From positions 1-55,239 of the IMG/VR virus record IMGVR_UViG_3300045109_000002: a stretch of 55,239 nucleotides of DNA; one strand, written 5' to 3'. The notes under the pieces were generated by a model. The model had not been told where the DNA came from. It saw only the letters and a list, made by a program, of their open reading frames with translations, and searched no databases. This DNA is from a virus. The position numbers and the translations under genes were made by a program. Of the stretch, positions 1 through 55,239 are shown in pieces; the first letter of the stretch is position 1, and every line of letters begins with the position of its first letter.

Positions 1-1317
1 CTCTCCGCTGCAAACCACGCAGAGGAGGGCCGTTCCATCAGTGTTGTCCACGACGAATTTATTGGCATAGACAGGCCCTTGAATGTTTGCACCGCCATTG
101 GCTCTGATGGCTTGCAGGTGTACGTTATTTATTTCCGTTTCAGCAGTCGTCAGAAGGGCTGAATTCATTCCACCCTGGGTAACTGGAATGTATCCGCCGT
201 CAATCGTGAAATCTTCTAGGTACAGCGTCGTCATATTGCTGTTACTTATCCAGTAGCCATTACCTGTCATCGTTGATGTGGCATCGCAATTGTAGAGGAA
301 TGTCACATCGTAGCCGTCGCCCTTGATCTTGAAGCCCTTCCGACCCGTCGTGAAATTGAACATCGGCAATCCGCCGCTCGGAGTACAGACCATCCATCCG
401 CCAGCAGGAAGATAAATTGTTGGTACCGCTATTGGAGTCCCCGTGTTCGAGCGGACTTGCCCTTGCACTGCCGAGACCTGAGCGAGCGCGGCAGTGAAAG
501 CGGCAGCCAACGCGGCATCGTCGGGATGGCCCCAGGTACACTTTGCCGGTCCCGCAAAAGTCCTCACTGTACTCAACTGAGCGACATTTCCGCTAATGAT
601 GCTTTGGATTGTTGTACCGGCAGGGTAGAAGATGCCGTTAGTACCACTCCCAAGATTATCTGCACAGTTAAATCTCTTGCCTACATCGGCAGCGGTAAAT
701 GGCGTCACGCCAGCGATGGTCGTGCAGGTGACTTGGTTCCCTGTCGTCGTATTGTCGCAGCTTGCATTACTGCGTGTGTCATGGAAAGCCCCCGCATAGT
801 TGGCGACGTTGAATACCGGCCCTGGGCCTGACGTAGCCAATGGCAACGGTGAGTTGGGAGCGACCCCACCTCCAGGGCCACAGCCATTCGTACCGGCCCC
901 AAGGGATACGACTGCCTGACCGACGCCGCACGGTGGAGGGTTCGTCTCCGAGTTTTCCCAAAAGATGCGCGCTGCGTTGACGATGGACGCGGTGATGCTC
1001 TGGCTGGCGCCGGTGATGGTGACGGTTGATACGAAACCGTTCTCCCCATCGGAGGTAAAGAAGGCGAAGGTCCACTGGGTGCTGGTCAGGCCGCCGACGG
1101 TGATGGCGTTGGCGCCGGTGTTCGAGGGTAGGGTAGCGGAGAACGAACCGGTGCTATCAAGTGCCCCACCATAACTGGTCGGGAAGTTGGTGGTTCCTCC
1201 CCAGGTCGGCTGGAAGGAGGTCGGGTTGAATAAGTTGCAGACCCACGTGCCGTTGATATAGGGAGTCGTCTGGTTGTCGGTCGCGGTCCCGGTGACGTTG
1301 GTGTTGCTTCCCGCCAT
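1..1317 (-). CDS. Receptor-binding tail spike-like protein, C-terminus outside window
   Basis: An uninterrupted frame of 439 codons starts at ATG 1317 and runs off the left edge, so the C-terminus is missing. The N-terminus (MAGSNTNVTGTATD) resembles that of the other large tail protein at 1862..4564, suggesting a shared virion-attachment domain. From about residue 170 the Ser/Thr/Asn/Gly-rich sequence has pectate-lyase-like character (NVANYAGAFHDT, then LPAGGWMVCTPSGG and LYLEDFTIDGGYI), typical of right-handed beta-helix spikes that bind or cleave surface glycans. It lies at the distal end of the leftward structural operon. The fold is inferred from composition and motifs; catalytic residues cannot be identified. 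Confidence 0.75.
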   Translation of the reverse strand, partial: MAGSNTNVTGTATDNQTTPYINGTWVCNLFNPTSFQPTWGGTTNFPTSYGGALDSTGSFSATLPSNTGANAITVGGLTSTQWTFAFFTSDGENGFVSTVTITGASQSITASIVNAARIFWENSETNPPPCGVGQAVVSLGAGTNGCGPGGGVAPNSPLPLATSGPGPVFNVANYAGAFHDTRSNASCDNTTTGNQVTCTTIAGVTPFTAADVGKRFNCADNLGSGTNGIFYPAGTTIQSIISGNVAQLSTVRTFAGPAKCTWGHPDDAALAAAFTAALAQVSAVQGQVRSNTGTPIAVPTIYLPAGGWMVCTPSGGLPMFNFTTGRKGFKIKGDGYDVTFLYNCDATSTMTGNGYWISNSNMTTLYLEDFTIDGGYIPVTQGGMNSALLTTAETEINNVHLQAIRANGGANIQGPVYANKFVVDNTDGTALLCVVCSGE

Positions 1318-1320
1318 TGG

Positions 1321-1650
1321 TCAACTCACATTCGTGAACTTGAACGGCACCGCTGGCGGGATGGTGCATTTGTCGCAGGGGAGGTATTTGTCACGCAGCA
1401 GGTACAGCACATGCCCGACCCCCGCAACCACGAGCATGCACCACGGATTATACACCTTTGCCACAAGCGAGACAGCAATTGTTGTCCACACTCCCAGGCA
1501 CAGGGGGCACGCTCGCAGCTCACCAAGCAGCTTGCCTCGGAACAGCCGGTCGAACACCTTTCCGTCATGCAGGAGCAACGTTAGGTGCGACTGGGCGGCT
1601 GCCAGGAACAGCACTTGCAATGCGCTCAAGTGTAGCGACATCGTTTCCAA
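1321..1650 (-). CDS. DUF1360-like small membrane protein
   Basis: 109 residues. An N-terminal segment with the pattern LAAAQSHLTLLLHDGKVFDR is followed by CPLCLGVWTT and a hydrophobic stretch (MLVVAGVGHVLYLL). This order, an L-x-LT-x-LL-x-D helix, then a CPxCxGxW motif, then a membrane segment, is that of the DUF1360 family. A second member of the family is encoded at 33871. The N-terminal 28 codons overlap the glutaredoxin-like gene upstream, but the family-like residues in that overlap argue that it is coding. The gene stops just before the tail spike start. Function unknown. Confidence 0.65.
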   Translation of the reverse strand: METMSLHLSALQVLFLAAAQSHLTLLLHDGKVFDRLFRGKLLGELRACPLCLGVWTTIAVSLVAKVYNPWCMLVVAGVGHVLYLLRDKYLPCDKCTIPPAVPFKFTNVS

Positions 1651-1852
1651 CGGTGACCTCCTGGGTGGCGAATGAGATGATGATGGGCACCGGCAGCCCT
1701 TGCCCGTTGTTGGAAGCTCTGATGCCCGCTTGTAAGATGGGGTCGAAGCCGATTTCGATGGTCTCCACCGTCACCTTGCGGCTCAGCAGGAATTGCAGGG
1801 CAGCCTCGCAGTGCGGGCACCCCTTTTGTACGTACATGCGTATGTCGGCCAT
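1565..1852 (-). CDS. Glutaredoxin-like thiol-disulfide oxidoreductase
   Basis: 95 residues with a thioredoxin fold signature: beta-strand DIRMYVQKGCPHC at residues 3-15 holding the redox pair CPHC, then a helix with EAALQFLLSRK, and the cis-proline region LPVPIIIS near residue 70. Length fits a phage glutaredoxin (80-95 residues). Such proteins reduce disulfides, often feeding ribonucleotide reductase, but none is seen here. The start at 1852 has an excellent SD (AGGAGGG, 3-4 bases upstream). Its location in the tail gene cluster rather than among nucleotide metabolism genes is unusual. Its last 28 codons overlap the next gene. Confidence 0.85.
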   Translation of the reverse strand: MADIRMYVQKGCPHCEAALQFLLSRKVTVETIEIGFDPILQAGIRASNNGQGLPVPIIISFATQEVTVGNDVATLERIASAVPGSRPVAPNVAPA

Positions 1853-1861
1853 TGGCCCTCC

Positions 1862-4564
1862 TTAGTTGCATACCCAGATAGAGTTCAGACTTTTCGCCAG
1901 CGCTCCGGTACCACCACCGGCACAGGGGTTGGTAATGGTGCAGTCGGAGCAGCCGATGAAGGTTACTCCGATGGGGGCGGCGCCGAGGTTTGCAAACGTC
2001 GTTGTGCCGGGTCTAAAACGTTGATTCCCGAACATGGAGACCTCTCCAGCAGCGGCGGTAGACGAAAAAATGGATAGGTTGTTCGCTATCTCGAATAACT
2101 CGTTGTCGGACTTTGTACCAGTAGGAATTTTGATGAGCGTCGGCCCATAGAAGTCCATCACAGCAGGGTTTGTGACTGAAGCATTCAGGGTGATGCCAGC
2201 ATTGACTGGATTTGTGTAGACCTTGCAAAGCCCTGAGTTCCAAATCCATTGACCATCCCCGACTGTCTGCCCGAACAAGACTCCTCCGCTAGAAAGCCCT
2301 GGAAATGGGGCACAAGTATCGCCTGCGCCAAACCCGTTGGAGTTCAAGTTCAATTTTACATTGCCGCTGAGTGCTCCACTTGAATTGGAGCGTTCCCACA
2401 CTCCATAGACATAGGCATCCCCGATTGTCAGCGGCGTATTGTTGTTGACGTAGAAATCGACAATTGACGTGCCAGCGTTCGATGTGACTCGGCCTGCTCC
2501 GGTAGTGCCGTCAGGCGCAGTTATCCCTGCCGTGATTGTACCAGCTCCAACCTCAAATACCCAAGACGCAGGCGCCGTGTTCGCTAGATTCGGTGAAATC
2601 ACAGCTACTGGGGAAAATCCGCGACGCGCCACGTCAATGCCGCCACCGGTTGCGCGACCAAAAATTCCGTACCCAGCTTGCCCCGCTCGCAGTCCGCTGA
2701 CCAATGGGTCGTAAACCGGAGTGCCGCCTAATAGCAATGCCGCCCCTTTAACACCAGCATCAACACGGGACACAACAGCAAAAGGCACGGTCGCGTTGTC
2801 GACCTGCACGCCTGGGACGGGCACGACATTGTCGGCAACTTCTAAGTTTTCTACGTGTACGTTCATGCCTATTCCGCTGCTGGTCAAAACTGATGATGGA
2901 ACAAGTACTGGAGGCATGTGAGCGTCAACATTGTTGCCCTCAAAAGTTCCATTCCTGACATATACGCCACCGCCGCCAGTTCCAGCAACGAGGCGCACGC
3001 CGCCGCTATTGAAGTTCCACTCATCGATAAAAATCAATCCCGAACCGCCACCCTTACCAGTGCCACCTCCAGGGTCTATGTTGACTGCTGCTTGCTGATA
3101 AGTGATGACTTGTCCGTTACCGCTTGACGCGTTTGGACCTACTTGAGCATAGGTAAATTGTGTACCAGAAATGACTGAAGCGACTGCAAACGAGCCATTG
3201 AAGCTAGTATCTGCGGCATTTTGAATGGTGATAAACTGTGTCGCCCCAGCCGCAATTGCAGTTGATGTTGTGGTGGTAACCGTAACGACACCTGAACTCC
3301 GGCTGAGGCCGGGCGTACCGGGGGCAGCAATTGTGGGAGCACCCCCAGGAGCGCAGCCTGTACCTGTAACGCGTTGGATAAAAATCCAGAAGGAGTTTGT
3401 GCCGATGTCAATTCCAGGGCCGCCGCCAGAACCGCAAGTGCCATGATTCCAAGACACACCGTCGAGCACGATGCTTGATACACCACCAGCCGAGGTTGTG
3501 CGATTGTTGTTTGAATCGATGCCAATCTTAGCGTAAGTAGAGCGGAAATCGTTGAGGTAGATGTTCTTCAGAGATATAGTGTTGGCATTGCCCGAAAACC
3601 ATAACGCGGGATGGAGTAAGTCGGTGTTCCCACCTCCAGTCATCTTGCAACTTGTAGTATGCCCATTAGAGGGAACGCGGTTCTTGTTGACGCATTCGAT
3701 GTTGATAGGCCCGCTTCGTAGTAGCCATCCAGAAGGTGGATTCCCTGCATTTGGGTCTTGCCCTCCCATAATCCACATTCCTTGATTTGCCGCAGGACCT
3801 CCGTAAGCAACGTCGCCGCTTAGCAACACGGTCCCACTCCCGGCGGTCGTACTAGTGCCTCCCGGTAGAGATTGGAGTGCCTTATAGACAGTCAGTCGCG
3901 CGCTCCCCCAAGACAGCCCGTCGTTGGCGTCGTTGCCGTTCGATGATACGTATTGGACAGGGTCTCCTGGGAGGGTTGGTTTGAGCGCGGCGTTTAGTGG
4001 AACCCCTCCAGGCCCGACCTTGAACCAGGCGGTGGAGACGCAATCGTAGAGGTCGCCCGTCAAGGTGTTGACGGCGGTCTGGGCAGCGGCGCAGGGGCCG
4101 GTGGGAACGCCTGCGAATAGAGTTGGGGCGCCGGTGAAAACGCCGGTGGGGTTTGGCAGGAGTGCTGCGACGGCCTTCAACTGCGCGCTGATGTCGATGG
4201 TGGTACCGCTGCAAGTGTTCGGCGTATTGGTGACGCAGACGATGGGTGAGGTGTAGTTGAAACAGGGGACTGGTGCCCCCGCCGGGAGGCCGAGGATGTT
4301 GCCGTTGGCGCAGATGCTGAAGTACCAGCTTGTACCGGTGGCGCCGCTGGTGGCAGCAATGACGCCATTGTCCGCCAAGGGGACGCTGAAAAAGCCGAAA
4401 CTGTCCAGGCTGCCGCTGATGGACAGCTCGAAGCTCTGGCCGTTCGCAAGGGTAGGTTGCTTGCCGGTAGGGCCGTTGACGAACGAGAAGTTGAAGGCCC
4501 CGTTCTGGTACACCCTTCCTGTAGGGTCGAGGACAGTGCCTGTGACGGTGGTGTAACCGGCCAT
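1862..4564 (-). CDS. Large tail spike / receptor-binding protein (beta-helix type)
   Basis: 900 residues. The N-terminal part (TVTGTVLDPTGRVYQNGAF) looks like the small beta-sandwich with which many phage fibres begin, and is paralogous to the start of the protein at 1..1317. The middle holds a parallel-beta-helix-like region with repeated short Asn/Gly/Ser strands, including YVSSNGNDANDGLSWGSA, a phrase typical of pectate-lyase or right-handed beta-helix proteins. The C-terminus ends in a Cys-containing segment (FIGCSDCTITNPCAGGG). It probably recognises or degrades host surface polysaccharide. SD before ATG 4564 is poor. Confidence 0.8.
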   Translation of the reverse strand: MAGYTTVTGTVLDPTGRVYQNGAFNFSFVNGPTGKQPTLANGQSFELSISGSLDSFGFFSVPLADNGVIAATSGATGTSWYFSICANGNILGLPAGAPVPCFNYTSPIVCVTNTPNTCSGTTIDISAQLKAVAALLPNPTGVFTGAPTLFAGVPTGPCAAAQTAVNTLTGDLYDCVSTAWFKVGPGGVPLNAALKPTLPGDPVQYVSSNGNDANDGLSWGSARLTVYKALQSLPGGTSTTAGSGTVLLSGDVAYGGPAANQGMWIMGGQDPNAGNPPSGWLLRSGPINIECVNKNRVPSNGHTTSCKMTGGGNTDLLHPALWFSGNANTISLKNIYLNDFRSTYAKIGIDSNNNRTTSAGGVSSIVLDGVSWNHGTCGSGGGPGIDIGTNSFWIFIQRVTGTGCAPGGAPTIAAPGTPGLSRSSGVVTVTTTTSTAIAAGATQFITIQNAADTSFNGSFAVASVISGTQFTYAQVGPNASSGNGQVITYQQAAVNIDPGGGTGKGGGSGLIFIDEWNFNSGGVRLVAGTGGGGVYVRNGTFEGNNVDAHMPPVLVPSSVLTSSGIGMNVHVENLEVADNVVPVPGVQVDNATVPFAVVSRVDAGVKGAALLLGGTPVYDPLVSGLRAGQAGYGIFGRATGGGIDVARRGFSPVAVISPNLANTAPASWVFEVGAGTITAGITAPDGTTGAGRVTSNAGTSIVDFYVNNNTPLTIGDAYVYGVWERSNSSGALSGNVKLNLNSNGFGAGDTCAPFPGLSSGGVLFGQTVGDGQWIWNSGLCKVYTNPVNAGITLNASVTNPAVMDFYGPTLIKIPTGTKSDNELFEIANNLSIFSSTAAAGEVSMFGNQRFRPGTTTFANLGAAPIGVTFIGCSDCTITNPCAGGGTGALAKSLNSIWVCN

Positions 4565-4571
4565 GGAGGTC

Positions 4572-4853
4572 TTAGCGGACGGTGACAGTCAGGTCGGTGG
4601 CAGCAGCAGTGGTGATGCACAGACCGGTGTTGAATTGCAGGTCATAGTTTAGCGAGGTACCAAGGGGCACGGTGGCCGCAGCGATGCCGATGGTGATGCC
4701 GCCGGAGCAATTGGCCGCAGCGGTGTCGAACAGGGAGATGAGGCCAGCGGTGCCGCCATTGATGGTGACGTTGTGCAGGGTGCCGGGGGCGCCCTTGATG
4801 AGGGTGTTGGTAGCGGCTACGATGTGCGTGTAAGTGAATCCGGCTTCAGCCAT
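4572..4853 (-). CDS. Small virion-associated protein, possible dual start
   Basis: Starting at ATG 4853 gives 93 residues (MAEAGFTYTHIVAATNTLI...), rich in Thr, Ala and Gly with alternating beta-type pattern, as in small phage head or tail accessory proteins. That start has a strong SD (AAGGAAGG). The same frame extends upstream to ATG 4967, which overlaps the previous stop as ATGA. The extra 38 residues contain a hydrophobic segment (ITKIALLAALLALGSHA) that could be a signal peptide or membrane anchor. Two products from two starts are therefore possible; the short form is preferred. Function unknown. Confidence 0.65.
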   Translation of the reverse strand: MAEAGFTYTHIVAATNTLIKGAPGTLHNVTINGGTAGLISLFDTAAANCSGGITIGIAAATVPLGTSLNYDLQFNTGLCITTAAATDLTVTVR

Positions 4854-4963
4854 TTTTGGCCTTCCTTTTGGGCTTCCTAGGTATGCGTGCGACCCCAGCG
4901 CCAGCAAGGCAGCGAGGAGGGCGATCTTGGTGATCTGGATGGTACGCTCGAATTGGCGATCAT

Positions 4964-5143
4964 TCACCGGTGTCCCTTGCGCTTCTTATGCCGGTATACA
5001 CCATGTCGGCCTAATCTGCCAGACTTTTCCATGCCGTAGGCTTCGCCGATGGCCTGCTTCTGAGGCACACCTTCATGGCGCAGATAGTGAATCTTCTCAC
5101 TGATGCGAGTTTGTGAACCACTGCGTTTCTTCTTACGCGCCAC
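4964..5143 (-). CDS. Small basic protein, DUF6496-like
   Basis: 59 residues from GTG 5143. Sequence VARKKKRSGSQTRISEKIHYL followed by HEGVPQKQAIGEAYGM and GRLGRHGVYRHKKRKGHR matches the pattern of small Lys/Arg-rich phage proteins (KxRSGS, SEKI, EGxPQKQAxA, a basic tail) called DUF6496. Frame-compatible starts further upstream would read through the neighbouring gene in another frame and are rejected. SD-like GGGGAAAG precedes the GTG. It overlaps the 47-residue gene upstream by 11 bases and the possible long-form start downstream by 4. Confidence 0.6.
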   Translation of the reverse strand: MARKKKRSGSQTRISEKIHYLRHEGVPQKQAIGEAYGMEKSGRLGRHGVYRHKKRKGHR

Positions 5144-5276
5144 GTTTCTTTCCCCGCTTGCGTCCGGTGCGCTTTGCGTGGCGTTTCTTGCCACGCTGCA
5201 TGAGCGTGCCAGCGTTGGCCAGTTTGTTTGCGGCCAGGTCCTTGATGTCGTCTCCAGGTGAGTCATCTCTGCGCAT
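5133..5276 (-). CDS. Small highly basic protein (47 residues)
   Basis: This short frame begins MRRDDSPGDDIKDLAANKL and ends in a run of Lys/Arg/Gly (GKKRHAKRTGRKRGKKRGA). ATG 5276 directly follows the stop of the 854-residue virion protein (TAAATG) and has a perfect AGGAGG nine bases upstream. The acidic-then-basic layout suggests a nucleic-acid-binding or virion DNA-associated peptide, but no family is recognised. It belongs to a set of short Lys/Arg-tailed proteins in the structural arm. Confidence 0.6.
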   Translation of the reverse strand: MRRDDSPGDDIKDLAANKLANAGTLMQRGKKRHAKRTGRKRGKKRGA

Positions 5277-7841
5277 TTATTGGTACCTCCTCTTCCATTC
5301 GCGGTCGCGTTGCTTTTTGAGTTCGTCGTTAGGTTCGCGGACGAGAGACTGAATACCATAACGGCGCGCCTGCTCGATAACCTGTCCACCAGGAGTCAGC
5401 ATTTGCAAAGTCACCTCGGCAGCTTCTTTCAAGTGCTTCTTGAAGCGCTGTTCGTCGTTCTTTTCGTAGGCTTTCCAGGCGGCCTGGAGTTGCTGGGTGG
5501 CGCGGTGCGCCATGTTGCCGATGACGTTCGAGGCATTGACGATGATGGGCGAGGCAAAGTGCAGGAGGTGCACACCGGTCTTGTACTGGATAAGGGCGGC
5601 GGTGATGAGGGCAGCGGTGAACTTGGCGGCCTTTACGGGGTCATTGCGGACGCCGCGCATGGCCTTGAAGTACTGGTACAGGATGGACGTGGGGATGTGC
5701 TTGAACTGGAGCGACATCTGCGAGATGGCTTCGGTGGCGCCGAAGCCTCCACCTTTACCATATAGTAATGGGGTGTGGGCTGGGCTGGACAGGAAGCTGA
5801 AATTCTTCGCGTCGATGGCGGCCTTTTTCATAGCGTCTTCGGGAGCTAGACCTTCGCGGAGGTAGCGATGGTACTGGCCTTCGTAAGCAACCGAACGGTC
5901 GATGAAGTCGGCCATGCCCAGGTAGTTGGCGAACAGGTCGAAACGCTGCATGCCGCTCATGTATTTTAGAGGTACTTGTTGCGGAAGGATACCTACGGTG
6001 GCGGCGCGCTCGTAGGCGGCTTTGGGATTTTGCGCTACCTTCGCTACGCCATAAGCAAAGTCACGCGAGTTCATTTGCGGCCAGACGGTGGTGAGCAGGC
6101 GTGCAAGGTGCAGTTCTTGCAGGCGCAAGCTGAATCCCAAGGTCGAACGGATGGCGCCGTTCATTAGGGTGCGTACCATGCGGTAGGCACGCTGGTCTTC
6201 GTAGCCCCGGCGCACTTTGCCGGTATATTTGTCGAGGTAGGAGTCGGCGAACTGGCGCCAAGTGCTGTTGGGTGGGAGTTCCTTGAGGGCCGCTTCGGCC
6301 TCGAAGATGGCCGGGCGGTCGAACAGGACGCGCGAGACACCCCTCAGGTAGCCGGGCAGAAGCTTGCGAATGTCGTATTCGAGACGGTCGGGAGCGATGC
6401 GCCCTTTGCGGCGCAGGACGTTGCTGAACAGGCCACGGCCCCTGCTTTCCGTGGTTGGTTCAAGTGCGAAGCCTGCCGGTTGAGGGTCGTATTCGGTGCC
6501 GAAGCCGCTGCGCAGGGCGTCGCGGACTCGCTCGGGCATGGGTATCTTTTCCAGGTGCGGCAGGTAATTCTCGATGAAGCCGAAGCGGAAGGGTGCAGGT
6601 TGGCGCCCGCTGGCAAGGTGAAGCTGTTCCCAAATGCGCAGCAGTTGGATGCGCAGGTGCGTGGCTGCGGCAATCTCTTCAGTTGAGAACATGCGGCCGG
6701 TGCGGTTGGAAGTTTGCCCCATGGCCTGGTTGGGGATGGCCCAGCGGTCGAGAATCTCGCCAAGATGGTTGATGTTGCGGCCCCTGTTGAGCAGGTCACG
6801 GTCGAAGCCCTTGATGACTTGGTCGACCTGTTCGATGGCGCCCTTGAACCAGCGGGATTTGTTGACCTCGGCTTCGCTGATGAGTTCACCGACCTTGGAT
6901 GTTTCAGGGTATGGAGACTCGCGCAGGGTCTCAACAGGGTTCGAAAGCCAGTGGCGAACGCGGCCAACGATGGGGGGCATGCGGTTGTAGTACTGGATGC
7001 GCCAGTCTTCGTTCAGTTTTTGCTGGCGGGCGCGGTGTTCGCGGATGAGGGGGTCGTCGGTCGAGAGGTCTCCCTGGCCTGCGAAACTTTCACGGTGAGC
7101 CTGGACGCGCCTCTCGATGGCTGCTGGGTCAGTCATCTCGGCTGTCTTCATGCCTACAGTGCCACCCGTCGAGGGGTCCTTGAACAGGGTCAGGCCGCCA
7201 GCCTCGCCAGCGGGCAGGAGATTGTTCTGGTAGGCGACATGGTCCTGTTGCGTGAGCGGCCCTTTGGCGTTTTGAGCTTCACGTTGTGCTGCTGCGGCCT
7301 TGTGGCCTTTGACATAACCACGTCCACCGGCACCGGTCATGATGAGGCCGCCTACGAGGCCAGCAAGGGCAGCGGAGCGTTCGGTGGCGGACATGCGGTC
7401 CCAGTTTTCGTACAGGTCGTGGGCCTGCATGGTGGTGAAACCTGCGCCAGCGGCTGTGCTTACCGCTGGGCCTCCCAAGCGCATGGCGAGCTGGCCCGGT
7501 GAATAGAAGTCGGTGAGGGACTTTAGCGAGGCGCGGTTGAGGGTTGCGAGGCTTTCGGCCCAGTCGGCGCCTGCGGTGTATGGGTTGGGTGCGCCTGCGT
7601 GTTTGCCTTGGGCGCGTTCTTGCTCGAATTGTTGGTACTTCTCGTGGGCCTCGCCGGGGCGCAGAGTGGGGATTTTCTCGACCTCTTCGGCCTTCAGGGG
7701 TTCCCACAGGCGAGACCAGATTTTGTGGGCCAGGCCCTCCTGTGGTGAGGCTGCCGCTTTGACAGGGAAGAAGTCAGGCACCTTGGTGGCAGGTATGAAG
7801 TCAGGCTGCGCAGGAATGAACGATGGAGTATCTTCGGCCAT
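5277..7841 (-). CDS. Large internal virion / DNA-ejection protein
   Basis: 854 residues. The N-terminus carries Pro-rich repeats (SFIPAQPDFIPATKVPDFFP). A glycine-zipper membrane-type segment follows near residue 160-180 (AALAGLVGGLIMTGAGG), then a long helical central region rich in Arg/Glu and a C-terminal helical part (residues 600-800) with hydrophobic patches. Size, helix content, the glycine zipper and the position beyond the nozzle gene agree with podovirus core proteins that are ejected and form a channel across the host envelope. The start overlaps the preceding stop as TAATG. No lytic transglycosylase motif was seen. Confidence 0.75.
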   Translation of the reverse strand: MAEDTPSFIPAQPDFIPATKVPDFFPVKAAASPQEGLAHKIWSRLWEPLKAEEVEKIPTLRPGEAHEKYQQFEQERAQGKHAGAPNPYTAGADWAESLATLNRASLKSLTDFYSPGQLAMRLGGPAVSTAAGAGFTTMQAHDLYENWDRMSATERSAALAGLVGGLIMTGAGGRGYVKGHKAAAAQREAQNAKGPLTQQDHVAYQNNLLPAGEAGGLTLFKDPSTGGTVGMKTAEMTDPAAIERRVQAHRESFAGQGDLSTDDPLIREHRARQQKLNEDWRIQYYNRMPPIVGRVRHWLSNPVETLRESPYPETSKVGELISEAEVNKSRWFKGAIEQVDQVIKGFDRDLLNRGRNINHLGEILDRWAIPNQAMGQTSNRTGRMFSTEEIAAATHLRIQLLRIWEQLHLASGRQPAPFRFGFIENYLPHLEKIPMPERVRDALRSGFGTEYDPQPAGFALEPTTESRGRGLFSNVLRRKGRIAPDRLEYDIRKLLPGYLRGVSRVLFDRPAIFEAEAALKELPPNSTWRQFADSYLDKYTGKVRRGYEDQRAYRMVRTLMNGAIRSTLGFSLRLQELHLARLLTTVWPQMNSRDFAYGVAKVAQNPKAAYERAATVGILPQQVPLKYMSGMQRFDLFANYLGMADFIDRSVAYEGQYHRYLREGLAPEDAMKKAAIDAKNFSFLSSPAHTPLLYGKGGGFGATEAISQMSLQFKHIPTSILYQYFKAMRGVRNDPVKAAKFTAALITAALIQYKTGVHLLHFASPIIVNASNVIGNMAHRATQQLQAAWKAYEKNDEQRFKKHLKEAAEVTLQMLTPGGQVIEQARRYGIQSLVREPNDELKKQRDREWKRRYQ

Positions 7842-8704
7842 TAGTTAGTACCGGGTGCGTACCAGCCTTTACCTTTGGAACCGTTCTCGCGGTAGATGTA
7901 GTTACCAGGGACATCTTTGGGCCGCTCAGGTCCGACGCCTATGCCGACCAAATCTTTCAAGTCACTGATAGCCCGCGAACCGGAACCACCGCCGGTCTTG
8001 AAGCGGATGCGGTTGCGGACCTGCTCAGCGGTGTCGCTCGACTGCTTGAGGCGCTGTTCGACTTCTTGGAGTTGCTGGTTGAGCTGCTTCATCTGGTCGG
8101 GCGTCGGTGGGTTGGTTGGTGAATACATGCGTGACAGAATCATGTTGCGTTCGGCGAGGGCATTTTTCATCCCAGAGACGGCACCGATGTAGCCAGGGTC
8201 GGTCTTGAGGGCGTTCCAGTCTTCCTTTTTCAGCTTACCTTGGGCGGCAATCTCGGCCCACTTGGTGTGCCAGCGGCCGGATGCGGCGATTTGTTCGAGC
8301 TTGTCCTTGCTCTTGAGCTTTTCGAGGTCGAGGGCTTGGTCACCTTTGAGGTCCTGGATGGCTGCTGCCTTGGGTGTGCCGACCTGGAGTTCGCGCTTCT
8401 CGCCGGTGGCGGGGTTGTACCAGATGGTGGTCCAAGTGCCGTCGGGGTTTTGATAGTCTTGGCCGACCTTGCTCCAACCGGCGTTCTTCAGGCGTTCCTG
8501 CTCGGCGGCATAGCGGCCTTGCTCGGCAATCTCGCGGGCCTTTTCCAGTTGCAGGCGCATCATCTCCATTTGCAACTGCTTGGCCAGCGCGCCTTGGCGC
8601 AAGGCGAGTTCGGAGGCTGCCTGCTTTTCGGCAATGTTCTTCGAGCGGGCGTCCTCAAATTGCTGACCTGCGCTGCCGAGCGTTTGTGCGAAGCTGCTTC
8701 CCAT
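7841..8704 (-). CDS. Coiled-coil internal virion protein
   Basis: 287 residues. Residues 15-75 are a long Ala/Glu/Gln/Lys-rich helix (KQLQMEMMRLQLEKAREIAE), a probable coiled coil. A second helical segment around residues 195-230 contains PTPDQMKQLNQQLQEVEQRL. No enzyme motif was found. The position between the 209- and 854-residue virion proteins suggests a core or ejection protein analogous to the medium-size internal proteins of podoviruses. This assignment rests on context and helix content only. Confidence 0.65.
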   Translation of the reverse strand: MGSSFAQTLGSAGQQFEDARSKNIAEKQAASELALRQGALAKQLQMEMMRLQLEKAREIAEQGRYAAEQERLKNAGWSKVGQDYQNPDGTWTTIWYNPATGEKRELQVGTPKAAAIQDLKGDQALDLEKLKSKDKLEQIAASGRWHTKWAEIAAQGKLKKEDWNALKTDPGYIGAVSGMKNALAERNMILSRMYSPTNPPTPDQMKQLNQQLQEVEQRLKQSSDTAEQVRNRIRFKTGGGSGSRAISDLKDLVGIGVGPERPKDVPGNYIYRENGSKGKGWYAPGTN

Positions 8705-8714
8705 GTGGTGTCCT

Positions 8715-9344
8715 TTATGCGGTGGCTTGGCCGGGAGTCAGACCCCAGTTGAAAAGGTCACCGGCGCCGGAGCTGTCGGCAGGGGTGGTTGTGGGGAAGA
8801 AGATGTTGTCGAGTCCGGGAAGGGTGCCGGTGCCGGGAGAGCCTTCGCGGTTGGGGTTCTGGAAGCCACGAATGAGCATGGCGAACAGGGGGTTCATGTT
8901 TGCCTGGCCGGGCATGGGTGGCGGCTGGCCATGGATGGATTGCCACAGTTGGCTGGCTTGCTGCATGTTTTGCTGGTTGTAAGGAGCCAGCGCTTGGGCC
9001 ATCACTGAGGCCATGATGTTGGGGGATTCCGCGAGACCTTGGGAGCCGAGGTTGCCCTGGACTTGGTTCGACACGGCGGCGACAAGGTTCTGGTCGAGCG
9101 GCTGGGTCATGCGGGTGATTTCGTTTTGCGCGAGTTGCGGGTTCTTCTGGTACTTGAGCTGCTGGTTGATGTAATCGTTCTGCTTGCGCTGTCCGAGCCA
9201 GTTGGTGATGAATTGGTCCCCCAGGCCAGCGACGCCCAGGACCTTGCCGATGTTGCCCCAGTTGGCGCCGCCCGAGAAACCTCCTGCGGGACTGTTGGTC
9301 AGGTAGCCGCCGATGTTGGAAATCAGGTTGGTGATGGCTTCCAT
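8715..9344 (-). CDS. Virion structural protein, probably internal
   Basis: 209 residues, low in charged residues and rich in Gln/Asn/Gly. It begins MEAITNLISNIGGYL and includes helical QKNDYINQQLKYQKNPQLAQNEI. Its ATG overlaps the previous stop (TAATG), so translation is probably coupled to the 166-residue gene. The Gln-rich helices resemble small internal virion proteins, but no family is recognised; assignment is by operon position. Confidence 0.6.
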   Translation of the reverse strand: MEAITNLISNIGGYLTNSPAGGFSGGANWGNIGKVLGVAGLGDQFITNWLGQRKQNDYINQQLKYQKNPQLAQNEITRMTQPLDQNLVAAVSNQVQGNLGSQGLAESPNIMASVMAQALAPYNQQNMQQASQLWQSIHGQPPPMPGQANMNPLFAMLIRGFQNPNREGSPGTGTLPGLDNIFFPTTTPADSSGAGDLFNWGLTPGQATA

Positions 9345-9844
9345 TATGCGTTCGCGCCTCCTTGCTGCAACTGCCCGAGCCAGTCGCTGATGTTGAACCC
9401 ACCCGAGCTGGGCGTGGCCAGCCCGGTGGTGTTGAGACCCCCCGACGAAGCGTTACCAAATGGTATACCTGAGCCGAAGCTGGGGGTGGTGCCAGGGCTG
9501 GAGGGACCGGTGGTACTGGTAGTACCGAAACTGCCTCCCCACTGCTGAGCGCTTTGTTGGCCGACGACACCAGGGTTGCCAGCGTTGGAGCCGTATTGGG
9601 ATTGTATCAGTTGCGAGAGGTAATCGGGGGCCACGCTGCCGCTGGTTTGGGTTTGCACGTCGCCCTTGGCTTGGCGGACGGCGTTGGCGAGTTGCGCTGG
9701 GTTGAGCTGGTTGGACTGGCGAAGTTGCTCGGGGGTCGGAGGCTTTGGGGAGCCGGGCTTGCTCACCTGAGAGTAAGCGAACTCACCGGCACTCGCTAGA
9801 GCGCTGATGATGGCGATGATAGCTGTAGCGCCCAGGTCAGGCAT
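9344..9844 (-). CDS. Virion-associated protein with N-terminal membrane segment
   Basis: 166 residues. The N-terminus LGATAIIAIISALASAGEFAYSQV is hydrophobic and could be a membrane-inserting helix. The remainder is a Ser/Thr/Gly/Gln-rich, low-complexity tail ending SDWLGQLQQGGANA. Short proteins with one hydrophobic helix in this position of podovirus operons often take part in DNA ejection. The gene overlaps both neighbours by a few bases. Function inferred from context. Confidence 0.55.
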   Translation of the reverse strand: MPDLGATAIIAIISALASAGEFAYSQVSKPGSPKPPTPEQLRQSNQLNPAQLANAVRQAKGDVQTQTSGSVAPDYLSQLIQSQYGSNAGNPGVVGQQSAQQWGGSFGTTSTTGPSSPGTTPSFGSGIPFGNASSGGLNTTGLATPSSGGFNISDWLGQLQQGGANA

Positions 9845-10238
9845 GAGCTGGCTCCAACACTCCGGGGTTGACGCCGTAGAACATCACGGTGGGTTCGAGT
9901 ATCTGAGTGCCGCCGATGCGGCGCACCATCTTGATGAAGCGGCGTTCCTTCTCTCTCATGGGGCCTAGCAGGATGATGTAACCTTTGTAGCCGCGCGCGT
10001 TGCAGTCTTCAAACATGGTGCGCAAGAGGCGGCGCAGGGTATAAGGAGGCGCGGACTCGTGGATGACTAGGCGGAATAGAATCACCACCCCGTGGCAAGG
10101 GCAGCAGACCAAGGTGCCAACAATCACGCCGTCCATGACGGCATGCCAGCACCAGTTCTCGTCCATGGGCATGCTCTCGAAGCCAGTCACGACCACTGAA
10201 GCCAAGCGCTCGCCCGGTAGTTGGTTGCGGACGATCAT
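9837..10238 (-). CDS. GNAT-like acetyltransferase-fold protein
   Basis: 133 residues from ATG 10238, which overlaps the nozzle gene stop as ATGA; an upstream in-frame extension is rejected because it reads through the nozzle gene. The pattern of a strand (GVIVGTLVCCPC), a second strand (GVVILFRLVIHES), a helix after it (YTLRRLLRTMFEDCNARG), a strand (YKGYIILLG) and a final helix (RRFIKMVRRIGG) matches the core of N-acetyltransferase folds. The usual pyrophosphate loop Q/RxxGxG/A is not evident, so it may be a structural derivative. It sits between nozzle and internal virion genes. Confidence 0.5.
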   Translation of the reverse strand: MIVRNQLPGERLASVVVTGFESMPMDENWCWHAVMDGVIVGTLVCCPCHGVVILFRLVIHESAPPYTLRRLLRTMFEDCNARGYKGYIILLGPMREKERRFIKMVRRIGGTQILEPTVMFYGVNPGVLEPAHA

Positions 10239-12862
10239 GAGATGCGCACCAGAGAACCGGCGGGTCGCGGCGTGACGTGCCAATCGATGCTGTCGAACTG
10301 CACATATGGGGCGAAGCTGAACCCTCCCGGTGCGATGGCCACATGCGTGCCGGTGAAGTTGATGTAGGCGTCTAGGCCGACTTGGTTCACGTCCACAACA
10401 TACTCGAAGGAGGTGTCGGAGGTCGAGGGTAATGTTTGCAGAATGAGCTGCAAAGGGGGCGCTTTCAGGGAAGGGTCGATCTTGTTCACCACCACGTCGC
10501 AGCCCACAGCGATGGGAGCCATGGCACTGGCGCCGATGACGCCCTTGATGATAGCGCGCCTGATGTACAGGCGGTCGGTAGGGTTCTCCTGGATGGCCGA
10601 ATTGGTGCGCCAGCCGAAGGGGATGTTGGCGCCGAGGGTAACTACGCCCGAGGGAGCGGTCCAAGCGTCGAAACCTTGGTCGTCACCGGCTTGCCAGCGC
10701 GAAACCATGCCGTTGGACATGCCTCCCCAGATGGTGACGGGGATGGTGCCTGGGGAGTAAATTTGCTTGAGAACGCTGATGCCTTGGGTGGGCAGGTCGG
10801 TGATGGACCAGGCCTTGAGGACCAGGTCGAAACAGAGGATGCGTGTCAGGCGTCCGTCGCTGCCCTGGCCAAGCACTGGTATGGCCATGCAGTACATGGG
10901 AGGATTGGCGGTCATGTCGCCCTTTGCGAAGTAGGCGAATGACAGGTCCATTGGGGAGATGTCGCTCAAGCCGCCGAACAGGTAAGGGCGGATTTCCTCG
11001 CTGATGATGCGGTCGCGGACGCCGTCGAAGACGGCGACACCCAAGTGCGTCAGGCGGATGATGCCGAAGCCAGGGACGAACTTTATCGTCCGTGGCGCAA
11101 TGCAGCCAAGTTCGGTCTGGGCGCGTTGGATGGTGAAGTTGGACGAACCGAAGACGCCGGTTACTTGGTAGGTTGAGAACTCTTTGAATAACACGAGTGA
11201 GCCTTGCGGCGGGATGCCTGACTCCGCAATGGTGAAGGTGGCCATACCCATGCCTTGTTGGCCGTCGTCCTTGCCTACGAAGGCGGTGTTGACGGGGTTC
11301 CACGAGTTCGGGTTGTTAACGTCGGACATTTTCAGGCACGAAGGGCCGTCGAGGAGGTCGGTCGTCGTTGTGGGTTGCGTGTTCCACAGCCACAGCGAAC
11401 CGGCATGGACGATGGCATGAGCGGCACCACGAGGGGCGGGCGTGCTGGTGCTACCTGCTTCCTGCCAAGTGATGGTGCCTGGCGTGGACTCAGAGACGAC
11501 AGCACCAGCGGCAGTTGGAAAAGTAGGTTGGACAGTACCAGTATTGCCCCCTTGGATGGCTTTGTAGAGATGCCCATTGGGGGCGGTGGGCACAATGATG
11601 CTACCTGCGATGAGCGCAGTAGAAGCAACCCAGGTCGGAAAGGAAGAGGTGAAACCGTTCGTCAGGGCCGACGCGGTAGCGTTGTCCCACTGTTGAGGCG
11701 GGTAACCATTGCCAAGCGCGAGAATCATTTTCTTGACGAAAGGGACGAGCAAGGGGGTGGGGCTGGTGGTCCCGACGAACCCTCCGGCAGAAGCGCCTCC
11801 ACCGATGGTGCCGCCACCGCCGACACCGCCCCCACCCGAGCCGCTGCCACCGGAGCCACCACCGGTGCCATCTTCGCGAGGGACAGGGTCGGCAGGAAAG
11901 GAAGCTAGAACGCTGCCGGGGCGAGTGTAGCTGCCGCTGTTGGTGATTTTTAGCAGGGCTATCGTCTGCGTGGTGTTGGTGCTAGGTGGAGTGGCGATGA
12001 CGGTTATCGTGCCACCGCCCCCACTGCGCCTGCTCACTATCGGGAGGGTTGAGATGGGTACGCAGTTGATTTGACTGAGCAGTCCGTTGAAACCTATGGA
12101 CACGCTTTGCACTGTGAAGTTGTTATTGAAAAAGGCAGGCAAGCAACCCGTTACAGTTAAGCTGGCACCTGCTGGGGCGCTGACGGCCGTCGTCGCGGTA
12201 AAGGTGTAGTACCCATTGCCGTTTCCGTCGTTGAAATTGAAAGCGCCGTTTGGAGCTGGTGCGATGGTGTAGGAGGTGCCGGAAGGCGCTGCGCTGCCGT
12301 TGTCGGTATAGGCGTTTGTAGGTGCAGGCAGACCTGTCCCGGCAAGCAGCACCTCGGTACCGGTGGTTGTGCTGCGGTAAACGTTGTAGCCTCCGACCGC
12401 GAGAGGGACGGAGGTCCACGTTAGGTTGATGAGGTGGTTCACTGCAATGGTTACGCTGGCTTCGGTGGAGGCGGTGGTCTCGCCGCCTGCGCCGTCGAGG
12501 GCTGTTACTTTGTAGAAATAGGTGCCTGCTGCGAGGGTGCCACCAGCACCACCATCGACGGCAGCGAGGCCGGTCGGCACGGCGAGCTTGGTCGTCAAGT
12601 CTTTTTGCAGGGCTAGGTAATATTTGACCGTGTTAGAAAACTGGTACAGGTTGATGTCTTCAAAGTTGCCTTGGCCGGTAGTGGGACCGGCACCGTTGAG
12701 AGTGGCGAACCCCAAGTTGCCATCGATCACCCGGAGCGAACCACGGATGAAGTAGGTCATGTTGCTGATGCGCGCGAGGGAGCCTTTGGGCTGGGCGGTG
12801 TCCGCCACCGACACGTTGAGACCTTTGAAGAGTGCTTTCTGGTTGAGCACTTTTACTGTCAT
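10235..12862 (-). CDS. Tail nozzle / DNA-stabilisation protein with beta-propeller features
   Basis: 875 residues from ATG 12862, whose A is shared with the HNH gene stop (TGATG). The opening (KALFKGLNVSVADTAQPKG, then SLARISNMTYFIRGSLRVIDG) resembles the first strands of P22 gp10 / T7 gp12-type tail hub proteins. Residues 90-180 contain a fibronectin III-like insertion (VPTGLAAVDGG, then YFYKVTALDGAGGETTAS and YNVYRST). A Gly-rich linker of about 30 residues lies near the middle. Later blades include GSLVLFKEFSTYQVTGV and RTIKFVPGFGIIRLTHLGVA. It likely closes the tail under the adaptor ring and holds packaged DNA. Confidence 0.75.
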   Translation of the reverse strand: MTVKVLNQKALFKGLNVSVADTAQPKGSLARISNMTYFIRGSLRVIDGNLGFATLNGAGPTTGQGNFEDINLYQFSNTVKYYLALQKDLTTKLAVPTGLAAVDGGAGGTLAAGTYFYKVTALDGAGGETTASTEASVTIAVNHLINLTWTSVPLAVGGYNVYRSTTTGTEVLLAGTGLPAPTNAYTDNGSAAPSGTSYTIAPAPNGAFNFNDGNGNGYYTFTATTAVSAPAGASLTVTGCLPAFFNNNFTVQSVSIGFNGLLSQINCVPISTLPIVSRRSGGGGTITVIATPPSTNTTQTIALLKITNSGSYTRPGSVLASFPADPVPREDGTGGGSGGSGSGGGGVGGGGTIGGGASAGGFVGTTSPTPLLVPFVKKMILALGNGYPPQQWDNATASALTNGFTSSFPTWVASTALIAGSIIVPTAPNGHLYKAIQGGNTGTVQPTFPTAAGAVVSESTPGTITWQEAGSTSTPAPRGAAHAIVHAGSLWLWNTQPTTTTDLLDGPSCLKMSDVNNPNSWNPVNTAFVGKDDGQQGMGMATFTIAESGIPPQGSLVLFKEFSTYQVTGVFGSSNFTIQRAQTELGCIAPRTIKFVPGFGIIRLTHLGVAVFDGVRDRIISEEIRPYLFGGLSDISPMDLSFAYFAKGDMTANPPMYCMAIPVLGQGSDGRLTRILCFDLVLKAWSITDLPTQGISVLKQIYSPGTIPVTIWGGMSNGMVSRWQAGDDQGFDAWTAPSGVVTLGANIPFGWRTNSAIQENPTDRLYIRRAIIKGVIGASAMAPIAVGCDVVVNKIDPSLKAPPLQLILQTLPSTSDTSFEYVVDVNQVGLDAYINFTGTHVAIAPGGFSFAPYVQFDSIDWHVTPRPAGSLVRIS

Positions 12863-13398
12863 CAGGCAACCCATTCCAAGCGCTGCAACTGGTGCGGACA
12901 ATAACCCATACGGAACTTCGCCCAGTCGCAATTCTTACAAAGTAGTTGATACTTATCCTTCGGGAATCCCTCGTGCTTCACAATGCTTAACCAGTGGCCA
13001 TTGTTGATTTCCCGCCTGTGCTGAGTTCCTCCACCTTTTACATGGTCCAAAACCAAGAACACTTCTTCAATCTCACCACAACAAACACATTTTCGGCCAT
13101 ACGCGGACAGGACTTCTTCTCGCAACCTACGCTGTTTCTCCTTGCCACGCTTGCGGTCGTTCTCGCGCACTTCTTCAACGTTCTCCTGTCTCCACTGCCG
13201 AGCACGAGAGTTGTTACAAGTGCGGCAAATGCGTTCAGGACCTGTAGCACGCTGGCGCATGAGCACGTTGTCACCAACGAGTTCATGGCCGAACTCGCAA
13301 TGAGCTTTGCCGGTGTGCTGATTGCCAAAACCTTCTACAAACTGTCCCTTGTCGTTGCGCATGGTAGATAGCATACCGGCATCCATTATGGGCGTCAA
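12862..13398 (-). CDS. HNH homing endonuclease (free-standing)
   Basis: 178 residues. The N-terminal zinc knuckle (HCEFGHEL, then ICRTCNNSRARQW) resembles those accompanying phage HNH enzymes. The catalytic module has CVCCG, then FLVLDHVKGGGTQHRR, and LLCKNCDWAKFRMGYCPH, giving two Cys pairs around a DH motif. The gene is fitted between adaptor and nozzle with a 4-base overlap at its start (ATGA) and a TGATG junction at its end. It is a paralogue of the gene at 19426..19872. An earlier ATG may be less used than MRNDKGQF, 12 codons downstream. Confidence 0.85.
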   Translation of the reverse strand: MTPIMDAGMLSTMRNDKGQFVEGFGNQHTGKAHCEFGHELVGDNVLMRQRATGPERICRTCNNSRARQWRQENVEEVRENDRKRGKEKQRRLREEVLSAYGRKCVCCGEIEEVFLVLDHVKGGGTQHRREINNGHWLSIVKHEGFPKDKYQLLCKNCDWAKFRMGYCPHQLQRLEWVA

Positions 13399-14666
13399 GG
13401 CAAAACTGTTCCACCAAATGGGTGAGGATTCGCAATCGAGAAGGAGTCATCGCGCAATTGCACCTGGCGCGGACCAGCAAGCTGACGGTTAGTCCTGGCC
13501 CAGCCGGTGATTTGTTCGTCGAAGGCTTTCTTCAAGCGGGCCGCTTCGGTGAAGTCCTGTTCGGCCTGCTTGGCCTTGCTGAGCATGAAGTTGACGAGGA
13601 GGTCGTCCCATCCAGCGGGTACTGGTATGACGGTAGCGCTCTGGCCCGGTACATAGGGAGTGGTGAAGATGCGCTTGCCGTTCATGAACAGGTTGAGTTC
13701 TTTGACGGGGACGCCACTGGCGGCAGCGCTGATGGCTACACCGCCCGAAAGGGCGCGGACGCATCCGGCCAGGGAGGTGCCGCTGGCCAAGGATGAGTAG
13801 CTGACGACTTCGGTCAAGGTCGAAGGGGAGACTGGTCCGAGTTGTGCGAATCCAAAGGGCAGGACGAAACCGGCCGTGGAGGTCACGTTGATGGAGGTGT
13901 CGGTGGTGGTGAAACTGGCTGTGGTGGTAGTGGACACGGCGGTGCGCGCTGGCTGGGGCCAGACTTCGAGGATGACACGGTTGTCGCGGACAGAACAAGC
14001 CACTGCGCCGAGGATGCTGGAGGTGACGGCACTCCGGCGGAACATGGTGGAACGTCCGATTTCCGATACCGGGTAACCGTCATACCAGACATCGGCGAAG
14101 GCTTGCCATTCACCGGGCATGACGTAGAGAGGCTGGCCTTGGACGGTACCCACGCCGGTGTAGTCCATGATGCCACCAGCGATGCGGGAGCATTCGGTGA
14201 GACCTTGTGAGAGCCACCTGAATAGCGAGCCTGCGCTGAAGGCGCCACCATCGGTGTCGGGCAGGTAGGCGCTGCTGTGGATGGGTGGCGTGCCGTAAGC
14301 GAGTGTGGCCACCGGCCCGAGGATGGTGAAAGTTGCGGAGGTGCTCTCGAAGTAGAATTGTTCGGCTCCGGCCGCGCCACCGACGCTAGTGATGTAAACA
14401 CGATATTTGATGACGTTGGGGGATACTGGCAAGGTAACGGCAACTTGGATGGACTGGTTGGCGCCGACAGTGAGCGCGCTCGATTCCGCCGAGGGGCTGG
14501 ATTCTCCCCATGGTGTGAAGGCTGTCACTACCAAGAAGTAGGTGCCAAGAGCGAGAAAGTTACCGGCTGGGCTGACCACCGTGGGCGTGATGGTGGGTGC
14601 GCCGACAGCTTGGGGCACATCGGTGATTAATTCGCGGACCATCATCACGACATCCCCTACTAGCAT
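13395..14666 (-). CDS. Head-to-tail adaptor (connector) protein
   Basis: About 423 residues from ATG 14666 (SD ACGAGGTG); a second pair of ATGs at 14645 is also possible. The start (MVRELITDVPQAVGAP) and the later block LFRWLSQGLTECSRIAGGIMDYTG followed by LYVMPGEWQAFADVWYDGYP follow the pattern of podovirus adaptor proteins that sit beneath the portal. A fibronectin-like domain is inserted near residues 30-110 (GTYFLVVTAFTPWGESSPS). A C-terminal helix (LSKAKQAEQDFTEAARLKKAF) fits the helical part of adaptors. Role inferred from motifs and gene order. Confidence 0.7.
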   Translation of the reverse strand: MLVGDVVMMVRELITDVPQAVGAPTITPTVVSPAGNFLALGTYFLVVTAFTPWGESSPSAESSALTVGANQSIQVAVTLPVSPNVIKYRVYITSVGGAAGAEQFYFESTSATFTILGPVATLAYGTPPIHSSAYLPDTDGGAFSAGSLFRWLSQGLTECSRIAGGIMDYTGVGTVQGQPLYVMPGEWQAFADVWYDGYPVSEIGRSTMFRRSAVTSSILGAVACSVRDNRVILEVWPQPARTAVSTTTTASFTTTDTSINVTSTAGFVLPFGFAQLGPVSPSTLTEVVSYSSLASGTSLAGCVRALSGGVAISAAASGVPVKELNLFMNGKRIFTTPYVPGQSATVIPVPAGWDDLLVNFMLSKAKQAEQDFTEAARLKKAFDEQITGWARTNRQLAGPRQVQLRDDSFSIANPHPFGGTVLP

Positions 14667-14684
14667 GAGCACCTCGTGTGCTAA

Positions 14685-14726
14685 CAAAAAGTGGCGGAGC
14701 AGGGTGTTTGCCCCGACCCGCCACTC
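14685..14726 (-). terminator. Rho-independent terminator within the structural operon
   Basis: On the minus strand the sequence folds as a 7-bp perfect stem (GTGGCGG with CCGCCAC), with an inner GGGG/CCC pairing, followed at once by TTTTTG. It lies between the decoration-type gene and the adaptor gene, so it would reduce transcription downstream of the capsid block and keep capsid products in excess. Confidence 0.75.
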
Positions 14727-14806
14727 AGGAGGAACAACAGCAGGGCCGCCACCCCGCTGCGCCTATCCGCTGCTGTATCAGGGCAACGGAAATTTTTACT
14801 TCAAAG

Positions 14807-15220
14807 TTACGGCCCGGCGACCAGTTCGAGGTCCTGCGAAGCTGTAAGGGTGCCGACGCTCAAGGTCACAATGACGTTGACCTGCGTGAAGGAGATGTCC
14901 ACCCCTGAGTCGATGTAGTAATCGAGGCCGCTGTTAGCTGCGTTGGCGATGGTGAAGGCCGGTGCGTTGAAGATGCAGTAGGTGTTGGTGCCGTCGCTGA
15001 CCGTCACTACGACAGCGGCCGCTGTGGTGGCGCTGCCACCGTTGTAGATTTTTACCCGCACGAGCGCCTTGGTCATGCCTTGCGACAGACCTTTGGTATT
15101 GGCGGTGGTGAACGAGGTGGTCGTCGAGGCAGCGGCAAGGGCGGTACCGTTAATCACGCCATAGATGGATGGCTGACCGTAGCCGGGGTAGAGTGTTTGG
15201 TACGTGTTTACGATTGCCAA
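14807..15220 (-). CDS. Probable head decoration / minor capsid protein
   Basis: 137 residues, almost entirely Ala/Thr/Ser/Val/Gly-rich beta-type sequence (LAAASTTTSFTTANTKGLSQ, then TTAAAVVVTVSDGTNTYCIF). The gene follows the capsid gene, separated only by the LAGLIDADG gene, and precedes a terminator, the usual place for a decoration or cement protein made in large amounts. No domain is recognised. Start ATG 15220 is preceded by AAGGAGCC. Confidence 0.65.
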   Translation of the reverse strand: MAIVNTYQTLYPGYGQPSIYGVINGTALAAASTTTSFTTANTKGLSQGMTKALVRVKIYNGGSATTAAAVVVTVSDGTNTYCIFNAPAFTIANAANSGLDYYIDSGVDISFTQVNVIVTLSVGTLTASQDLELVAGP

Positions 15221-15231
15221 AGGGTGGCTCC

Positions 15232-15711
15232 TTACATCACGAGCGCTTCAGTTTGAGCCGAAGGAAGTCTGCGGCTACCACGAAGCGTCCGAAGTGAATT
15301 TACTTTATCCATAAGCTCAGCTCGCTTGGCTCTGAGTTCTGGAGAAATTTGATAGTCCCCACGATGCACAGTCGCCCTGAATTCCAGTGCAAGTTCAGCC
15401 TGGACGCGCTTGATGACCATGTAAGGCAGACAAGCGGCCAACAACTTTTCTGCTTTGACACTGGATACCTGCCAATGCCAACAGTCAGCCCAGTGAGGTT
15501 TACTAGGAGGGCGCCACTGTTTCGTGATTTTGCCTCCAGGGAAGTTGAGCATGAGCCACTGCATCAGTTCCTGACTTGTATTAGTGACGACAACTCGCAA
15601 GCTGTGGGACCTATGACGGCGTCGAGCACCACCGCCAATGTCGTTAAGCAAGATACAACCTTCACCGTCGATGTAGGCTGCGAGCTGCACGTATTGGAGT
15701 TCAGTCGGCAT
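15232..15711 (-). CDS. LAGLIDADG homing endonuclease, single motif
   Basis: 159 residues from ATG 15711, just after the capsid stop. The motif LAAYIDGEGCILL at residues 9-21 is a LAGLIDADG helix with its catalytic acid. The rest (LRVVVTNTSQELMQWL, then CWHWQVSSVKAEKLLAACLPYM, and a C-terminal RAEL helix) matches the family. One motif means it should act as a homodimer. No SD is seen, suggesting low or coupled expression. A frame-compatible start at 15777 would lie inside the capsid gene and is rejected. It is placed between capsid and decoration genes. Confidence 0.85.
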   Translation of the reverse strand: MPTELQYVQLAAYIDGEGCILLNDIGGGARRRHRSHSLRVVVTNTSQELMQWLMLNFPGGKITKQWRPPSKPHWADCWHWQVSSVKAEKLLAACLPYMVIKRVQAELALEFRATVHRGDYQISPELRAKRAELMDKVNSLRTLRGSRRLPSAQTEALVM

Positions 15712-15719
15712 GGTATCAA

Positions 15720-16697
15720 TTATGGCATACCTGTAATGCAGACCTGCATCCTGGGGGAGGTACAGGATATTTGCCACTGGAGATATATCTTGGTAACTAC
15801 TACTCTTTGGTTACTAGGCTGCATCCAAGGGTCGAGGGTGAAGTAATCGTTGCCGTTGAAGACCGGGAAGAGGTACTTGCTGTTCAGCAGGTAGCCACGG
15901 GTCGCAGGGCAGAAGGGGTCGGCAATCACGACGGCGTTGTTGTACACGAAGTGATAGCGGAATCCGGCCTGGAGCGCTTCGGTGTCTTGCTCCAGGTTCA
16001 CGAAACGGATGAGAGAGGTGAACTGGTTCTTGAAGCCTGCGAAGTCGGTGTTGGTGAGAACGAAGACATCGGGTTCGTCGTAGCCTAGGACGACAGTTTG
16101 GTAAGCAAGTTCGGCGTTGGCCGGGGTCAGGGTGCCACCAGCGGCGAAGTTGGCTGCGGGCTGCCATGCGGTGGTGACGGTACGGTCGATACCGGCGATC
16201 ACGTTGTTGGTCAGGCGGACCCACGAGTCAATGTCGTCCACGTCGATGGTGGTGTTCTGCGGGGCGGTGTGCCAGACGGCGCGGGCGAGCTTTTGGAGGA
16301 AGGATGCGCCCCCGATTTCCAGCTTGACTTCGACGAGGTCCAGACCAGCGCTGCCACCACGGCCGAGGATGATGTCGGTTACCGGGATGGAGACGTTCTG
16401 GTAGTAAGGGCGCCAGACTTGGTTGGCCGGGACTACCGAGTCGACGACGGTGGTGTTTAGCAACTGGTCGCCGTAGTAGGGGCCACCGGTGGTCTCTTCG
16501 GCGGTTACGAGCGGGAAGACCAGTTCCGCTCCGTAGCGGATGTCCTTACCGTTGCGCATGAGCGCCCAGAAGACCGGCGAGGGCTTGAAGACGATGTCGC
16601 CGATTTCGCCGTGGATATATTTTTGCGCAATGGCATCAAGGGTGTTGATGAGCTGCGCTGTAGGTTGCTGTACGCCAGTTCCGACTATGCCTGCCAT
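15720..16697 (-). CDS. Major capsid protein
   Basis: 325 residues. Features include an N-terminal helix (AQLINTLDAIAQKYIHGEI), the extended segment VFPLVTAEETTGGPYYGDQL, and a C-terminal part YNNAVVIADPFCPATRGYLLN with NGNDYFTLDPWMQPSNQRVVV, typical of HK97-fold major capsid proteins of podo- and siphoviruses. The gene immediately follows the scaffold gene, as expected. Length (325) is within the usual range. Start ATG 16697 has GGAGC upstream. Confidence 0.85.
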   Translation of the reverse strand: MAGIVGTGVQQPTAQLINTLDAIAQKYIHGEIGDIVFKPSPVFWALMRNGKDIRYGAELVFPLVTAEETTGGPYYGDQLLNTTVVDSVVPANQVWRPYYQNVSIPVTDIILGRGGSAGLDLVEVKLEIGGASFLQKLARAVWHTAPQNTTIDVDDIDSWVRLTNNVIAGIDRTVTTAWQPAANFAAGGTLTPANAELAYQTVVLGYDEPDVFVLTNTDFAGFKNQFTSLIRFVNLEQDTEALQAGFRYHFVYNNAVVIADPFCPATRGYLLNSKYLFPVFNGNDYFTLDPWMQPSNQRVVVTKIYLQWQISCTSPRMQVCITGMP

Positions 16698-16713
16698 ATG
16701 TGCTCCTCAATAG

Positions 16714-17499
16714 TTACTGCTCTACTCCTCCAGCAGCGATGCGCTGAATCTCGGGGTCCTGCATGGCCTTGTACAGGAGTTCTTTCATCGACTTGGGCTT
16801 GTCCTTAGGGTCGATAGGCGCCCTACGGGCGTCGGGCGCTAGGGCGCCAGGACGGGCAGCGCCTGCTGCTCGCGCGGCACGTTCGCCTTCTTTGCGGCCT
16901 TCTTCGCGGGCTTTCTTTTCGATGGCCGCTTGACGGTCGTTTTCCGTCAGCATGCGGGCCGCCTTGACGGGGTCGGGCAGGCCCCACTTGTCGGTAATTT
17001 TTTGTTCGCTGGCGTAGCGGACGAGGTCTTCAAGTTTCTTGTCTTTGGGGCGCGAGAGGTCGTCGAGTGCATCGTAGCCGCGTTGCCAGACGTAGTCGGT
17101 GACGAAACTGAAGCCGGAAGCGATGGCCGCTTCGAGTTGCTTGGACTTGGTCTCGAAGTTTTTGGTCGCAGTGTCGTAGGCGTCCAGCTTCTTCTTGAGG
17201 GCCTTCATGACCGGGTCGTTCCAGTCGATTTCACCTTCGGCGTCAATCGGTGGCTTGCCGTCCACGCCCTTGTCTTTTACCGACTCGTATAGGGCGAGTG
17301 CGTCGGCGCCGAGCTTTTGAGCTTTCTGGAATTCGGCTTCGGCCTCTTCTTGCCTGCGCTTTGCGGCGGCAGTGGTTTCACTGCCCTGCTTGTGGAAGGC
17401 ACGCAGGTCCGCTACTGACACCTCGTCGTCGCCGATTTTGAACTTCATGTCGTCAGTGTATTTTGCATTCGCTACGAGGTCGCTTAGAGAGATTGGCAT
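16714..17499 (-). CDS. Capsid scaffolding protein
   Basis: 261 residues, highly charged (Lys/Glu/Asp/Ala) and predicted almost wholly helical: EVSVADLRAFHKQGSETTA, a long Glu/Ala/Lys helix at residues 40-70, AIEKKAREEGRKEGERAARA and a basic C-terminus with DPKDKPKSMKELLYKAM. The position directly upstream of the capsid gene is that of the scaffold, which directs procapsid assembly through a basic C-terminal helix. Its start overlaps the preceding gene by one base. Confidence 0.8.
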   Translation of the reverse strand: MPISLSDLVANAKYTDDMKFKIGDDEVSVADLRAFHKQGSETTAAAKRRQEEAEAEFQKAQKLGADALALYESVKDKGVDGKPPIDAEGEIDWNDPVMKALKKKLDAYDTATKNFETKSKQLEAAIASGFSFVTDYVWQRGYDALDDLSRPKDKKLEDLVRYASEQKITDKWGLPDPVKAARMLTENDRQAAIEKKAREEGRKEGERAARAAGAARPGALAPDARRAPIDPKDKPKSMKELLYKAMQDPEIQRIAAGGVEQ

Positions 17500-17912
17500 T
17501 AGGCTGGCCCTCCTATGGCCGGTCCTTGACCTGCGGCGGCGCTACCGGAGCCAGCGGCACTGAAGCCGATTTGCGGGCGGGTTGCTGACTGGGTGGCGGC
17601 GGCGGACTGGATTTCCTTGATGGCTTTGTCCCACTGTTTCATGGCACCGGCGATTTGACCGGCGACGTTCGGGAGGCGCATGCCCGAACGGACAAAGAGC
17701 TGCATCATGGCTTGTTTGAGTTGCTGCATTTCGCGCATCATAAAGCCAGGGTCGGCGCCTTGGAGTTCGCTGCTGAGCTGGCTGACTTGCCCGCCAGCGT
17801 CACCTGATGCGCTGTCTGCACCGCTAGGTGCAGAGCCTGGCATGCCTGGAGGCGCACCTGCACCCATGCGGGACATGAGCATGGCTGCGAGCGGGTTGCC
17901 TCCAGATGCCAT
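17499..17912 (-). CDS. Hypothetical head-region protein
   Basis: 137 residues. Gly/Ala/Pro/Ser-rich ends flank a helical centre (FMMREMQQLKQAMMQLFVRSG, then AGQIAGAMKQWDKAIKEI). It lies between the scaffold and small genes of the head cluster and overlaps neighbours by one base. It could be a minor scaffold or head-completion factor. No family is recognised. Confidence 0.6.
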   Translation of the reverse strand: MASGGNPLAAMLMSRMGAGAPPGMPGSAPSGADSASGDAGGQVSQLSSELQGADPGFMMREMQQLKQAMMQLFVRSGMRLPNVAGQIAGAMKQWDKAIKEIQSAAATQSATRPQIGFSAAGSGSAAAGQGPAIGGPA

Positions 17913-18169
17913 TACTTCTTGCCGCCTTTACGGGCGAGAGACTTGTCGTGCATGGCTTGTTCGCCCTTGGGGAACTTGGCACCGATGCTGCTGAATGGTT
18001 TGAGAATTCCAATCGGGTCGGGGACTGGGCCGCCCTTGGCGAAGCCGTCGCCCTCTTCGTGGTAGATGCCGGGGCGCGGGTCGGGACCAGCAGCGGTTAC
18101 CTGCAAGGGGGTGGAGATGTCCGGGTAGTGGCCAGTGTCCAGAGGATTCTTTTCTGCGTGTGCTCCCAT
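17912..18169 (-). CDS. Hypothetical protein, head cluster
   Basis: 85 residues rich in Pro and Gly (DPRPGIYHEEGDGFAKGG), ending in a basic tail KSLARKGGKK. No domain is recognised. ATG 18169 is preceded by GGAG with a rather long spacing. It is part of the run of small genes between portal and scaffold. Confidence 0.55.
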   Translation of the reverse strand: MGAHAEKNPLDTGHYPDISTPLQVTAAGPDPRPGIYHEEGDGFAKGGPVPDPIGILKPFSSIGAKFPKGEQAMHDKSLARKGGKK

Positions 18170-18184
18170 GATTTTGGTGCTCCT

Positions 18185-18394
18185 TTATTTGCCAGGTGTT
18201 GACCTGGCGTTGTATTGCTGAATGGCGTTGACGACATCGGTGGCGGCGCCGGGCGCGTTGTTGGTCATGCCGTTGGCTTTGAGAATAGCGGTGACGACTT
18301 CTACCAGCGAGGGGACTGGCTTGGCGTTACGCTGCTCGACCATTTGAATGTCGAAGAACAGCGTTGGGAAGCGGTCTGCCAACGGGTCGGCCAT
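18185..18394 (-). CDS. Hypothetical small protein
   Basis: 69 residues. A central helix (SLVEVVTAILKANGMTNNA) and a second one at the C-terminus (ATDVVNAIQQYNARS) suggest a small helical protein. No family is recognised. It is in the same leftward operon, with short gaps on both sides. Confidence 0.55.
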   Translation of the reverse strand: MADPLADRFPTLFFDIQMVEQRNAKPVPSLVEVVTAILKANGMTNNAPGAATDVVNAIQQYNARSTPGK

Positions 18395-18400
18395 GATGAT

Positions 18401-18661
18401 TTAGCGGTTGCCGCCTTTCTTGGGATTGCGCTTGCCGGAGTCGTCGTATTGAGTCGAAGGATGTGTCTTATGGACAGAGGTCACACTCGGCGAAGGGTCA
18501 ACTCGCCGACTGCCACCACGGGCTTGAGACTGCTTGGGGAAGTCGGGAAGGCGGACCTCGCCAGGAGTGCCGATTTGACGGTTGCGGAACATGTCAGGAG
18601 TGATAGGGTCCTTGAGCCAAGGGCCGTCTTCGTAGAGAGGTGAGTTTAGGCGAACTGCCAT
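18401..18661 (-). CDS. Hypothetical protein with basic C-terminus
   Basis: 86 residues, few predicted secondary elements (MAVRLNSPLYEDGPWLKDPI) and a C-terminal basic stretch SGKRNPKKGGNR. ATG 18661 has a clear SD (AAAGGGG). No family is recognised. Confidence 0.55.
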   Translation of the reverse strand: MAVRLNSPLYEDGPWLKDPITPDMFRNRQIGTPGEVRLPDFPKQSQARGGSRRVDPSPSVTSVHKTHPSTQYDDSGKRNPKKGGNR

Positions 18662-18756
18662 GTTGTTCCCCTTTCGGCAACTGGTGCGAAGGGGCGCCGG
18701 TCTGTCTTCCCCCCAGTGCCCCCCTCGCGATTCAGTTGTGTGCTGCCTTGGTTCAG

Positions 18757-18807
18757 TTACTTCCGGCCATGCTTACGACCACGCCGACGGTTCTTTTCTG
18801 TGAACAT
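18757..18807 (-). CDS. Tiny Arg/Lys-rich peptide gene (16 residues)
   Basis: The frame reads MFTEKNRRRGRKHGRK. ATG 18807 has a good SD (AAAGGAG, six bases upstream). The product shares EKNxRR and GRKHGR with the 17-residue peptide encoded just upstream at 18880..18933. So short a frame could arise by chance, but two related peptides in tandem, each with a plausible start signal, make translation likely. Confidence 0.4.
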   Translation of the reverse strand: MFTEKNRRRGRKHGRK

Positions 18808-18879
18808 CTGGTCTCCTTTCTCGGCAGCGCACCCAGTTTTGCAACCAGAGAGACCTGCTGCCGGGCACTTCTACAAAAG

Positions 18880-18933
18880 TCAGTAGCGGCCGTGCTTGCG
18901 GCCGCCTTTGCGGCGTTTATTCTTTTCGCGCAC
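18880..18933 (-). CDS. Tiny Arg/Lys-rich peptide gene (17 residues)
   Basis: The frame reads VREKNKRRKGGRKHGRY. Its GTG start shares a G with the stop of the preceding gene (TAGTG), an arrangement of coupled translation, and GAGGG lies eight bases upstream. The peptide is a paralogue of the one at 18757..18807. A role in binding RNA, DNA or scaffold acids is possible; nothing is known. Confidence 0.4.
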   Translation of the reverse strand: MREKNKRRKGGRKHGRY

Positions 18934-19193
18934 TAGTTCACCCTCTTGTCGCTTGGGCCGTACATGTCGAGCATCTCAACAGCTTTCTGTTCGACGAAGT
19001 GCAGGAATGAGGCTTCGTCACGGAACTGACGGCGGGTCGATTCGTGGACGTAGAAGGGGACACAGAGATGGCCGTCGATGGCGTATTGGGCAATCCAGCA
19101 TTCGTCTTGTTTGGTTAGACAGAGGCGGACGCGTTCGGTGGTTGTAGAGGTGCTCACGTTGTGAGGTTGGGGGTACTGGTACGGTGGTGTCAA
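18933..19193 (-). CDS. Hypothetical protein, TTG start
   Basis: 86 residues. The likely start is TTG 19193, overlapping the previous stop as TTGA. Sequence RVRLCLTKQDECWIAQYAIDG and FYVHESTRRQFRDEASFLHF suggests a small alpha/beta domain. No family recognised. It ends in the TAGTG junction with the tiny peptide gene. Confidence 0.5.
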   Translation of the reverse strand: MTPPYQYPQPHNVSTSTTTERVRLCLTKQDECWIAQYAIDGHLCVPFYVHESTRRQFRDEASFLHFVEQKAVEMLDMYGPSDKRVN

Positions 19194-19429
19194 GAGATTT
19201 CAGCGAGGTGCTGCGCGTCCTGCGTGGGGACACCTATCCAGAGGCGACCAGTAAGGTCTCTATACACACGGTTACCGGCGGCGATGAGGGTGCCGTTCTC
19301 ACACCAGACTTGGATGGTGCGCTTGCTGCGGCGCCACTCGATGGCGGCTTCTTTCACGGAAAGCCAACGGATGCCGACACAGATGTGCCACGGAGGCGCG
19401 GGTGAGAGGGTGTGTTGAGGGGTGCTCAT
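19190..19429 (-). CDS. Excisionase/MerR-type HTH DNA-binding protein
   Basis: 79 residues. RWLSVKEAAIEWRRSKRTIQVW followed by CENGTLIAAGNRVYRDLTGRLWI follows the pattern of small helix-turn-helix proteins (helix, turn, recognition helix, then a basic wing with aromatic tip) such as excisionases and AlpA-type regulators. It sits next to an HNH gene in the head cluster. Start ATG 19429 overlaps the HNH stop as ATGA. It could regulate late genes; without an integrase an excision role is unlikely. Confidence 0.6.
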   Translation of the reverse strand: MSTPQHTLSPAPPWHICVGIRWLSVKEAAIEWRRSKRTIQVWCENGTLIAAGNRVYRDLTGRLWIGVPTQDAQHLAEIS

Positions 19430-19872
19430 CGTTCGCGCTCATGAGGGCAGTAACCAAGAATTCCACGAGCACAATTGCAATTGAAACACAGACAACGGAA
19501 CTCATCTTGTGGATACCCGTGCCGCTCTAACCAGCGGTAGAGCGTCCACCCTGTAATATGCCTCTTATGGGTAGCATCTTTACGACCATTCACATGGTCG
19601 ATGGTGAGGAACCATTTGCCAGTCTCACCACAACATTTACACCTGTACCCATATGCCGCAAACACCCGGTCCCTCAGAGCTTCGTGCCAAGCCTTTTGCC
19701 TCCGCTGAACTTTTTTTGCATTTTTGGCATACCACTTACGTTGGTACACTTTTAGCTTTTCAGGGTGGGCTTTATGCCAAGCTGTATTGCGCGCAAGAAT
19801 CGTTTTGCGGTGTGCCACGTCAGTGTGGTACTTCACACGTTTGCGTTGTGCGTACTCTGCGGACTTGTCCAT
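19426..19872 (-). CDS. HNH homing endonuclease (free-standing)
   Basis: 148 residues. A basic N-terminal half rich in Lys/His/Trp is followed by CKCCGETGKWFLTIDHVNG, a helix with LYRWLERHGYPQDEF, then LCFNCNCARGILGYCPH. The two Cys pairs, DH and CN motifs match phage HNH enzymes and align with the gene at 12862..13398. It starts on the portal stop (TGATG) and its end overlaps the HTH gene by ATGA, so it is inserted with no extra bases between genes. Confidence 0.85.
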   Translation of the reverse strand: MDKSAEYAQRKRVKYHTDVAHRKTILARNTAWHKAHPEKLKVYQRKWYAKNAKKVQRRQKAWHEALRDRVFAAYGYRCKCCGETGKWFLTIDHVNGRKDATHKRHITGWTLYRWLERHGYPQDEFRCLCFNCNCARGILGYCPHERER

Positions 19873-21575
19873 CAGCGCGGCCTTTTCAGTTTCGTCAAAG
19901 CGGACAACTGCATTTGTTGCTCTTGGACCTCACTTATTTCTTGGTGACCAGGAATGTCTAGCATCTCCAGCGCATATTTCAATGGCAGATGGCCCTTGTC
20001 CAGCAGGGCCAGGACCAATCGCCGCATGCTCGAAGCGCTGATGGCTTGGGTTGATGCGGGGTCCAGGTAGATGTCGTAGTCATCGTAGATGGTGGCTATC
20101 GAGGACCAGGTGATGAGGTCACTGCCGCCTTTGTTGTCGAACTTCGGGAAGCGGTAATCGTCGTAGTAGCGGGCCATGGTGTAGAAGACCATCTCCGAGA
20201 GGTCTTGTACGGACTCGCTCAGGATGCGCATGCGCAGGCGGGTCATGCGCGAGGATTCGCTGGCGGTGTAGTCGGCCAGGTCGGCAGAGGTGTTGCCTTG
20301 TCCTTGCTGGCCGCCACGGGCGCCTTGCATGCCCAGGAGTTCTTTTTGCTTGGTGAGCAACATTTCGGGCAGCGCGGTCATGTGTTGCGGCATGGCGTTG
20401 GGCCACTTTACTTCTGGAAATTGACTGCCTCGGTTGATTACGCGGATTTCAGCAGGGATGCCCCCGAAGTCGTCAGCCGAGATGCCGGTGTCTTCGTGAA
20501 TGAACCAGATACCGTTGTTCAGGCGGACAGCGTTCTCGAAGGTTTGTGTGAGCATGCGCTCAGCCAGGAACTGCAAGCCGCGAGTATAGCGGATGCCCGG
20601 CGGCGCCCAAAAGCTGCCCAGAGAAGGCATGCCATGAAAAGGCACAATAGGAAAACGGCCCATGGGATAAGGGTTCTCACCGTCGGCAAGCAGTACCTCC
20701 TCGCAGTCGATCAGGTAGCGGCCGTTGGGCCACTTGGGTTTGTGCTTTGGAGGCGTTACGAGCGGGCCGAGTTGTTCGGCCATGCGTTCTCGTTCTTCTT
20801 TGGAGATTTCCTCGGTGGTGAAGTCGCGGATGAAGGTGTGACGGACGGTGACAAGAGGGTTCGGTTCGGGCTGGCGGTTGCCGCCATAGGCGGAGGCGTA
20901 GCGCATTGCGCCGGGGGTCATTCGGAAGCTGGGTGAGACCTCAGAGGTCCCTATCGAGAAGGTGGAACCTTTGCGGGGGCGGACGGACCAACCACGCTCG
21001 GGCCAGCGCTTGCGTACTTCGTCGATGTACATGATGTCGACGTATTGGACGTAGAGCCACTTTTTCGGGTCGCGGCTGGCAGGGTCGGGATAGACAGTGT
21101 CGGGGTCGCGCGATTCTATCCAGACTTCACCACGGCCTCGGCGGGCGTCCGGGTCGAAGCCTACTTGTGCGAAGCCGGTGCCTGCGAACAAGGCCCAGAT
21201 GTCTATTTCCATCAGGCGGTTGTTGAAGTGCATTTGCTTCCAATGTTCTTGGAAGGCGGTTTCGCGAGGTGCGTCACGCTTGCCGTCCTTGAGCAGGAAG
21301 ATGCGTGGTGAGGCGTCGCTGATGTCCGTGGCTTCGTTCAGCAAGGCGATTTGCAGGTCGGGGATTTGGATGCGCGGGCGGAAGTTGGGGCTGGTCCAGG
21401 CTTGCGTGGCAGAGTCCATGGCGAAGAAGCGGCGCAGGTCGCCGAAGAATCCTGTGCCGAGTTGTTTGTCACGCTCCTCTTGGGAGAGGCGCGTCAGTTC
21501 GTCGAGCTGGCGGATGATGACGAGGTCGGGGTTTTCTTCGGCGGTCTTGCGCCTGACGAAGGTGGTAACGGCCAT
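19872..21575 (-). CDS. Portal protein
   Basis: 567 residues. Diagnostic stretches are the wing-like segment WIESRDPDTVYPDPASRDPKKW, the region PYPMGRFPIVPFHGMPSLGSFW before the crown, and a long helix LLTKQKELLGMQGARGGQQGQG followed by YTASESSRMTRLRMRILSES. Gene order terminase, portal, scaffold, capsid and the length fit podovirus portals, which form the dodecameric DNA entry vertex. Start ATG 21575. Confidence 0.85.
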   Translation of the reverse strand: MAVTTFVRRKTAEENPDLVIIRQLDELTRLSQEERDKQLGTGFFGDLRRFFAMDSATQAWTSPNFRPRIQIPDLQIALLNEATDISDASPRIFLLKDGKRDAPRETAFQEHWKQMHFNNRLMEIDIWALFAGTGFAQVGFDPDARRGRGEVWIESRDPDTVYPDPASRDPKKWLYVQYVDIMYIDEVRKRWPERGWSVRPRKGSTFSIGTSEVSPSFRMTPGAMRYASAYGGNRQPEPNPLVTVRHTFIRDFTTEEISKEERERMAEQLGPLVTPPKHKPKWPNGRYLIDCEEVLLADGENPYPMGRFPIVPFHGMPSLGSFWAPPGIRYTRGLQFLAERMLTQTFENAVRLNNGIWFIHEDTGISADDFGGIPAEIRVINRGSQFPEVKWPNAMPQHMTALPEMLLTKQKELLGMQGARGGQQGQGNTSADLADYTASESSRMTRLRMRILSESVQDLSEMVFYTMARYYDDYRFPKFDNKGGSDLITWSSIATIYDDYDIYLDPASTQAISASSMRRLVLALLDKGHLPLKYALEMLDIPGHQEISEVQEQQMQLSALTKLKRPR

Positions 21576-21994
21576 TAGTTAACCTTCTTCGGCAGAGGTG
21601 CTTTGTCGGGGCTGTCTAGGAACTTGCGGAACACTTCGAGAGGTTCTTCGGTGGTGGTGCCGGTGTCGGACTTGATGAAGGATTCGATGTCGATGCTGAG
21701 GCCGATGAAGTCCTTTAGGGTGACCGTCGAAGGGACGAGCACGTCGACATGTGCCCACAACTTTTTCTGCAATGAGCCGAACGCGGTGGTGCGAGAACCC
21801 TCGCGTAGACGGTTGAACTCGTCGCCAATTTCCTTCAGGACTGAAGCGGCTCGTTCGCTGGTCTCGGTTGGACTGAGCGCCTGAAGGGCTTCCTCATCAG
21901 CCTCTCTTCCAATGCTGCCAGCTCGTCGTCCGTCTTTATCGAGGAACGAGCTGCTGCGGCTGCTGCGTCCGCGCTCTTGTTCTGGTCTATCCAT
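21575..21994 (-). CDS. Hypothetical protein between terminase and portal
   Basis: 139 residues from ATG 21994 (SD GAGG, eight bases upstream). An acidic, helical C-terminal half (SVLKEIGDEFNRLREGSRTT, then VTLKDFIGLSIDIESFI) looks conserved in character. The N-terminal 50 residues are Arg/Ser-rich and overlap another frame (21835..22224) by 160 bases. The true start may therefore be further downstream. No family is recognised; a head-completion role is possible from position. Confidence 0.5.
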   Translation of the reverse strand: MDRPEQERGRSSRSSSFLDKDGRRAGSIGREADEEALQALSPTETSERAASVLKEIGDEFNRLREGSRTTAFGSLQKKLWAHVDVLVPSTVTLKDFIGLSIDIESFIKSDTGTTTEEPLEVFRKFLDSPDKAPLPKKVN

Positions 21995-22224
21995 TGTGCT
22001 GCCTCTGGTCGGACCTGCCACACTTCTGTGAAACGGCCACAGGAGCGCAGCACGATGGCGTTGGCGGACGCATCGTAATCTTTCACTAGGTGTTCGTCGT
22101 TGTCAACTGAATCTATTGTGCTACAGGGGATGCTGAGAGAGCCACCGGCGGCCTTGACGGCGGCGAGCAGAAGGCGGCCCAGGTAGGCATCGAGCGGAGC
22201 GCGTCCCCGGTCATGGGCTGGAAT
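21835..22224 (-). CDS. Hypothetical protein, apparent ATT start
   Basis: The protein-like frame (DAYLGRLLLAAVKAAGGSLS, then ANAIVLRSCGRFTEVWQV) extends upstream of the first GTG (22086). It has no ATG, GTG or TTG until an ATT at 22224 that is preceded by a perfect SD (AAAGGAGG, six bases away). That start gives 129 residues. ATT initiation is rare but known. The alternative is GTG 22086 (83 residues), which discards the helical N-terminus. It overlaps the zinc-ribbon gene upstream and the 139-residue gene downstream. Confidence 0.5.
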   Translation of the reverse strand: MPAHDRGRAPLDAYLGRLLLAAVKAAGGSLSIPCSTIDSVDNDEHLVKDYDASANAIVLRSCGRFTEVWQVRPEAAQWIDQNKSADAAAAAARSSIKTDDELAALEERLMRKPFRRSVQPRPANEPLQS

Positions 22225-22384
22225 GGCGGTCCTCCTTTGGTGGTGAGGGTGGTAAGGGTTGACAGTTGATGCAGCGCCATTGTTTTTGTGGTTCGTCGTG
22301 GGTAACGAGGTACATGTCGCTGTGGCAGTGGATGCATTGGGGTGCCGAGGATGGTGCGGGGGATGCGGGCCAAGCTAAGGTCAT
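22211..22384 (-). CDS. Small zinc-ribbon protein
   Basis: 57 residues from ATG 22384, overlapping the terminase stop as ATGA. CIHCHSDMYLVTHDEPQKQW followed by RCINC gives two Cys-x2-Cys knuckles about 20 residues apart, a zinc-ribbon layout. Pro-rich C-terminus (PLPPSPPKEDRH). Probably a small nucleic-acid or protein-binding factor; no family name is certain. Confidence 0.65.
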   Translation of the reverse strand: MTLAWPASPAPSSAPQCIHCHSDMYLVTHDEPQKQWRCINCQPLPPSPPKEDRHSSP

Positions 22385-24126
22385 ATACCTTCCAGTCCTG
22401 ACGGGCGGCCGGAGCGGGAACGCATGGCTCGCATCGTCAATTGATAGTGGCGGCGCAGGCTCAGTTCGACAGGTTCTTGCGGGCGAATGCCCATGGCGCC
22501 GAGCGGGGAGTAGGCGGCACTGTCGTCGATGTCGGGTTTGCGGGAACGGTTGGTGACGCGTGGCGGGGGCCATTGGGACATGGCGATGACACCCAGCATA
22601 GCGGCGAATAGGATGTCGTCGTTGCCGCGTTCGACTTCCCACATGAAGCCTTCATAAAAAGTGGCATTGTCCATCTGTTGCACGAGGGCATCGTCGTAGA
22701 TCGCTAGACCTCCTTCTTCGTTGCGCATGCCTGAGCGGACCCCGGCCCTGAAGGTGTCGAATAGTTTGCGGCGTGAGGCGGATGTGGTTTCCCAGCCGAT
22801 CAAGGGGAGGCCGGTGCGCGCGCCAGGCTTGCGGTCGTCTTTACCTTTCCAGATATAGAAGTTATTGTAACGGTAATCATCGCGCAGCACTTTCAAGGCG
22901 TGACGGCCCAGGTTGCCGGTCAGTTCGATGTTTACCATCGCTTTGTTGTAGTACTGGCCGATGAGGTTGAGTTGGTCGGCTAGGTGCTCAGGGTGGATGC
23001 GGTCGGCGTAGCGGGCTACTTGTTCGCCAGTGGTGCCGTCGAAGACTACGTAAGCGGCAAAGTCGCCGTCTTCGATACCGGTGGCGGCGTCGGCTCCTAC
23101 GTAGTAGTAGTGGCGCAGCTCAGGGGGGCGCCATATGTGGAGCAGGCCGTTCCTGACTTCCTCGAAGGTGACACGGTTTAGAGCGGGGTCCCAGCGGACT
23201 CGCCCACGCTTGAGGGGCTTCTCGCAGGTCGAGCGAACGTAGATGATTTCTTCGCGGGGGAAGGCCGGGTCGCCTGAAGCGACGAAGGCTACTTCGGGAG
23301 TGTGTGGATATTCCTGCATCATTTTCGGCAGCAGACCTTGGCACTTGTCCTCTAGTGTGCGGCGGAACCAGGCAATTTGTGGTTTGGTGGCGTGGAAGTC
23401 GCGCATGAGTTCCCGTTCGATGTCGCTTGCAGGAGCGTCGGCGGCTTCGTCGGCGGGTCGGATACAGGCGGGGTCGTCGAGCCAGGGGAGAAAGATGGGG
23501 ACGTAGCCGTTCTTGCCAGCGACTGCGCTATTCCAGAAGTCATAAAACGCTTTACCAGGGCCGACACGGCCGTTTGCAGTTGATTCAATCGCGACAAAGG
23601 TGTCGTCGCCGTCTGACACAGCAGGCAGCAGCGACAAGAAGGAGTCTTCCCCAGGGAAGAAAGCGGCTTCGGACAGGTGCACAAATGATAGCGTAAGGCC
23701 ACGTCCGCCGATGACAGAACCTGCTGTTGAAATGTCAAGGATAGAATCGCCGTCGGGGTGCGGGACGATGATGCGCCGGGTGCGGACATCTACGACTGTA
23801 TTACCATAAGGGAGGCCGGAAACCAAGTCGCGCGGGACGCGGAAGAGGCCCTCGGCGGTGGACTGGAGGTGGGCGACGATTTTGGCGTGGGCCTGAGGGC
23901 GGGCGAGGCAGTGGAGAAGGCCGAGAGAGTCCATCAGTGAGGACATGCCCACGCGTCGAGCTTTGAGGATGATGGTGCGGCACATGCCGATGTCATCGTA
24001 TTGTTCTTCCAGCATGCGCATGGATTTTTGCTGGTTGGCGTTCAGTTTGAACCTGATTGTTCTACCCGTGTCACGGTCTTTGATGGGCAGCTTGGCGAGT
24101 AGTGTTATAGCATTCGTGAGGTTCAC
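22381..24126 (-). CDS. Terminase large subunit (DNA-packaging ATPase/nuclease)
   Basis: 581 residues. ATPase domain: a Walker A variant KARRVGMSS at residues 55-63 and a Walker B region LTLSFVHLSEAAFF near 145-158. Nuclease domain: VGADAATGIEDGDFAAYVVFD carries the first catalytic Asp, VNIELTGNLGRHALK the second acid and NDDILFAAMLGVIAMS the third, as in RNase H-like terminase nucleases. It drives DNA into the procapsid through the portal and cuts the concatemer. Start and stop overlap neighbours by 4 bases. Confidence 0.92.
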   Translation of the reverse strand: MNLTNAITLLAKLPIKDRDTGRTIRFKLNANQQKSMRMLEEQYDDIGMCRTIILKARRVGMSSLMDSLGLLHCLARPQAHAKIVAHLQSTAEGLFRVPRDLVSGLPYGNTVVDVRTRRIIVPHPDGDSILDISTAGSVIGGRGLTLSFVHLSEAAFFPGEDSFLSLLPAVSDGDDTFVAIESTANGRVGPGKAFYDFWNSAVAGKNGYVPIFLPWLDDPACIRPADEAADAPASDIERELMRDFHATKPQIAWFRRTLEDKCQGLLPKMMQEYPHTPEVAFVASGDPAFPREEIIYVRSTCEKPLKRGRVRWDPALNRVTFEEVRNGLLHIWRPPELRHYYYVGADAATGIEDGDFAAYVVFDGTTGEQVARYADRIHPEHLADQLNLIGQYYNKAMVNIELTGNLGRHALKVLRDDYRYNNFYIWKGKDDRKPGARTGLPLIGWETTSASRRKLFDTFRAGVRSGMRNEEGGLAIYDDALVQQMDNATFYEGFMWEVERGNDDILFAAMLGVIAMSQWPPPRVTNRSRKPDIDDSAAYSPLGAMGIRPQEPVELSLRRHYQLTMRAMRSRSGRPSGLEGI

Positions 24127-24668
24127 GACACACCCTTAGCGCGGTCCATATAGAATTTCACGTTGTTGCTGAAGCGTTCGTGGCAGATTTGCGAGCAGAG
24201 CACGTCGCTGGTGTACATGTTAGTTAAGGGGTCGCGGCGGTCGTTTTTCCATATCCAACGTCCGTCGGGGACGAGTTTGCGGCAGACGATGCAGTGGTAG
24301 ACGTTGCCGATGTGTTCGTCGGCTCGGCGCTGGGTGACGAGGTTGGAGCCGCGTTCGCGGTCGGCGGTGAGGTCCCGGAGGCGTTGCATGGCTTGGTCGA
24401 AGGGGGCGGCGCGCCAGTCGTCGTCGGACCAGACGGTGAAGGTGCTGGCGGGGGTCAATGTCTCATTCGCGAGGTTCTGCGGTTTTGGTTTAGGCGAGCG
24501 GGTTGGCCTTTTTAGCAGGCCAGCTTTGGCCATTTCGCTGCGCTTGACGCGGGCCACATCGAGGCGTTTGCGCAGGACTTCTTTCTGTTCTTCGGTGAGC
24601 GGTGCGCGCTTGGGCTTGACGGCGTCAGCGGCGATGTTTGCGGCGGTGGCGGTGAAGGTGTCGTTCAT
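24123..24668 (-). CDS. Zinc-finger protein, candidate terminase small subunit
   Basis: 181 residues. The N-terminal half has a charged helix (LTEEQKEVLRKRLDVARVKR). The C-terminal part has CIVCRKLVPDGRWIW and DVLCSQICHERFSNN, a likely zinc site. The gene lies immediately upstream of the large terminase with a 4-base overlap, the position usually held by the small subunit. No helix-turn-helix typical of that protein is evident, so the role is a positional guess. Confidence 0.5.
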   Translation of the reverse strand: MNDTFTATAANIAADAVKPKRAPLTEEQKEVLRKRLDVARVKRSEMAKAGLLKRPTRSPKPKPQNLANETLTPASTFTVWSDDDWRAAPFDQAMQRLRDLTADRERGSNLVTQRRADEHIGNVYHCIVCRKLVPDGRWIWKNDRRDPLTNMYTSDVLCSQICHERFSNNVKFYMDRAKGVS

Positions 24669-24671
24669 GGT

Positions 24672-24728
24672 TTAGGCCAAGTACTTTGTCGGGCAAAGTC
24701 CAACTCGCGCGAGTGTCGGTGTCGTCAT
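24672..24728 (-). CDS. Possible 18-residue peptide
   Basis: A short frame (MTTPTLARVGLCPTKYLA) overlaps the preceding stop as ATGA and fills the gap between two genes. A 6-bp hairpin (ACTTTG/CAAAGT) lies inside it. No own SD. It may be a leader peptide or chance; reported because junctions in this operon are consistently coupled this way. Confidence 0.2.
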   Translation of the reverse strand: MTTPTLARVGLCPTKYLA

Positions 24729-24973
24729 GCGGCCCAACCTTTGCGTGGGGCGTAGAAGATTTTCTTGTCGCGAGGGGTCATAGCGAGTTCTTTGCGGCGT
24801 TTTAGTTCCAGTTCCCATTGAGCACGGCCTTTGCCGACCGGCTTGGTGACCACATAACCACAGCGGCAGGTGCGGCAGCCAAATTGCCAGTGGTCGCCTG
24901 AGTCGCTGAGAATCACCGGGTCGTTGCGTTCGCAGGTGCCCCTTTTATAATTTGGGCAGCGGGGTGGTTCCAT
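24725..24973 (-). CDS. Small zinc-ribbon protein
   Basis: 82 residues. CPNYKRGTCE near the N-terminus and FGCRTCRCGYVV after it provide four to five Cys residues for a zinc ribbon. A basic helix follows (WELELKRRKELAM) with a C-terminal KIFYAPRKGWAA. It may bind DNA, for example as a late regulator or packaging accessory. No family is recognised. Confidence 0.6.
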   Translation of the reverse strand: MEPPRCPNYKRGTCERNDPVILSDSGDHWQFGCRTCRCGYVVTKPVGKGRAQWELELKRRKELAMTPRDKKIFYAPRKGWAA

Positions 24974-24995
24974 GGTGCGAAAGGTACTCCCTTCT

Positions 24996-25427
24996 CTATA
25001 TGCCTGTCAAGTTTCCTTGCGAGGCGCGGGCCTTGGTGGTGCGCGGAGTGAAGCCGGTGCGGTCCATGGGATTGCGAATGTGCTTCGAGGGGTCAAGCAC
25101 CATGAGGGCGTTATGACGTTTCTGGTGGTGGTCCCAACGTCGGTGAGTCATGCGGCAGTTCAGAATCCAATCGACCACGTTGCCGACCAGTGAAGCATAC
25201 TTGCCTTGTGATGGGCCGTGGCCGTGTTCATGCCAGTATTTGTTGATTAGGTAGTTCAAGCGAGCTTGCGCTTCAGGGTGCCACTTCTCTGGGAACTGGC
25301 GCCATAAAGGTTTGCCGGTGCGCTGGCGACCGCCGCCTTTGGCCCTTTGCCAACCACGCTTGTGAGAGCGGACTTCAGCGAGGTAACGTTCAGCAGCTTC
25401 GACTTTTTCCCTTGACGGGGTAAACAT
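24996..25427 (-). CDS. Hypothetical basic protein, first gene of the leftward arm
   Basis: 143 residues, rich in Arg/His/Trp (GWQRAKGGGRQRTGKPLWRQ, then NYLINKYWHEHGHG and CRMTHRRWDHHQKRHN). A nucleic-acid-binding role is plausible. The ATG at 25427 has no SD and lies where transcription from the overlapping TTGACA/TAGTAT promoter should begin, so the mRNA is predicted to be leaderless. No family is recognised. Confidence 0.6.
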   Translation of the reverse strand: MFTPSREKVEAAERYLAEVRSHKRGWQRAKGGGRQRTGKPLWRQFPEKWHPEAQARLNYLINKYWHEHGHGPSQGKYASLVGNVVDWILNCRMTHRRWDHHQKRHNALMVLDPSKHIRNPMDRTGFTPRTTKARASQGNLTGI

Positions 25428-25440
25428 GCGGGCATACTAT
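25412..25440 (+). promoter_or_regulatory. Sigma70-type rightward promoter
   Basis: TTGACG (25412-25417), a 17-base spacer and TACTAT (25435-25440). Transcription would begin near 25447, just before the AGGAGG of the first rightward gene. Since the -10 boxes of both directions coincide, polymerase can occupy only one promoter at a time. Confidence 0.55.
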
Positions 25441-25463
25441 CTCGCAAAGCAGGAGGTTGTCAA
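25434..25463 (-). promoter_or_regulatory. Sigma70-type leftward promoter
   Basis: A perfect TTGACA (25458-25463, minus strand) is separated by 18 bases from TAGTAT (25434-25439). The expected start is about 25427, the A of the first leftward gene. It overlaps the rightward promoter: the two -10 boxes share the same six or seven bases. Confidence 0.6.
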
Positions 25464-25464
25464 C

Positions 25465-25680
25465 ATGGTTCGCATGGATGAACGGCAACTTCCGCTCATC
25501 AAAGAGGTCATCGACGACCGCATCGCCCTGCGCAAGGCCAAGATGAGCGCTCTAGGTGCCAAGGGCGGGAGGAGCAAAAGTGACCGAAAACTCCGAGCGT
25601 GCCGAGAGAATCTCGCACGCGCTCAAGCAGCGCGATGGCCGGGACGACCCCGAGCAGGGCAGCCCAATAACCAAGGCTGA
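25465..25680 (+). CDS. Small basic protein, first gene of the rightward arm
   Basis: 71 residues from ATG 25465 (AGGAGG, eight bases upstream). MVRMDERQLPLIKEVIDDRI is followed by a basic part (RKAKMSALGAKGGRSKSDRK) and Arg/Ala-rich tail. It overlaps the next gene by about 100 bases. It may be an early DNA- or RNA-binding protein; no family is recognised. Confidence 0.55.
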   Translation: MVRMDERQLPLIKEVIDDRIALRKAKMSALGAKGGRSKSDRKLRACRENLARAQAARWPGRPRAGQPNNQG

Positions 25681-25936
25681 CTATGATGAGATGATGGCCG
25701 ACCGGCCTGAGAAATTCAACGCTAATGAGGTCGGCTATCGCAAAGCACCCCGTGGCTCGGAGTACCGGTGCGAGAATTGTCTGCACTTTTATTCACGTCA
25801 AGTCGACGGCTTTGGTGTGTGCGAGATATTCAGGTCACCTCAAACCGACATCTCCGGGGTGGACCCAAAGTGGTTATGTGACTGGTGGACCCAAGATGGT
25901 GAAAACTTCCCGCTAGTCAGAAAGGAGGCCGAGTGA
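25580..25936 (+). CDS. Small protein with HiPIP-like cysteine pattern
   Basis: 118 residues from GTG 25580 (SD GGAGGAG, five bases upstream). Residues 62-103 hold C64-x2-C67-x13-C81-x18-C100 with aromatic residues around (CENCLHFY, VCEIF, WLCDWW). This resembles high-potential iron-sulfur proteins, in which four Cys bind a 4Fe-4S cluster and the last is followed by an aromatic residue. Spacing is slightly longer than the usual motif, and a zinc site is an alternative. The N-terminal half is charged and probably disordered. Confidence 0.55.
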   Translation: MTENSERAERISHALKQRDGRDDPEQGSPITKADYDEMMADRPEKFNANEVGYRKAPRGSEYRCENCLHFYSRQVDGFGVCEIFRSPQTDISGVDPKWLCDWWTQDGENFPLVRKEAE

Positions 25937-26056
25937 ATGACACTAAAGGAGTTGGCCCTACTTACAGGGCGAGCTATCTTGTACATTCTAACCTTGATAG
26001 GGACCGTGATCGGACTACTCATGTGGCCCTACATTGAACACCTTCGGGCTAAGTAA
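25937..26056 (+). CDS. Small single-span membrane protein
   Basis: 39 residues (MTLKELALLTGRAILYILTL, then a continuous hydrophobic run to LLMWPYIEHLRAK). The ATG follows the previous stop directly (TGAATG) and AAAGGAGG lies ten bases upstream. One transmembrane helix of about 22 residues. Function unknown; small early membrane proteins often act in superinfection exclusion or host takeover. Confidence 0.5.
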   Translation: MTLKELALLTGRAILYILTLIGTVIGLLMWPYIEHLRAK

Positions 26057-26362
26057 CGCCACCAACTAAGTAACACCACCTCAACAACTTACGCTTAGCT
26101 AGATATTCCCAGAGAATTTTTACGTAGACCAGGATAGAAAATTCGCCGCAAGCTCGCGTGTGCGTGCGTGGGTCGCGTGTGAGGTGATGGGGTGCCCTGG
26201 TGGGGTGAACGTTTGCGAGAGGGTGTGGTCAGGTGGGCACACTGTGTGGCACATAGTGTGCGTGTACGCGCGGGCGCGCGAGCGGGTAATGAGAGTACTG
26301 AGCGTACTAGCGAAATTGTACTAGTACTCACAAACTTTGGAAAAGGGTTGCACATTTGTGGC

Positions 26363-26393
26363 ACTTTTGTTCCGCAAAGTGGCAAAAGTTTTC
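26363..26393 (+). terminator. Hairpin with short T-run, possible terminator
   Basis: ACTTTTG pairs with CAAAAGT, and inside this CCGC pairs with GTGG over an AAA loop, with a two-base bulge. It is followed by TTTT then C. The T-run is short, so termination may be partial or the element may act differently. It would end transcription of the first rightward genes. Confidence 0.45.
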
Positions 26394-26410
26394 GTGGACA
26401 CTTTTTGTTA

Positions 26411-26472
26411 ACTTGCGCGTTTTGAACGACTTGCGTTTTGGCATGCGCTTTGCAAGAGGCATTTGCGTTCGT
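26411..26472. repeat. Cluster of TTGCG-type short repeats
   Basis: Four imperfect copies follow each other: ACTTGCGCGTTTTGA, ACTTGCGTTTTGG, ATGCGCTTTGCA and ATTTGCGTTCG, spaced 13-19 bases. Such closely spaced repeats in a non-coding region can be iterons or operator sites. No protein partner is known. Confidence 0.4.
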
Positions 26473-26542
26473 GTTTTTCACGGACGGGGAATTTCAGGCA
26501 TGCGGGACAGCCAAGTCGGCGCCCTGACAAAGGAGAATCACC

Positions 26543-26725
26543 ATGGTTTGCGTTATCGACAAAGCGAAGGGTACACTCACAGTGACGATTCCGTTGCAGG
26601 AAGCAAAAGCATCGGCATCTGGAAAGACTCTGGTCATCGCCAGCACTCATGGCAATCAGGCGACGGGCATCAACATGGACGGGCGGCCTGTGATTCTTGG
26701 GCTGAACGCCTATCTGCGTGTCTGA
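26543..26725 (+). CDS. Hypothetical 60-residue protein
   Basis: MVCVIDKAKGTLTVTIPLQE followed by STHGNQATGINMDGRPVILG: alternating hydrophobic pattern of a small beta-rich protein. A strong SD (AAAGGAG) precedes ATG 26543. It stands alone between two non-coding stretches, so it may be expressed from its own promoter. No family is recognised. Confidence 0.6.
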   Translation: MVCVIDKAKGTLTVTIPLQEAKASASGKTLVIASTHGNQATGINMDGRPVILGLNAYLRV

Positions 26726-26784
26726 AATACCACAGGGTGTGTCCATTCTGCCACAGGGGCAGCCTGCACGGTTGCCCCCTTGAT

Positions 26785-26824
26785 GTTACCTTTTCACCCA
26801 TTCTGTAACCTTTTGAACCATTCG
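26785..26824. repeat. Tandem 20-base repeat (two copies)
   Basis: GTTACCTTTTCACCCATTCT is followed directly by GTAACCTTTTGAACCATTCG, 16 of 20 bases identical. Two turns of DNA per unit put both copies on one helix face. It lies just before the presumed structured RNA and could be an operator or promoter-associated element. Confidence 0.5.
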
Positions 26825-26869
26825 CAAAGCGTGCGAGAGCGTGCACGGGAGGGCATGGGCGGTTGACGT

Positions 26870-28080
26870 GCTTCTCCGCGTGCGCTCCCCTGAGCGGGAC
26901 GCTGGCATGGTTGGGTTGGCTCGATAAGCGGCCCTAGATTGCCAGTGACGTGTAGGGTTAGGTTGGAGCGTCGTGAGGTAACAGAGACTCGTCACTGCCG
27001 GGGTGAGTGCTAGACTTGGCTCACCAGGTGAACGGCCCTAGACAAGCCGTGAGAGTGGCAGACAAGATGGTAGCGGCAACTGTTGTGAGGGTCATGGACG
27101 CGCTTGAATAGCAAGCGCACGACACCATACAAGCCCCTGAGCAGGACTGGACAGGCGGCACCACACAACAAGACCCCCGCGCTAACGGAAACTCGATGGC
27201 TGTGAACAGCCGATGGTATGGTGCTTCGGGGACGCAAAACGTCCCCGTTTGGGAGCATAGCTCCCATGTGTTCAGGTGTGCCCTCTCGGGCGCATTGGCG
27301 AACAAAAGCCCCTACGATGGAGAGTCAATCAGGAAGTGGACCTGTGTCCGTCATCTGTGCGGCCTACTCCCTGTGATGCAGCAGGGCAGGCGACAGACCG
27401 TACACAGCACTCCACATTAGCGTGCGTGTCTGTAGTTGCCAACAAACGAGAGACGCATTGCGGTTCCTGTAGGCCGATAACCCTAGGTGAGCGTTGCTAG
27501 CGGGCGCGCTGTTGAAGGCGCCTGTGAGGCCGTGACCGATGTGTGTCGTGGGTTTGACCTGTAGTTCATGCAACACACGCAGTAACGGGACGCACTCCAT
27601 GGCGGGGTACGCAACACCATACAAGTCTGAGAATGGACATGACCTCATAACTGTCAAGGTTGTGCGAGGACCTGGTGAGTGTGTGCTCTTGTGGCAACCT
27701 GAGCGTACCGATACCGGCGAGCGCAATACAATGGTGTAGAGGCATGGTGTATATCAGGCGATTTTTGTGGATTGTGTTGTGTGATGAGAGTGCGAGCCGG
27801 GAGCATACAGACACGTATGACTTCTCAACCTGTGTCGTTGGACGCGAGACAGGCGCGACAAGCGTTACGGCTCTCATCCGCAGCATTGATGGCATGTGCC
27901 CCTGTGAGGGTAGGTGTTATGAATGGTGCGCGATTTTGGCTAGATTTTTCAGCAATTTGCGTTTCGGTAGCGGGCTAGGATGTGCTTTGCTGGCAAGGGG
28001 ATGCGTTTTGTGAGGCTTTTGCAGGCTTTTTGGTGCTGAGAGTAGCAAAGCAGAGTTTTGCACAGCGCAAATGGGCTAAA
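26870..28080 (+). ncRNA. Large structured non-coding RNA (novel or GOLLD/ROOL-type)
   Basis: About 1.2 kb without protein-like sequence, in a genome otherwise packed with genes, contains at least eleven short perfect stems. Examples: GCGCTTG/CAAGCGC (27100-27118, loop AATAG), GGCTG/CAGCC (27198-27211, loop TGAA), CGGGGACG/CGTCCCCG (27227-27247, loop CAAAA), TGGGAGC/GCTCCCA (27250-27266, loop ATA) and TGTGCCC/GGGCGCA (27277-27294, loop TCTC). Longer pairings are CAGTGACG/CGTCACTG (26943-26997) and CACCATAC/GTATGGTG (27123-27223). Giant ornate RNAs such as GOLLD and ROOL occur in phages; membership cannot be tested here. Strand is inferred from flanking genes and the ends are uncertain. Confidence 0.6.
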
Positions 28081-28133
28081 CTCATGAGAGTACTGGTACT
28101 GTGTTGAATCTGAACGAAAGGAGGACATCGGTC

Positions 28134-28262
28134 ATGATGTTTAGGACTAGCATACGCAAGTTGGTGCGCCAGTCTGTGGCTCAGGCGCTGGCAGCAGCGA
28201 AGGCGTCGGTGCATCCGAAGATTAGGCGCATCGAAGGGTTTGCACTCGTCAGGACCTTCTGA
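28134..28262 (+). CDS. Small basic helical protein
   Basis: 42 residues: MMFRTSIRKLVRQSVAQALA, then AAAKASVHPKIRRIEGFALV. An amphipathic helix with many Arg/Lys residues. AGGAGG lies nine bases before ATG 28134. It marks the end of the non-coding stretch. Function unknown. Confidence 0.5.
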   Translation: MMFRTSIRKLVRQSVAQALAAAKASVHPKIRRIEGFALVRTF

Positions 28263-28422
28263 AGTTGTGAGGTTCGTGAAGTGCTGACGGTAGGGCTGAT
28301 TGCGATGCACGCCGGTCTGTGTAGCATACGGTGCACAGAAGGTAGCTAAAGGGACGCGGTCAGCCTGTCCGTGAGCACTTTTGAGGGTGTGCTAGAGGGT
28401 GCTCACAGAGGGAGACATATGT
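28263..28422. other. Short intergenic region, nothing recognised
   Basis: 160 bases, G/T-rich, without a convincing gene. No clear promoter or terminator was seen; the SD of the next gene (GAGGGAGA) lies at its end. Confidence 0.4.
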
Positions 28423-28617
28423 ATGACACGTAAGGTCAAGTGGTTGCTGTTGGGCATGCTGGTGGTTGTGAGTACTGCGGTGGCCGACCGGGTACCTGCT
28501 TTCTATAAGACGGTCAGGCTCAGCCCGAGGGAGGTGCTCATCAGTTGTAAGGAAGATGCCAGTCCGAAGGTCGATGTGAAGGGAGAGTTTGTGGTGGTCT
28601 CCTGTCCAGCACCGTGA
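28423..28617 (+). CDS. Small secreted or membrane-anchored protein
   Basis: 64 residues from ATG 28423. MTRKVKWLLLGMLVVVSTAVA is a typical signal peptide (basic start, hydrophobic core, A-x-A). The mature part has two Cys (VLISCKEDASPKVDVKGEF, then VVVSCPAP) that could form a disulfide. Role unknown; periplasmic early proteins may modify the host envelope. Confidence 0.6.
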   Translation: MTRKVKWLLLGMLVVVSTAVADRVPAFYKTVRLSPREVLISCKEDASPKVDVKGEFVVVSCPAP

Positions 28618-28712
28618 TGAAGTGAGTGTTGACAGTGGGCCTGGTGACAGGGGTTCGCTGTGAGCGCTCGCTGGTCAACCGCTAGTCAATGGTGCTCAAA
28701 AGGAGGACGTGC

Positions 28713-28955
28713 ATGTCACTCACATGGTCAGGTGGTTCACCAGAAACGCCACAGAGACACAGCAACACGGTTGTGGCGGTGGATGAGATTCCGCAGTGTT
28801 GTTTGTGCGAGGATGGTACGCTGGCTGAGTTTGACGCCAAGTTGGTCGAGCTTTATGGAGGCCAGTGGGGGTTTGTGTGTGCGAGACACTTTAAGAGGTA
28901 TGGTGCGTATAGCACTCTGGGCATTGGGAAGGCTCAGAGGTTGGTGCTGAGGTGA
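28713..28955 (+). CDS. Small zinc-binding protein
   Basis: 80 residues from ATG 28713 (AAAGGAGG, six bases upstream). CCLCEDGTLAEFDAKLVELY followed by FVCARHFKRYG forms a Cys-x2-Cys ... Cys-x2-His site. It is one of several zinc-knuckle proteins in this stretch. Family not recognised. Confidence 0.6.
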   Translation: MSLTWSGGSPETPQRHSNTVVAVDEIPQCCLCEDGTLAEFDAKLVELYGGQWGFVCARHFKRYGAYSTLGIGKAQRLVLR

Positions 28956-29065
28956 CGGTCACGAATGTGAACATGTGGACCATCGTGGGGTTTGCGGTGG
29001 CTGCCTTGGTTGGGGTGTTGTGGGAGTGGTTGTTGACCGTCAGGGGCCGAGGTGTCAGGAGGTGA
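28952..29065 (+). CDS. Small single-span membrane protein
   Basis: 37 residues starting at GTG 28952, which overlaps the previous stop (GTGA). VNMWTIVGFAVAALVGVLW is a transmembrane helix, followed by a short basic tail (TVRGRGVRR). Function unknown. Confidence 0.4.
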   Translation: MTVTNVNMWTIVGFAVAALVGVLWEWLLTVRGRGVRR

Positions 29066-29070
29066 CGGCA

Positions 29071-29334
29071 GTGGATAACGTTCTAACGGTGACGAAGTGC
29101 ATGAGGGCTGAGGTCAATAGGAATCAGCATCAGTGTGAACAGTGTGGAAGGGTGCCCGACACACTCTATCGGTTTTGGCACCTGTTGCCTGGTGAGGATG
29201 GGCTGCATGAGGCGGTGGTGCGGTTGTTGCCTGCCTTTTGTGGGCATGCGTGCTGGCGGGTATTTGTCAATGGTAAGCAGTTTTCGGACCGCTCAGGAGT
29301 GCGTGAGAATGTGGGGGTGGCGAATGGCCGCTAA
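29071..29334 (+). CDS. Small zinc-binding protein
   Basis: 87 residues from GTG 29071 (AGGAGG, eight bases upstream). QCEQCGRVPDTLYRFWHLLP and later FCGHACWRVFVNGKQ provide two knuckles (CxxC and CxxxC with His). Possibly nucleic-acid binding. It overlaps the next gene by 11 bases. Confidence 0.55.
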   Translation: MDNVLTVTKCMRAEVNRNQHQCEQCGRVPDTLYRFWHLLPGEDGLHEAVVRLLPAFCGHACWRVFVNGKQFSDRSGVRENVGVANGR

Positions 29335-29758
29335 GACAGGCATGCTGCCGGTGGCTGGCAACCTTAGTGCGGGATTGCTGGATAGTTTTGCGCCTGCGTT
29401 TATTGAGGACATGGTCAGATGGCTTGGTGAGCAGGGTGGTGAGGAGCCTAAGGTGTTGTTCGAGGCCCTTGGGGGGAGTAAGGAGTTCAGGCATGTGATC
29501 GAGGCTGGTCTGGAAGCGGCGCGGAAGGCTGACCTTGGTGAGGGCCTTGGTGAGGGCAAGGGTACGGATGGAGCAGCTTGCTGGACAGAAGGTGACATGA
29601 TGTGGGGCTTGAGATTTAGTGGTCCGCCGCGCGGGATGGATGCTGACGAGGCACTGAGGTGGGCATTGGCAGCCCTGTTTGGGTACTGGGTGTGGTCGGT
29701 GGCCTATCCGTGGTTTGGCAGTGAGGTGCAGAGGATTCTGTGGCAGCAGGGGTGGTGA
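29324..29758 (+). CDS. Hypothetical protein
   Basis: 144 residues from ATG 29324; upstream in-frame sequence overlaps the previous gene in another frame and is rejected. Helical, acidic (FAPAFIEDMVRWLGEQGGEE, then FRHVIEAGLEAARKADLGEG), with a hydrophobic C-terminal segment (ALRWALAALFGYWVWSVAYP) that may be a membrane helix. No family is recognised. Confidence 0.55.
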   Translation: MAAKTGMLPVAGNLSAGLLDSFAPAFIEDMVRWLGEQGGEEPKVLFEALGGSKEFRHVIEAGLEAARKADLGEGLGEGKGTDGAACWTEGDMMWGLRFSGPPRGMDADEALRWALAALFGYWVWSVAYPWFGSEVQRILWQQGW

Positions 29759-29858
29759 GTGGTGTTGCCTCCTGTGCATCGCTAATGTCGAGTACCTCAC
29801 TCACGAAATGGTAATCGGGTGTGAGGGGTGGTGAGCGCAGGGGTGAAGGGGGTGAAGC

Positions 29859-30116
29859 ATGGTTCTGCCAGTGGAGTGCGAGTGCGGTGAGATCATTCCC
29901 GTGGAGCTAGTGAGCGAGGACGATGTTTGTGTGGCGGTAGGCAGACCTTGGACGGGACATGGGCACCATCCTGGGCGGGTGACGTTTTTGTGTCCCTGCG
30001 GGAGCAGGCATGTGACCGGACCTGCTGTTTATCCTGACTGGAGAGCGGCAGAGAGGCTGCTCAGGAAGTGGTGGGGTGAGCATAAGGAGCATGTGCGGGG
30101 GAATGTGGCTAACTAG
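29859..30116 (+). CDS. Small zinc-ribbon protein
   Basis: 85 residues. ECECGEIIPVELV near the N-terminus and FLCPCGSRHVTG in the middle form two CxC(G) knuckles, a zinc-ribbon layout. A basic helix follows (WRAAERLLRKWWGEHKEH). SD AAGGGGGTG. Function unknown. Confidence 0.6.
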   Translation: MVLPVECECGEIIPVELVSEDDVCVAVGRPWTGHGHHPGRVTFLCPCGSRHVTGPAVYPDWRAAERLLRKWWGEHKEHVRGNVAN

Positions 30117-30132
30117 TTTGCAAGGGTGAATC

Positions 30133-30366
30133 ATGGACAGCGAAGCACACAGCATTTGTGAGTTTTGTGTTCAGGTGTTTGTTAAGCATGGTACGGTATT
30201 TACTGGTACTGTGCATGTGCAGGAGTGCTGTTTTTGTGGTCATGAGCACAAGACGGGACAGTTCATGAGGCTGGACGATGGGCCTGATGGAGTGAGAGTG
30301 AGGCCGTGGTGGTGTGCCGACAAACTTGGCATTCACAGGCAGCGAGGGATGGTGATGCATGCCTAA
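30133..30366 (+). CDS. Small zinc-binding protein
   Basis: 77 residues. ICEFCVQVFVKHGTVFTG, QECCFCGHEHKTGQF and WWCADKLGIHRQRG give three Cys-containing knuckles. It shares the style of its neighbours, and the whole group may bind host RNA polymerase or nucleic acids. No family is recognised. Confidence 0.55.
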   Translation: MDSEAHSICEFCVQVFVKHGTVFTGTVHVQECCFCGHEHKTGQFMRLDDGPDGVRVRPWWCADKLGIHRQRGMVMHA

Positions 30367-30487
30367 GAAGGTGCGCAAGCTACCTAAGTGTGGTACGAGA
30401 TTGTGTCTTGCAAGGTACATATGGAGGATGGTGAGTGATGCCAAAAAAGATGGGCAAGGGCGGTACAAGAAAGCACGGAAGGGGTAA
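30359..30487 (+). CDS. Possible small basic peptide (42 residues)
   Basis: MPKKVRKLPKCGTRLCLARY and a Lys/Arg-rich end (KDGQGRYKKARKG). It overlaps the previous gene slightly and the zinc-finger gene at 30438 by 50 bases in another frame, so only one of the two overlapping parts may be real. Weak start signal. Confidence 0.3.
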   Translation: MPKKVRKLPKCGTRLCLARYIWRMVSDAKKDGQGRYKKARKG

Positions 30488-30707
30488 GCGCAAAGCTGAG
30501 AGGTCTCGCTGGCACTCGTATGCGGGCATCCTGGGGAACAGTGAGGCGCGTAAGATGGCCAGGGGGGAGCGCAGGCAGGAGCGCTTGCAGGTCAGGAGGG
30601 AAGCGAGAGTGTGCGGGAGGTGTGGGATGAGGGGGTTTGGTGACAGGCGGGCGCTTGTGAGGCACGTGCGGGGTTGTGATGGTCGGGAGGTGAGCCATGA
30701 AAAGTGA
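30438..30707 (+). CDS. Basic C2HC zinc-finger protein
   Basis: 89 residues. A strongly basic N-terminal half (MPKKMGKGGTRKHGRGKRKA) is followed by CGRCGMRGFGDRRALVRHVR and GC: Cys-x2-Cys-x12-His-x4-Cys, the spacing of a classical zinc finger with Cys as last ligand. Sequence-specific DNA binding is plausible. ATG 30438 has GGAGG ten bases upstream. Confidence 0.6.
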   Translation: MPKKMGKGGTRKHGRGKRKAERSRWHSYAGILGNSEARKMARGERRQERLQVRREARVCGRCGMRGFGDRRALVRHVRGCDGREVSHEK

Positions 30708-31341
30708 ACAGATTGGCGATTGTCTCTTTGAGTACGTAAGCGAGCTTGGGAATCCCACGAAACAGTGTGGGAGTGTCGAGCAGATGCACGATGACTGTGT
30801 GGAGACGGCACGGGGGATGCTGGTCAGGACGGCCGCCGATGGGAGGGATTTCGTGCCGCTGGCCATGGTGTATATGCCCTTAGAGAAGGGGCCGAAGCTG
30901 GCCATGTGTATGGTGATGGGCTGGAACCAGAAGTCCAAGCATGAGGTCGGGAAGGGTCTGGCGGCCTTTGCGGCCAAGCAAAATGCTGCTGCGTTGGTGC
31001 TGGTGACTGATGGGTGGGCTGTCAAAGGGTTGAGGGATACGGCTGAGGCCCGGAGAATCAGGCCGTCGCTGCATCCCGACAGGGTTGAGGTGTTGAGCGC
31101 CAACCTTATCTATCCCGATGGGCAGTGTGTGGGGGTGCTCATGGAGTACAAGAGGGTGCCTATTGTTGGTGCGGCGAGTGGGGAGGGTGCTGGTGCTAGT
31201 GAGCAGGCTGGTGAGCCGGATGGTGAGGGTGTCGAGAAAGCAACCATCGAGTGGGGCGAGATGCTCGATGGGCGGATTATGGGTGGGCATCGAGTGGAGC
31301 AGGGGATTGTACCGGCGTGGCAGGTGGGAGGTACGCAGTGA
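30697..31341 (+). CDS. Hypothetical alpha/beta protein
   Basis: 214 residues. Core with strand-helix pattern: FVPLAMVYMPLEKGPKLAM, then GLAAFAAKQNAAALVLVTDG and VEVLSANLIYPDGQCVGVLM. The C-terminal part (about 70 residues) is Gly/Glu-rich and probably flexible. A conserved-looking Rossmann-like or nuclease-like fold is possible but no motif is definite. ATG overlaps the previous gene. Confidence 0.6.
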   Translation: MKSEQIGDCLFEYVSELGNPTKQCGSVEQMHDDCVETARGMLVRTAADGRDFVPLAMVYMPLEKGPKLAMCMVMGWNQKSKHEVGKGLAAFAAKQNAAALVLVTDGWAVKGLRDTAEARRIRPSLHPDRVEVLSANLIYPDGQCVGVLMEYKRVPIVGAASGEGAGASEQAGEPDGEGVEKATIEWGEMLDGRIMGGHRVEQGIVPAWQVGGTQ

Positions 31342-31598
31342 GCGGCAACTGGCAACCATTTGTGGGGTACCGTGGTCAGGCTGAGGGGGCGCTGAAGAAT
31401 GGCAGCACCATCGAGAAGGTGGGCAGTTTGGATGGCGACACACACCGGGATGGCGCGTTAGGGACGGTCATCGGCAGCATGGGGCCGTTGAGCGACAGTG
31501 CACCGGATAGGTTTGTATATTGCGTCGAATTTATGGATGCGCCGCATGTGCCGGTGTGGATTGTGGGCCATCGCATTCGCGAGGTGGTTGCGAGTTGA
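31338..31598 (+). CDS. Hypothetical protein
   Basis: 86 residues from GTG 31338, overlapping the previous stop (GTGA). NGSTIEKVGSLDGDTHRDGA is followed by FVYCVEFMDAPHVPVWIVGH, suggesting a compact beta-rich domain, possibly SH3-like. Last gene before a probable regulatory gap. No family is recognised. Confidence 0.55.
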   Translation: MSGNWQPFVGYRGQAEGALKNGSTIEKVGSLDGDTHRDGALGTVIGSMGPLSDSAPDRFVYCVEFMDAPHVPVWIVGHRIREVVAS

Positions 31599-31618
31599 CC
31601 TGCTGGCTGGGCTGTCTA

Positions 31619-31645
31619 AGGTCGACCTGTGCCGACTTGGTCGGC
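31619..31645. promoter_or_regulatory. Palindrome and hairpin before the ATPase operon
   Basis: A perfect 10-base palindrome AGGTCGACCT (31619-31628) is followed by the 6-bp hairpin GCCGAC-TTG-GTCGGC (31631-31645). Downstream lies AT-rich sequence with TATAGT (31678-31683), a possible -10 box, then the SD of the next gene. The elements look like an operator for the ATPase gene pair. Confidence 0.45.
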
Positions 31646-31710
31646 ATTTCGCTACAGTGTCTATACAGTATTTACCATATAGTACCAATCTAACATAAAG
31701 GAGTGAACAC

Positions 31711-31953
31711 ATGCCTGACAAGGTGTGGACTGTGGTGCGCATGAACGCCGAGGGTGTGGACGATGTGACCATCACGTCTGACCTGTCCAGGTTGGAGCGC
31801 ATGAATGAGAAGACCTTCTGGGTGGCTGTGTATCGAGGTGACAAAAGGGTGACCTTCGCCATCAGCAGCGAGACGCTCATAACCGTCACTGTCACTGAAG
31901 ACGAGCTTGGCTGTGTGGACGACACAACGTCAATGGAGGAAGCCGATGTCTGA
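31711..31953 (+). CDS. Hypothetical protein preceding the AAA+ ATPase
   Basis: 80 residues. Beta-rich (MPDKVWTVVRMNAEGVDDVT, then FWVAVYRGDKRVTFAISSET) with an acidic end (DELGCVDDTTSMEEADV). A strong SD (AAAGGAG) precedes ATG 31711. It overlaps the ATPase start by 8 bases, suggesting a joint role, perhaps as adaptor or substrate. It lacks the Gly-Gly-Gln/Glu end of Pup, so it is not a Pup. Confidence 0.55.
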   Translation: MPDKVWTVVRMNAEGVDDVTITSDLSRLERMNEKTFWVAVYRGDKRVTFAISSETLITVTVTEDELGCVDDTTSMEEADV

Positions 31954-33349
31954 CCAAGATGTGGAAGTGTTGTTGCGAGAAGCCCAGGAGACCATCAAGC
32001 GGCAGCAGCAGATGCTGGAGGAGTTGACTGCCATACCTGCGAAGGTGGCCAGTGTGGTGGGCATCAAAGGGGAGCAGGTGCTCTTGAGCAATGGGAGCGT
32101 GGTGCCCATGCCTGCCGAGAAGGTGAAGGCTGGTGAGATGGTGCAGGTGGCGCCTACGGGGATGGTGGTCGCCAAGCTGCCCTTCGAGAGCTATGGGCAG
32201 TCGGGGACGGTGGTCAGGATTGAAGGGGGAGTGTTTCAGGTGGCTGCTGAACAGGGGGTGTTGACCATTGGGGCCTCAAGGGTGCCGGTCGAGGTGGGCG
32301 ACGAGGTGGTGCTCGATGGGACAGGGTTGGTGATTGCGCACAAGTTCACGAGACCTCCGCAGCATGCCTTTACGGCTGACACCCATGTGGGGTGGGACGA
32401 TATTGGTGGGCTTGAAGAGGCCAAGTTGGCCCTCAGGGAGGCAGTCGAGATGCCTTATACGCATGCTGCCCTGTTTAAGCACTTTGGGAAGCGTCACCCC
32501 CGTGGGGTACTGCTCCACGGGTTGCCTGGTAACGGGAAGACCATGCTTGGGAAGGCGACGGCGACGGCGATTGCTAAGGCACATGGTAAGACCACCGTAC
32601 CAGGTGCCTTCATTTACATCAAGGGACCTGAGCTGTTGAGCAAGTGGGTGGGTGAGAGCGAGAGCATGATAAGGGGGCTGTTTGAAGGTGCACGAAAGCA
32701 TCGTGCGCGCCATGGGTATCCGGCCGTGATCTTCATTGATGAAGCAGACTCGCTACTGACGGCGCGCGGCACGCGCACCGCAGGCGGGATGGAGCACACC
32801 ATTGTGCCTCAGTTTTTGAGCGAGATGGACGGGTTAGAGGAGTCAGGGGCGATTGTGTTGCTGGCCACCAACAGGGCGGACATGCTGGATAGCGCGGTCA
32901 CGCGTCCTGGGCGGATAGACCGTAAGGTCTACGTCGCCCCGCCTGACCTGAATGCCGTCATTCGCATCTTTGCCATCCACCTGAAGGGGGTGCCGGTGGT
33001 GGGCGAGAACCTCCCTGGGTATGGGGCGAATGTGCTGTTTAGCGATGCCTTTCCGTTGTATCAGTTGCGGACCTCGAAGGGGACCATGGTGTTCCATGTG
33101 CACCATGCGGTGTCGGGGGCGATGGTGGCTGGGTTGGTGGAGCAAGCGAGTGCGAAGGCCATTCACAGGTGCGTGGCGGCCAAGGTGAAGACCGGCGGAG
33201 TGTGCGAAGGAGATGTTGATGAGGCGTTCCGTTCGGTCTACATGGAGCACTTGAGAGGAACGCACCAGGCTGAGTTGGAGGATTATGCGGACAGGCATGG
33301 GTGCACCATTGAAGCGGTAGCCAAGGTGCAGGGGGTGGTGCAGGGATGA
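31946..33349 (+). CDS. AAA+ ATPase of the ARC/Mpa/PAN proteasomal type
   Basis: 467 residues from ATG 31946. Residues 5-28 are a short coiled coil. Residues 31-80 and 85-133 look like tandem OB folds (SVVGIKGEQVLLSNGSVVPM; TVVRIEGGVFQVAAEQG). The AAA module follows: GWDDIGGLEEAKLALREAVE, Walker A GLPGNGKT (192-199), pore segment IYIKGPELLSKWVGESES, Walker B AVIFIDEADSLL (260-271), sensor LLATNRADML and arginine fingers RPGRIDRK. This domain order and KGPELL are those of ARC/Mpa unfoldases. The C-terminus (KVQGVVQG) lacks the HbYX motif used to dock on 20S proteasomes. It likely unfolds or remodels proteins. Confidence 0.85.
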   Translation: MSDQDVEVLLREAQETIKRQQQMLEELTAIPAKVASVVGIKGEQVLLSNGSVVPMPAEKVKAGEMVQVAPTGMVVAKLPFESYGQSGTVVRIEGGVFQVAAEQGVLTIGASRVPVEVGDEVVLDGTGLVIAHKFTRPPQHAFTADTHVGWDDIGGLEEAKLALREAVEMPYTHAALFKHFGKRHPRGVLLHGLPGNGKTMLGKATATAIAKAHGKTTVPGAFIYIKGPELLSKWVGESESMIRGLFEGARKHRARHGYPAVIFIDEADSLLTARGTRTAGGMEHTIVPQFLSEMDGLEESGAIVLLATNRADMLDSAVTRPGRIDRKVYVAPPDLNAVIRIFAIHLKGVPVVGENLPGYGANVLFSDAFPLYQLRTSKGTMVFHVHHAVSGAMVAGLVEQASAKAIHRCVAAKVKTGGVCEGDVDEAFRSVYMEHLRGTHQAELEDYADRHGCTIEAVAKVQGVVQG

Positions 33350-33383
33350 CTTTGACTGGGCAGGTGTGGAAGGCAGGTGAGTC

Positions 33384-33656
33384 TTGCCAATACGCAAGTA
33401 CCGTCCTAGCGGTGACACAGGCAAGGGCGAGGGTGAGGGTGATGCGGAGTTCACGACAGTAGAGGTACCTCCGGTGAGCGAGGTAAGTGAGAGGCTGGCA
33501 CAGGCGCTCCAGCAGCAACCGAGACCTTGCGGGGTGGGATGTTGGTGTGACGAATGCCTGTATCGGGGGTGTGAGGGGCATGTTGGGCTAATTTTGACCA
33601 GGGCAGAGTACCTGTCAGGTGTGCGCAGGAATGTGAAAAAGGAAGGTGAAAAATGA
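33384..33656 (+). CDS. Small Cys-rich protein, TTG start
   Basis: 90 residues from TTG 33384. A Lys/Glu/Gly-rich N-terminus is followed by the helix VSEVSERLAQALQQQPRPCG and the motif CGVGCWCDECLYRGCEGH, with five Cys that could bind metal. A 38-codon frame from ATG 33346 overlaps in another phase, so the true start is uncertain. Function unknown. Confidence 0.5.
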   Translation: MPIRKYRPSGDTGKGEGEGDAEFTTVEVPPVSEVSERLAQALQQQPRPCGVGCWCDECLYRGCEGHVGLILTRAEYLSGVRRNVKKEGEK

Positions 33657-33886
33657 GCGAACAGGTTGGTGGCGGCCGAGGTGGACAGGAGAGGGTGAAG
33701 AGGCCGGTTGGCCCTGACGTGGGTGACATAGACACTGACGATGAAGTGGTCAGGGTCGACCCTGGGTCTACTGTGGACATGGAACGCAAGCTCAAAGAGG
33801 CTGCTGACAGGGTGGCGAAGGAGAAAGCGCGAGAGGCCGCAACAATCGCCGCCAGAAAGAAGAGGCGCGCATGTTGCTGTTGCTGA
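33653..33886 (+). CDS. Hypothetical charged protein
   Basis: 77 residues; acidic middle (VGDIDTDDEVVRVDPGSTVD), then a Lys/Glu/Ala helix (KLKEAADRVAKEKAREAATI) and a C-terminus of Arg/Lys and four Cys (KKRRACCCC). Coiled-coil or DNA-binding helix possible. SD GGAAGGTG. Its stop region overlaps the membrane protein start. Confidence 0.5.
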   Translation: MSEQVGGGRGGQERVKRPVGPDVGDIDTDDEVVRVDPGSTVDMERKLKEAADRVAKEKAREAATIAARKKRRACCCC

Positions 33887-34263
33887 AGTTGGGTATAGAG
33901 AGTCTCGCGGTGGGTAGCATCAGCATGACCCTCACCCGTAGCCGCCTGTTTCGCGAGACACGCTGGTGGCTGGCGCGGGAACGCAAACATTGGCCTCATG
34001 AGGTCGTTTGGGACCTGGTTAAGTGCCCCTGGTGCCTCAGCCATTGGCTAGGATGGGTCGTAGTGGCCCTTGCGGGGCCGCTAGACGTGACATCGCACTG
34101 GTGGCTGGATTTTGTACTCAACTGGTTCACTATCGTCGCTCTGGCACCTGTGAGCGCGTTTCTCATTCATCGCATTTATGGTGCCCTCCCACCTGTCCCT
34201 AGCGAAGCCGAGTGGCACGAGGTCCCCGACACAGTCAACGCAGCAGAGGAGATTCACCAATGA
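33871..34263 (+). CDS. DUF1360-like membrane protein
   Basis: 130 residues. An N-terminal LAVGSISMTLTRSRLFRETR segment, the motif KCPWCLSHWLGWVVVALAGP and two hydrophobic segments match the DUF1360 family (helix with LTxxL, CPWCxxxW, membrane spans). A second member lies at 1321..1650. Function of the family is unknown; phage copies are common. Confidence 0.7.
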   Translation: MLLLLKLGIESLAVGSISMTLTRSRLFRETRWWLARERKHWPHEVVWDLVKCPWCLSHWLGWVVVALAGPLDVTSHWWLDFVLNWFTIVALAPVSAFLIHRIYGALPPVPSEAEWHEVPDTVNAAEEIHQ

Positions 34264-34463
34264 TGGGTCCAGGCAAGTACGACGACTTGTGTACTTACGT
34301 CCGTACTAGTACTTCATCCAAAGGGTGCATCGTCATCGCCATCCAAGGCAGCCAAGGCTCGGGCATGTCCTGTCAGGCCACACCAGAAATCACCAACATC
34401 CTACCGGCCATCCTGCGCCGCGTAGCCGACAACATCGAAGAGAAAGGAGCAGCAAACGCATGA
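34260..34463 (+). CDS. Hypothetical small protein
   Basis: 67 residues from ATG 34260 (GAGGAG upstream). GCIVIAIQGSQGSGMSCQAT is followed by NILPAILRRVADNIEEKG, a strand-loop-helix pattern. It overlaps neighbours by ATGA at both ends. No family is recognised. Confidence 0.55.
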   Translation: MMGPGKYDDLCTYVRTSTSSKGCIVIAIQGSQGSGMSCQATPEITNILPAILRRVADNIEEKGAANA

Positions 34464-34810
34464 TACCCAAATTCGGCCCCGACGAGCCTTTTTCCCACGA
34501 CTCACCTGAGCCTCGCTCACCCTACAGTGGTAAAGCCTACGAGCCAACCGGCAAGACAGTAACCACCCAAATCGAATGCTCAGCGGCCGACCTTGTAAAC
34601 CCAGACGGCAAAAGCACCCTCATCCTGGCCATCCGCTTGGGCTTCGACCCGACAGGAGACGCCGACCTCGTCCTCGCCCAAGCCATCCCTCGTGACTTCC
34701 TAGACTTCCTGCGCACCAAGGATGTCGATGCCAAGCTGCGCAACCACATTGCCGACTACCTTCACGATGTTGCGGAACAGTGGAGGTCTGGTACCATCTT
34801 TAAGAGCTAG
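34460..34810 (+). CDS. Hypothetical protein
   Basis: 116 residues from ATG 34460. A disordered Pro/Ser-rich start (DSPEPRSPYSGKAYEPTG) precedes an alpha/beta part (TLILAIRLGFDPTGDADLVL, then IPRDFLDFLRTKDVDAKLRN). It ends convergently against the leftward gene, sharing 4 bases. No family is recognised. Confidence 0.55.
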   Translation: MIPKFGPDEPFSHDSPEPRSPYSGKAYEPTGKTVTTQIECSAADLVNPDGKSTLILAIRLGFDPTGDADLVLAQAIPRDFLDFLRTKDVDAKLRNHIADYLHDVAEQWRSGTIFKS

Positions 34811-35076
34811 TCGTCCTTGTCTGGCATGACGCGCAACGCTGCCACCTTCCGAATAGGCACCACATACTCCGGGCCTGGTTCGGCGGTGAACACTACGCAC
34901 ATTTCGTTGAAGAACGCATGTTGCTCGAATCGAGTAAGTTTTTGGTTTTCTGGGGCGATGTTGTGCCACTTCGCACCTACCTGTACACTCGTAATCCTCT
35001 CCCGCAGGCTACGCGACGGCCAACCTTCAGTACTCCCTAACTCGTCGAGAAGTTCTTGCAAAGACCTGTCGCTCAT
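34807..35076 (-). CDS. Hypothetical protein, leftward island
   Basis: 89 residues: MSDRSLQELLDELGSTEGWP with helix-forming charge pattern, then FFNEMCVVFTAEPGPEYVVP. Leftward, in front of the repeat region 35084..35258, from which it is probably transcribed. No family is recognised; its link to the neighbouring ATPase suggests replication or regulation. Confidence 0.55.
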   Translation of the reverse strand: MSDRSLQELLDELGSTEGWPSRSLRERITSVQVGAKWHNIAPENQKLTRFEQHAFFNEMCVVFTAEPGPEYVVPIRKVAALRVMPDKDD

Positions 35077-35083
35077 TTTCCAC

Positions 35084-35258
35084 CTCTACAGACTTGCGAA
35101 TTTTGATACAAACTGTCTGTAAATATATATAAACACACATACTTACTTAATGTCGCATGTTGTCTCAGGCAGTCTCACGCACCAAACCAAATGCGACATC
35201 GTGCGACATTGGTTAAGTCTAATGTTATCAGTCGCGTAGTGGCGATTTGTCGCAAAAG
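35084..35258. repeat. TGTCGCA repeats and AT-rich segment, candidate origin or operator
   Basis: Four copies of TGTCGCA occur in both orientations: ATGTCGCAT (35150-35158), ATGCGACAT (35191-35199), TGCGACATT (35202-35210) and TTGTCGCAA (35248-35256). Beside them is the AT-rich run AAATATATATAAACACACAT, and an inverted repeat ACAGAC/GTCTGT (35089-35120). An AT-rich unwinding zone next to repeated protein sites is typical of replication origins; operator sites for the leftward gene are the alternative. Confidence 0.5.
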
Positions 35259-35265
35259 TGAGCAC

Positions 35266-36165
35266 TTAGACCACCCTATTTACACGATAATGCCCTTGAG
35301 CGACTCTGGTGAGCGCGCCGTCGCTGACTGCCTGCTCTACATAGCGCATAACAGTAGCGCGGGACATGGCACCGGTGAGGGCGCCCAGCAGTTGTTCGGT
35401 CTTGAAGGTGCCGCCTGGCCCGACGTTGCTGATGAACGCAGTCCAGAGGGCAAAGTTAATGTCGGCGTCGGCCTCTACCAGCCTGCCAGAGGTGTTGAAT
35501 TGCAGGTCGATGTATTTGTCGCTGGAGTTGCGTGGGAGCACCCACAAGCGACGCTGTGGTATGGATTCCACGTCACCAGGTTTGAGTGGCTCAATCATGA
35601 ACACGGTATCGAGGAAGCCGCCCCAGCCAGCGCTGCCTAAGATGCGCTCTCGCGGGCTGAGGTAGAACGAATCGCTCTTGGCCTTCGGTGAATGGCCCGA
35701 CCCCATGATGGTGATGTCTTGTTCTTTGCAGGTAGCAGTTAGGCCGGTGAGAAACCACGACACGTCCTTGTAGTCGTTCTTCAAGCCACCTGCCTGCATA
35801 AGTGAAATAAAGCCCTCGAAGAAGAAGAATTGCGGCGGAACAGGTGCTTCCAGGGCCTTCTTGATGATGGTGCCGATGTTGAAGATGCGCGTGTCTACGC
35901 AACTGAAGATGCTGACCTTGGCGCGCGGGATGCCTATGCGCCTGAGGGTGCGCTCGCAGCTCTCCATGGACCTGTCGCCTGACACGTACAGCCATGGGAC
36001 AGGAAAGCTACGGTAGCCCAATACATCCTTCCGCTCCTGCCATTGCTCTACGAACGTCTGGAGGAACCAAGTGGTCTTACCGGCACCGCTAGGGCCAGCC
36101 AACATGTGCACTTCGCGGCGCGGAAGTATCTGGTCTATAAGGTACTCAGGTCTTAGGTCTGCCAT
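35266..36165 (-). CDS. RepA/RecA-like P-loop ATPase, probable replicative helicase
   Basis: 299 residues from ATG 36165 (GGAGAG five bases upstream); a start at 36228 is possible but has no signal. Walker A MLAGPSGAGKTTWFLQTF is at residues 21-38, and the Walker B-like strand FFFFEGFISLMQ follows later; ITIMGSGHSPKAKSDSF resembles the motif 3 region of RepA-type hexameric helicases. The C-terminal 70 residues (TEQLLGALTGAMSRATVMRY, then VEQAVSDGALTRVAQGHY) look like a winged helix for DNA binding. It would unwind the template at replication. Confidence 0.75.
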   Translation of the reverse strand: MADLRPEYLIDQILPRREVHMLAGPSGAGKTTWFLQTFVEQWQERKDVLGYRSFPVPWLYVSGDRSMESCERTLRRIGIPRAKVSIFSCVDTRIFNIGTIIKKALEAPVPPQFFFFEGFISLMQAGGLKNDYKDVSWFLTGLTATCKEQDITIMGSGHSPKAKSDSFYLSPRERILGSAGWGGFLDTVFMIEPLKPGDVESIPQRRLWVLPRNSSDKYIDLQFNTSGRLVEADADINFALWTAFISNVGPGGTFKTEQLLGALTGAMSRATVMRYVEQAVSDGALTRVAQGHYRVNRVV

Positions 36166-36252
36166 ACCGCTCTCCTGCAAAGAGTTGGGGAGGGGCGTTG
36201 CAGGCGCCCCTGGCCCCGGTGGGTTCACACTACTGTACTGCCTGACGGGGGT

Positions 36253-36281
36253 GTTTTAGCACCGGTACCACCGTTTGTCAA
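36253..36281 (-). promoter_or_regulatory. Sigma70-type leftward promoter
   Basis: On the minus strand TTGACA (36276-36281), 17-base spacer and TAAAAC (36253-36258). It lies about 90 bases upstream of the ATPase start. A second TTGACA on the plus strand (36295-36300), with a poor -10 17 bases away (TAGACG), may start divergent transcription towards the endonuclease gene. Confidence 0.5.
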
Positions 36282-36346
36282 CGGATTTTGGTACTTGACA
36301 GCACCTCAGTACCTTGTTAGACGTTACAGGCCGAGGTGCTGCTGCT

Positions 36347-36731
36347 ATGCCTAAAGGCCCGACAAAAGAAGAATTGCGTAAGTGGAGAGGTGGGCACTTC
36401 GGGGGCCCTCGCTCCAAGTTCGCTACATTGAGCGAACAACGCAAGAACCTAGAGAACTCCCGGAGACGCGGGGCGCTGCGTAAGTATGCTGCTCCGATGT
36501 TGGACTTCGATGCATTGGTGGCCCTTGTAAGGGAATGCTCGATATGCAGCGTCAACTTTGCAGAGCTGCCCAAAAAATAAAGTACACATCGACCATGACC
36601 ACAAGACAGGCAAGTTCCGAGGTTTACTATGTTTTAACTGCAATGTTCTGTTGGGCCGTGCCCGAGACAGCGTCGAGATACTACTCAAGGCAGTCAAGTA
36701 CCTTAATGACTCGAAGGGAGTGACATCATGA
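36347..36731 (+). pseudogene. Endonuclease VII-like gene with a frame break at an A6 tract
   Basis: The first frame (ATG 36347) codes a basic N-terminus and CSICSVNFAELPKK, then stops at TAA 36578-36580. The frame one base further continues with VHIDHDHKTGKFRGLLCFNC, then NVLLGRARDS, and ends at 36731 with an ATGA overlap to the next gene. Together they make a complete endonuclease VII zinc/DHDH module. One A fewer in AAAAAA (about 36573-36578) restores a single frame. Sequencing error, mutation, or slippage on the A tract are all possible. Such enzymes cut branched DNA before packaging. Confidence 0.75.
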
Positions 36732-37099
36732 AAAAACGCATCACCCTGAAGGAACACATGACCGGCAAGGAGTTGGCGAAGTTGCTGCATCGGTCGCACT
36801 TGCGGTGGAACAATGGGGCGGTCATCGAACGCTTGTCAAGCGGGCGCCATAGCTACTGCATGATTGAGCAGATTGCCCGGTTGGCGGGGGTCAGCAACCA
36901 GACTCTAGACAGGCGCATAAGCAACGCACCCTACATCATCCCCGCCACGAACGACAAGTGCAGCACCAAGGCAGAATGCGTCCAAGCGTTCTGTGACCTG
37001 GGCGACATGAAGATTCCCGTTAAGGAATGGGTCGAAGAGATGCTGCAAAAGCAGCGGGAGCGTAATGAAGAAGAAACTGAACAATACCCGAAATCATGA
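36728..37099 (+). CDS. Hypothetical protein, paralogue A of an HTH-like pair
   Basis: 123 residues. MTGKELAKLLHRSHLRWNNG, then YCMIEQIARLAGVSNQTLDR, the latter resembling a helix-turn-helix. A Cys pair (KCSTKAECVQAFC) follows. The C-terminus is a charged helix. It aligns in pattern with the next gene, which overlaps by 4 bases. A start at ATG 36728 or at the internal MTGKEL is possible. Confidence 0.6.
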   Translation: MKKRITLKEHMTGKELAKLLHRSHLRWNNGAVIERLSSGRHSYCMIEQIARLAGVSNQTLDRRISNAPYIIPATNDKCSTKAECVQAFCDLGDMKIPVKEWVEEMLQKQRERNEEETEQYPKS

Positions 37100-37446
37100 C
37101 CGGCAAGCAGATAGCTGAGCTGCTCAGCAAGGTGCGCAGGCTCAAGTGGCGCCGGTATAAGCTGGGCAGTGGCCCCCGCAATGGATACTGTGCGCTTGGG
37201 CAGATAGCGAGGCTGGCTGGAGTGTCCAATGAGACCTTGGCTGAGGTGGACTGCGATGGTGGCAGATACGCTAACGCGGGCGGCGCATACGCCGCATGTA
37301 GACCAGTGACCGCTGTTAACGACCAAACCCTCTCCAAAGAGGACATGCTCAAGGGCTTGTGCGCCCTTGGTGAGCGCGAGGTGCCGGTAGGCAAGCTTGT
37401 AGCGAAGCTGCAAGCCCATGACCGTGTGAAAGGGAGGAGTAAGTGA
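37096..37446 (+). CDS. Hypothetical protein, paralogue B of an HTH-like pair
   Basis: 116 residues. MTGKQIAELLSKVRRLKWRR, then YCALGQIARLAGVSNETLAE, matching the upstream gene at MTGK-ELL, W, YC and QIARLAGVSN-TL. A C-terminal helix has EDMLKGLCALGEREVPVGKL. Tandem duplication is evident. Function unknown. Confidence 0.6.
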   Translation: MTGKQIAELLSKVRRLKWRRYKLGSGPRNGYCALGQIARLAGVSNETLAEVDCDGGRYANAGGAYAACRPVTAVNDQTLSKEDMLKGLCALGEREVPVGKLVAKLQAHDRVKGRSK

Positions 37447-37889
37447 GCACCATGGCCAACACACCTAAGCTGAATAACAAACTCATCAACTGCGTGCTCG
37501 AACATATCGAGCGCGAAGTCGAGAAAGGGTCGGGGGCCTACGACCAGAACAGGTGGGCCGAGATTGCCACTGGCTCTCGTCAACAGCCGGTCAAGTGCGG
37601 GACGACAGGATGTTTTGCGGGATGGGCCTGCCTGTTGTCGACCCCCCTCACGAAGTGGCGCGAGACCTTCGCTCCTGATGGGGACATCGAGGAGGTCAAC
37701 GAAACCTATGACTGGTCCAGTGTGGCAGCGAAAAAGCTGGGCCTCACCAGGGATGAAAGTGTTTACCTGTTCCATAGCGCCGAAGGTGGGCCTAGTAGGC
37801 AACTGAACACCATAAAGGACCGCCTCGCCAGCATTTGCAAGGCGCGTAGGTTGAAGGTAGACCTGAGCACTGTGCTGGCTGGTGAGTAG
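37443..37889 (+). CDS. GTxxCxAGWA-family protein, copy 1
   Basis: 148 residues from GTG 37443 (GGAGGAG upstream; ATG 37452 is an alternative). LNNKLINCVLEHIEREVEKG, then CGTTGCFAGWACLLSTPLTK and KKLGLTRDESVYLFHSAEGG. This family of small phage proteins has an N-terminal VLEHIE helix, a CGTxxCxAGWA motif and a C-terminal LGL helix. Role unknown. First of four tandem relatives. Confidence 0.65.
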   Translation: MSTMANTPKLNNKLINCVLEHIEREVEKGSGAYDQNRWAEIATGSRQQPVKCGTTGCFAGWACLLSTPLTKWRETFAPDGDIEEVNETYDWSSVAAKKLGLTRDESVYLFHSAEGGPSRQLNTIKDRLASICKARRLKVDLSTVLAGE

Positions 37890-37912
37890 GCTATACGCAA
37901 AGGAGAACATCA

Positions 37913-38359
37913 ATGGCCGAGTTGAACGAAAAGCTGCTCAGCTGTGTGTTGGAGCATATTGAGCGCGAGGTGCAGGAGGGCAGTGGCAAGTACAACCAGA
38001 ATAACTGGGGGAGGATCGACTGGACCCTGGTCGACAAGGCCCTCGCGGAAGGAGAAGACACAAGCATCGACCAGACCAAGTGCGGTACTGCTGCTTGTGT
38101 TGCGGGATGGGCTTGCATGCTGTCCACGCCGCTTGGGGAGTGGCGAAGGTTGATGTCGCACAATTACTTTGACTGGCCCACCGAAGGGCAGAAACGCCTA
38201 GGGTTGACAGCTCTCGAAGCTGACTACCTATTTACTGCTACTGACAGCGGTAGAGGGCATGAACAACTGGAGATCGTCAAGGGGCGCATAAGGGTCATTC
38301 GCGAGTGCCGCGAGAAGGGCGTTTTACTGTACGCACATAAGGACTTCTTTAAATACTGA
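37913..38359 (+). CDS. GTxxCxAGWA-family protein, copy 2
   Basis: 148 residues. MAELNEKLLSCVLEHIEREV, then CGTAACVAGWACMLSTPLGE and KRLGLTALEADYLFTATDSG. Compared with copy 3 it has an insertion of about 15 residues before the CGT motif. SD AAAGGAGA. Function unknown. Confidence 0.65.
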   Translation: MAELNEKLLSCVLEHIEREVQEGSGKYNQNNWGRIDWTLVDKALAEGEDTSIDQTKCGTAACVAGWACMLSTPLGEWRRLMSHNYFDWPTEGQKRLGLTALEADYLFTATDSGRGHEQLEIVKGRIRVIRECREKGVLLYAHKDFFKY

Positions 38360-38379
38360 GCCTGAAAGGAATGGACATC

Positions 38380-38538
38380 ATGGCCGAACTGAACGATAAA
38401 TGGGTCAATGAGGAGGTGCGGCGAATCGCCAAGCGCATCCTTGTCGAGATGCCTGGGCATTACCCTGCAATAGACCATGTTGCCCTGAAACAGGAGTTGC
38501 TCAAGTTCTCTGAGGAGGTTAAGAAATGGCCGAGCTGA
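38380..38538 (+). CDS. Short MAELN-start protein, possible recombinant relic
   Basis: 52 residues: MAELNDKWVNEEVRRIAKRI, then helices to EELKFSEE-type sequence and KKWPS. It keeps the first residues of the neighbouring family (MAELN) but not the CGT motif. AAAGGA precedes ATG 38380. It overlaps copy 3 by 13 bases. It may be a separate helical protein joined to a family leader by recombination. Confidence 0.5.
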   Translation: MAELNDKWVNEEVRRIAKRILVEMPGHYPAIDHVALKQELLKFSEEVKKWPS

Positions 38539-38924
38539 ACGAGAAGTTAATCGCTTGCGTGCTGGAGCATATTGAGCAGCACCCTGAGGAGTACGACCAG
38601 AACCTGTGGGCCCATGTCGAGGACCAAGAACAAGATGGCAACTACTGCGGCACTACCGCTTGCGTGGCGGGGTGGGCCTGCTTGCTGAGCACTCCGGTTG
38701 AGAAGTGGGGAGGGCCACACAATTATGGTTACTACTACTACTGCGAAGGCGCGAGGTTGCTGGGTCTTGATGTGACTGAGGCGTCCATGCTGTTCGGTGC
38801 GGCCGAAGGTGATTCGCCTGAGGCGAATGTGGTCATCATCAAGGGCAGGCTGGATTATATTCGCAAGCGGCGCGCGGAGTTGGCCCGTAAAGGTGGACAG
38901 GCGGGTGAGAAGGCGAAGGTTTGA
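38526..38924 (+). CDS. GTxxCxAGWA-family protein, copy 3
   Basis: 132 residues. MAELNEKLIACVLEHIEQHP, then CGTTACVAGWACLLSTPVEK and W, then YYYYCEGARLLGLDVTEASM. Shortest intact member and closest to copy 4. GAGGAGG upstream of ATG 38526. Function unknown. Confidence 0.65.
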   Translation: MAELNEKLIACVLEHIEQHPEEYDQNLWAHVEDQEQDGNYCGTTACVAGWACLLSTPVEKWGGPHNYGYYYYCEGARLLGLDVTEASMLFGAAEGDSPEANVVIIKGRLDYIRKRRAELARKGGQAGEKAKV

Positions 38925-38957
38925 GGCAGCAAAGGTCAACAAGAGAGGGTGGCGCAC

Positions 38958-39410
38958 ATGCCAGAACTAAACGAGAAACTGATAGCCTGTGTGTTGGAGC
39001 ACATTGAGAATCATCCCGAGGAATATGAGCAGAACGACTGGCTCAGCGTGCTCGACCTCCGAGAGGATGGTGAGTACTGCGGCACCAGAGGGTGTTTTGC
39101 AGGGTGGGCGGTGGCCCTGAGCACGCCTGTTGAGAAGTGAGGGGAGCTGCCGCCGACAATGGCTGTGAGCCAGAGCAACCGAGGCATCAGTTATTATCAC
39201 GAAAGGGCCGAGAAGTTGCTTGGTCTGACCCGTGTGGAGTCTCACGACCTGTTTGAAGGGGCTAACGGCGGCGACCCGGTGGGCAACCTCGCCATCATCA
39301 AAGAGAGGTTGCGGAGCATCCGTAGGGGCAGGGGGCTGGCGCCGGATGGGCCTGTGGTGGCCAGGGGCAAGAGCGAGAAAGGTAGGCCAGATGACGAGCA
39401 CACTAGCTGA
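38958..39410 (+). pseudogene. GTxxCxAGWA-family protein, copy 4, broken by TGA
   Basis: From ATG 38958 the frame encodes MPELNEKLIACVLEHIENHP and CGTRGCFAGWAVALSTPVEK, then meets TGA (39138-39140). The same frame continues without shift and carries the expected C-terminal half (YYHERAEKLLGLTRVESHDL, then LAIIKERLRSIRRGRG). In copy 3 the residue after STPVEK is Trp (TGG), so TGG to TGA explains the break. ATG 39159 could restart the second half. Nonsense mutation, readthrough or two split genes are possible. Confidence 0.7.
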
Positions 39411-39832
39411 ATGGCGCACCAAGCCTTCTTATTTACCGCCGGGATGGCTCTCCCATCTGGTATGGCACCAGCGATGCCGCTTACCACAAGGCGCTCATGG
39501 AGTGGGCCGAGTCGATGCAGGGGGACCGGCGCGTGGCCCAGACGTTCCTGCCCAACGGCATCTGCGTCTCGACAGTGTGGCTGGGGTTGGACCACTCCTT
39601 TGGGGACGATGGCCCGCCGCTCATCTTCGAGAGCATGGCCTTTGCTGCGTCGGTGAATGTGCACAAGGCTCGGGAGGGCAGCATCTTCACGGCAGACTTC
39701 GAGTACCACGAGGAGCTGGATTGCGAGAGGTATGAGACCGAAGCCCAGGCGGCGGTGGGCCATGTGATGATGTGCCTGAGGTGGTGTCCTGATACGACGA
39801 AACTCTTACCGGAGGTGGCGCATGACCAATGA
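39391..39832 (+). pseudogene. Phage hypothetical-protein family gene with a frame break
   Basis: ATG 39391 starts MTSTLAEWRTKPSY, after which the frame turns into Pro/Arg-rich nonsense. One base later the proper frame continues: YRRDGSPIWYGTSDAAYHKA, then RRVAQTFLPNGICVSTVWLG and PPLIFESMAFA, to a stop at 39832. The pattern (EW start, VSTVWLGxDHxFG, GPPLIFE) is that of a common phage protein of unknown role. Removing one T from TTT at 39432-39434 repairs it. ATG 39497 could start the C-terminal part alone. Confidence 0.6.
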
Positions 39833-40082
39833 GGAGCGTAACAGCGTCATCGAGGAGTGTTACGAGGCGGCCAGAGGTACCCACTTGCTCGACAAAGTAC
39901 ATACGTACCAGCAGTACTGGCGTGGCAGGGCGCAAGCAGCAGAAGATGTGCGCAAGCTGAAACATGATGCTTGCCAGGTCTGCCACGGCACCAAGGGCGG
40001 TGAGCCGGGCAACGAAAACATCGTCGATGGCATGGTGATGTGCGACTATTGCCACGCAGAAAAAGTGCGTCGTGGCCTCTAA
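39822..40082 (+). CDS. Small zinc-ribbon protein
   Basis: 86 residues. A helical N-terminus (NSVIEECYEAARGTHLLDKV) precedes CQVCHGTKGGEPGNENIVDG and CDYCHAEKVRRGL, two CxxCH knuckles. It overlaps genes on both sides by about 11 bases. Probably nucleic-acid or protein binding; family not named. Confidence 0.6.
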   Translation: MTNEERNSVIEECYEAARGTHLLDKVHTYQQYWRGRAQAAEDVRKLKHDACQVCHGTKGGEPGNENIVDGMVMCDYCHAEKVRRGL

Positions 40083-40257
40083 AAGAAGATTGCGCCGCAA
40101 AGCCTGTAGTGGTAAAGTCGCGCACGCCACCAAGGCAGCAGCAATAGCAGCATCTCGGGTTCTGTACCGAAAGAGCGGTGGCTACGTCCAGGCGTATCAT
40201 TGCAAATATTGTTCGATGTGGCACTGTGGACACTGGCGAGCAGGTACGAAATGGTAA
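40072..40257 (+). CDS. Small basic zinc-finger-like protein
   Basis: 61 residues from GTG 40072. KRRLRRKACSGKVAHATKAA is followed by YVQAYHCKYCSMWHCGHWRA, with CxxC and HxxH spacing as in small phage proteins that end in a C-x2-C-x3-H-x2-GH motif. Function unknown. Confidence 0.55.
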   Translation: MASKRRLRRKACSGKVAHATKAAAIAASRVLYRKSGGYVQAYHCKYCSMWHCGHWRAGTKW

Positions 40258-40286
40258 ACAGACGGGATGCGCGAGGAGGTAAGGAC

Positions 40287-40649
40287 ATGAAAGGCAAGCG
40301 CGAACAAGGGCTGCTCATCTGCATGCCCATCGGGAGGTGCCCGGATGGGGAGCACCTTGAAAGGGAATGCTTTGTGTGCCACGGGAAGGTAGGGGTCAAC
40401 CCTGGGACCTTCAAGAGCAAGGGTGTGCCGAGCGATCTGGTGCCTGTCTGCGGAGCCTGTGCCATCGACCTCATCGACAGCGACAGCGAGAAGCATGAGT
40501 TCAGGTTGACCGAGACGCAGCAGGAGTTGGGTAAGGTGCTCAAGGCCCTCAAGGGCGAGAACTGGCCCGAGGCGGCAGTCGAGCATGTGCGCCAGCATCG
40601 GGCGCTCTATGATGCCAGGCCGACGGCGCCGCCGGGGAAGGTGGTTTGA
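40287..40649 (+). CDS. Zinc-binding hypothetical protein
   Basis: 120 residues from ATG 40287 (GAGGAGG upstream). ECFVCHGKVGVNPGTFKSKG, then PVCGACAIDLIDSDSEKHEF form two knuckles. A C-terminal helical part (RLTETQQELGKVLKALKGEN) follows. Function unknown. Confidence 0.6.
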   Translation: MKGKREQGLLICMPIGRCPDGEHLERECFVCHGKVGVNPGTFKSKGVPSDLVPVCGACAIDLIDSDSEKHEFRLTETQQELGKVLKALKGENWPEAAVEHVRQHRALYDARPTAPPGKVV

Positions 40650-40741
40650 CGTGGTTTGTTGGGCAGCAGGAACAGTTTAGCGAGGGGGGACGCGTACAGT
40701 GGCACAGTAACCATGGTGCAGACAAGCAAAGGTGAACAGAC

Positions 40742-41014
40742 ATGACCGACCATAACAAGCTGCGGGACTTTCTTGGCAAGCGCGAAGGGTTGTATCAGGG
40801 CGAGGTGAGCATCAAGGCGAGCGACCTGAACGAGGCTATTGCGGCTGCCGAGAGGTTGCTGGGGGTGCACATCTATCCTGGAGTGCAGGTACAGGGCGAC
40901 CAGAAGCAATGCCTGGCCTTCGCTGAAGATGTGGTCAAGGTGGTGCAGATGTTGCAGAAGCTCTTGGGGGCTATCGTGAACGGCAAGCCGGTGGATATGG
41001 GGGAGGTGAACTGA
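40742..41014 (+). CDS. Hypothetical helical protein
   Basis: 90 residues. VSIKASDLNEAIAAAERLLG, then CLAFAEDVVKVVQMLQKLLG indicate two to three amphipathic helices. Preceded by AAAGGTGA. No family is recognised. Confidence 0.55.
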   Translation: MTDHNKLRDFLGKREGLYQGEVSIKASDLNEAIAAAERLLGVHIYPGVQVQGDQKQCLAFAEDVVKVVQMLQKLLGAIVNGKPVDMGEVN

Positions 41015-41139
41015 TGACGGTGAGGGTCGTCAATGCGTTCGTGAGTGCTGTCAACGGTATGGTGCGAGGAGCGGATACCGCGACGAGCACCTCTTGGTTT
41101 GTGGCGGGCAGGTGCAGCAGGTGTGGCAGGTGCGCATGA
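41014..41139 (+). CDS. Possible 41-residue protein
   Basis: ATG 41014 shares its A with the previous stop (TGATG) and the frame ends in an ATGA overlap with the nuclease gene. Sequence MTVRVVNAFVSAVNGMVRGA, then FVAGRCSRCGRCA with three closely spaced Cys. Coupled junctions favour translation. Function unknown. Confidence 0.4.
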   Translation: MTVRVVNAFVSAVNGMVRGADTATSTSWFVAGRCSRCGRCA

Positions 41140-42446
41140 CTCTCCTCAAGACTGACCGGTCGCGCATCGAGAGGTATGAGAAGTGCGCGCGTCTCAGGTA
41201 TTGGTCTACCGAGTTTGACGGTACTGGGCTTGAACCATCTGACGAGCGGGGTCTCAAGCTGGATGCGCGCATCGGCACAGGGGTGCATGATGGCATCGAG
41301 TTTGCCCTGCGGGGTGAGGTCTTGCTTGCCAACGCGCGGTCTGAAGCGAACCTTGCAGCAACCTTTGGCGCCAACAAGTACCTGAAGGGCATAGCTGACG
41401 ATGGCATCAAGCTGGCTGACCTGCCTGAACAGCAACGCAACGAGGTCTATGAAGGGGCCAACATTGTCACTGCCCTGGTGTATGCATGGGTCAGGGTGCG
41501 CTTGCCTGCCTTGCTCGCCGAGGGCGGCATCCTGGCGGTCGAGCGCGAGATGGATGTGGACTTCACTGTGGGCGATGATGTTGTGAGGTTGATGACCCGG
41601 CCAGACATTGTGTGGCGCCGCAAAAGCGACGCGTCAGTGTTCATCAGGAACCTCAAAACGGTCAGGGAACCGCGCACCGTCTGGCGCGAACAGTGGGCCT
41701 TGGATATGCAGACCTTGACTGAGCCGTTAGCGGTGGACAAGTGGCTTGCCGACGCCACAGCAGCGTCGGAAGGCACACCAGAACGGCTGAAGTTTCCTAT
41801 CAACTATGACGACACGCCTGCGACATGTGCAGGCGTAATCATTGACGGCCTGGTGACCGGGTCAGTCCTCGACTACCCTCGCGGGTCAGGCAAGTTCTAT
41901 CACAACACCCCTTTGCTGTACGCTTGGGTCAAGAAAGGCGATGCGCCCTTTGGTGAGGATGAATTTTATCCTCGCTATGAGTGGACCTGTCAGGCGCCAC
42001 ACAAAATGGCCCGTGGCCGCTGTGAAGGCGGCCGTACCCATTCGCTCAAAGGCGCCCGCAAACAAGCCGTCGCCGACACCTACCCTGGCGGCATTCTCGC
42101 TTGGATTGACCACCTCCTCGAAGAGGACGAGAGCGTCGTCCAGGACCAGATCATCGAGTTGCCTCCCATCATGAGAGCGCCATATGCGATTGAGCGCTGG
42201 AAACGGCAGGTGCTGAACCGAGAGGTGGACATCGCCGCCGCCGCAAGGGTGTGCAACGAGGCAGCACCGGCAAACGACATCCTGCTGGACCGGCACTTTC
42301 CTATGTCCACCGCCTCGGGCAACTGTTTACGGCCTGGTAAATGTTCGATGTTCGACCTATGCTACGGAAGTGCTGCTGCTGACCCTTATGCGGCGAACTA
42401 CCGTACAAGGCGTCCACACCATCCACAGGAGGAGGAATCACAATGA
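41136..42446 (+). CDS. RecB/Cas4-like PD-(D/E)XK protein with Fe-S-type cysteines
   Basis: 436 residues from ATG 41136. The N-terminus SRIERYEKCARLRYWSTEFD and GTGVHDGIEFALRGE fits the first RecB-family motif with its Cys and His. The nuclease core is MTRPDIVWRR followed by VFIRNLKTVREPRTVWREQW. Where the family usually has D/E-x-K, Asn-Leu-Lys is present. Three C-terminal Cys (GNCLRPGKCSMFDLCYG) plus the N-terminal one resemble a 4Fe-4S site. It probably acts in recombination or end processing; activity is uncertain because of the Asn. Confidence 0.7.
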   Translation: MTLLKTDRSRIERYEKCARLRYWSTEFDGTGLEPSDERGLKLDARIGTGVHDGIEFALRGEVLLANARSEANLAATFGANKYLKGIADDGIKLADLPEQQRNEVYEGANIVTALVYAWVRVRLPALLAEGGILAVEREMDVDFTVGDDVVRLMTRPDIVWRRKSDASVFIRNLKTVREPRTVWREQWALDMQTLTEPLAVDKWLADATAASEGTPERLKFPINYDDTPATCAGVIIDGLVTGSVLDYPRGSGKFYHNTPLLYAWVKKGDAPFGEDEFYPRYEWTCQAPHKMARGRCEGGRTHSLKGARKQAVADTYPGGILAWIDHLLEEDESVVQDQIIELPPIMRAPYAIERWKRQVLNREVDIAAAARVCNEAAPANDILLDRHFPMSTASGNCLRPGKCSMFDLCYGSAAADPYAANYRTRRPHHPQEEESQ

Positions 42447-42940
42447 GCAAGCATGCAAAAATCACCGACGACATACGCACCCAAGTCATGCGATTGCGCG
42501 GCCAAGGGACCACCCACCAGGCCATCGCCGACCAGTTGGGTATCTCAAGGGGTGTTGTCGACGGCGTTCTGCGCCGCAAAGGCCAGCCGACGCCCACCTC
42601 CGTCGCCCGCCGCCAGCGCCTTCAGCGTATCCAGGAATTGCGCTCCAGAGGGCTGTCTTATGACGCGATAGGTGCAAAACTGGGCATCGTGGGGGCCACC
42701 GTTGGCTACTACCTCACCAAGACAGCTAAGAACCCTAAGTATCGCAGCGTCGCCGTCAACGGAGGGTCTGCCCGCCAGACTCGCACGCGCAGGCACATCG
42801 CCCCCATTGTGTTGGGGGCCGAGACGACGGTTGCTCAGGTAGACGAGAACCGCATGCGCTCCATCCTCGATTTCGTATGGCTCAACTTGCCTTATGACGA
42901 CAAGCTGAAGGCCATCGAAGCGGTCAGCAACAAGGGGTAA
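42443..42940 (+). CDS. Double helix-turn-helix DNA-binding protein
   Basis: 165 residues. Two HTH units: RTQVMRLRGQGTTHQAIADQ with LGISRGVVDGVLRR, and RIQELRSRGLSYDAIGAKLG with IVGATVGYYLTKTA, each like the Hin/resolvase HTH used in transposases and regulators. The C-terminal third contains RMRSILDFVWLNLPYDDKLK, probably an oligomerisation domain. Likely a transcription regulator or a DNA-organising protein. ATGA overlap with the nuclease gene. Confidence 0.7.
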   Translation: MSKHAKITDDIRTQVMRLRGQGTTHQAIADQLGISRGVVDGVLRRKGQPTPTSVARRQRLQRIQELRSRGLSYDAIGAKLGIVGATVGYYLTKTAKNPKYRSVAVNGGSARQTRTRRHIAPIVLGAETTVAQVDENRMRSILDFVWLNLPYDDKLKAIEAVSNKG

Positions 42941-43009
42941 CAAACGAGTCCCGGCCTGCGCACTTGAAATCGCGCACTCGCAGGTACTCGCACACAAAAA
43001 GGAGAACCA

Positions 43010-43477
43010 ATGATAGATGCTTTGCAGATTGTCCAGAAGTACTTCCCGAGCGTCACCGAGGTCCACGATGCCGACGACGACCTGCTCCTGGAGGTCAACG
43101 CCCAGGACTCCACCGAAGGCAAGTTGAAAGACCACTCACACTGTGCCTTCGCCCGTGCGTGCCAAAAGAAGTTCAAGGCTCGCGGGGTCATCGTGTCGAT
43201 CAACACCGTCTATGTCATCCAAAAGGAAGGTGCCACCCGCTACAAGCTCCCTGAGAGTGTGTCGCGCGAAATCATCTCTTTTGACCGCAAGGGTGGATTC
43301 GCGGAAGGTGAGTACATGCTCAAGGCGCCTCCCAAGTCGAATAGGCTTGGAGCACGGCATGAACGCCCCGACAACCGCACAGGCTCTCACGCAGGCAAGC
43401 GCAAGGGCAAGACGCGCTTCATGCACCTCACCACCGGCATCCGGGCCATGCTCAAGGGCGGAGAGAGGTTGGCCTGA
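43010..43477 (+). CDS. Conserved phage hypothetical protein
   Basis: 155 residues. VTEVHDADDDLLLEVNAQDS, then KDHSHCAFARACQKKFKARG and TRYKLPESVSREIISFDRKG. The combination DHSxCAxAxACK, RYKxPESVSREI and FDR looks like a recurring phage protein of unknown role. AAAAAGGAG upstream of ATG 43010. Basic C-terminus. Confidence 0.65.
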   Translation: MIDALQIVQKYFPSVTEVHDADDDLLLEVNAQDSTEGKLKDHSHCAFARACQKKFKARGVIVSINTVYVIQKEGATRYKLPESVSREIISFDRKGGFAEGEYMLKAPPKSNRLGARHERPDNRTGSHAGKRKGKTRFMHLTTGIRAMLKGGERLA

Positions 43478-43508
43478 GGTTGGTGAGCCTGCACTAAGGA
43501 GAGCACAA

Positions 43509-43823
43509 GTGACCATCCCCGACAAAGAGAAAGAACGCATCCATGAACTCCTCGGCGAATACCACCGCCTCGCCCATGCCATGCAGTCCGGCGTGAAGTG
43601 GGAACAGGAGCACGGGGTGGACGACGGCTCGCCTAAGCACATGCGTGTAGGAATCAACAACGCCATGCGCGACCATGGTTCGCTGGCGGCCCTGTTGATT
43701 CGTAAGGGCATCATCAGCGACCTTGAATACGCCGAAGCCATCGTTGTGGGCATGCGCGAGGAGGTGGCCATGTACGAAAGACGTATCAGCGAGAAGACCG
43801 GCCGGGAGGTGCATTTGGTATGA
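43509..43823 (+). CDS. Hypothetical helical protein
   Basis: 104 residues from GTG 43509 (TAAGGAGAG upstream). Wholly helical: IPDKEKERIHELLGEYHRLA, then SLAALLIRKGIISDLEYAEA. No family is recognised. Overlaps the next gene by ATGA. Confidence 0.6.
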   Translation: MTIPDKEKERIHELLGEYHRLAHAMQSGVKWEQEHGVDDGSPKHMRVGINNAMRDHGSLAALLIRKGIISDLEYAEAIVVGMREEVAMYERRISEKTGREVHLV

Positions 43824-44113
43824 CCATCACCCACGAACATGCTCTCCCCGAGAGCCACTGCCCCTGGTGCGGTTACACGATCGACGCCGTAACCTGCCTC
43901 GACGAACGAGGCAACGAGCACGACAAAATGCCCCAGCCGGGGAACTTGACCGTGTGTGTGAAATGCGCGCACATTTGTGCCTTCGCGGACGACCTGACCT
44001 TGCGTACCCCCACCGACACAGAGCTGGAGAGTATGCCCACCGCCCTCATGCGCCTGCTCTCCAAGGTGCAGGCGGCGGTGCGCTTGGCGAGAGCCAAGGA
44101 GGCACCTCAATGA
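43820..44113 (+). CDS. Zinc-ribbon protein
   Basis: 97 residues. HCPWCGYTIDAVTCLDERGN and LTVCVKCAHICAFADDLTLR give a treble of Cys pairs as in zinc ribbons, followed by a C-terminal helix (TALMRLLSKVQAAVRLARAK). It is coupled on both sides by ATGA overlaps, directly ahead of the sigma factor gene. Possible partner of transcription. Confidence 0.6.
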   Translation: MTITHEHALPESHCPWCGYTIDAVTCLDERGNEHDKMPQPGNLTVCVKCAHICAFADDLTLRTPTDTELESMPTALMRLLSKVQAAVRLARAKEAPQ

Positions 44114-44682
44114 GCGAGTGCCGCTGCCTGTTGGTCGCACCTGAACGCCTGCCCGACGAGATGCTGTGGTCCATGGTGACCAATGGCAGGAAGGATGTAT
44201 GTGAAGGGGCCTTCGACGAAATCCTCAAACGCTACCTCAAATTGGTGCGCCATATCGTGTGGCGCATCCTGCGCAACGTGGTCAACAACCACAGCGACCT
44301 GGACGACGCTGTCCAGAACGTGTTCCTTGAGGTCTTCAGGGCGCGACACAAGTTCGATGCTTCGCGTGGCTCCTTCAAGGTCTGGCTAGTCGGGTATGCC
44401 TACACGCGGACCTTTAACTACCTGAGAGCGCTGGTACGCACCGAGATTCACAGCGCCCACCCCGTGGATGGCGCCTACGAGAGCCACCTCGACAAGCGCA
44501 TCTGGGCCAGGGAATTGTTCGCCATGCTCAACACTCGCCAGAAACAAGCGGTGAAGCTGGTCGCCCTGGCGGGCTTCACCCTGGAAGAAGCCGCGCGGGC
44601 CATGGGCCACACCCTAGCTGCCACCAGGCACTATTGCTACAAAGGACTCGCTAAGTTGCGGGCTACGGAGGCTGTCAAGTGA
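44110..44682 (+). CDS. ECF-like sigma70 family factor
   Basis: 190 residues from ATG 44110. Region 2: FDEILKRYLKLVRHIVWRIL, then HSDLDDAVQNVFLEVFRARH and GSFKVWLVGYAYTRTFNYLR, the helix pattern of sigma region 2.1-2.4 with the DL-DDAVQ-V-F-E motif. Region 4: LNTRQKQAVKLVALAGFTLE, then EAARAMGHTLAATRHYCYKG, a helix-turn-helix. Length is typical of ECF factors. It probably redirects host RNA polymerase to phage promoters. Which promoters is unknown. Confidence 0.8.
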   Translation: MSECRCLLVAPERLPDEMLWSMVTNGRKDVCEGAFDEILKRYLKLVRHIVWRILRNVVNNHSDLDDAVQNVFLEVFRARHKFDASRGSFKVWLVGYAYTRTFNYLRALVRTEIHSAHPVDGAYESHLDKRIWARELFAMLNTRQKQAVKLVALAGFTLEEAARAMGHTLAATRHYCYKGLAKLRATEAVK

Positions 44683-45053
44683 ATCAAGGTCACCTTGAAG
44701 GTCAACAAGCAGGTCAACCTCAGGACATAGCACTAGAACGCATCACCTCGCAGGTACGCATGGAACTGTCGCACATCCTCGACCCGCGCCACGACCGCGA
44801 CCCTGACACCGTGCTGGCCGAGGTCCGCCAAATCTGCAACGTCATGGTCATGGCGGTGAATGCCATGGTCCAGGTGCAGCTTGAAATTGCAGATAATTCT
44901 CTTGACACGAATGCTGCTGCTATGGGATATTCGCGCCCTGCCGCTCAGGAGGACTCGCAAGATGCAGCCCATCAGGACACGCAGGATTCAGGACCTTCAA
45001 CGCCCGCATCCCCAAAGGACCGCAAGCGAACCCGTTCACAGATACCATTGTAA
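44679..45053 (+). CDS. Hypothetical protein following the sigma factor
   Basis: 124 residues from GTG 44679, overlapping the sigma stop (GTGA). ALERITSQVRMELSHILDPR, then VLAEVRQICNVMVMAVNAMV: helical. The last 40 residues are Gln/Asp/Ser/Pro-rich and disordered and overlap the next gene by 92 bases. An anti-sigma role is conceivable but unsupported. Confidence 0.5.
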   Translation: MNQGHLEGQQAGQPQDIALERITSQVRMELSHILDPRHDRDPDTVLAEVRQICNVMVMAVNAMVQVQLEIADNSLDTNAAAMGYSRPAAQEDSQDAAHQDTQDSGPSTPASPKDRKRTRSQIPL

Positions 45054-45210
45054 AGACTGCGGCGCTGAGGCCGTAAGCTACCACATGGAACTGCGGGTGT
45101 CACGTTACCTGGGGAGCGACGATGTGATGCCGACCGAGGTGCATGGCACTGGGCTAGGGACGTGGCGATGCCCTCGTGAGGGTAGAGTGGTGAAGGTGGT
45201 GCGCTCATGA
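44962..45210 (+). CDS. Small zinc-ribbon protein
   Basis: 82 residues from ATG 44962 (CAGGAGG nine bases upstream). A basic N-terminus precedes YHCKDCGAEAVSYHMELRVS and TWRCPREGRVVKVV, giving CxxC and a further Cys. Overlaps both neighbours. Function unknown. Confidence 0.55.
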   Translation: MQPIRTRRIQDLQRPHPQRTASEPVHRYHCKDCGAEAVSYHMELRVSRYLGSDDVMPTEVHGTGLGTWRCPREGRVVKVVRS

Positions 45211-45392
45211 AGTTGCTGGGGACCGGTGAGACGGCACGGTTACTAGGTATCAGTGTCGATGCCGTCCAGCGCTTGTGCATCGCAGGCAAGTTAAAAGCCA
45301 AACGCATCAAGTTCGGCTCCAGCTACCGATGGCGCGTATCGAAACGCGACATTGCCGCGCGCATCAAATGGAAGGCTCGTAGGGCTGCCTAA
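45207..45392 (+). CDS. Excisionase/MerR-type HTH protein
   Basis: 61 residues. MKLLGTGETARLLGISVDAV, QRLCIAGKLKAKRIKFGSSY and RWRVSKRDIAARIK follow the pattern of the small HTH_17 family: TxxETAxLLGIS helix-turn-helix, then L-x-A-x-R-x-G-x-x-RW and the final helix. Probably a DNA-binding regulator. Coupled by ATGA. Confidence 0.75.
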   Translation: MKLLGTGETARLLGISVDAVQRLCIAGKLKAKRIKFGSSYRWRVSKRDIAARIKWKARRAA

Positions 45393-45395
45393 GAC

Positions 45396-46343
45396 ATGGC
45401 CGACCAGGGAAATCCACGACGCATTTCGCTAGGCCCCAAGTGTGACTGTATCTATGGAAAGTCCGGCGCGACCAAGACCACCAACGTGGGGCGCATGGCC
45501 GAATACATCCACGACAAATATGGTGAGAAGACCCGCCTCGTGACGGCAGACCCCGGTGGTTGGCAGTCAATAGAACACCTCGTAGAGGCAGGCATCGTCG
45601 AAGCGTACCAGCTAACCCAGTCTCACAAATTCCCACTCGAATCCATGATGCGCCTATCTCAAGGCTGGTGGCCTGACGCCAACGGCAAGCTGGCGCCAAA
45701 CTCCATGACCGGCATCGGGGGGTTCGCCTTCGAGGGTATGTCCACCTTCTCGACCATGATTATGTCTAACCTGGTCGGCAGACAGGACATTCATATCCCC
45801 GACACGCCCAAGGAATCCTTCGTGAAGGACGAGGAGCTACGTTGGGGCTTCAGCGGACGCGCTCACTTCGGATTTATCCAGCAGCGCATCTACGAGATTG
45901 TCGCCACCTCAAACCACTTGCCCGTACACAAGGTCTTGTGGACCGCCCACGAAACTGATGCTCAGGACGCCACCAAGAAGGCCATCTATGGTCCGTACAT
46001 CATAGGCGCCGCCATGACCGGATTATGCGGCGCTTGGTTCGGTGCCATGTTGCACTTATTCAGTACGCCGCGACAGGTGACCATCGACGACCCGGTGGAC
46101 AAAACTAAAAAAGTGAGCGTGGTGCGTCGCGTCCCAATGATGTACCTACGTGAGCACATCGACCCTGACGACCCTTACAAGGTGCCGTATCTCGCGAAAC
46201 CTAGAGGTCCCTACACCATGTGGGCGGACTGGCCGGACGTGATGCCGCCTGATATGCATTTGTTTTACACCAAACTTGACGACATGGGAGCGCGGGCTAT
46301 CGCTGCCATCCGCGCCAAGCAAGCTCAAGGAGGAACCAAGTGA
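45396..46343 (+). CDS. RecA-like P-loop ATPase, Sak4-like
   Basis: 315 residues. Walker A CIYGKSGATKTTNVGRMAEY near residues 18-37, followed by RLVTADPGGWQSIEHLVEAG, the strand and loop seen after the P-loop in Sak4/RAD55-like phage proteins. VHKVLWTAHETDAQDATKKA may hold the motif 3 region. These ATPases help single-strand annealing together with a phage SSB, a candidate for which lies at 47314. Domain assignment rests on the P-loop and neighbourhood. Confidence 0.65.
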   Translation: MADQGNPRRISLGPKCDCIYGKSGATKTTNVGRMAEYIHDKYGEKTRLVTADPGGWQSIEHLVEAGIVEAYQLTQSHKFPLESMMRLSQGWWPDANGKLAPNSMTGIGGFAFEGMSTFSTMIMSNLVGRQDIHIPDTPKESFVKDEELRWGFSGRAHFGFIQQRIYEIVATSNHLPVHKVLWTAHETDAQDATKKAIYGPYIIGAAMTGLCGAWFGAMLHLFSTPRQVTIDDPVDKTKKVSVVRRVPMMYLREHIDPDDPYKVPYLAKPRGPYTMWADWPDVMPPDMHLFYTKLDDMGARAIAAIRAKQAQGGTK

Positions 46344-46543
46344 GTAGCGCACTAGCAGGAACAAGAGCTAACTACAAATGGTCGCTGATAAGGAAGTGGG
46401 TCACGTTGATGCGGCTGGATGTTGTGGAAGCAGCCACCAAAGAAGCGTTCAAAAAGTATCCGCTTCCCGAGTCCGAAGGTGGGGACAAAAGACGCGGCCC
46501 GGCACTGACCCTGCCGGAATCGTTGCGTAATATCAAACAGTAA
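46340..46543 (+). CDS. Hypothetical small protein
   Basis: 67 residues from GTG 46340, overlapping the previous stop. ANYKWSLIRKWVTLMRLDVV is helical, followed by a disordered part rich in Pro/Glu/Lys. No family is recognised. Confidence 0.5.
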   Translation: MSSALAGTRANYKWSLIRKWVTLMRLDVVEAATKEAFKKYPLPESEGGDKRRGPALTLPESLRNIKQ

Positions 46544-46599
46544 ATATATAGGAGGCCCTTAGGGCGAGGGGGCAGGATGTACGCAAAATGGAGGAACAA

Positions 46600-46830
46600 A
46601 TGAGCGAAGTGTTACGAGGTAAGCTGTTTGAGTATGTCGTGCTTTTTCATCCCAAGCAGACCAGAGAACAGAACGACCGCAACGAAAGCCCGAAGTCGGA
46701 AATTGTCATCAAGCCGACCCAAGTGCTGGCGACCAGCGAAGCGCAAGTGTCTATCCTGGCGGCCAAGGCCATCCCCGATACGCACCTTGACCACTTGGAG
46801 GACATCGAGATCGCTGTCCGCCCTTTCTAG
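46600..46830 (+). CDS. Conserved phage protein, upstream frame of a frameshift pair
   Basis: 76 residues from ATG 46600 (GGAGG, five bases upstream). MSEVLRGKLFEYVVLFHPKQ, then SEIVIKPTQVLATSEAQVSI and DIEIAVRPF. The ending VRPF before the stop is typical of this small phage family, so the short product is probably functional. Its last codons include the slippery heptamer CCCTTTC, and a -1 shift would join it to the frame 46827..47108. Confidence 0.65.
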   Translation: MSEVLRGKLFEYVVLFHPKQTREQNDRNESPKSEIVIKPTQVLATSEAQVSILAAKAIPDTHLDHLEDIEIAVRPF

Positions 46831-46888
46831 CACCGCGCGCTGGTGCTGGTGTCGGCTCCGCGTCAAGCTCAGGCGCAAGCGCACCAGC
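46821..46888 (+). promoter_or_regulatory. Programmed -1 ribosomal frameshift signal
   Basis: The zero frame reads CGC-CCT-TTC-TAG, so the heptamer is C_CCT_TTC (46821-46827), a canonical X_XXY_YYZ slippery site directly before the stop. Eleven bases downstream an 8-bp perfect stem can form: GCTGGTGC (46839-46846) with GCACCAGC (46881-46888). A competing smaller hairpin is GCACC/GGTGC (46830-46846). Confidence 0.6.
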
Positions 46889-47108
46889 AAAAAGGCCAGC
46901 CGCGACGGTGCGCCGAAGTGACTTGAGCAGGGAGCTGGAGGAGTACAAGAAGTTAAGCGCTATAGGTGGTGCGCCGTGGGCTGGCGCCGCTACTATGACT
47001 GGTAACAGCACCAGCTTCACCAGTTCACCGTCGGTGACTTTCAGCAACACGTCGACTTCCAATGTCTACAATGCAGCCGCAGTGCTGCGGAAAGGGGCCA
47101 TCAAGTGA
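46827..47108 (+). CDS. -1 frame extension (Ala/Ser-rich linker and C-terminal domain)
   Basis: An open frame of 93 codons that lacks any ATG with SD at its head; the first possible start is GTG 46908 without SD. From the slippery site it reads LAPRAGAGVGSASSSGASAP, a flexible linker, then VRRSDLSRELEEYKKLSAIG and a Ser/Thr/Asn-rich end. Fused to the 76-residue upstream product it would give about 169 residues. Independent translation from GTG 46908 (66 residues) is the alternative. Confidence 0.55.
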   Translation, partial: LAPRAGAGVGSASSSGASAPAKRPAATVRRSDLSRELEEYKKLSAIGGAPWAGAATMTGNSTSFTSSPSVTFSNTSTSNVYNAAAVLRKGAIK

Positions 47109-47317
47109 AGCTCGGCCCACAAGGTACTCACAGCGACGGCAAGTTGCGGCCTGACGACAAAGGTGACTTGAGGATTGCTGTCAGCCACACAGAGAAGTAC
47201 GTTGAGGTGCATTTCGGCGCCAGCGTGGGATGGCTGGCCATGCCGCCGCATCAGGCAAGAGACATTGCAGCAGCGTTGGTGAAGCACGCCGACGAAATCG
47301 AAAGGAAGGTAGCATGA
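47105..47317 (+). CDS. Conserved small phage protein
   Basis: 70 residues from GTG 47105, overlapping the previous stop (GTGA). DLRIAVSHTEKYVEVHFGAS, then WLAMPPHQARDIAAALVKHA: a strand, a beta-hairpin and a final helix, the last with PPxQARxxAxAL, a phrase found in many small phage proteins. Function unknown. Confidence 0.6.
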   Translation: MKLGPQGTHSDGKLRPDDKGDLRIAVSHTEKYVEVHFGASVGWLAMPPHQARDIAAALVKHADEIERKVA

Positions 47318-47955
47318 GCGACATGAGTCTTGAGCAGTTGCTGGCCGAGTTGAGTCACGAGGATGCCCCGCCAGAGTTTGACTGGGCGGCTCCTGAAGCC
47401 GGAGCATTCGCACCCGCCATCCAGCCCGGCACCTACGAGTTTATCGCCAGCGTGCGCACCGACGCTGACGTGCAAGGGTTCGGGAAGATGGAGTATCAGG
47501 GTCATAAGTACCTGACAGCCGTCTTAGACTTCGAGGTGCTGGTGCCTGGCAAGGACCCTGTCAAGGTGACTTATCAGCGCGTCAACACCTTCAAACACGA
47601 AAAGGTGGCCATCAGTTCGATGGGCGAGTTGCTCAGGTCGCTGTCGCTGCATACACAGCTTCCTGACCGGCCCACCGATGCCGACATCGTCAGGACTCTT
47701 CAGGCCAACAGCGGACGCGCCAGGGGCAGGGGTGAAGCGGCTTGGCGCTTCTACTGCAAGGCGCACCAGCTCACCATCTCCACCGCACCGCGCAAACGCA
47801 AGGGCATCAAGGACACGCCGTGGCCCCGGCGGGCGGATGGCTCGCTCGAATTGACAGTGTCGTGCCCCCAAGATGGCGCGAGCGCCAACAAGAGCTATGG
47901 GCAGGTGGAGTTTATTCGCTACTTTACCGCGAAGAGTGAAGCAGCGTCATCTTAG
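47314..47955 (+). CDS. Probable single-strand-binding-type (DUF669-like) protein
   Basis: 213 residues from ATG 47314. GTYEFIASVRTDADVQGFGK, then YLTAVLDFEVLVPGKDPVKV and RVNTFKHEKVAISSMGELLR show an OB-like run of strands, as in phage proteins that replace SSB beside Sak4-type ATPases. The C-terminal part has a basic patch (TISTAPRKRKGIKDTPWPRR). Position between the ATPase and DNA polymerase supports a replication or recombination role. Family assignment is inference. Confidence 0.55.
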   Translation: MSDMSLEQLLAELSHEDAPPEFDWAAPEAGAFAPAIQPGTYEFIASVRTDADVQGFGKMEYQGHKYLTAVLDFEVLVPGKDPVKVTYQRVNTFKHEKVAISSMGELLRSLSLHTQLPDRPTDADIVRTLQANSGRARGRGEAAWRFYCKAHQLTISTAPRKRKGIKDTPWPRRADGSLELTVSCPQDGASANKSYGQVEFIRYFTAKSEAASS

Positions 47956-48026
47956 TCGGAAGTCTCGGCTAAGCACCGGGGACGGCGTGTCAGGAGGAGC
48001 GCTGTCCCTTCTGTTTTGGAGGCCGC

Positions 48027-48281
48027 ATGCACAAAGTAATGCGAAACTACTGGATTGGCGTGGCGCTGATGGTTGGCAACACGCTGCTGTTGGCTCTCAA
48101 CGTTTATAGGCACAACTGGTGGGCAGTAGCGGTGAATGGCGCCACCGCCATCGGCGTAGCGCTAGGCATGAAATGGCTGATCGAGACGGCCCATTTTGTC
48201 GGCTACGGTGATGGGCTCGACTGGGCCAAAGACACGTTGCGAGAGACTATGAATGCAGCCACAAGGTCCACATTGCGGTAG
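48027..48281 (+). CDS. Small membrane protein, two spans
   Basis: 84 residues: NYWIGVALMVGNTLLLALNV and WWAVAVNGATAIGVALGMKW are two hydrophobic helices separated by a short loop with HN. A charged C-terminal helix follows. The last 10 codons overlap the polymerase start in another frame. A holin-like or membrane anchor role is possible. GGAGGCC upstream of ATG. Confidence 0.6.
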   Translation: MHKVMRNYWIGVALMVGNTLLLALNVYRHNWWAVAVNGATAIGVALGMKWLIETAHFVGYGDGLDWAKDTLRETMNAATRSTLR

Positions 48282-51200
48282 TTGCCCTTACAGCTCAGGC
48301 GAACGCTTCATCCCTGCCGATGGCAGTGGCAGCAGTGGCATCCTGCTGGTTGGCGACAGCCCATGGGTTGACGAAATAGCCGCTGGGCGCCCTTTCGCTG
48401 GCGCCGCTGGCCGCACCCTCGACCGCATCCTCTCGCTCATGCCTGGCGGTGGGATGGCTCGTGGCGACCTCACTGTTGCCAACACCATCTGGTGCAAGCC
48501 TCCATACCTGCGCTGGATGGACAAGCCCCATCGTGACGCTGTTGCGGCCATCGAACACTGCCGCCCCAACCTGGACGAGCTTATCTACGCACGCAAGCCC
48601 AAGGTCATCGTCCCCATGGGCAACGTGGCACTGAGGAGGGTTTGTGGCGTATCGGGCATTGAAGAACGCGCTGGCTACGTCCTACCAACGCCTTATGGCA
48701 TCCCTGCGGTGCCTACGTATCATCCGGCTTATATTCAGCGTGGTAAGCAAAACCTCGTACCAGTTGTCCTTTGGGCGCTCCAGCGGGCGGGGCAGATTGC
48801 CGATGGTTCATTCACTCCATCTGTATATTCGCTGCTGGTGGACGCTCCTCCCGAAAGTGTGCGCGATTACCTGGCGTCATCGGGAAGCCATATACCAAGC
48901 CTCTTCGTTGACATTGAAACTCCCGAATCCGCTGCCCTAGACGAGGAGGACCTGGAGGAGGATGGCCCATCGTATACCATCGTCCGTGCAGGTTTCTCGG
49001 TGCGTGCTGGGACGGCCTGTTCATTCCCGTGGGAGCAGCCTTACATAGACATCATGCGTGAGGCCCTCTCGCGCGCTGAGGAGGTCGTAGAATGGGCGGA
49101 CCATCACTTCGATACCCGAAGACTTGCTGCGGCGGGCCTCGCGATGCCTGCCAGGATTGTATCGGCCATGTGGGCGTGGCACTGGTTGCAAAGCGATTTG
49201 CGGAAAGGGTTAGGTCTGGTGGCGCCATTTTTCTATGCCGGGCCGCCTTGGAAGCACTTGAGCGCAGCCGAGCCGGGGCGCTACAACGCCTTAGACAACG
49301 CGATTGGATTCGACTGCTACTCAGGTACACGGGCAGCGTTACAATCCCAGGGAAGGTGGGACGCCTTTAACAGGCACTGCGTAGACTTCGCTCCTGTCCT
49401 CCAAGCGATGGGCCGCAAAGGCTTGCGTATCGACCGTGCTTACCAGACGGCCTTCATGGCTCAACTTGAGACTGAGTGGGACGTATCGAACACCAAGTTG
49501 CAGACCTTCGTCCCTGACGCCATCAAACCACGCAAACAGTGGAAACGCCCCCCGAAGGACTTGACCGGCGTCACCGAACTGCCTGTGCCTTCACCAGAGC
49601 AACAAATGATTCTCACCGGCGCCGCAGATAAACTAGGTGAGCTACTGGCCGACCTGTCTGCACCTGGTGCTGGTCGCTCGTCGTCCTACCCGGACGACTC
49701 GCTCCATATAACTGAGAGTGCTCACAAGCGCCTGACCGTCACACCTTACCGTTACGAACGCATCGAGCCTTTCAATCCCGACAGTTGGCCGCAAGTGACG
49801 GCCCTCGCGAAGCACTTAGGTATCAAACTGCCACCGCGTGAATCGGCCAAGGAGAGCGACGAAGAAGCCCTCGCAACGGACAAGAAAACTCTAGGCAAGT
49901 ACGCCAAAAAGTACCCCGCCATCGCCTGCATCCTGAAGTGCCGCGAACGCTGGAAGCTCATTTCGACTTATAAGTGGAAGCTCGACGCAGACGACCGCGT
50001 CCACTATGTGCTGGGGTACCACCCGTCGACATGGCGTTTATGTATCGCTGAAGGCACTCCCGTGGAGATTGCCAGAAACCTACGGACTAACCCTGACGCA
50101 CCACCTATTGAAAAGGTGAAGCCTGGTGATTGGGCTTACACCTATGATAACGCTGGTAGGCTTACCGTTCGTAAGGTTGCATGGGTCAAAAAGACCGGCA
50201 TCCGTAAAGTGGTCCGTGTCCATTGGGAGGCAGGGTACGGGCCGACAATGCGGCAGGGTTATACTGACATGACGCCGGACCACCTTGTGCGGCTTGCCGA
50301 CGGTTCATGGAAAGAGGCTCAACGATTAACCCCCTATAATAAAGGGACGTGGAAGCACCGAGGTTATCCTAAAGGCGGCAAAGGTGATTCTTTGACGGCC
50401 ATGAAGCGTGGTGTCACGACTGCTCTAGGATATTCCATACTGCACACCACAGGGCGTCGTGAAGCCGTTAGAGACAACCGCGTCGTCTACGAAGGAGCTA
50501 CCGGTAAATACGCGGAGCACGTCCACCATATAGACGGTGACAAACTGAACAATCTACCAGACAACCTGCAAGGGTTGGACCGTGACGAACATGGGCACTT
50601 AACAGGGTCGGAGAGGTGGGCAAGGGAGGTAACAACAGCCAAGCGCGTAGGCCCAATGCAGGCACAAGCCCGTAAAGAGCTGCGAGAGCATCTGGAGCGT
50701 ACAAAGTATCCGAAGCCAGTACCATACTGCCGGTACGTACCGAACAACCATCGCGTCATGAGAGTCGAGAAGTTGGATACCCCTGTTCCGGTGTACGATT
50801 TGGAGGTAGAAGAGACTCATAACTTCATTGCTGGAGAAATATGCGTACACAACAGTTGCCGAAACGCAAACCTGCAAACCATCCCCAAGCGCAGCGACCT
50901 AGCGCGCCTCTTCAGGCGCATGATCGTCGCGACACCGGGCCACAAACTGATCGAGGGAGACTCGGCGGCGATAGAGGCAGTCTTGGTTGGCTACTTCGCC
51001 GGGTCGGCACGATACAGGCGGCTGGCCAAGTGTGGCGTACATGGGTGGCTTACAGCGAAACTGCACGGATTGGAAATCCCCCTGACCCTGGAGGACTCCG
51101 AGTTGCAGAGGCAATCGAAGCTCTCGAAGAAACAGTGGCCCGAGGATTACGAGAAGATGAAACGCGTGGTGCACCTGTCAAATTACCTCGGCACAAAAAG

Positions 51201-51741
51201 GCGCATCCATGAGGAATATCCTGACGACTTCCCGACTGAGCGCGAAGCCGCTAAGCTACAGCAATTCTACCTTGGCAGCGACCCCGGCCAAGACGTGCGC
51301 GCCTGGCAAAAAGCCACCGTCGAACTGGCCCATGCCTCGAAAGCGCTCGAAAACAACTTCGGCCTGCGCCACCGTTTTTATAGCCTGTATGCCTGGAACG
51401 CCCGCCGCTCGACGTGGGAATTCGGCGACGACGCCAAGCGGGCTGTTGCGTTCCGCCCACAGTCTGCTGCTGCGGCCATCCAGCGCATCATCGTGCAACG
51501 CCTGCTGGAACGCATGCCTCAAGCGCTCCAATGGCTCTGCCTGCTGGTCCACGACTCCATCATCGCCGACGTGCCGGACGCTCATGTCGATGAGTACTGT
51601 ACAGCCCTCTACGAAGCGATGACCTCGCCCATCGACGAACTCGAAGGGCTGACCATTGGCGCTGAGATGCTGATGGGCGACAACGCCGCGCCAGCCGACC
51701 AGGACAACGAAAAGGGCATGCGCGAGTGGCTGCCACGTTAG
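48253..51741 (+). CDS. Uracil-DNA glycosylase / family A DNA polymerase fusion with intein
   Basis: 1162 residues as read; about 891 after intein removal. Residues 1-165 are a UDG family 4/5-like domain: Cys 8, 11, 81 and 103 for a 4Fe-4S cluster, GDSPWVDEIAAGRPFAGAAG and the YHPAY motif (His 157). A DEDDy-type 3'-5' exonuclease follows (FVDIETPE at 218; WADHHFDTRRL; YNALDNA). The polymerase part has RL-SCRNANLQTIP (split by the intein), motif A LIEGDSAAIEAVLVGYF and motif C LLVHDSIIADV, where the usual HDE reads HDS. It replicates the genome, and the UDG-like module may read or remove uracil. Confidence 0.85.
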   Translation: MQPQGPHCGSCPYSSGERFIPADGSGSSGILLVGDSPWVDEIAAGRPFAGAAGRTLDRILSLMPGGGMARGDLTVANTIWCKPPYLRWMDKPHRDAVAAIEHCRPNLDELIYARKPKVIVPMGNVALRRVCGVSGIEERAGYVLPTPYGIPAVPTYHPAYIQRGKQNLVPVVLWALQRAGQIADGSFTPSVYSLLVDAPPESVRDYLASSGSHIPSLFVDIETPESAALDEEDLEEDGPSYTIVRAGFSVRAGTACSFPWEQPYIDIMREALSRAEEVVEWADHHFDTRRLAAAGLAMPARIVSAMWAWHWLQSDLRKGLGLVAPFFYAGPPWKHLSAAEPGRYNALDNAIGFDCYSGTRAALQSQGRWDAFNRHCVDFAPVLQAMGRKGLRIDRAYQTAFMAQLETEWDVSNTKLQTFVPDAIKPRKQWKRPPKDLTGVTELPVPSPEQQMILTGAADKLGELLADLSAPGAGRSSSYPDDSLHITESAHKRLTVTPYRYERIEPFNPDSWPQVTALAKHLGIKLPPRESAKESDEEALATDKKTLGKYAKKYPAIACILKCRERWKLISTYKWKLDADDRVHYVLGYHPSTWRLCIAEGTPVEIARNLRTNPDAPPIEKVKPGDWAYTYDNAGRLTVRKVAWVKKTGIRKVVRVHWEAGYGPTMRQGYTDMTPDHLVRLADGSWKEAQRLTPYNKGTWKHRGYPKGGKGDSLTAMKRGVTTALGYSILHTTGRREAVRDNRVVYEGATGKYAEHVHHIDGDKLNNLPDNLQGLDRDEHGHLTGSERWAREVTTAKRVGPMQAQARKELREHLERTKYPKPVPYCRYVPNNHRVMRVEKLDTPVPVYDLEVEETHNFIAGEICVHNSCRNANLQTIPKRSDLARLFRRMIVATPGHKLIEGDSAAIEAVLVGYFAGSARYRRLAKCGVHGWLTAKLHGLEIPLTLEDSELQRQSKLSKKQWPEDYEKMKRVVHLSNYLGTKRRIHEEYPDDFPTEREAAKLQQFYLGSDPGQDVRAWQKATVELAHASKALENNFGLRHRFYSLYAWNARRSTWEFGDDAKRAVAFRPQSAAAAIQRIIVQRLLERMPQALQWLCLLVHDSIIADVPDAHVDEYCTALYEAMTSPIDELEGLTIGAEMLMGDNAAPADQDNEKGMREWLPR
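50041..50853 (+). mobile_element. Intein with HNH endonuclease domain in the DNA polymerase
   Basis: 271 residues (597-867 of the precursor). It starts with Cys (CIAEGTPVEI, block A) and contains TDMTPDHLVRLADGSWKEAQ (block B with TxxH-like TPDH). An HNH module follows (HVHHIDGDKLNNLPDNLQGL, then DEHGHLTG), and it ends VPVYDLEVEETHNFIAGEIC with VHN, followed by Ser of the extein. The insertion splits the polymerase motif RL|SCRNANLQ, a highly conserved active-site region. C1, H-N and +1 Ser are all present, so splicing should work. Confidence 0.9.
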
Positions 51742-51779
51742 TTACTGACGGGTATACTTGTGCCGAAAGGTGTTCACCG

Positions 51780-52001
51780 ATGAAGTTCAAGGACGCTGAC
51801 GAGGAAGAGTTCGCTACACAAATCTGCATCGTACATGACGACAAAGGCCAGCCCCATGTCATCACCTACGACATGATGGACAAGCCCGACCAGATAGCTG
51901 AGTTGCTCAACCTTAAGACAGGCGAAATGTTTAGCATTGGTGTGTACCAGTTGCTGGGTACGCCGCGCTTCGTGAAAAGAGGGAAAGGTTCCCTGCAATG
52001 A
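51780..52001 (+). CDS. Hypothetical small protein
   Basis: 73 residues from ATG 51780 (AAAGGTG upstream). Acidic start (MKFKDADEEEFATQICIVHD), then GEMFSIGVYQLLGTPRFVKR. A small alpha/beta protein with unknown role. An in-frame extension to 51726 overlaps the polymerase end and has no start signal. Confidence 0.55.
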   Translation: MKFKDADEEEFATQICIVHDDKGQPHVITYDMMDKPDQIAELLNLKTGEMFSIGVYQLLGTPRFVKRGKGSLQ

Positions 52002-52060
52002 GGGGGAAATCGCTTGACAACTAGGCCACGGGGGGCGCAGCATTCACAGGTGAGGCCCGC

Positions 52061-52504
52061 ATGCGACCGAAACATCCCGTCAAGGTACTGATTCTCGCCA
52101 TAGCGCTTACTAGTGCCACCTTCTACCCCAGCGCCTGCGTCAAAGGCTCTGTTACTCACAAAGCTACCGTCGGCCAGCACACCCTGCGCGAAGCTGTTGG
52201 TGCCTTCCAAGACGCTGAAATAGCCGAGTTCCACCAAGGTTTCGTGCCCCCTGACACGCACCTGCGCATCCAAACGGTCATCCAAAAGATCGCCATGGCC
52301 GCCGTGGACCTTGACAACTCCCTCGCCAGTGGCGCCACCGCTGCCTCCTTCAAGGCCAAGTTCGACGCCATCTACACTCTGCTCGACTCCCTCAACACTG
52401 ACGGCATCTTGGGCATCAAAAATCCCACCACCAAGCAGACCCTCGAAGTCGCCCTAGACGGCATCCGCGCCATCGTCGATAACATTCTCGTCGGGGTAAA
52501 GTGA
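52061..52504 (+). CDS. Secreted helical protein, possibly lysis-related
   Basis: 147 residues. MRPKHPVKVLILAIALTSAT is a signal peptide; the following FYPSAC carries a Cys that is not a canonical lipobox. The mature part is helical (LREAVGAFQDAEIAEFHQGF, then IQTVIQKIAMAAVDLDNSLA and EVALDGIRAIVDNILV). It probably acts in the periplasm. The gene is followed by a small amphipathic protein, but the endolysin lies on the other strand. Spanin or phage accessory function is only a possibility. Confidence 0.6.
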   Translation: MRPKHPVKVLILAIALTSATFYPSACVKGSVTHKATVGQHTLREAVGAFQDAEIAEFHQGFVPPDTHLRIQTVIQKIAMAAVDLDNSLASGATAASFKAKFDAIYTLLDSLNTDGILGIKNPTTKQTLEVALDGIRAIVDNILVGVK

Positions 52505-52511
52505 GCTAAAC

Positions 52512-52718
52512 ATGCCCGAAATGATACTGAAGATTCTGCAAATGCTGCTGATCGCCGAGCCTGCGGTCGTCAGCGCCATACATAACCTGATGACCGGCAC
52601 CGGCACCGCCGACGACCTAGCCGTCCTGAAGGCCGACGCCATCGCTTGGCAGGCTATTGCCGACAAGGCGGCGGCGGAGATTGCCAAGGGTAAGCCTCCA
52701 GCGCCAGTTACACAGTGA
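52512..52718 (+). CDS. Small helical protein, possible holin-type
   Basis: 68 residues: MPEMILKILQMLLIAEPAVV is hydrophobic, followed by a helix with ADDLAVLKADAIAWQAIADK and a Pro-rich end. One possible membrane helix of marginal length. It follows the secreted protein gene by 7 bases. Role unknown. Confidence 0.5.
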   Translation: MPEMILKILQMLLIAEPAVVSAIHNLMTGTGTADDLAVLKADAIAWQAIADKAAAEIAKGKPPAPVTQ

Positions 52719-52719
52719 C

Positions 52720-52816
52720 TTTGGCTGTCTGCGGTTTCACCCACAACCGCACGTAGTTAGCGAATTCGCGGGTATGTCTGCACCGCCGCAAGAGCGTGGA
52801 ATGACAGGCAGCCAAA
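52720..52816 (+). ncRNA. Structured element upstream of the tRNA
   Basis: A 12-bp stem can form between TTTGGCTGTCTG (52720-52731) and CAGGCAGCCAAA (52805-52816) with one G-U pair. Inside lies the hairpin TGCGGTT/AACCGCA (52730-52751, overlapping by two bases) and the palindrome GCGAATTCGC. No gene fits here. It may be a leader, an RNase processing site or a small RNA. Confidence 0.45.
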
Positions 52817-52916
52817 CAACTTTGACGGTGCGCCTAGCCAGCGCTAACGAACCAGAAGGGCGTGCCAGCGGCAATGGCCAAGGTTGCAAGACGCTCCTCT
52901 CGCCGTCAAAACCATT

Positions 52917-52990
52917 GGCCTTGTAGCTCAACCGGATAGAGCAGCGGAGTTCTAACCCGCCGGTAGCGAGTTCGACTCTCGCCAGGGCCA
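52917..52990 (+). tRNA. tRNA-Arg (anticodon TCT)
   Basis: Acceptor stem GGCCTTG/CAGGGCC (one G-U), D-stem GCTC/GAGC, anticodon loop GTTCTAA with TCT at positions 34-36, T-arm GCGAG-TTCGACT-CTCGC and discriminator A. CCA is not encoded. The anticodon stem (GCGGA/CCCGC) closes on an A-C mismatch where A-T is expected. It reads AGA codons. Confidence 0.93.
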
Positions 52991-53049
52991 CTAGTTTTCA
53001 CGGTGAGCCTCCCGTGACAAGAAGGAGGCAGGTTAGCCACGATGGCTTG

Positions 53050-53089
53050 AAGGGGCTGCGCCTCCTCGACTGGTGCGGCCCTTTCTTTT
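53050..53089 (+). terminator. Strong rho-independent terminator at the end of the rightward arm
   Basis: Thirteen base pairs between AAGGGGCTGCGCC (53050-53062) and GGTGCGGCCCTTT (53072-53084), including three G-U pairs, with a nine-base loop and CTTTTA after it. It ends rightward transcription after the tRNA. The endolysin stop codon of the opposite strand lies in its T-run, so the two transcription units meet here. Confidence 0.85.
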
Positions 53090-53588
53090 ATCCAGTGAAC
53101 GAAGCAAGGCGCTTGTCGATGAGTTCAAACACTGCTGCCATCCCACCCTCTTTGAAGGTGTAGCGCATCTCGTCATCCGGCGTAGCAGGCAGTTCGCGCA
53201 GATAAAAATGTGCCCGGTCGGGGAACATCCTCCACTCTGCGCCCTCGGCCAACTGACAATCTTTGGCTAGCAACAGCACCCACTTCCAGCTTACATCCAG
53301 GGCGTCCCAGTCCGGCGTGAATGCGGGCATGCCTTCCTTGCCAGGCACGATGTCCACCGCATAAGCCATATTGTGTGCCGAATGCCCGCCTTGCGCGTTG
53401 GTCACTATTGCCCCTGGGAGGGTACGCCCCTTGGCGTAGAGCAAGTCTTGTTCCGCCCAGGTGCGCAGCCCACATGTCACTCGCAGGGGCACACCATTCG
53501 CTTCACACTTGTCGTTGAGTGACCTGATGCGGCGCGCCAGCTCAGGGTGGACCTCGTTCAATCTAGCTTCTGAGATGTTGTCGAGCAT
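53088..53588 (-). CDS. Endolysin, peptidase M15 (L-Ala-D-Glu / D-Ala-D-Ala peptidase) type
   Basis: 166 residues from ATG 53588 (GAGG upstream). LRVTCGLRTWAEQDLLYAKG, then GGHSAHNMAYAVDIVPGKEG and FPDRAHFYL hold the SxHxxxxAxD zinc-site motif and the third His typical of VanY/T5 endolysin-like peptidases. It cleaves the peptide part of peptidoglycan to release progeny. No signal peptide is present, so export needs a holin. Confidence 0.88.
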   Translation of the reverse strand: MLDNISEARLNEVHPELARRIRSLNDKCEANGVPLRVTCGLRTWAEQDLLYAKGRTLPGAIVTNAQGGHSAHNMAYAVDIVPGKEGMPAFTPDWDALDVSWKWVLLLAKDCQLAEGAEWRMFPDRAHFYLRELPATPDDEMRYTFKEGGMAAVFELIDKRLASFTG

Positions 53589-53597
53589 GCTCAAGCC

Positions 53598-53849
53598 TCA
53601 CCGTTTCGGCAAATTCGTGATGACCACGTCGAGTTTAGTTTCGAGCTTGTCCAGTCGGCGGGAAATCTCTTCCTTGATTTCGCGGAACCCCTGCGTGGCC
53701 TCTTCGAGCTTCTGGAGGCGCCGTTCATGGTCTTCCACGGTGAATTTGATGGTCCCGTAGACGATACCGAAGCCGACGAGTTGCAGTGCCAACCACAGAA
53801 GGACGTGGACCCATTTGAGGGTGATGCCAGGCTTCCCATTTTCGTTCAT
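53598..53849 (-). CDS. Membrane protein with coiled coil, probable holin or i-spanin-like
   Basis: 83 residues. WVHVLLWLALQLVGFGIVYG is a transmembrane helix near the N-terminus, followed by a charged coiled coil (HERRLQKLEEATQGFREIKE, then EISRRLDKLETKLDVV). The gene lies directly upstream of the endolysin in the same operon. The shape (one span plus periplasmic or cytoplasmic coiled coil) fits an inner-membrane spanin or a class III-like holin; the two cannot be separated here. Confidence 0.65.
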   Translation of the reverse strand: MNENGKPGITLKWVHVLLWLALQLVGFGIVYGTIKFTVEDHERRLQKLEEATQGFREIKEEISRRLDKLETKLDVVITNLPKR

Positions 53850-54130
53850 GCTTTAGGCGCTCCAAGAGGTGGTATCGCTGGGGATGTGGCATTCGTTTGC
53901 GAAATACCCTTGTAGACTTCTGATGTTGTGTCGGCATTTTTCCTCCAGCACAGGGCACAGTCTGGTCCACAAGCGTGGTCTGCTGTTTCGCCTTCGCCCT
54001 CCATCACCAGGGCTTTGTATAGGCTCAGGTCGGGCACCATGTAGGTCTCCTTGAACATGTTGCGGGCCGTCCACATCAGATACCCGTATTCGTACTCGTC
54101 TTTGGGCCAGTGTCGACCTTCTGTAAGCAT
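53846..54130 (-). CDS. Hypothetical protein in the lysis cassette
   Basis: 94 residues. EGRHWPKDEYEYGYLMWTAR, then LSLYKALVMEGEGETADHAC and GPDCALCWRKN with Cys pairs. ATGA overlap with the membrane protein. No family is recognised. Confidence 0.55.
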   Translation of the reverse strand: MLTEGRHWPKDEYEYGYLMWTARNMFKETYMVPDLSLYKALVMEGEGETADHACGPDCALCWRKNADTTSEVYKGISQTNATSPAIPPLGAPKA

Positions 54131-54150
54131 CTATCCCCTAAAGCTGCAAC

Positions 54151-55059
54151 TCATTGCGTCGGCTGGACCCAGCCCCAATTCAGCCCGCCAGTTTCGAGCA
54201 TGAAACGGACAGTGCTCTGACCGGCGGGGAGCGCCACGCTGGCCGTGGTCCTTTGCTGCTGATAGACGCCCCATCCTCCAGTGCCGCTCGCAACGAGCGA
54301 AGCGCCGATCTTCGTTCCGAAAGGGAATTCGTAGTGATACAGGGCATTCGCGCCGGAAGCGTTCGCAAAGCAAGTCGTAAGGAAATAATTCCCAGCCGTA
54401 GGGACGCTGACGCTGATATCTACGGTCAGGCCGGGCACGGTCCAGCCCAAAGGGCCGCGCGGGTCAGAAGGCACGCAGGACGCTAAAGTGAAGTGCGGAC
54501 CATTGGGGCCGATGAGTGGATTCGACGTGATGATAGAACTGGTGCCGAATGTTACCGGGCCGTTCGTTCCCGTTCCTGCTGGGCCTGCTGGCCCTTGAGG
54601 ACCTATACTCCCTTGCGGTCCCTGCGGGCCGACGTTGCCCTGAGGTCCTTGCGCCCCTTGAGCGCCAGTGCCGCCTTGCGCTCCCGTAGCTCCTGGTGGA
54701 CCTTGAGGGCCTGGCGCTCCATCTTTGCCTGTTGGCCCCTGCGGACCCGCTGGCCCTGTAGCGCCTGTAACGCCAATCGGTCCTTGTAGACCAGTATCGC
54801 CCTGTGGACCTTGAGGACCTGCGGGAATCTTACCGATGGCCGTCGCTACACTTCCGGTCGGTGAATACAAGTCAGCGTCATGCTTCATTAGCAAGTCCGT
54901 ATAGACCTTCACGTTGGCGTTGACGTTGGTCATCAACTGCGCTGAGTTGCCAAGATCGGTGAGGTTGAAGATTGGCGGCAAAACTGGCGGCACATATGGC
55001 GTCTGAGCGGCAAGCCCGGCAGGGACGAAAAGTACAGCGATGGCAAGCAGTTTCTTCAC
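54151..55059 (-). CDS. Collagen-like fibre protein with signal peptide
   Basis: 302 residues from GTG 55059, which overlaps the upstream stop (GTGA) and has GAGGAG five bases upstream. [19 protein letters not shown] is a signal peptide-like start. A Gly-X-Y collagen region spans about residues 85-170 ([19 protein letters not shown]). The last 120 residues form a beta-rich globular domain ([20 protein letters not shown]). Collagen-like repeats are common in phage fibres, but a signal peptide on one is unusual. Confidence 0.75.
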
Positions 55060-55239
55060 TTTCGCTCCTCGCACAGAAACTCAACTTTTGCCCCTATCGG
55101 CGTAAGTATCTGCACATAGTTCTTGTCCACGCTCTCGATTACCGCATGGTCACCGTAGACGAAGCAGCGCGGCGCCCTGGCGTAAGGCGCTGCAAAATAA
55201 TATTGCACTCCTACGATCTGTCCGCTCGAAGCGAAGACG
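55056..55239 (-). CDS. Partial gene, C-terminal end only
   Basis: About 60 codons up to TGA at 55056-55058; the start lies beyond the window. Sequence [20 protein letters not shown], then [20 protein letters not shown] and VEFLCEER, beta-rich. No family is recognised. A direct join with the gene broken at position 1 puts the frames out by one base, so they are probably different genes. Confidence 0.5.

What the first reader, a model, noticed from the sequence alone, without database searches (positions are those of the whole stretch)
26870..28080. A 1.2-kb hairpin-dense, gene-free stretch: candidate giant structured RNA
Seen directly: no protein-like frame over about 1.4 kb in a tightly packed genome, and at least eleven perfect or near-perfect stems, four in a row between 27198 and 27294 with loops TGAA, CAAAA, ATA and TCTC, set inside longer pairings (CACCATAC/GTATGGTG; CAGTGACG/CGTCACTG). 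Known: ornate large RNAs such as GOLLD and ROOL occur in phages and are roughly 0.6-0.9 kb. Inference: this is one of these or a new class. It is the best candidate for an undescribed system here.
Basis: partly seen in the sequence, partly recalled or inferred. Interest (0 to 1): 0.88.

Follow-up and report, generated by a model that had tools for sequence, protein, structure and literature searches.

The report
New 0.9-kb structured phage RNA
An uncultured phage and two distinct relatives carry, between ordinary genes, a roughly 900-base stretch that makes no protein but whose base pairs have been kept by matching mutations on both sides, so it encodes a large folded RNA that matches no RNA family in the public library.

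Summary
In detail: window 26726-28133 has no conserved protein frame, and a conserved structured element fills about 26882-27790. It survives in two other distinct phages (L003, L004; terminase DNA about 80% identical), with many compensatory changes. RNAalifold on the three-sequence alignment gives z = -10.3 on the + strand, -2.9 on the reverse strand, about 0 for the terminase gene. A 25-helix model is 97.5% paired, with 45 pairs changed on both sides (shuffled 15.5). In leave-one-out tests, pairs changed on both sides in the held-out phage stay paired in 20/20, 11/11 and 15/21 cases. Folding energy alone is weak (z = -2.0). GOLLD, ROOL and every other Rfam model fail to match. No homologue appeared in the other collections searched. 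A related phage has the same neighbouring genes without the RNA, so it looks like an accessory cassette. Best reading: a new family of large structured phage RNA, GOLLD/ROOL-like in kind but not a member of either. Expression and function are untested.

The parts
26882..27790 (+). Conserved structured RNA (core, about 0.9 kb); ends approximate
   Evidence: Alignment z -10.3; 25-helix model; GU 79 vs AC 1 cells
26882..26971 (+). 5' domain: closing helix 26882-26888/26965-26971, inner helix 26900-26907/26940-26947; L004 has about 50 extra nt in its apical part
   Evidence: 3 of 7 and 3 of 8 pairs change on both sides, 100% paired
26991..27059 (+). Three-way element: 26991-26996/27054-27059, hairpin 27003-27008/27019-27024, hairpin 27032-27036/27046-27050 with near-invariant loop CCUARRCAA
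   Evidence: one pair seen as A-U, C-G and U-A
27070..27182 (+). Middle domain: helix 27073-27076/27177-27180 (invariant) and 27081-27096/27156-27170 (covarying), containing hairpin GCGCUUG/CAAGCGC at 27100-27118
   Evidence: 7 of 14 pairs change on both sides; the hairpin is kept with different sequence in L003 and L004
27186..27211 (+).
27216..27622 (+). Long-range helix 27216-27223/27615-27622 closing a domain with nested helices 27308-27312/27604-27608, 27317-27322/27595-27600 and 27330-27333/27466-27469
   Evidence: GUAUGGUG/CACCAUAC, GCAUUGUA/UGCAGUGC, GUGUUGAG/UUCAGCAC
27225..27266 (+). Window-only insert with two hairpins (loops CAAAA and ATA)
   Evidence: Absent in L003 and L004
27267..27302 (+). 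Conserved hairpin 27275-27283/27288-27296 with outer stem 27267-27272/27297-27302
   Evidence: helix 16, 93% paired
27334..27434 (+). Variable linker: about 100 nt here, about 120 in L004, about 20 in L003
   Evidence: Alignment A3
27435..27442 (+). Invariant GUUGCCAA, complementary to invariant UGGCAAC at 27692-27698; possible pseudoknot or kissing contact
   Evidence: not significant alone (about 2 such matches of 7 bp or more per shuffled alignment)
27625..27759 (+). 3' domain: long irregular hairpin, helices 27625-27631/27753-27759, 27638-27641/27743-27746 and inward, apical loop with invariant GUGGCAACC
   Evidence: helices 21-25 each 94-100% paired
26543..26725 (+). Conserved 60-aa protein gene upstream, found in many phages
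   Evidence: 68 loci; no Pfam match
26756..26778 (+). Terminator-like hairpin between the 60-aa gene and the RNA (weak T tail here, stronger in L004 by eye)
26420..26441 (+). Promoter-like repeat upstream of the 60-aa gene; copies at 27946-27967 and, partial, 26811-26825
   Evidence: resemblance only

Best explanation
The region encodes a standalone noncoding RNA of about 0.9 kb, read rightwards, that folds into a multi-domain structure held by long-range helices. SHOWN: conserved base pairing on the + strand; no conserved protein; three related phages carry it; a more distant phage with the same flanking genes (L093) lacks it; no Rfam match. INFERRED: it is transcribed as its own unit during early infection, because a terminator-like hairpin lies before it and promoter-like repeats lie on either side; it acts in trans as a folded RNA body in the manner of GOLLD and ROOL, with fixed outer domains and a length-variable linker, possibly self-associating or binding a host or phage component. 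What it binds is unknown.
For: Alignment z -10.3 on + versus -2.9 on - and -0.8 to +1.0 for the terminase. Leave-one-out: pairs with both sides newly changed stay canonical in 20/20 (window), 11/11 (L004) and 15/21 (L003), against null means of 9.0, 5.5 and 9.6. 45 pairs with changes on both sides versus 15.5 shuffled; slid controls pair 31-44% versus 97.5%. 79 G-U versus 1 A-C cells, so the structure is RNA of the + strand. Internal ORFs broken in homologues. Empty site in L093. Variable linker. Precedents: abundant ORF-less RNA of about 800 nt in phage ICP1 (PMC7567579), lncRNAs in phage K (PMC9241854), GOLLD/ROOL cages with a disordered variable linker (PMC12286853).
Against: Only three independent sequences, one cut at its 3' end (L003); no transcript data; ends not mapped; no tRNA island beside it, unlike many GOLLD/ROOL loci (single tRNA-Arg at 52917). 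Single-sequence folding is barely better than shuffled. A cis role for the same structure (leader or 3' UTR) is not excluded.
Confidence: 0.6

Rival explanations
1. Cis-regulatory RNA: a long untranslated region between the 60-aa gene and the downstream early genes that controls their transcription or translation (antitermination, attenuation or stability).
For: Same strand as both neighbours and no mapped ends; the terminator-like hairpin upstream has a weak tail in this phage.
Against: 0.9 kb with long-range closed domains is far larger than usual leaders; the relative L093 runs the same neighbouring genes without it; promoter-like repeat near 27946 suggests a separate downstream unit.
Confidence: 0.2
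2. RNA decoy or regulator for one specific partner (host RNA-binding protein, ribosome, defence or toxin system), not a self-assembling scaffold. This overlaps with the best explanation, which leaves the partner open.
For: Accessory position typical of host-interaction cassettes; invariant exposed loops such as GUGGCAACC and near-invariant CCUARRCAA; GOLLD is reported to bind ribosomes in pull-downs (PMC12286853).
Against: No partner known; size and multi-domain build exceed a simple decoy.
Confidence: 0.3
3. DNA-level element such as a replication origin or packaging/attachment site whose hairpins act as DNA.
For: Lies near the junction of the divergent gene arms.
Against: Structure is strand-specific: 79 G-U cells versus 1 A-C, z -10.3 versus -2.9; relatives lack it.
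Confidence: 0.04
4. Self-splicing intron or other known ribozyme.
For: Size would fit a group I or II intron.
Against: No intron or ribozyme model matches at E up to 10; it interrupts no gene.
Confidence: 0.03
5. Degraded genes or non-functional spacer.
For: Single-sequence folding energy is unremarkable.
Against: Compensatory changes across three phages, including held-out tests.
Confidence: 0.02

Closest known systems
GOLLD RNA (RF02032)
   Same: Phage/prophage-encoded, more than 800 nt, multi-domain, variable linker
   Different: No sequence or structure match; no adjacent tRNA array
ROOL RNA (RF03087)
   Same: Large phage RNA with a disordered variable linker
   Different: No match at E up to 10; no tRNA island
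ICP1 RNA of about 800 nt (ORF-less gap between ORF139 and ORF140, NC_015157 80097-81107)
   Same: ORF-less gap of about 1 kb in a phage genome; abundant transcript reported in PMC7567579
   Different: No match of models R1-R3 there
Staphylococcus phage K lnc001/lnc002
   Same: Long noncoding RNAs of unknown function in a phage (PMC9241854)
   Different: Beside tRNAs; no match to R1-R3
OLE RNA
   Same: Large ornate RNA (about 600 nt)
   Different: Found in Gram-positive extremophilic/anaerobic bacteria (PMC9723947 abstract) and acts with OLE-associated proteins; no Rfam match here

Membership tests
GOLLD | Match to RF02032 covariance model | tested here: not met
   No match at E up to 10 in three phages; none in cmscan. 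The control genomes gave only hits below the cut-off, so the search has no true positive control
GOLLD | Often near tRNA islands | tested here: not met
   Only tRNA is at 52917, about 25 kb away
GOLLD | 14-mer RNA nanocage | not testable with these tools
   Needs cryo-EM
ROOL | Match to RF03087 covariance model | tested here: not met
   No match at E up to 10 (whose control genomes also gave none) and none in cmscan
ROOL | Often near tRNA islands | tested here: not met
ROOL | Homo-oligomeric RNA nanocage | not testable with these tools
   Needs cryo-EM or native gel
Large ornate phage RNA (works like) | About 0.6-1 kb noncoding, extensive conserved structure | tested here: met
Large ornate phage RNA (works like) | Abundantly transcribed during infection | not testable with these tools
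   No RNA-seq available
Group I / group II intron | Match to the intron core models | tested here: not met
   No intron model in cmscan of the region up to E = 10

The most novel reading that the evidence does not exclude
A previously undescribed family of phage RNA that, like GOLLD and ROOL but from an unrelated sequence and fold, assembles into an RNA-only multimer (cage or ring), with its variable linker as cargo-facing part.
Probability: 0.25. Interest if true: 0.9.

Novelty: new variant of a known kind. Interest (0 to 1): 0.72.

Why it matters
Few large structured phage RNAs are known and none has a settled function. Another, unrelated family from an uncultured phage lineage suggests that phages have repeatedly evolved giant RNAs. 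With three alignable members, clear domain borders and an empty-site relative, it gives a defined construct for testing whether RNA-only assembly is a general phage strategy.

Tried and rejected
GOLLD, ROOL and all Rfam families; a first attempt used RF01998, which turned out to be group-II-D1D4-1, not GOLLD. Pattern scans for more homologues: viral contigs gave only the three phages, a near-identical contig L002 and chance coding hits; genome contigs gave 33 hits, about the number I estimated by chance, none confirmed by nhmmer; phage and plasmid collections gave nothing for the region, and the L004 piece gave only a 33-base match in a Delftia phage, taken as chance. Terminase relatives and carriers of the 60-aa gene searched with R1-R3: no homologue (the weak G015 and L152 hits, 12 and 14.5 bits, taken as chance). 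L037 was first suspected as a fourth member from two short motifs; alignment rejected it. Structure-aware MAFFT modes were not installed. My first impression that the RNA is better conserved than coding DNA was wrong: over its whole length it is 63-66% identical, the terminase 78-82%. The GUUGCCA/UGGCAAC contact is kept as a conjecture only.

Full report
WHAT WAS CHECKED. The window is a whole IMG/VR virus record of 55,239 bases. It is a tailed phage with a leftward structural arm (portal 19872-21575, terminase 22381-24126) and a rightward early arm. No GenBank phage is close: the portal has no match, and the listed terminase and DNA polymerase matches are all about 32% identical or less. The finding lies in the early arm, between a 60-aa gene (26543-26725) and a small gene at 28134. 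No frame inside looks coding, and the small ORFs on either strand carry stops or change frame in the two homologues, whereas the 60-aa gene is conserved.

HOMOLOGUES. A terminase search brought in L002, a near-identical contig that adds no information, and L003 and L004, distinct phages with terminase DNA 78-82% identical to this one. Both carry the region in the same place, right after the 60-aa gene. L003 ends at the 3' edge of the element. Motif scans of viral and genome collections, and covariance models R1-R3 run on 28 terminase-relative records (R3 on 15 of them) and 68 loci carrying the 60-aa gene, found no further member. In L093 the same 60-aa gene is followed by a strong terminator-like hairpin and, further on, by what looks by eye like a counterpart of the window's 28399 gene, with no RNA between. 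The element is therefore best read as an accessory cassette of one phage lineage, as far as these collections show.

STRUCTURE TEST. Folding energy alone is not convincing: z = -2.0 for 26882-27790 and -1.1 for L004; in 200-nt windows only the 27101-27400 part stands out within the RNA. Comparison is convincing. RNAalifold on the three-sequence alignment gives -201 kcal/mol against -130 (sd 6.9) for column-shuffled alignments refolded the same way, z = -10.3; the reverse strand gives -2.9 and the terminase gene -0.8 to +1.0. A 145-pair model drawn from that fold is paired in 97.5% of cells, with 45 pairs changed on both sides (15.5 in shuffles); sliding the partners by 1 to 3 columns drops pairing to 31-44%. 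That model was derived from the same alignment, so I also ran a leave-one-out test: structure predicted from two phages, judged on the third. Pairs where the third phage differs from both others on both sides are canonical in 20 of 20 (window), 11 of 11 (L004) and 15 of 21 (L003), against null means of 9.0, 5.5 and 9.6. The L003 result is the weakest; its null reached 17. G-U pairs (79 cells) against A-C (1 cell) indicate that the + strand RNA is the selected form.

ANATOMY. A 5' domain (26882-26971), a three-way element (26991-27059), a middle domain (27070-27182), two small hairpins, a large domain closed by 27216-27223/27615-27622, and a 3' hairpin domain (27625-27759) make up the RNA. The large domain holds a linker of about 100 nt here, 120 in L004 and 20 in L003. 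The long-range closing helix is GUAUGGUG/CACCAUAC here, GCAUUGUA/UGCAGUGC in L003 and GUGUUGAG/UUCAGCAC in L004. Two invariant segments, GUUGCCAA (27435-27442) and GUGGCAACC (27691-27699), are complementary and could make a tertiary or intermolecular contact, but matches of that length are expected about twice by chance.

WHAT IT IS. No Rfam family matches, including GOLLD and ROOL tested directly, though those two direct searches lacked a true positive control. Models of this RNA also find nothing in the stretches of phages ICP1 and K that hold their large RNAs. It shares with GOLLD and ROOL its size, phage origin, multi-domain build and variable linker (PMC12286853), so 'works like' is reasonable while membership is not met.

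HOW IT MAY WORK. Shown: conserved RNA fold, accessory location. Inferred: independent transcription (terminator-like hairpin upstream; promoter-like repeats; the phage has its own sigma factor at 43723-44682) and trans action as a folded body. Self-assembly is the most interesting possibility and is untested.

LIMITS.

Noticed in passing
L037:5205-5263 (-): A Twister-P5 self-cleaving ribozyme (55 bits) lies directly after a stop codon in the early arm of a related phage, followed by a roughly 440-nt noncoding gap.
   Followed up: partly
L108:1604-1659 (+): A second Twister-P5 ribozyme (48.7 bits) in another phage that carries the 60-aa gene, about 1.3 kb upstream of it.
   Followed up: no
48253-51741: One ORF joins an N-terminal uracil-DNA-glycosylase domain to a family A DNA polymerase, with an HNH endonuclease and intein-splicing match between them: probably a UDG-polymerase fusion carrying an intein.
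   Followed up: partly
26294-26330 and 34303: Cluster of AGTACT / palindrome GTACTAGTAC upstream of the 60-aa gene, repeated at 34303 and similar by eye in L003: operator-like.
   Followed up: no
26543-26725: 60-aa protein with conserved SGKTLVxAxTHGNQ core, found in 68 viral loci and without a Pfam match.
   Followed up: partly
L159:5098-6108 (NC_015157 80097-81107): The ORF-less gap of phage ICP1, reported as its most abundant transcript (PMC7567579), matches no Rfam family at gathering threshold: another unclassified large phage RNA.
   Followed up: partly
54151-55074: Collagen-like repeat protein on the minus strand.
   Followed up: no
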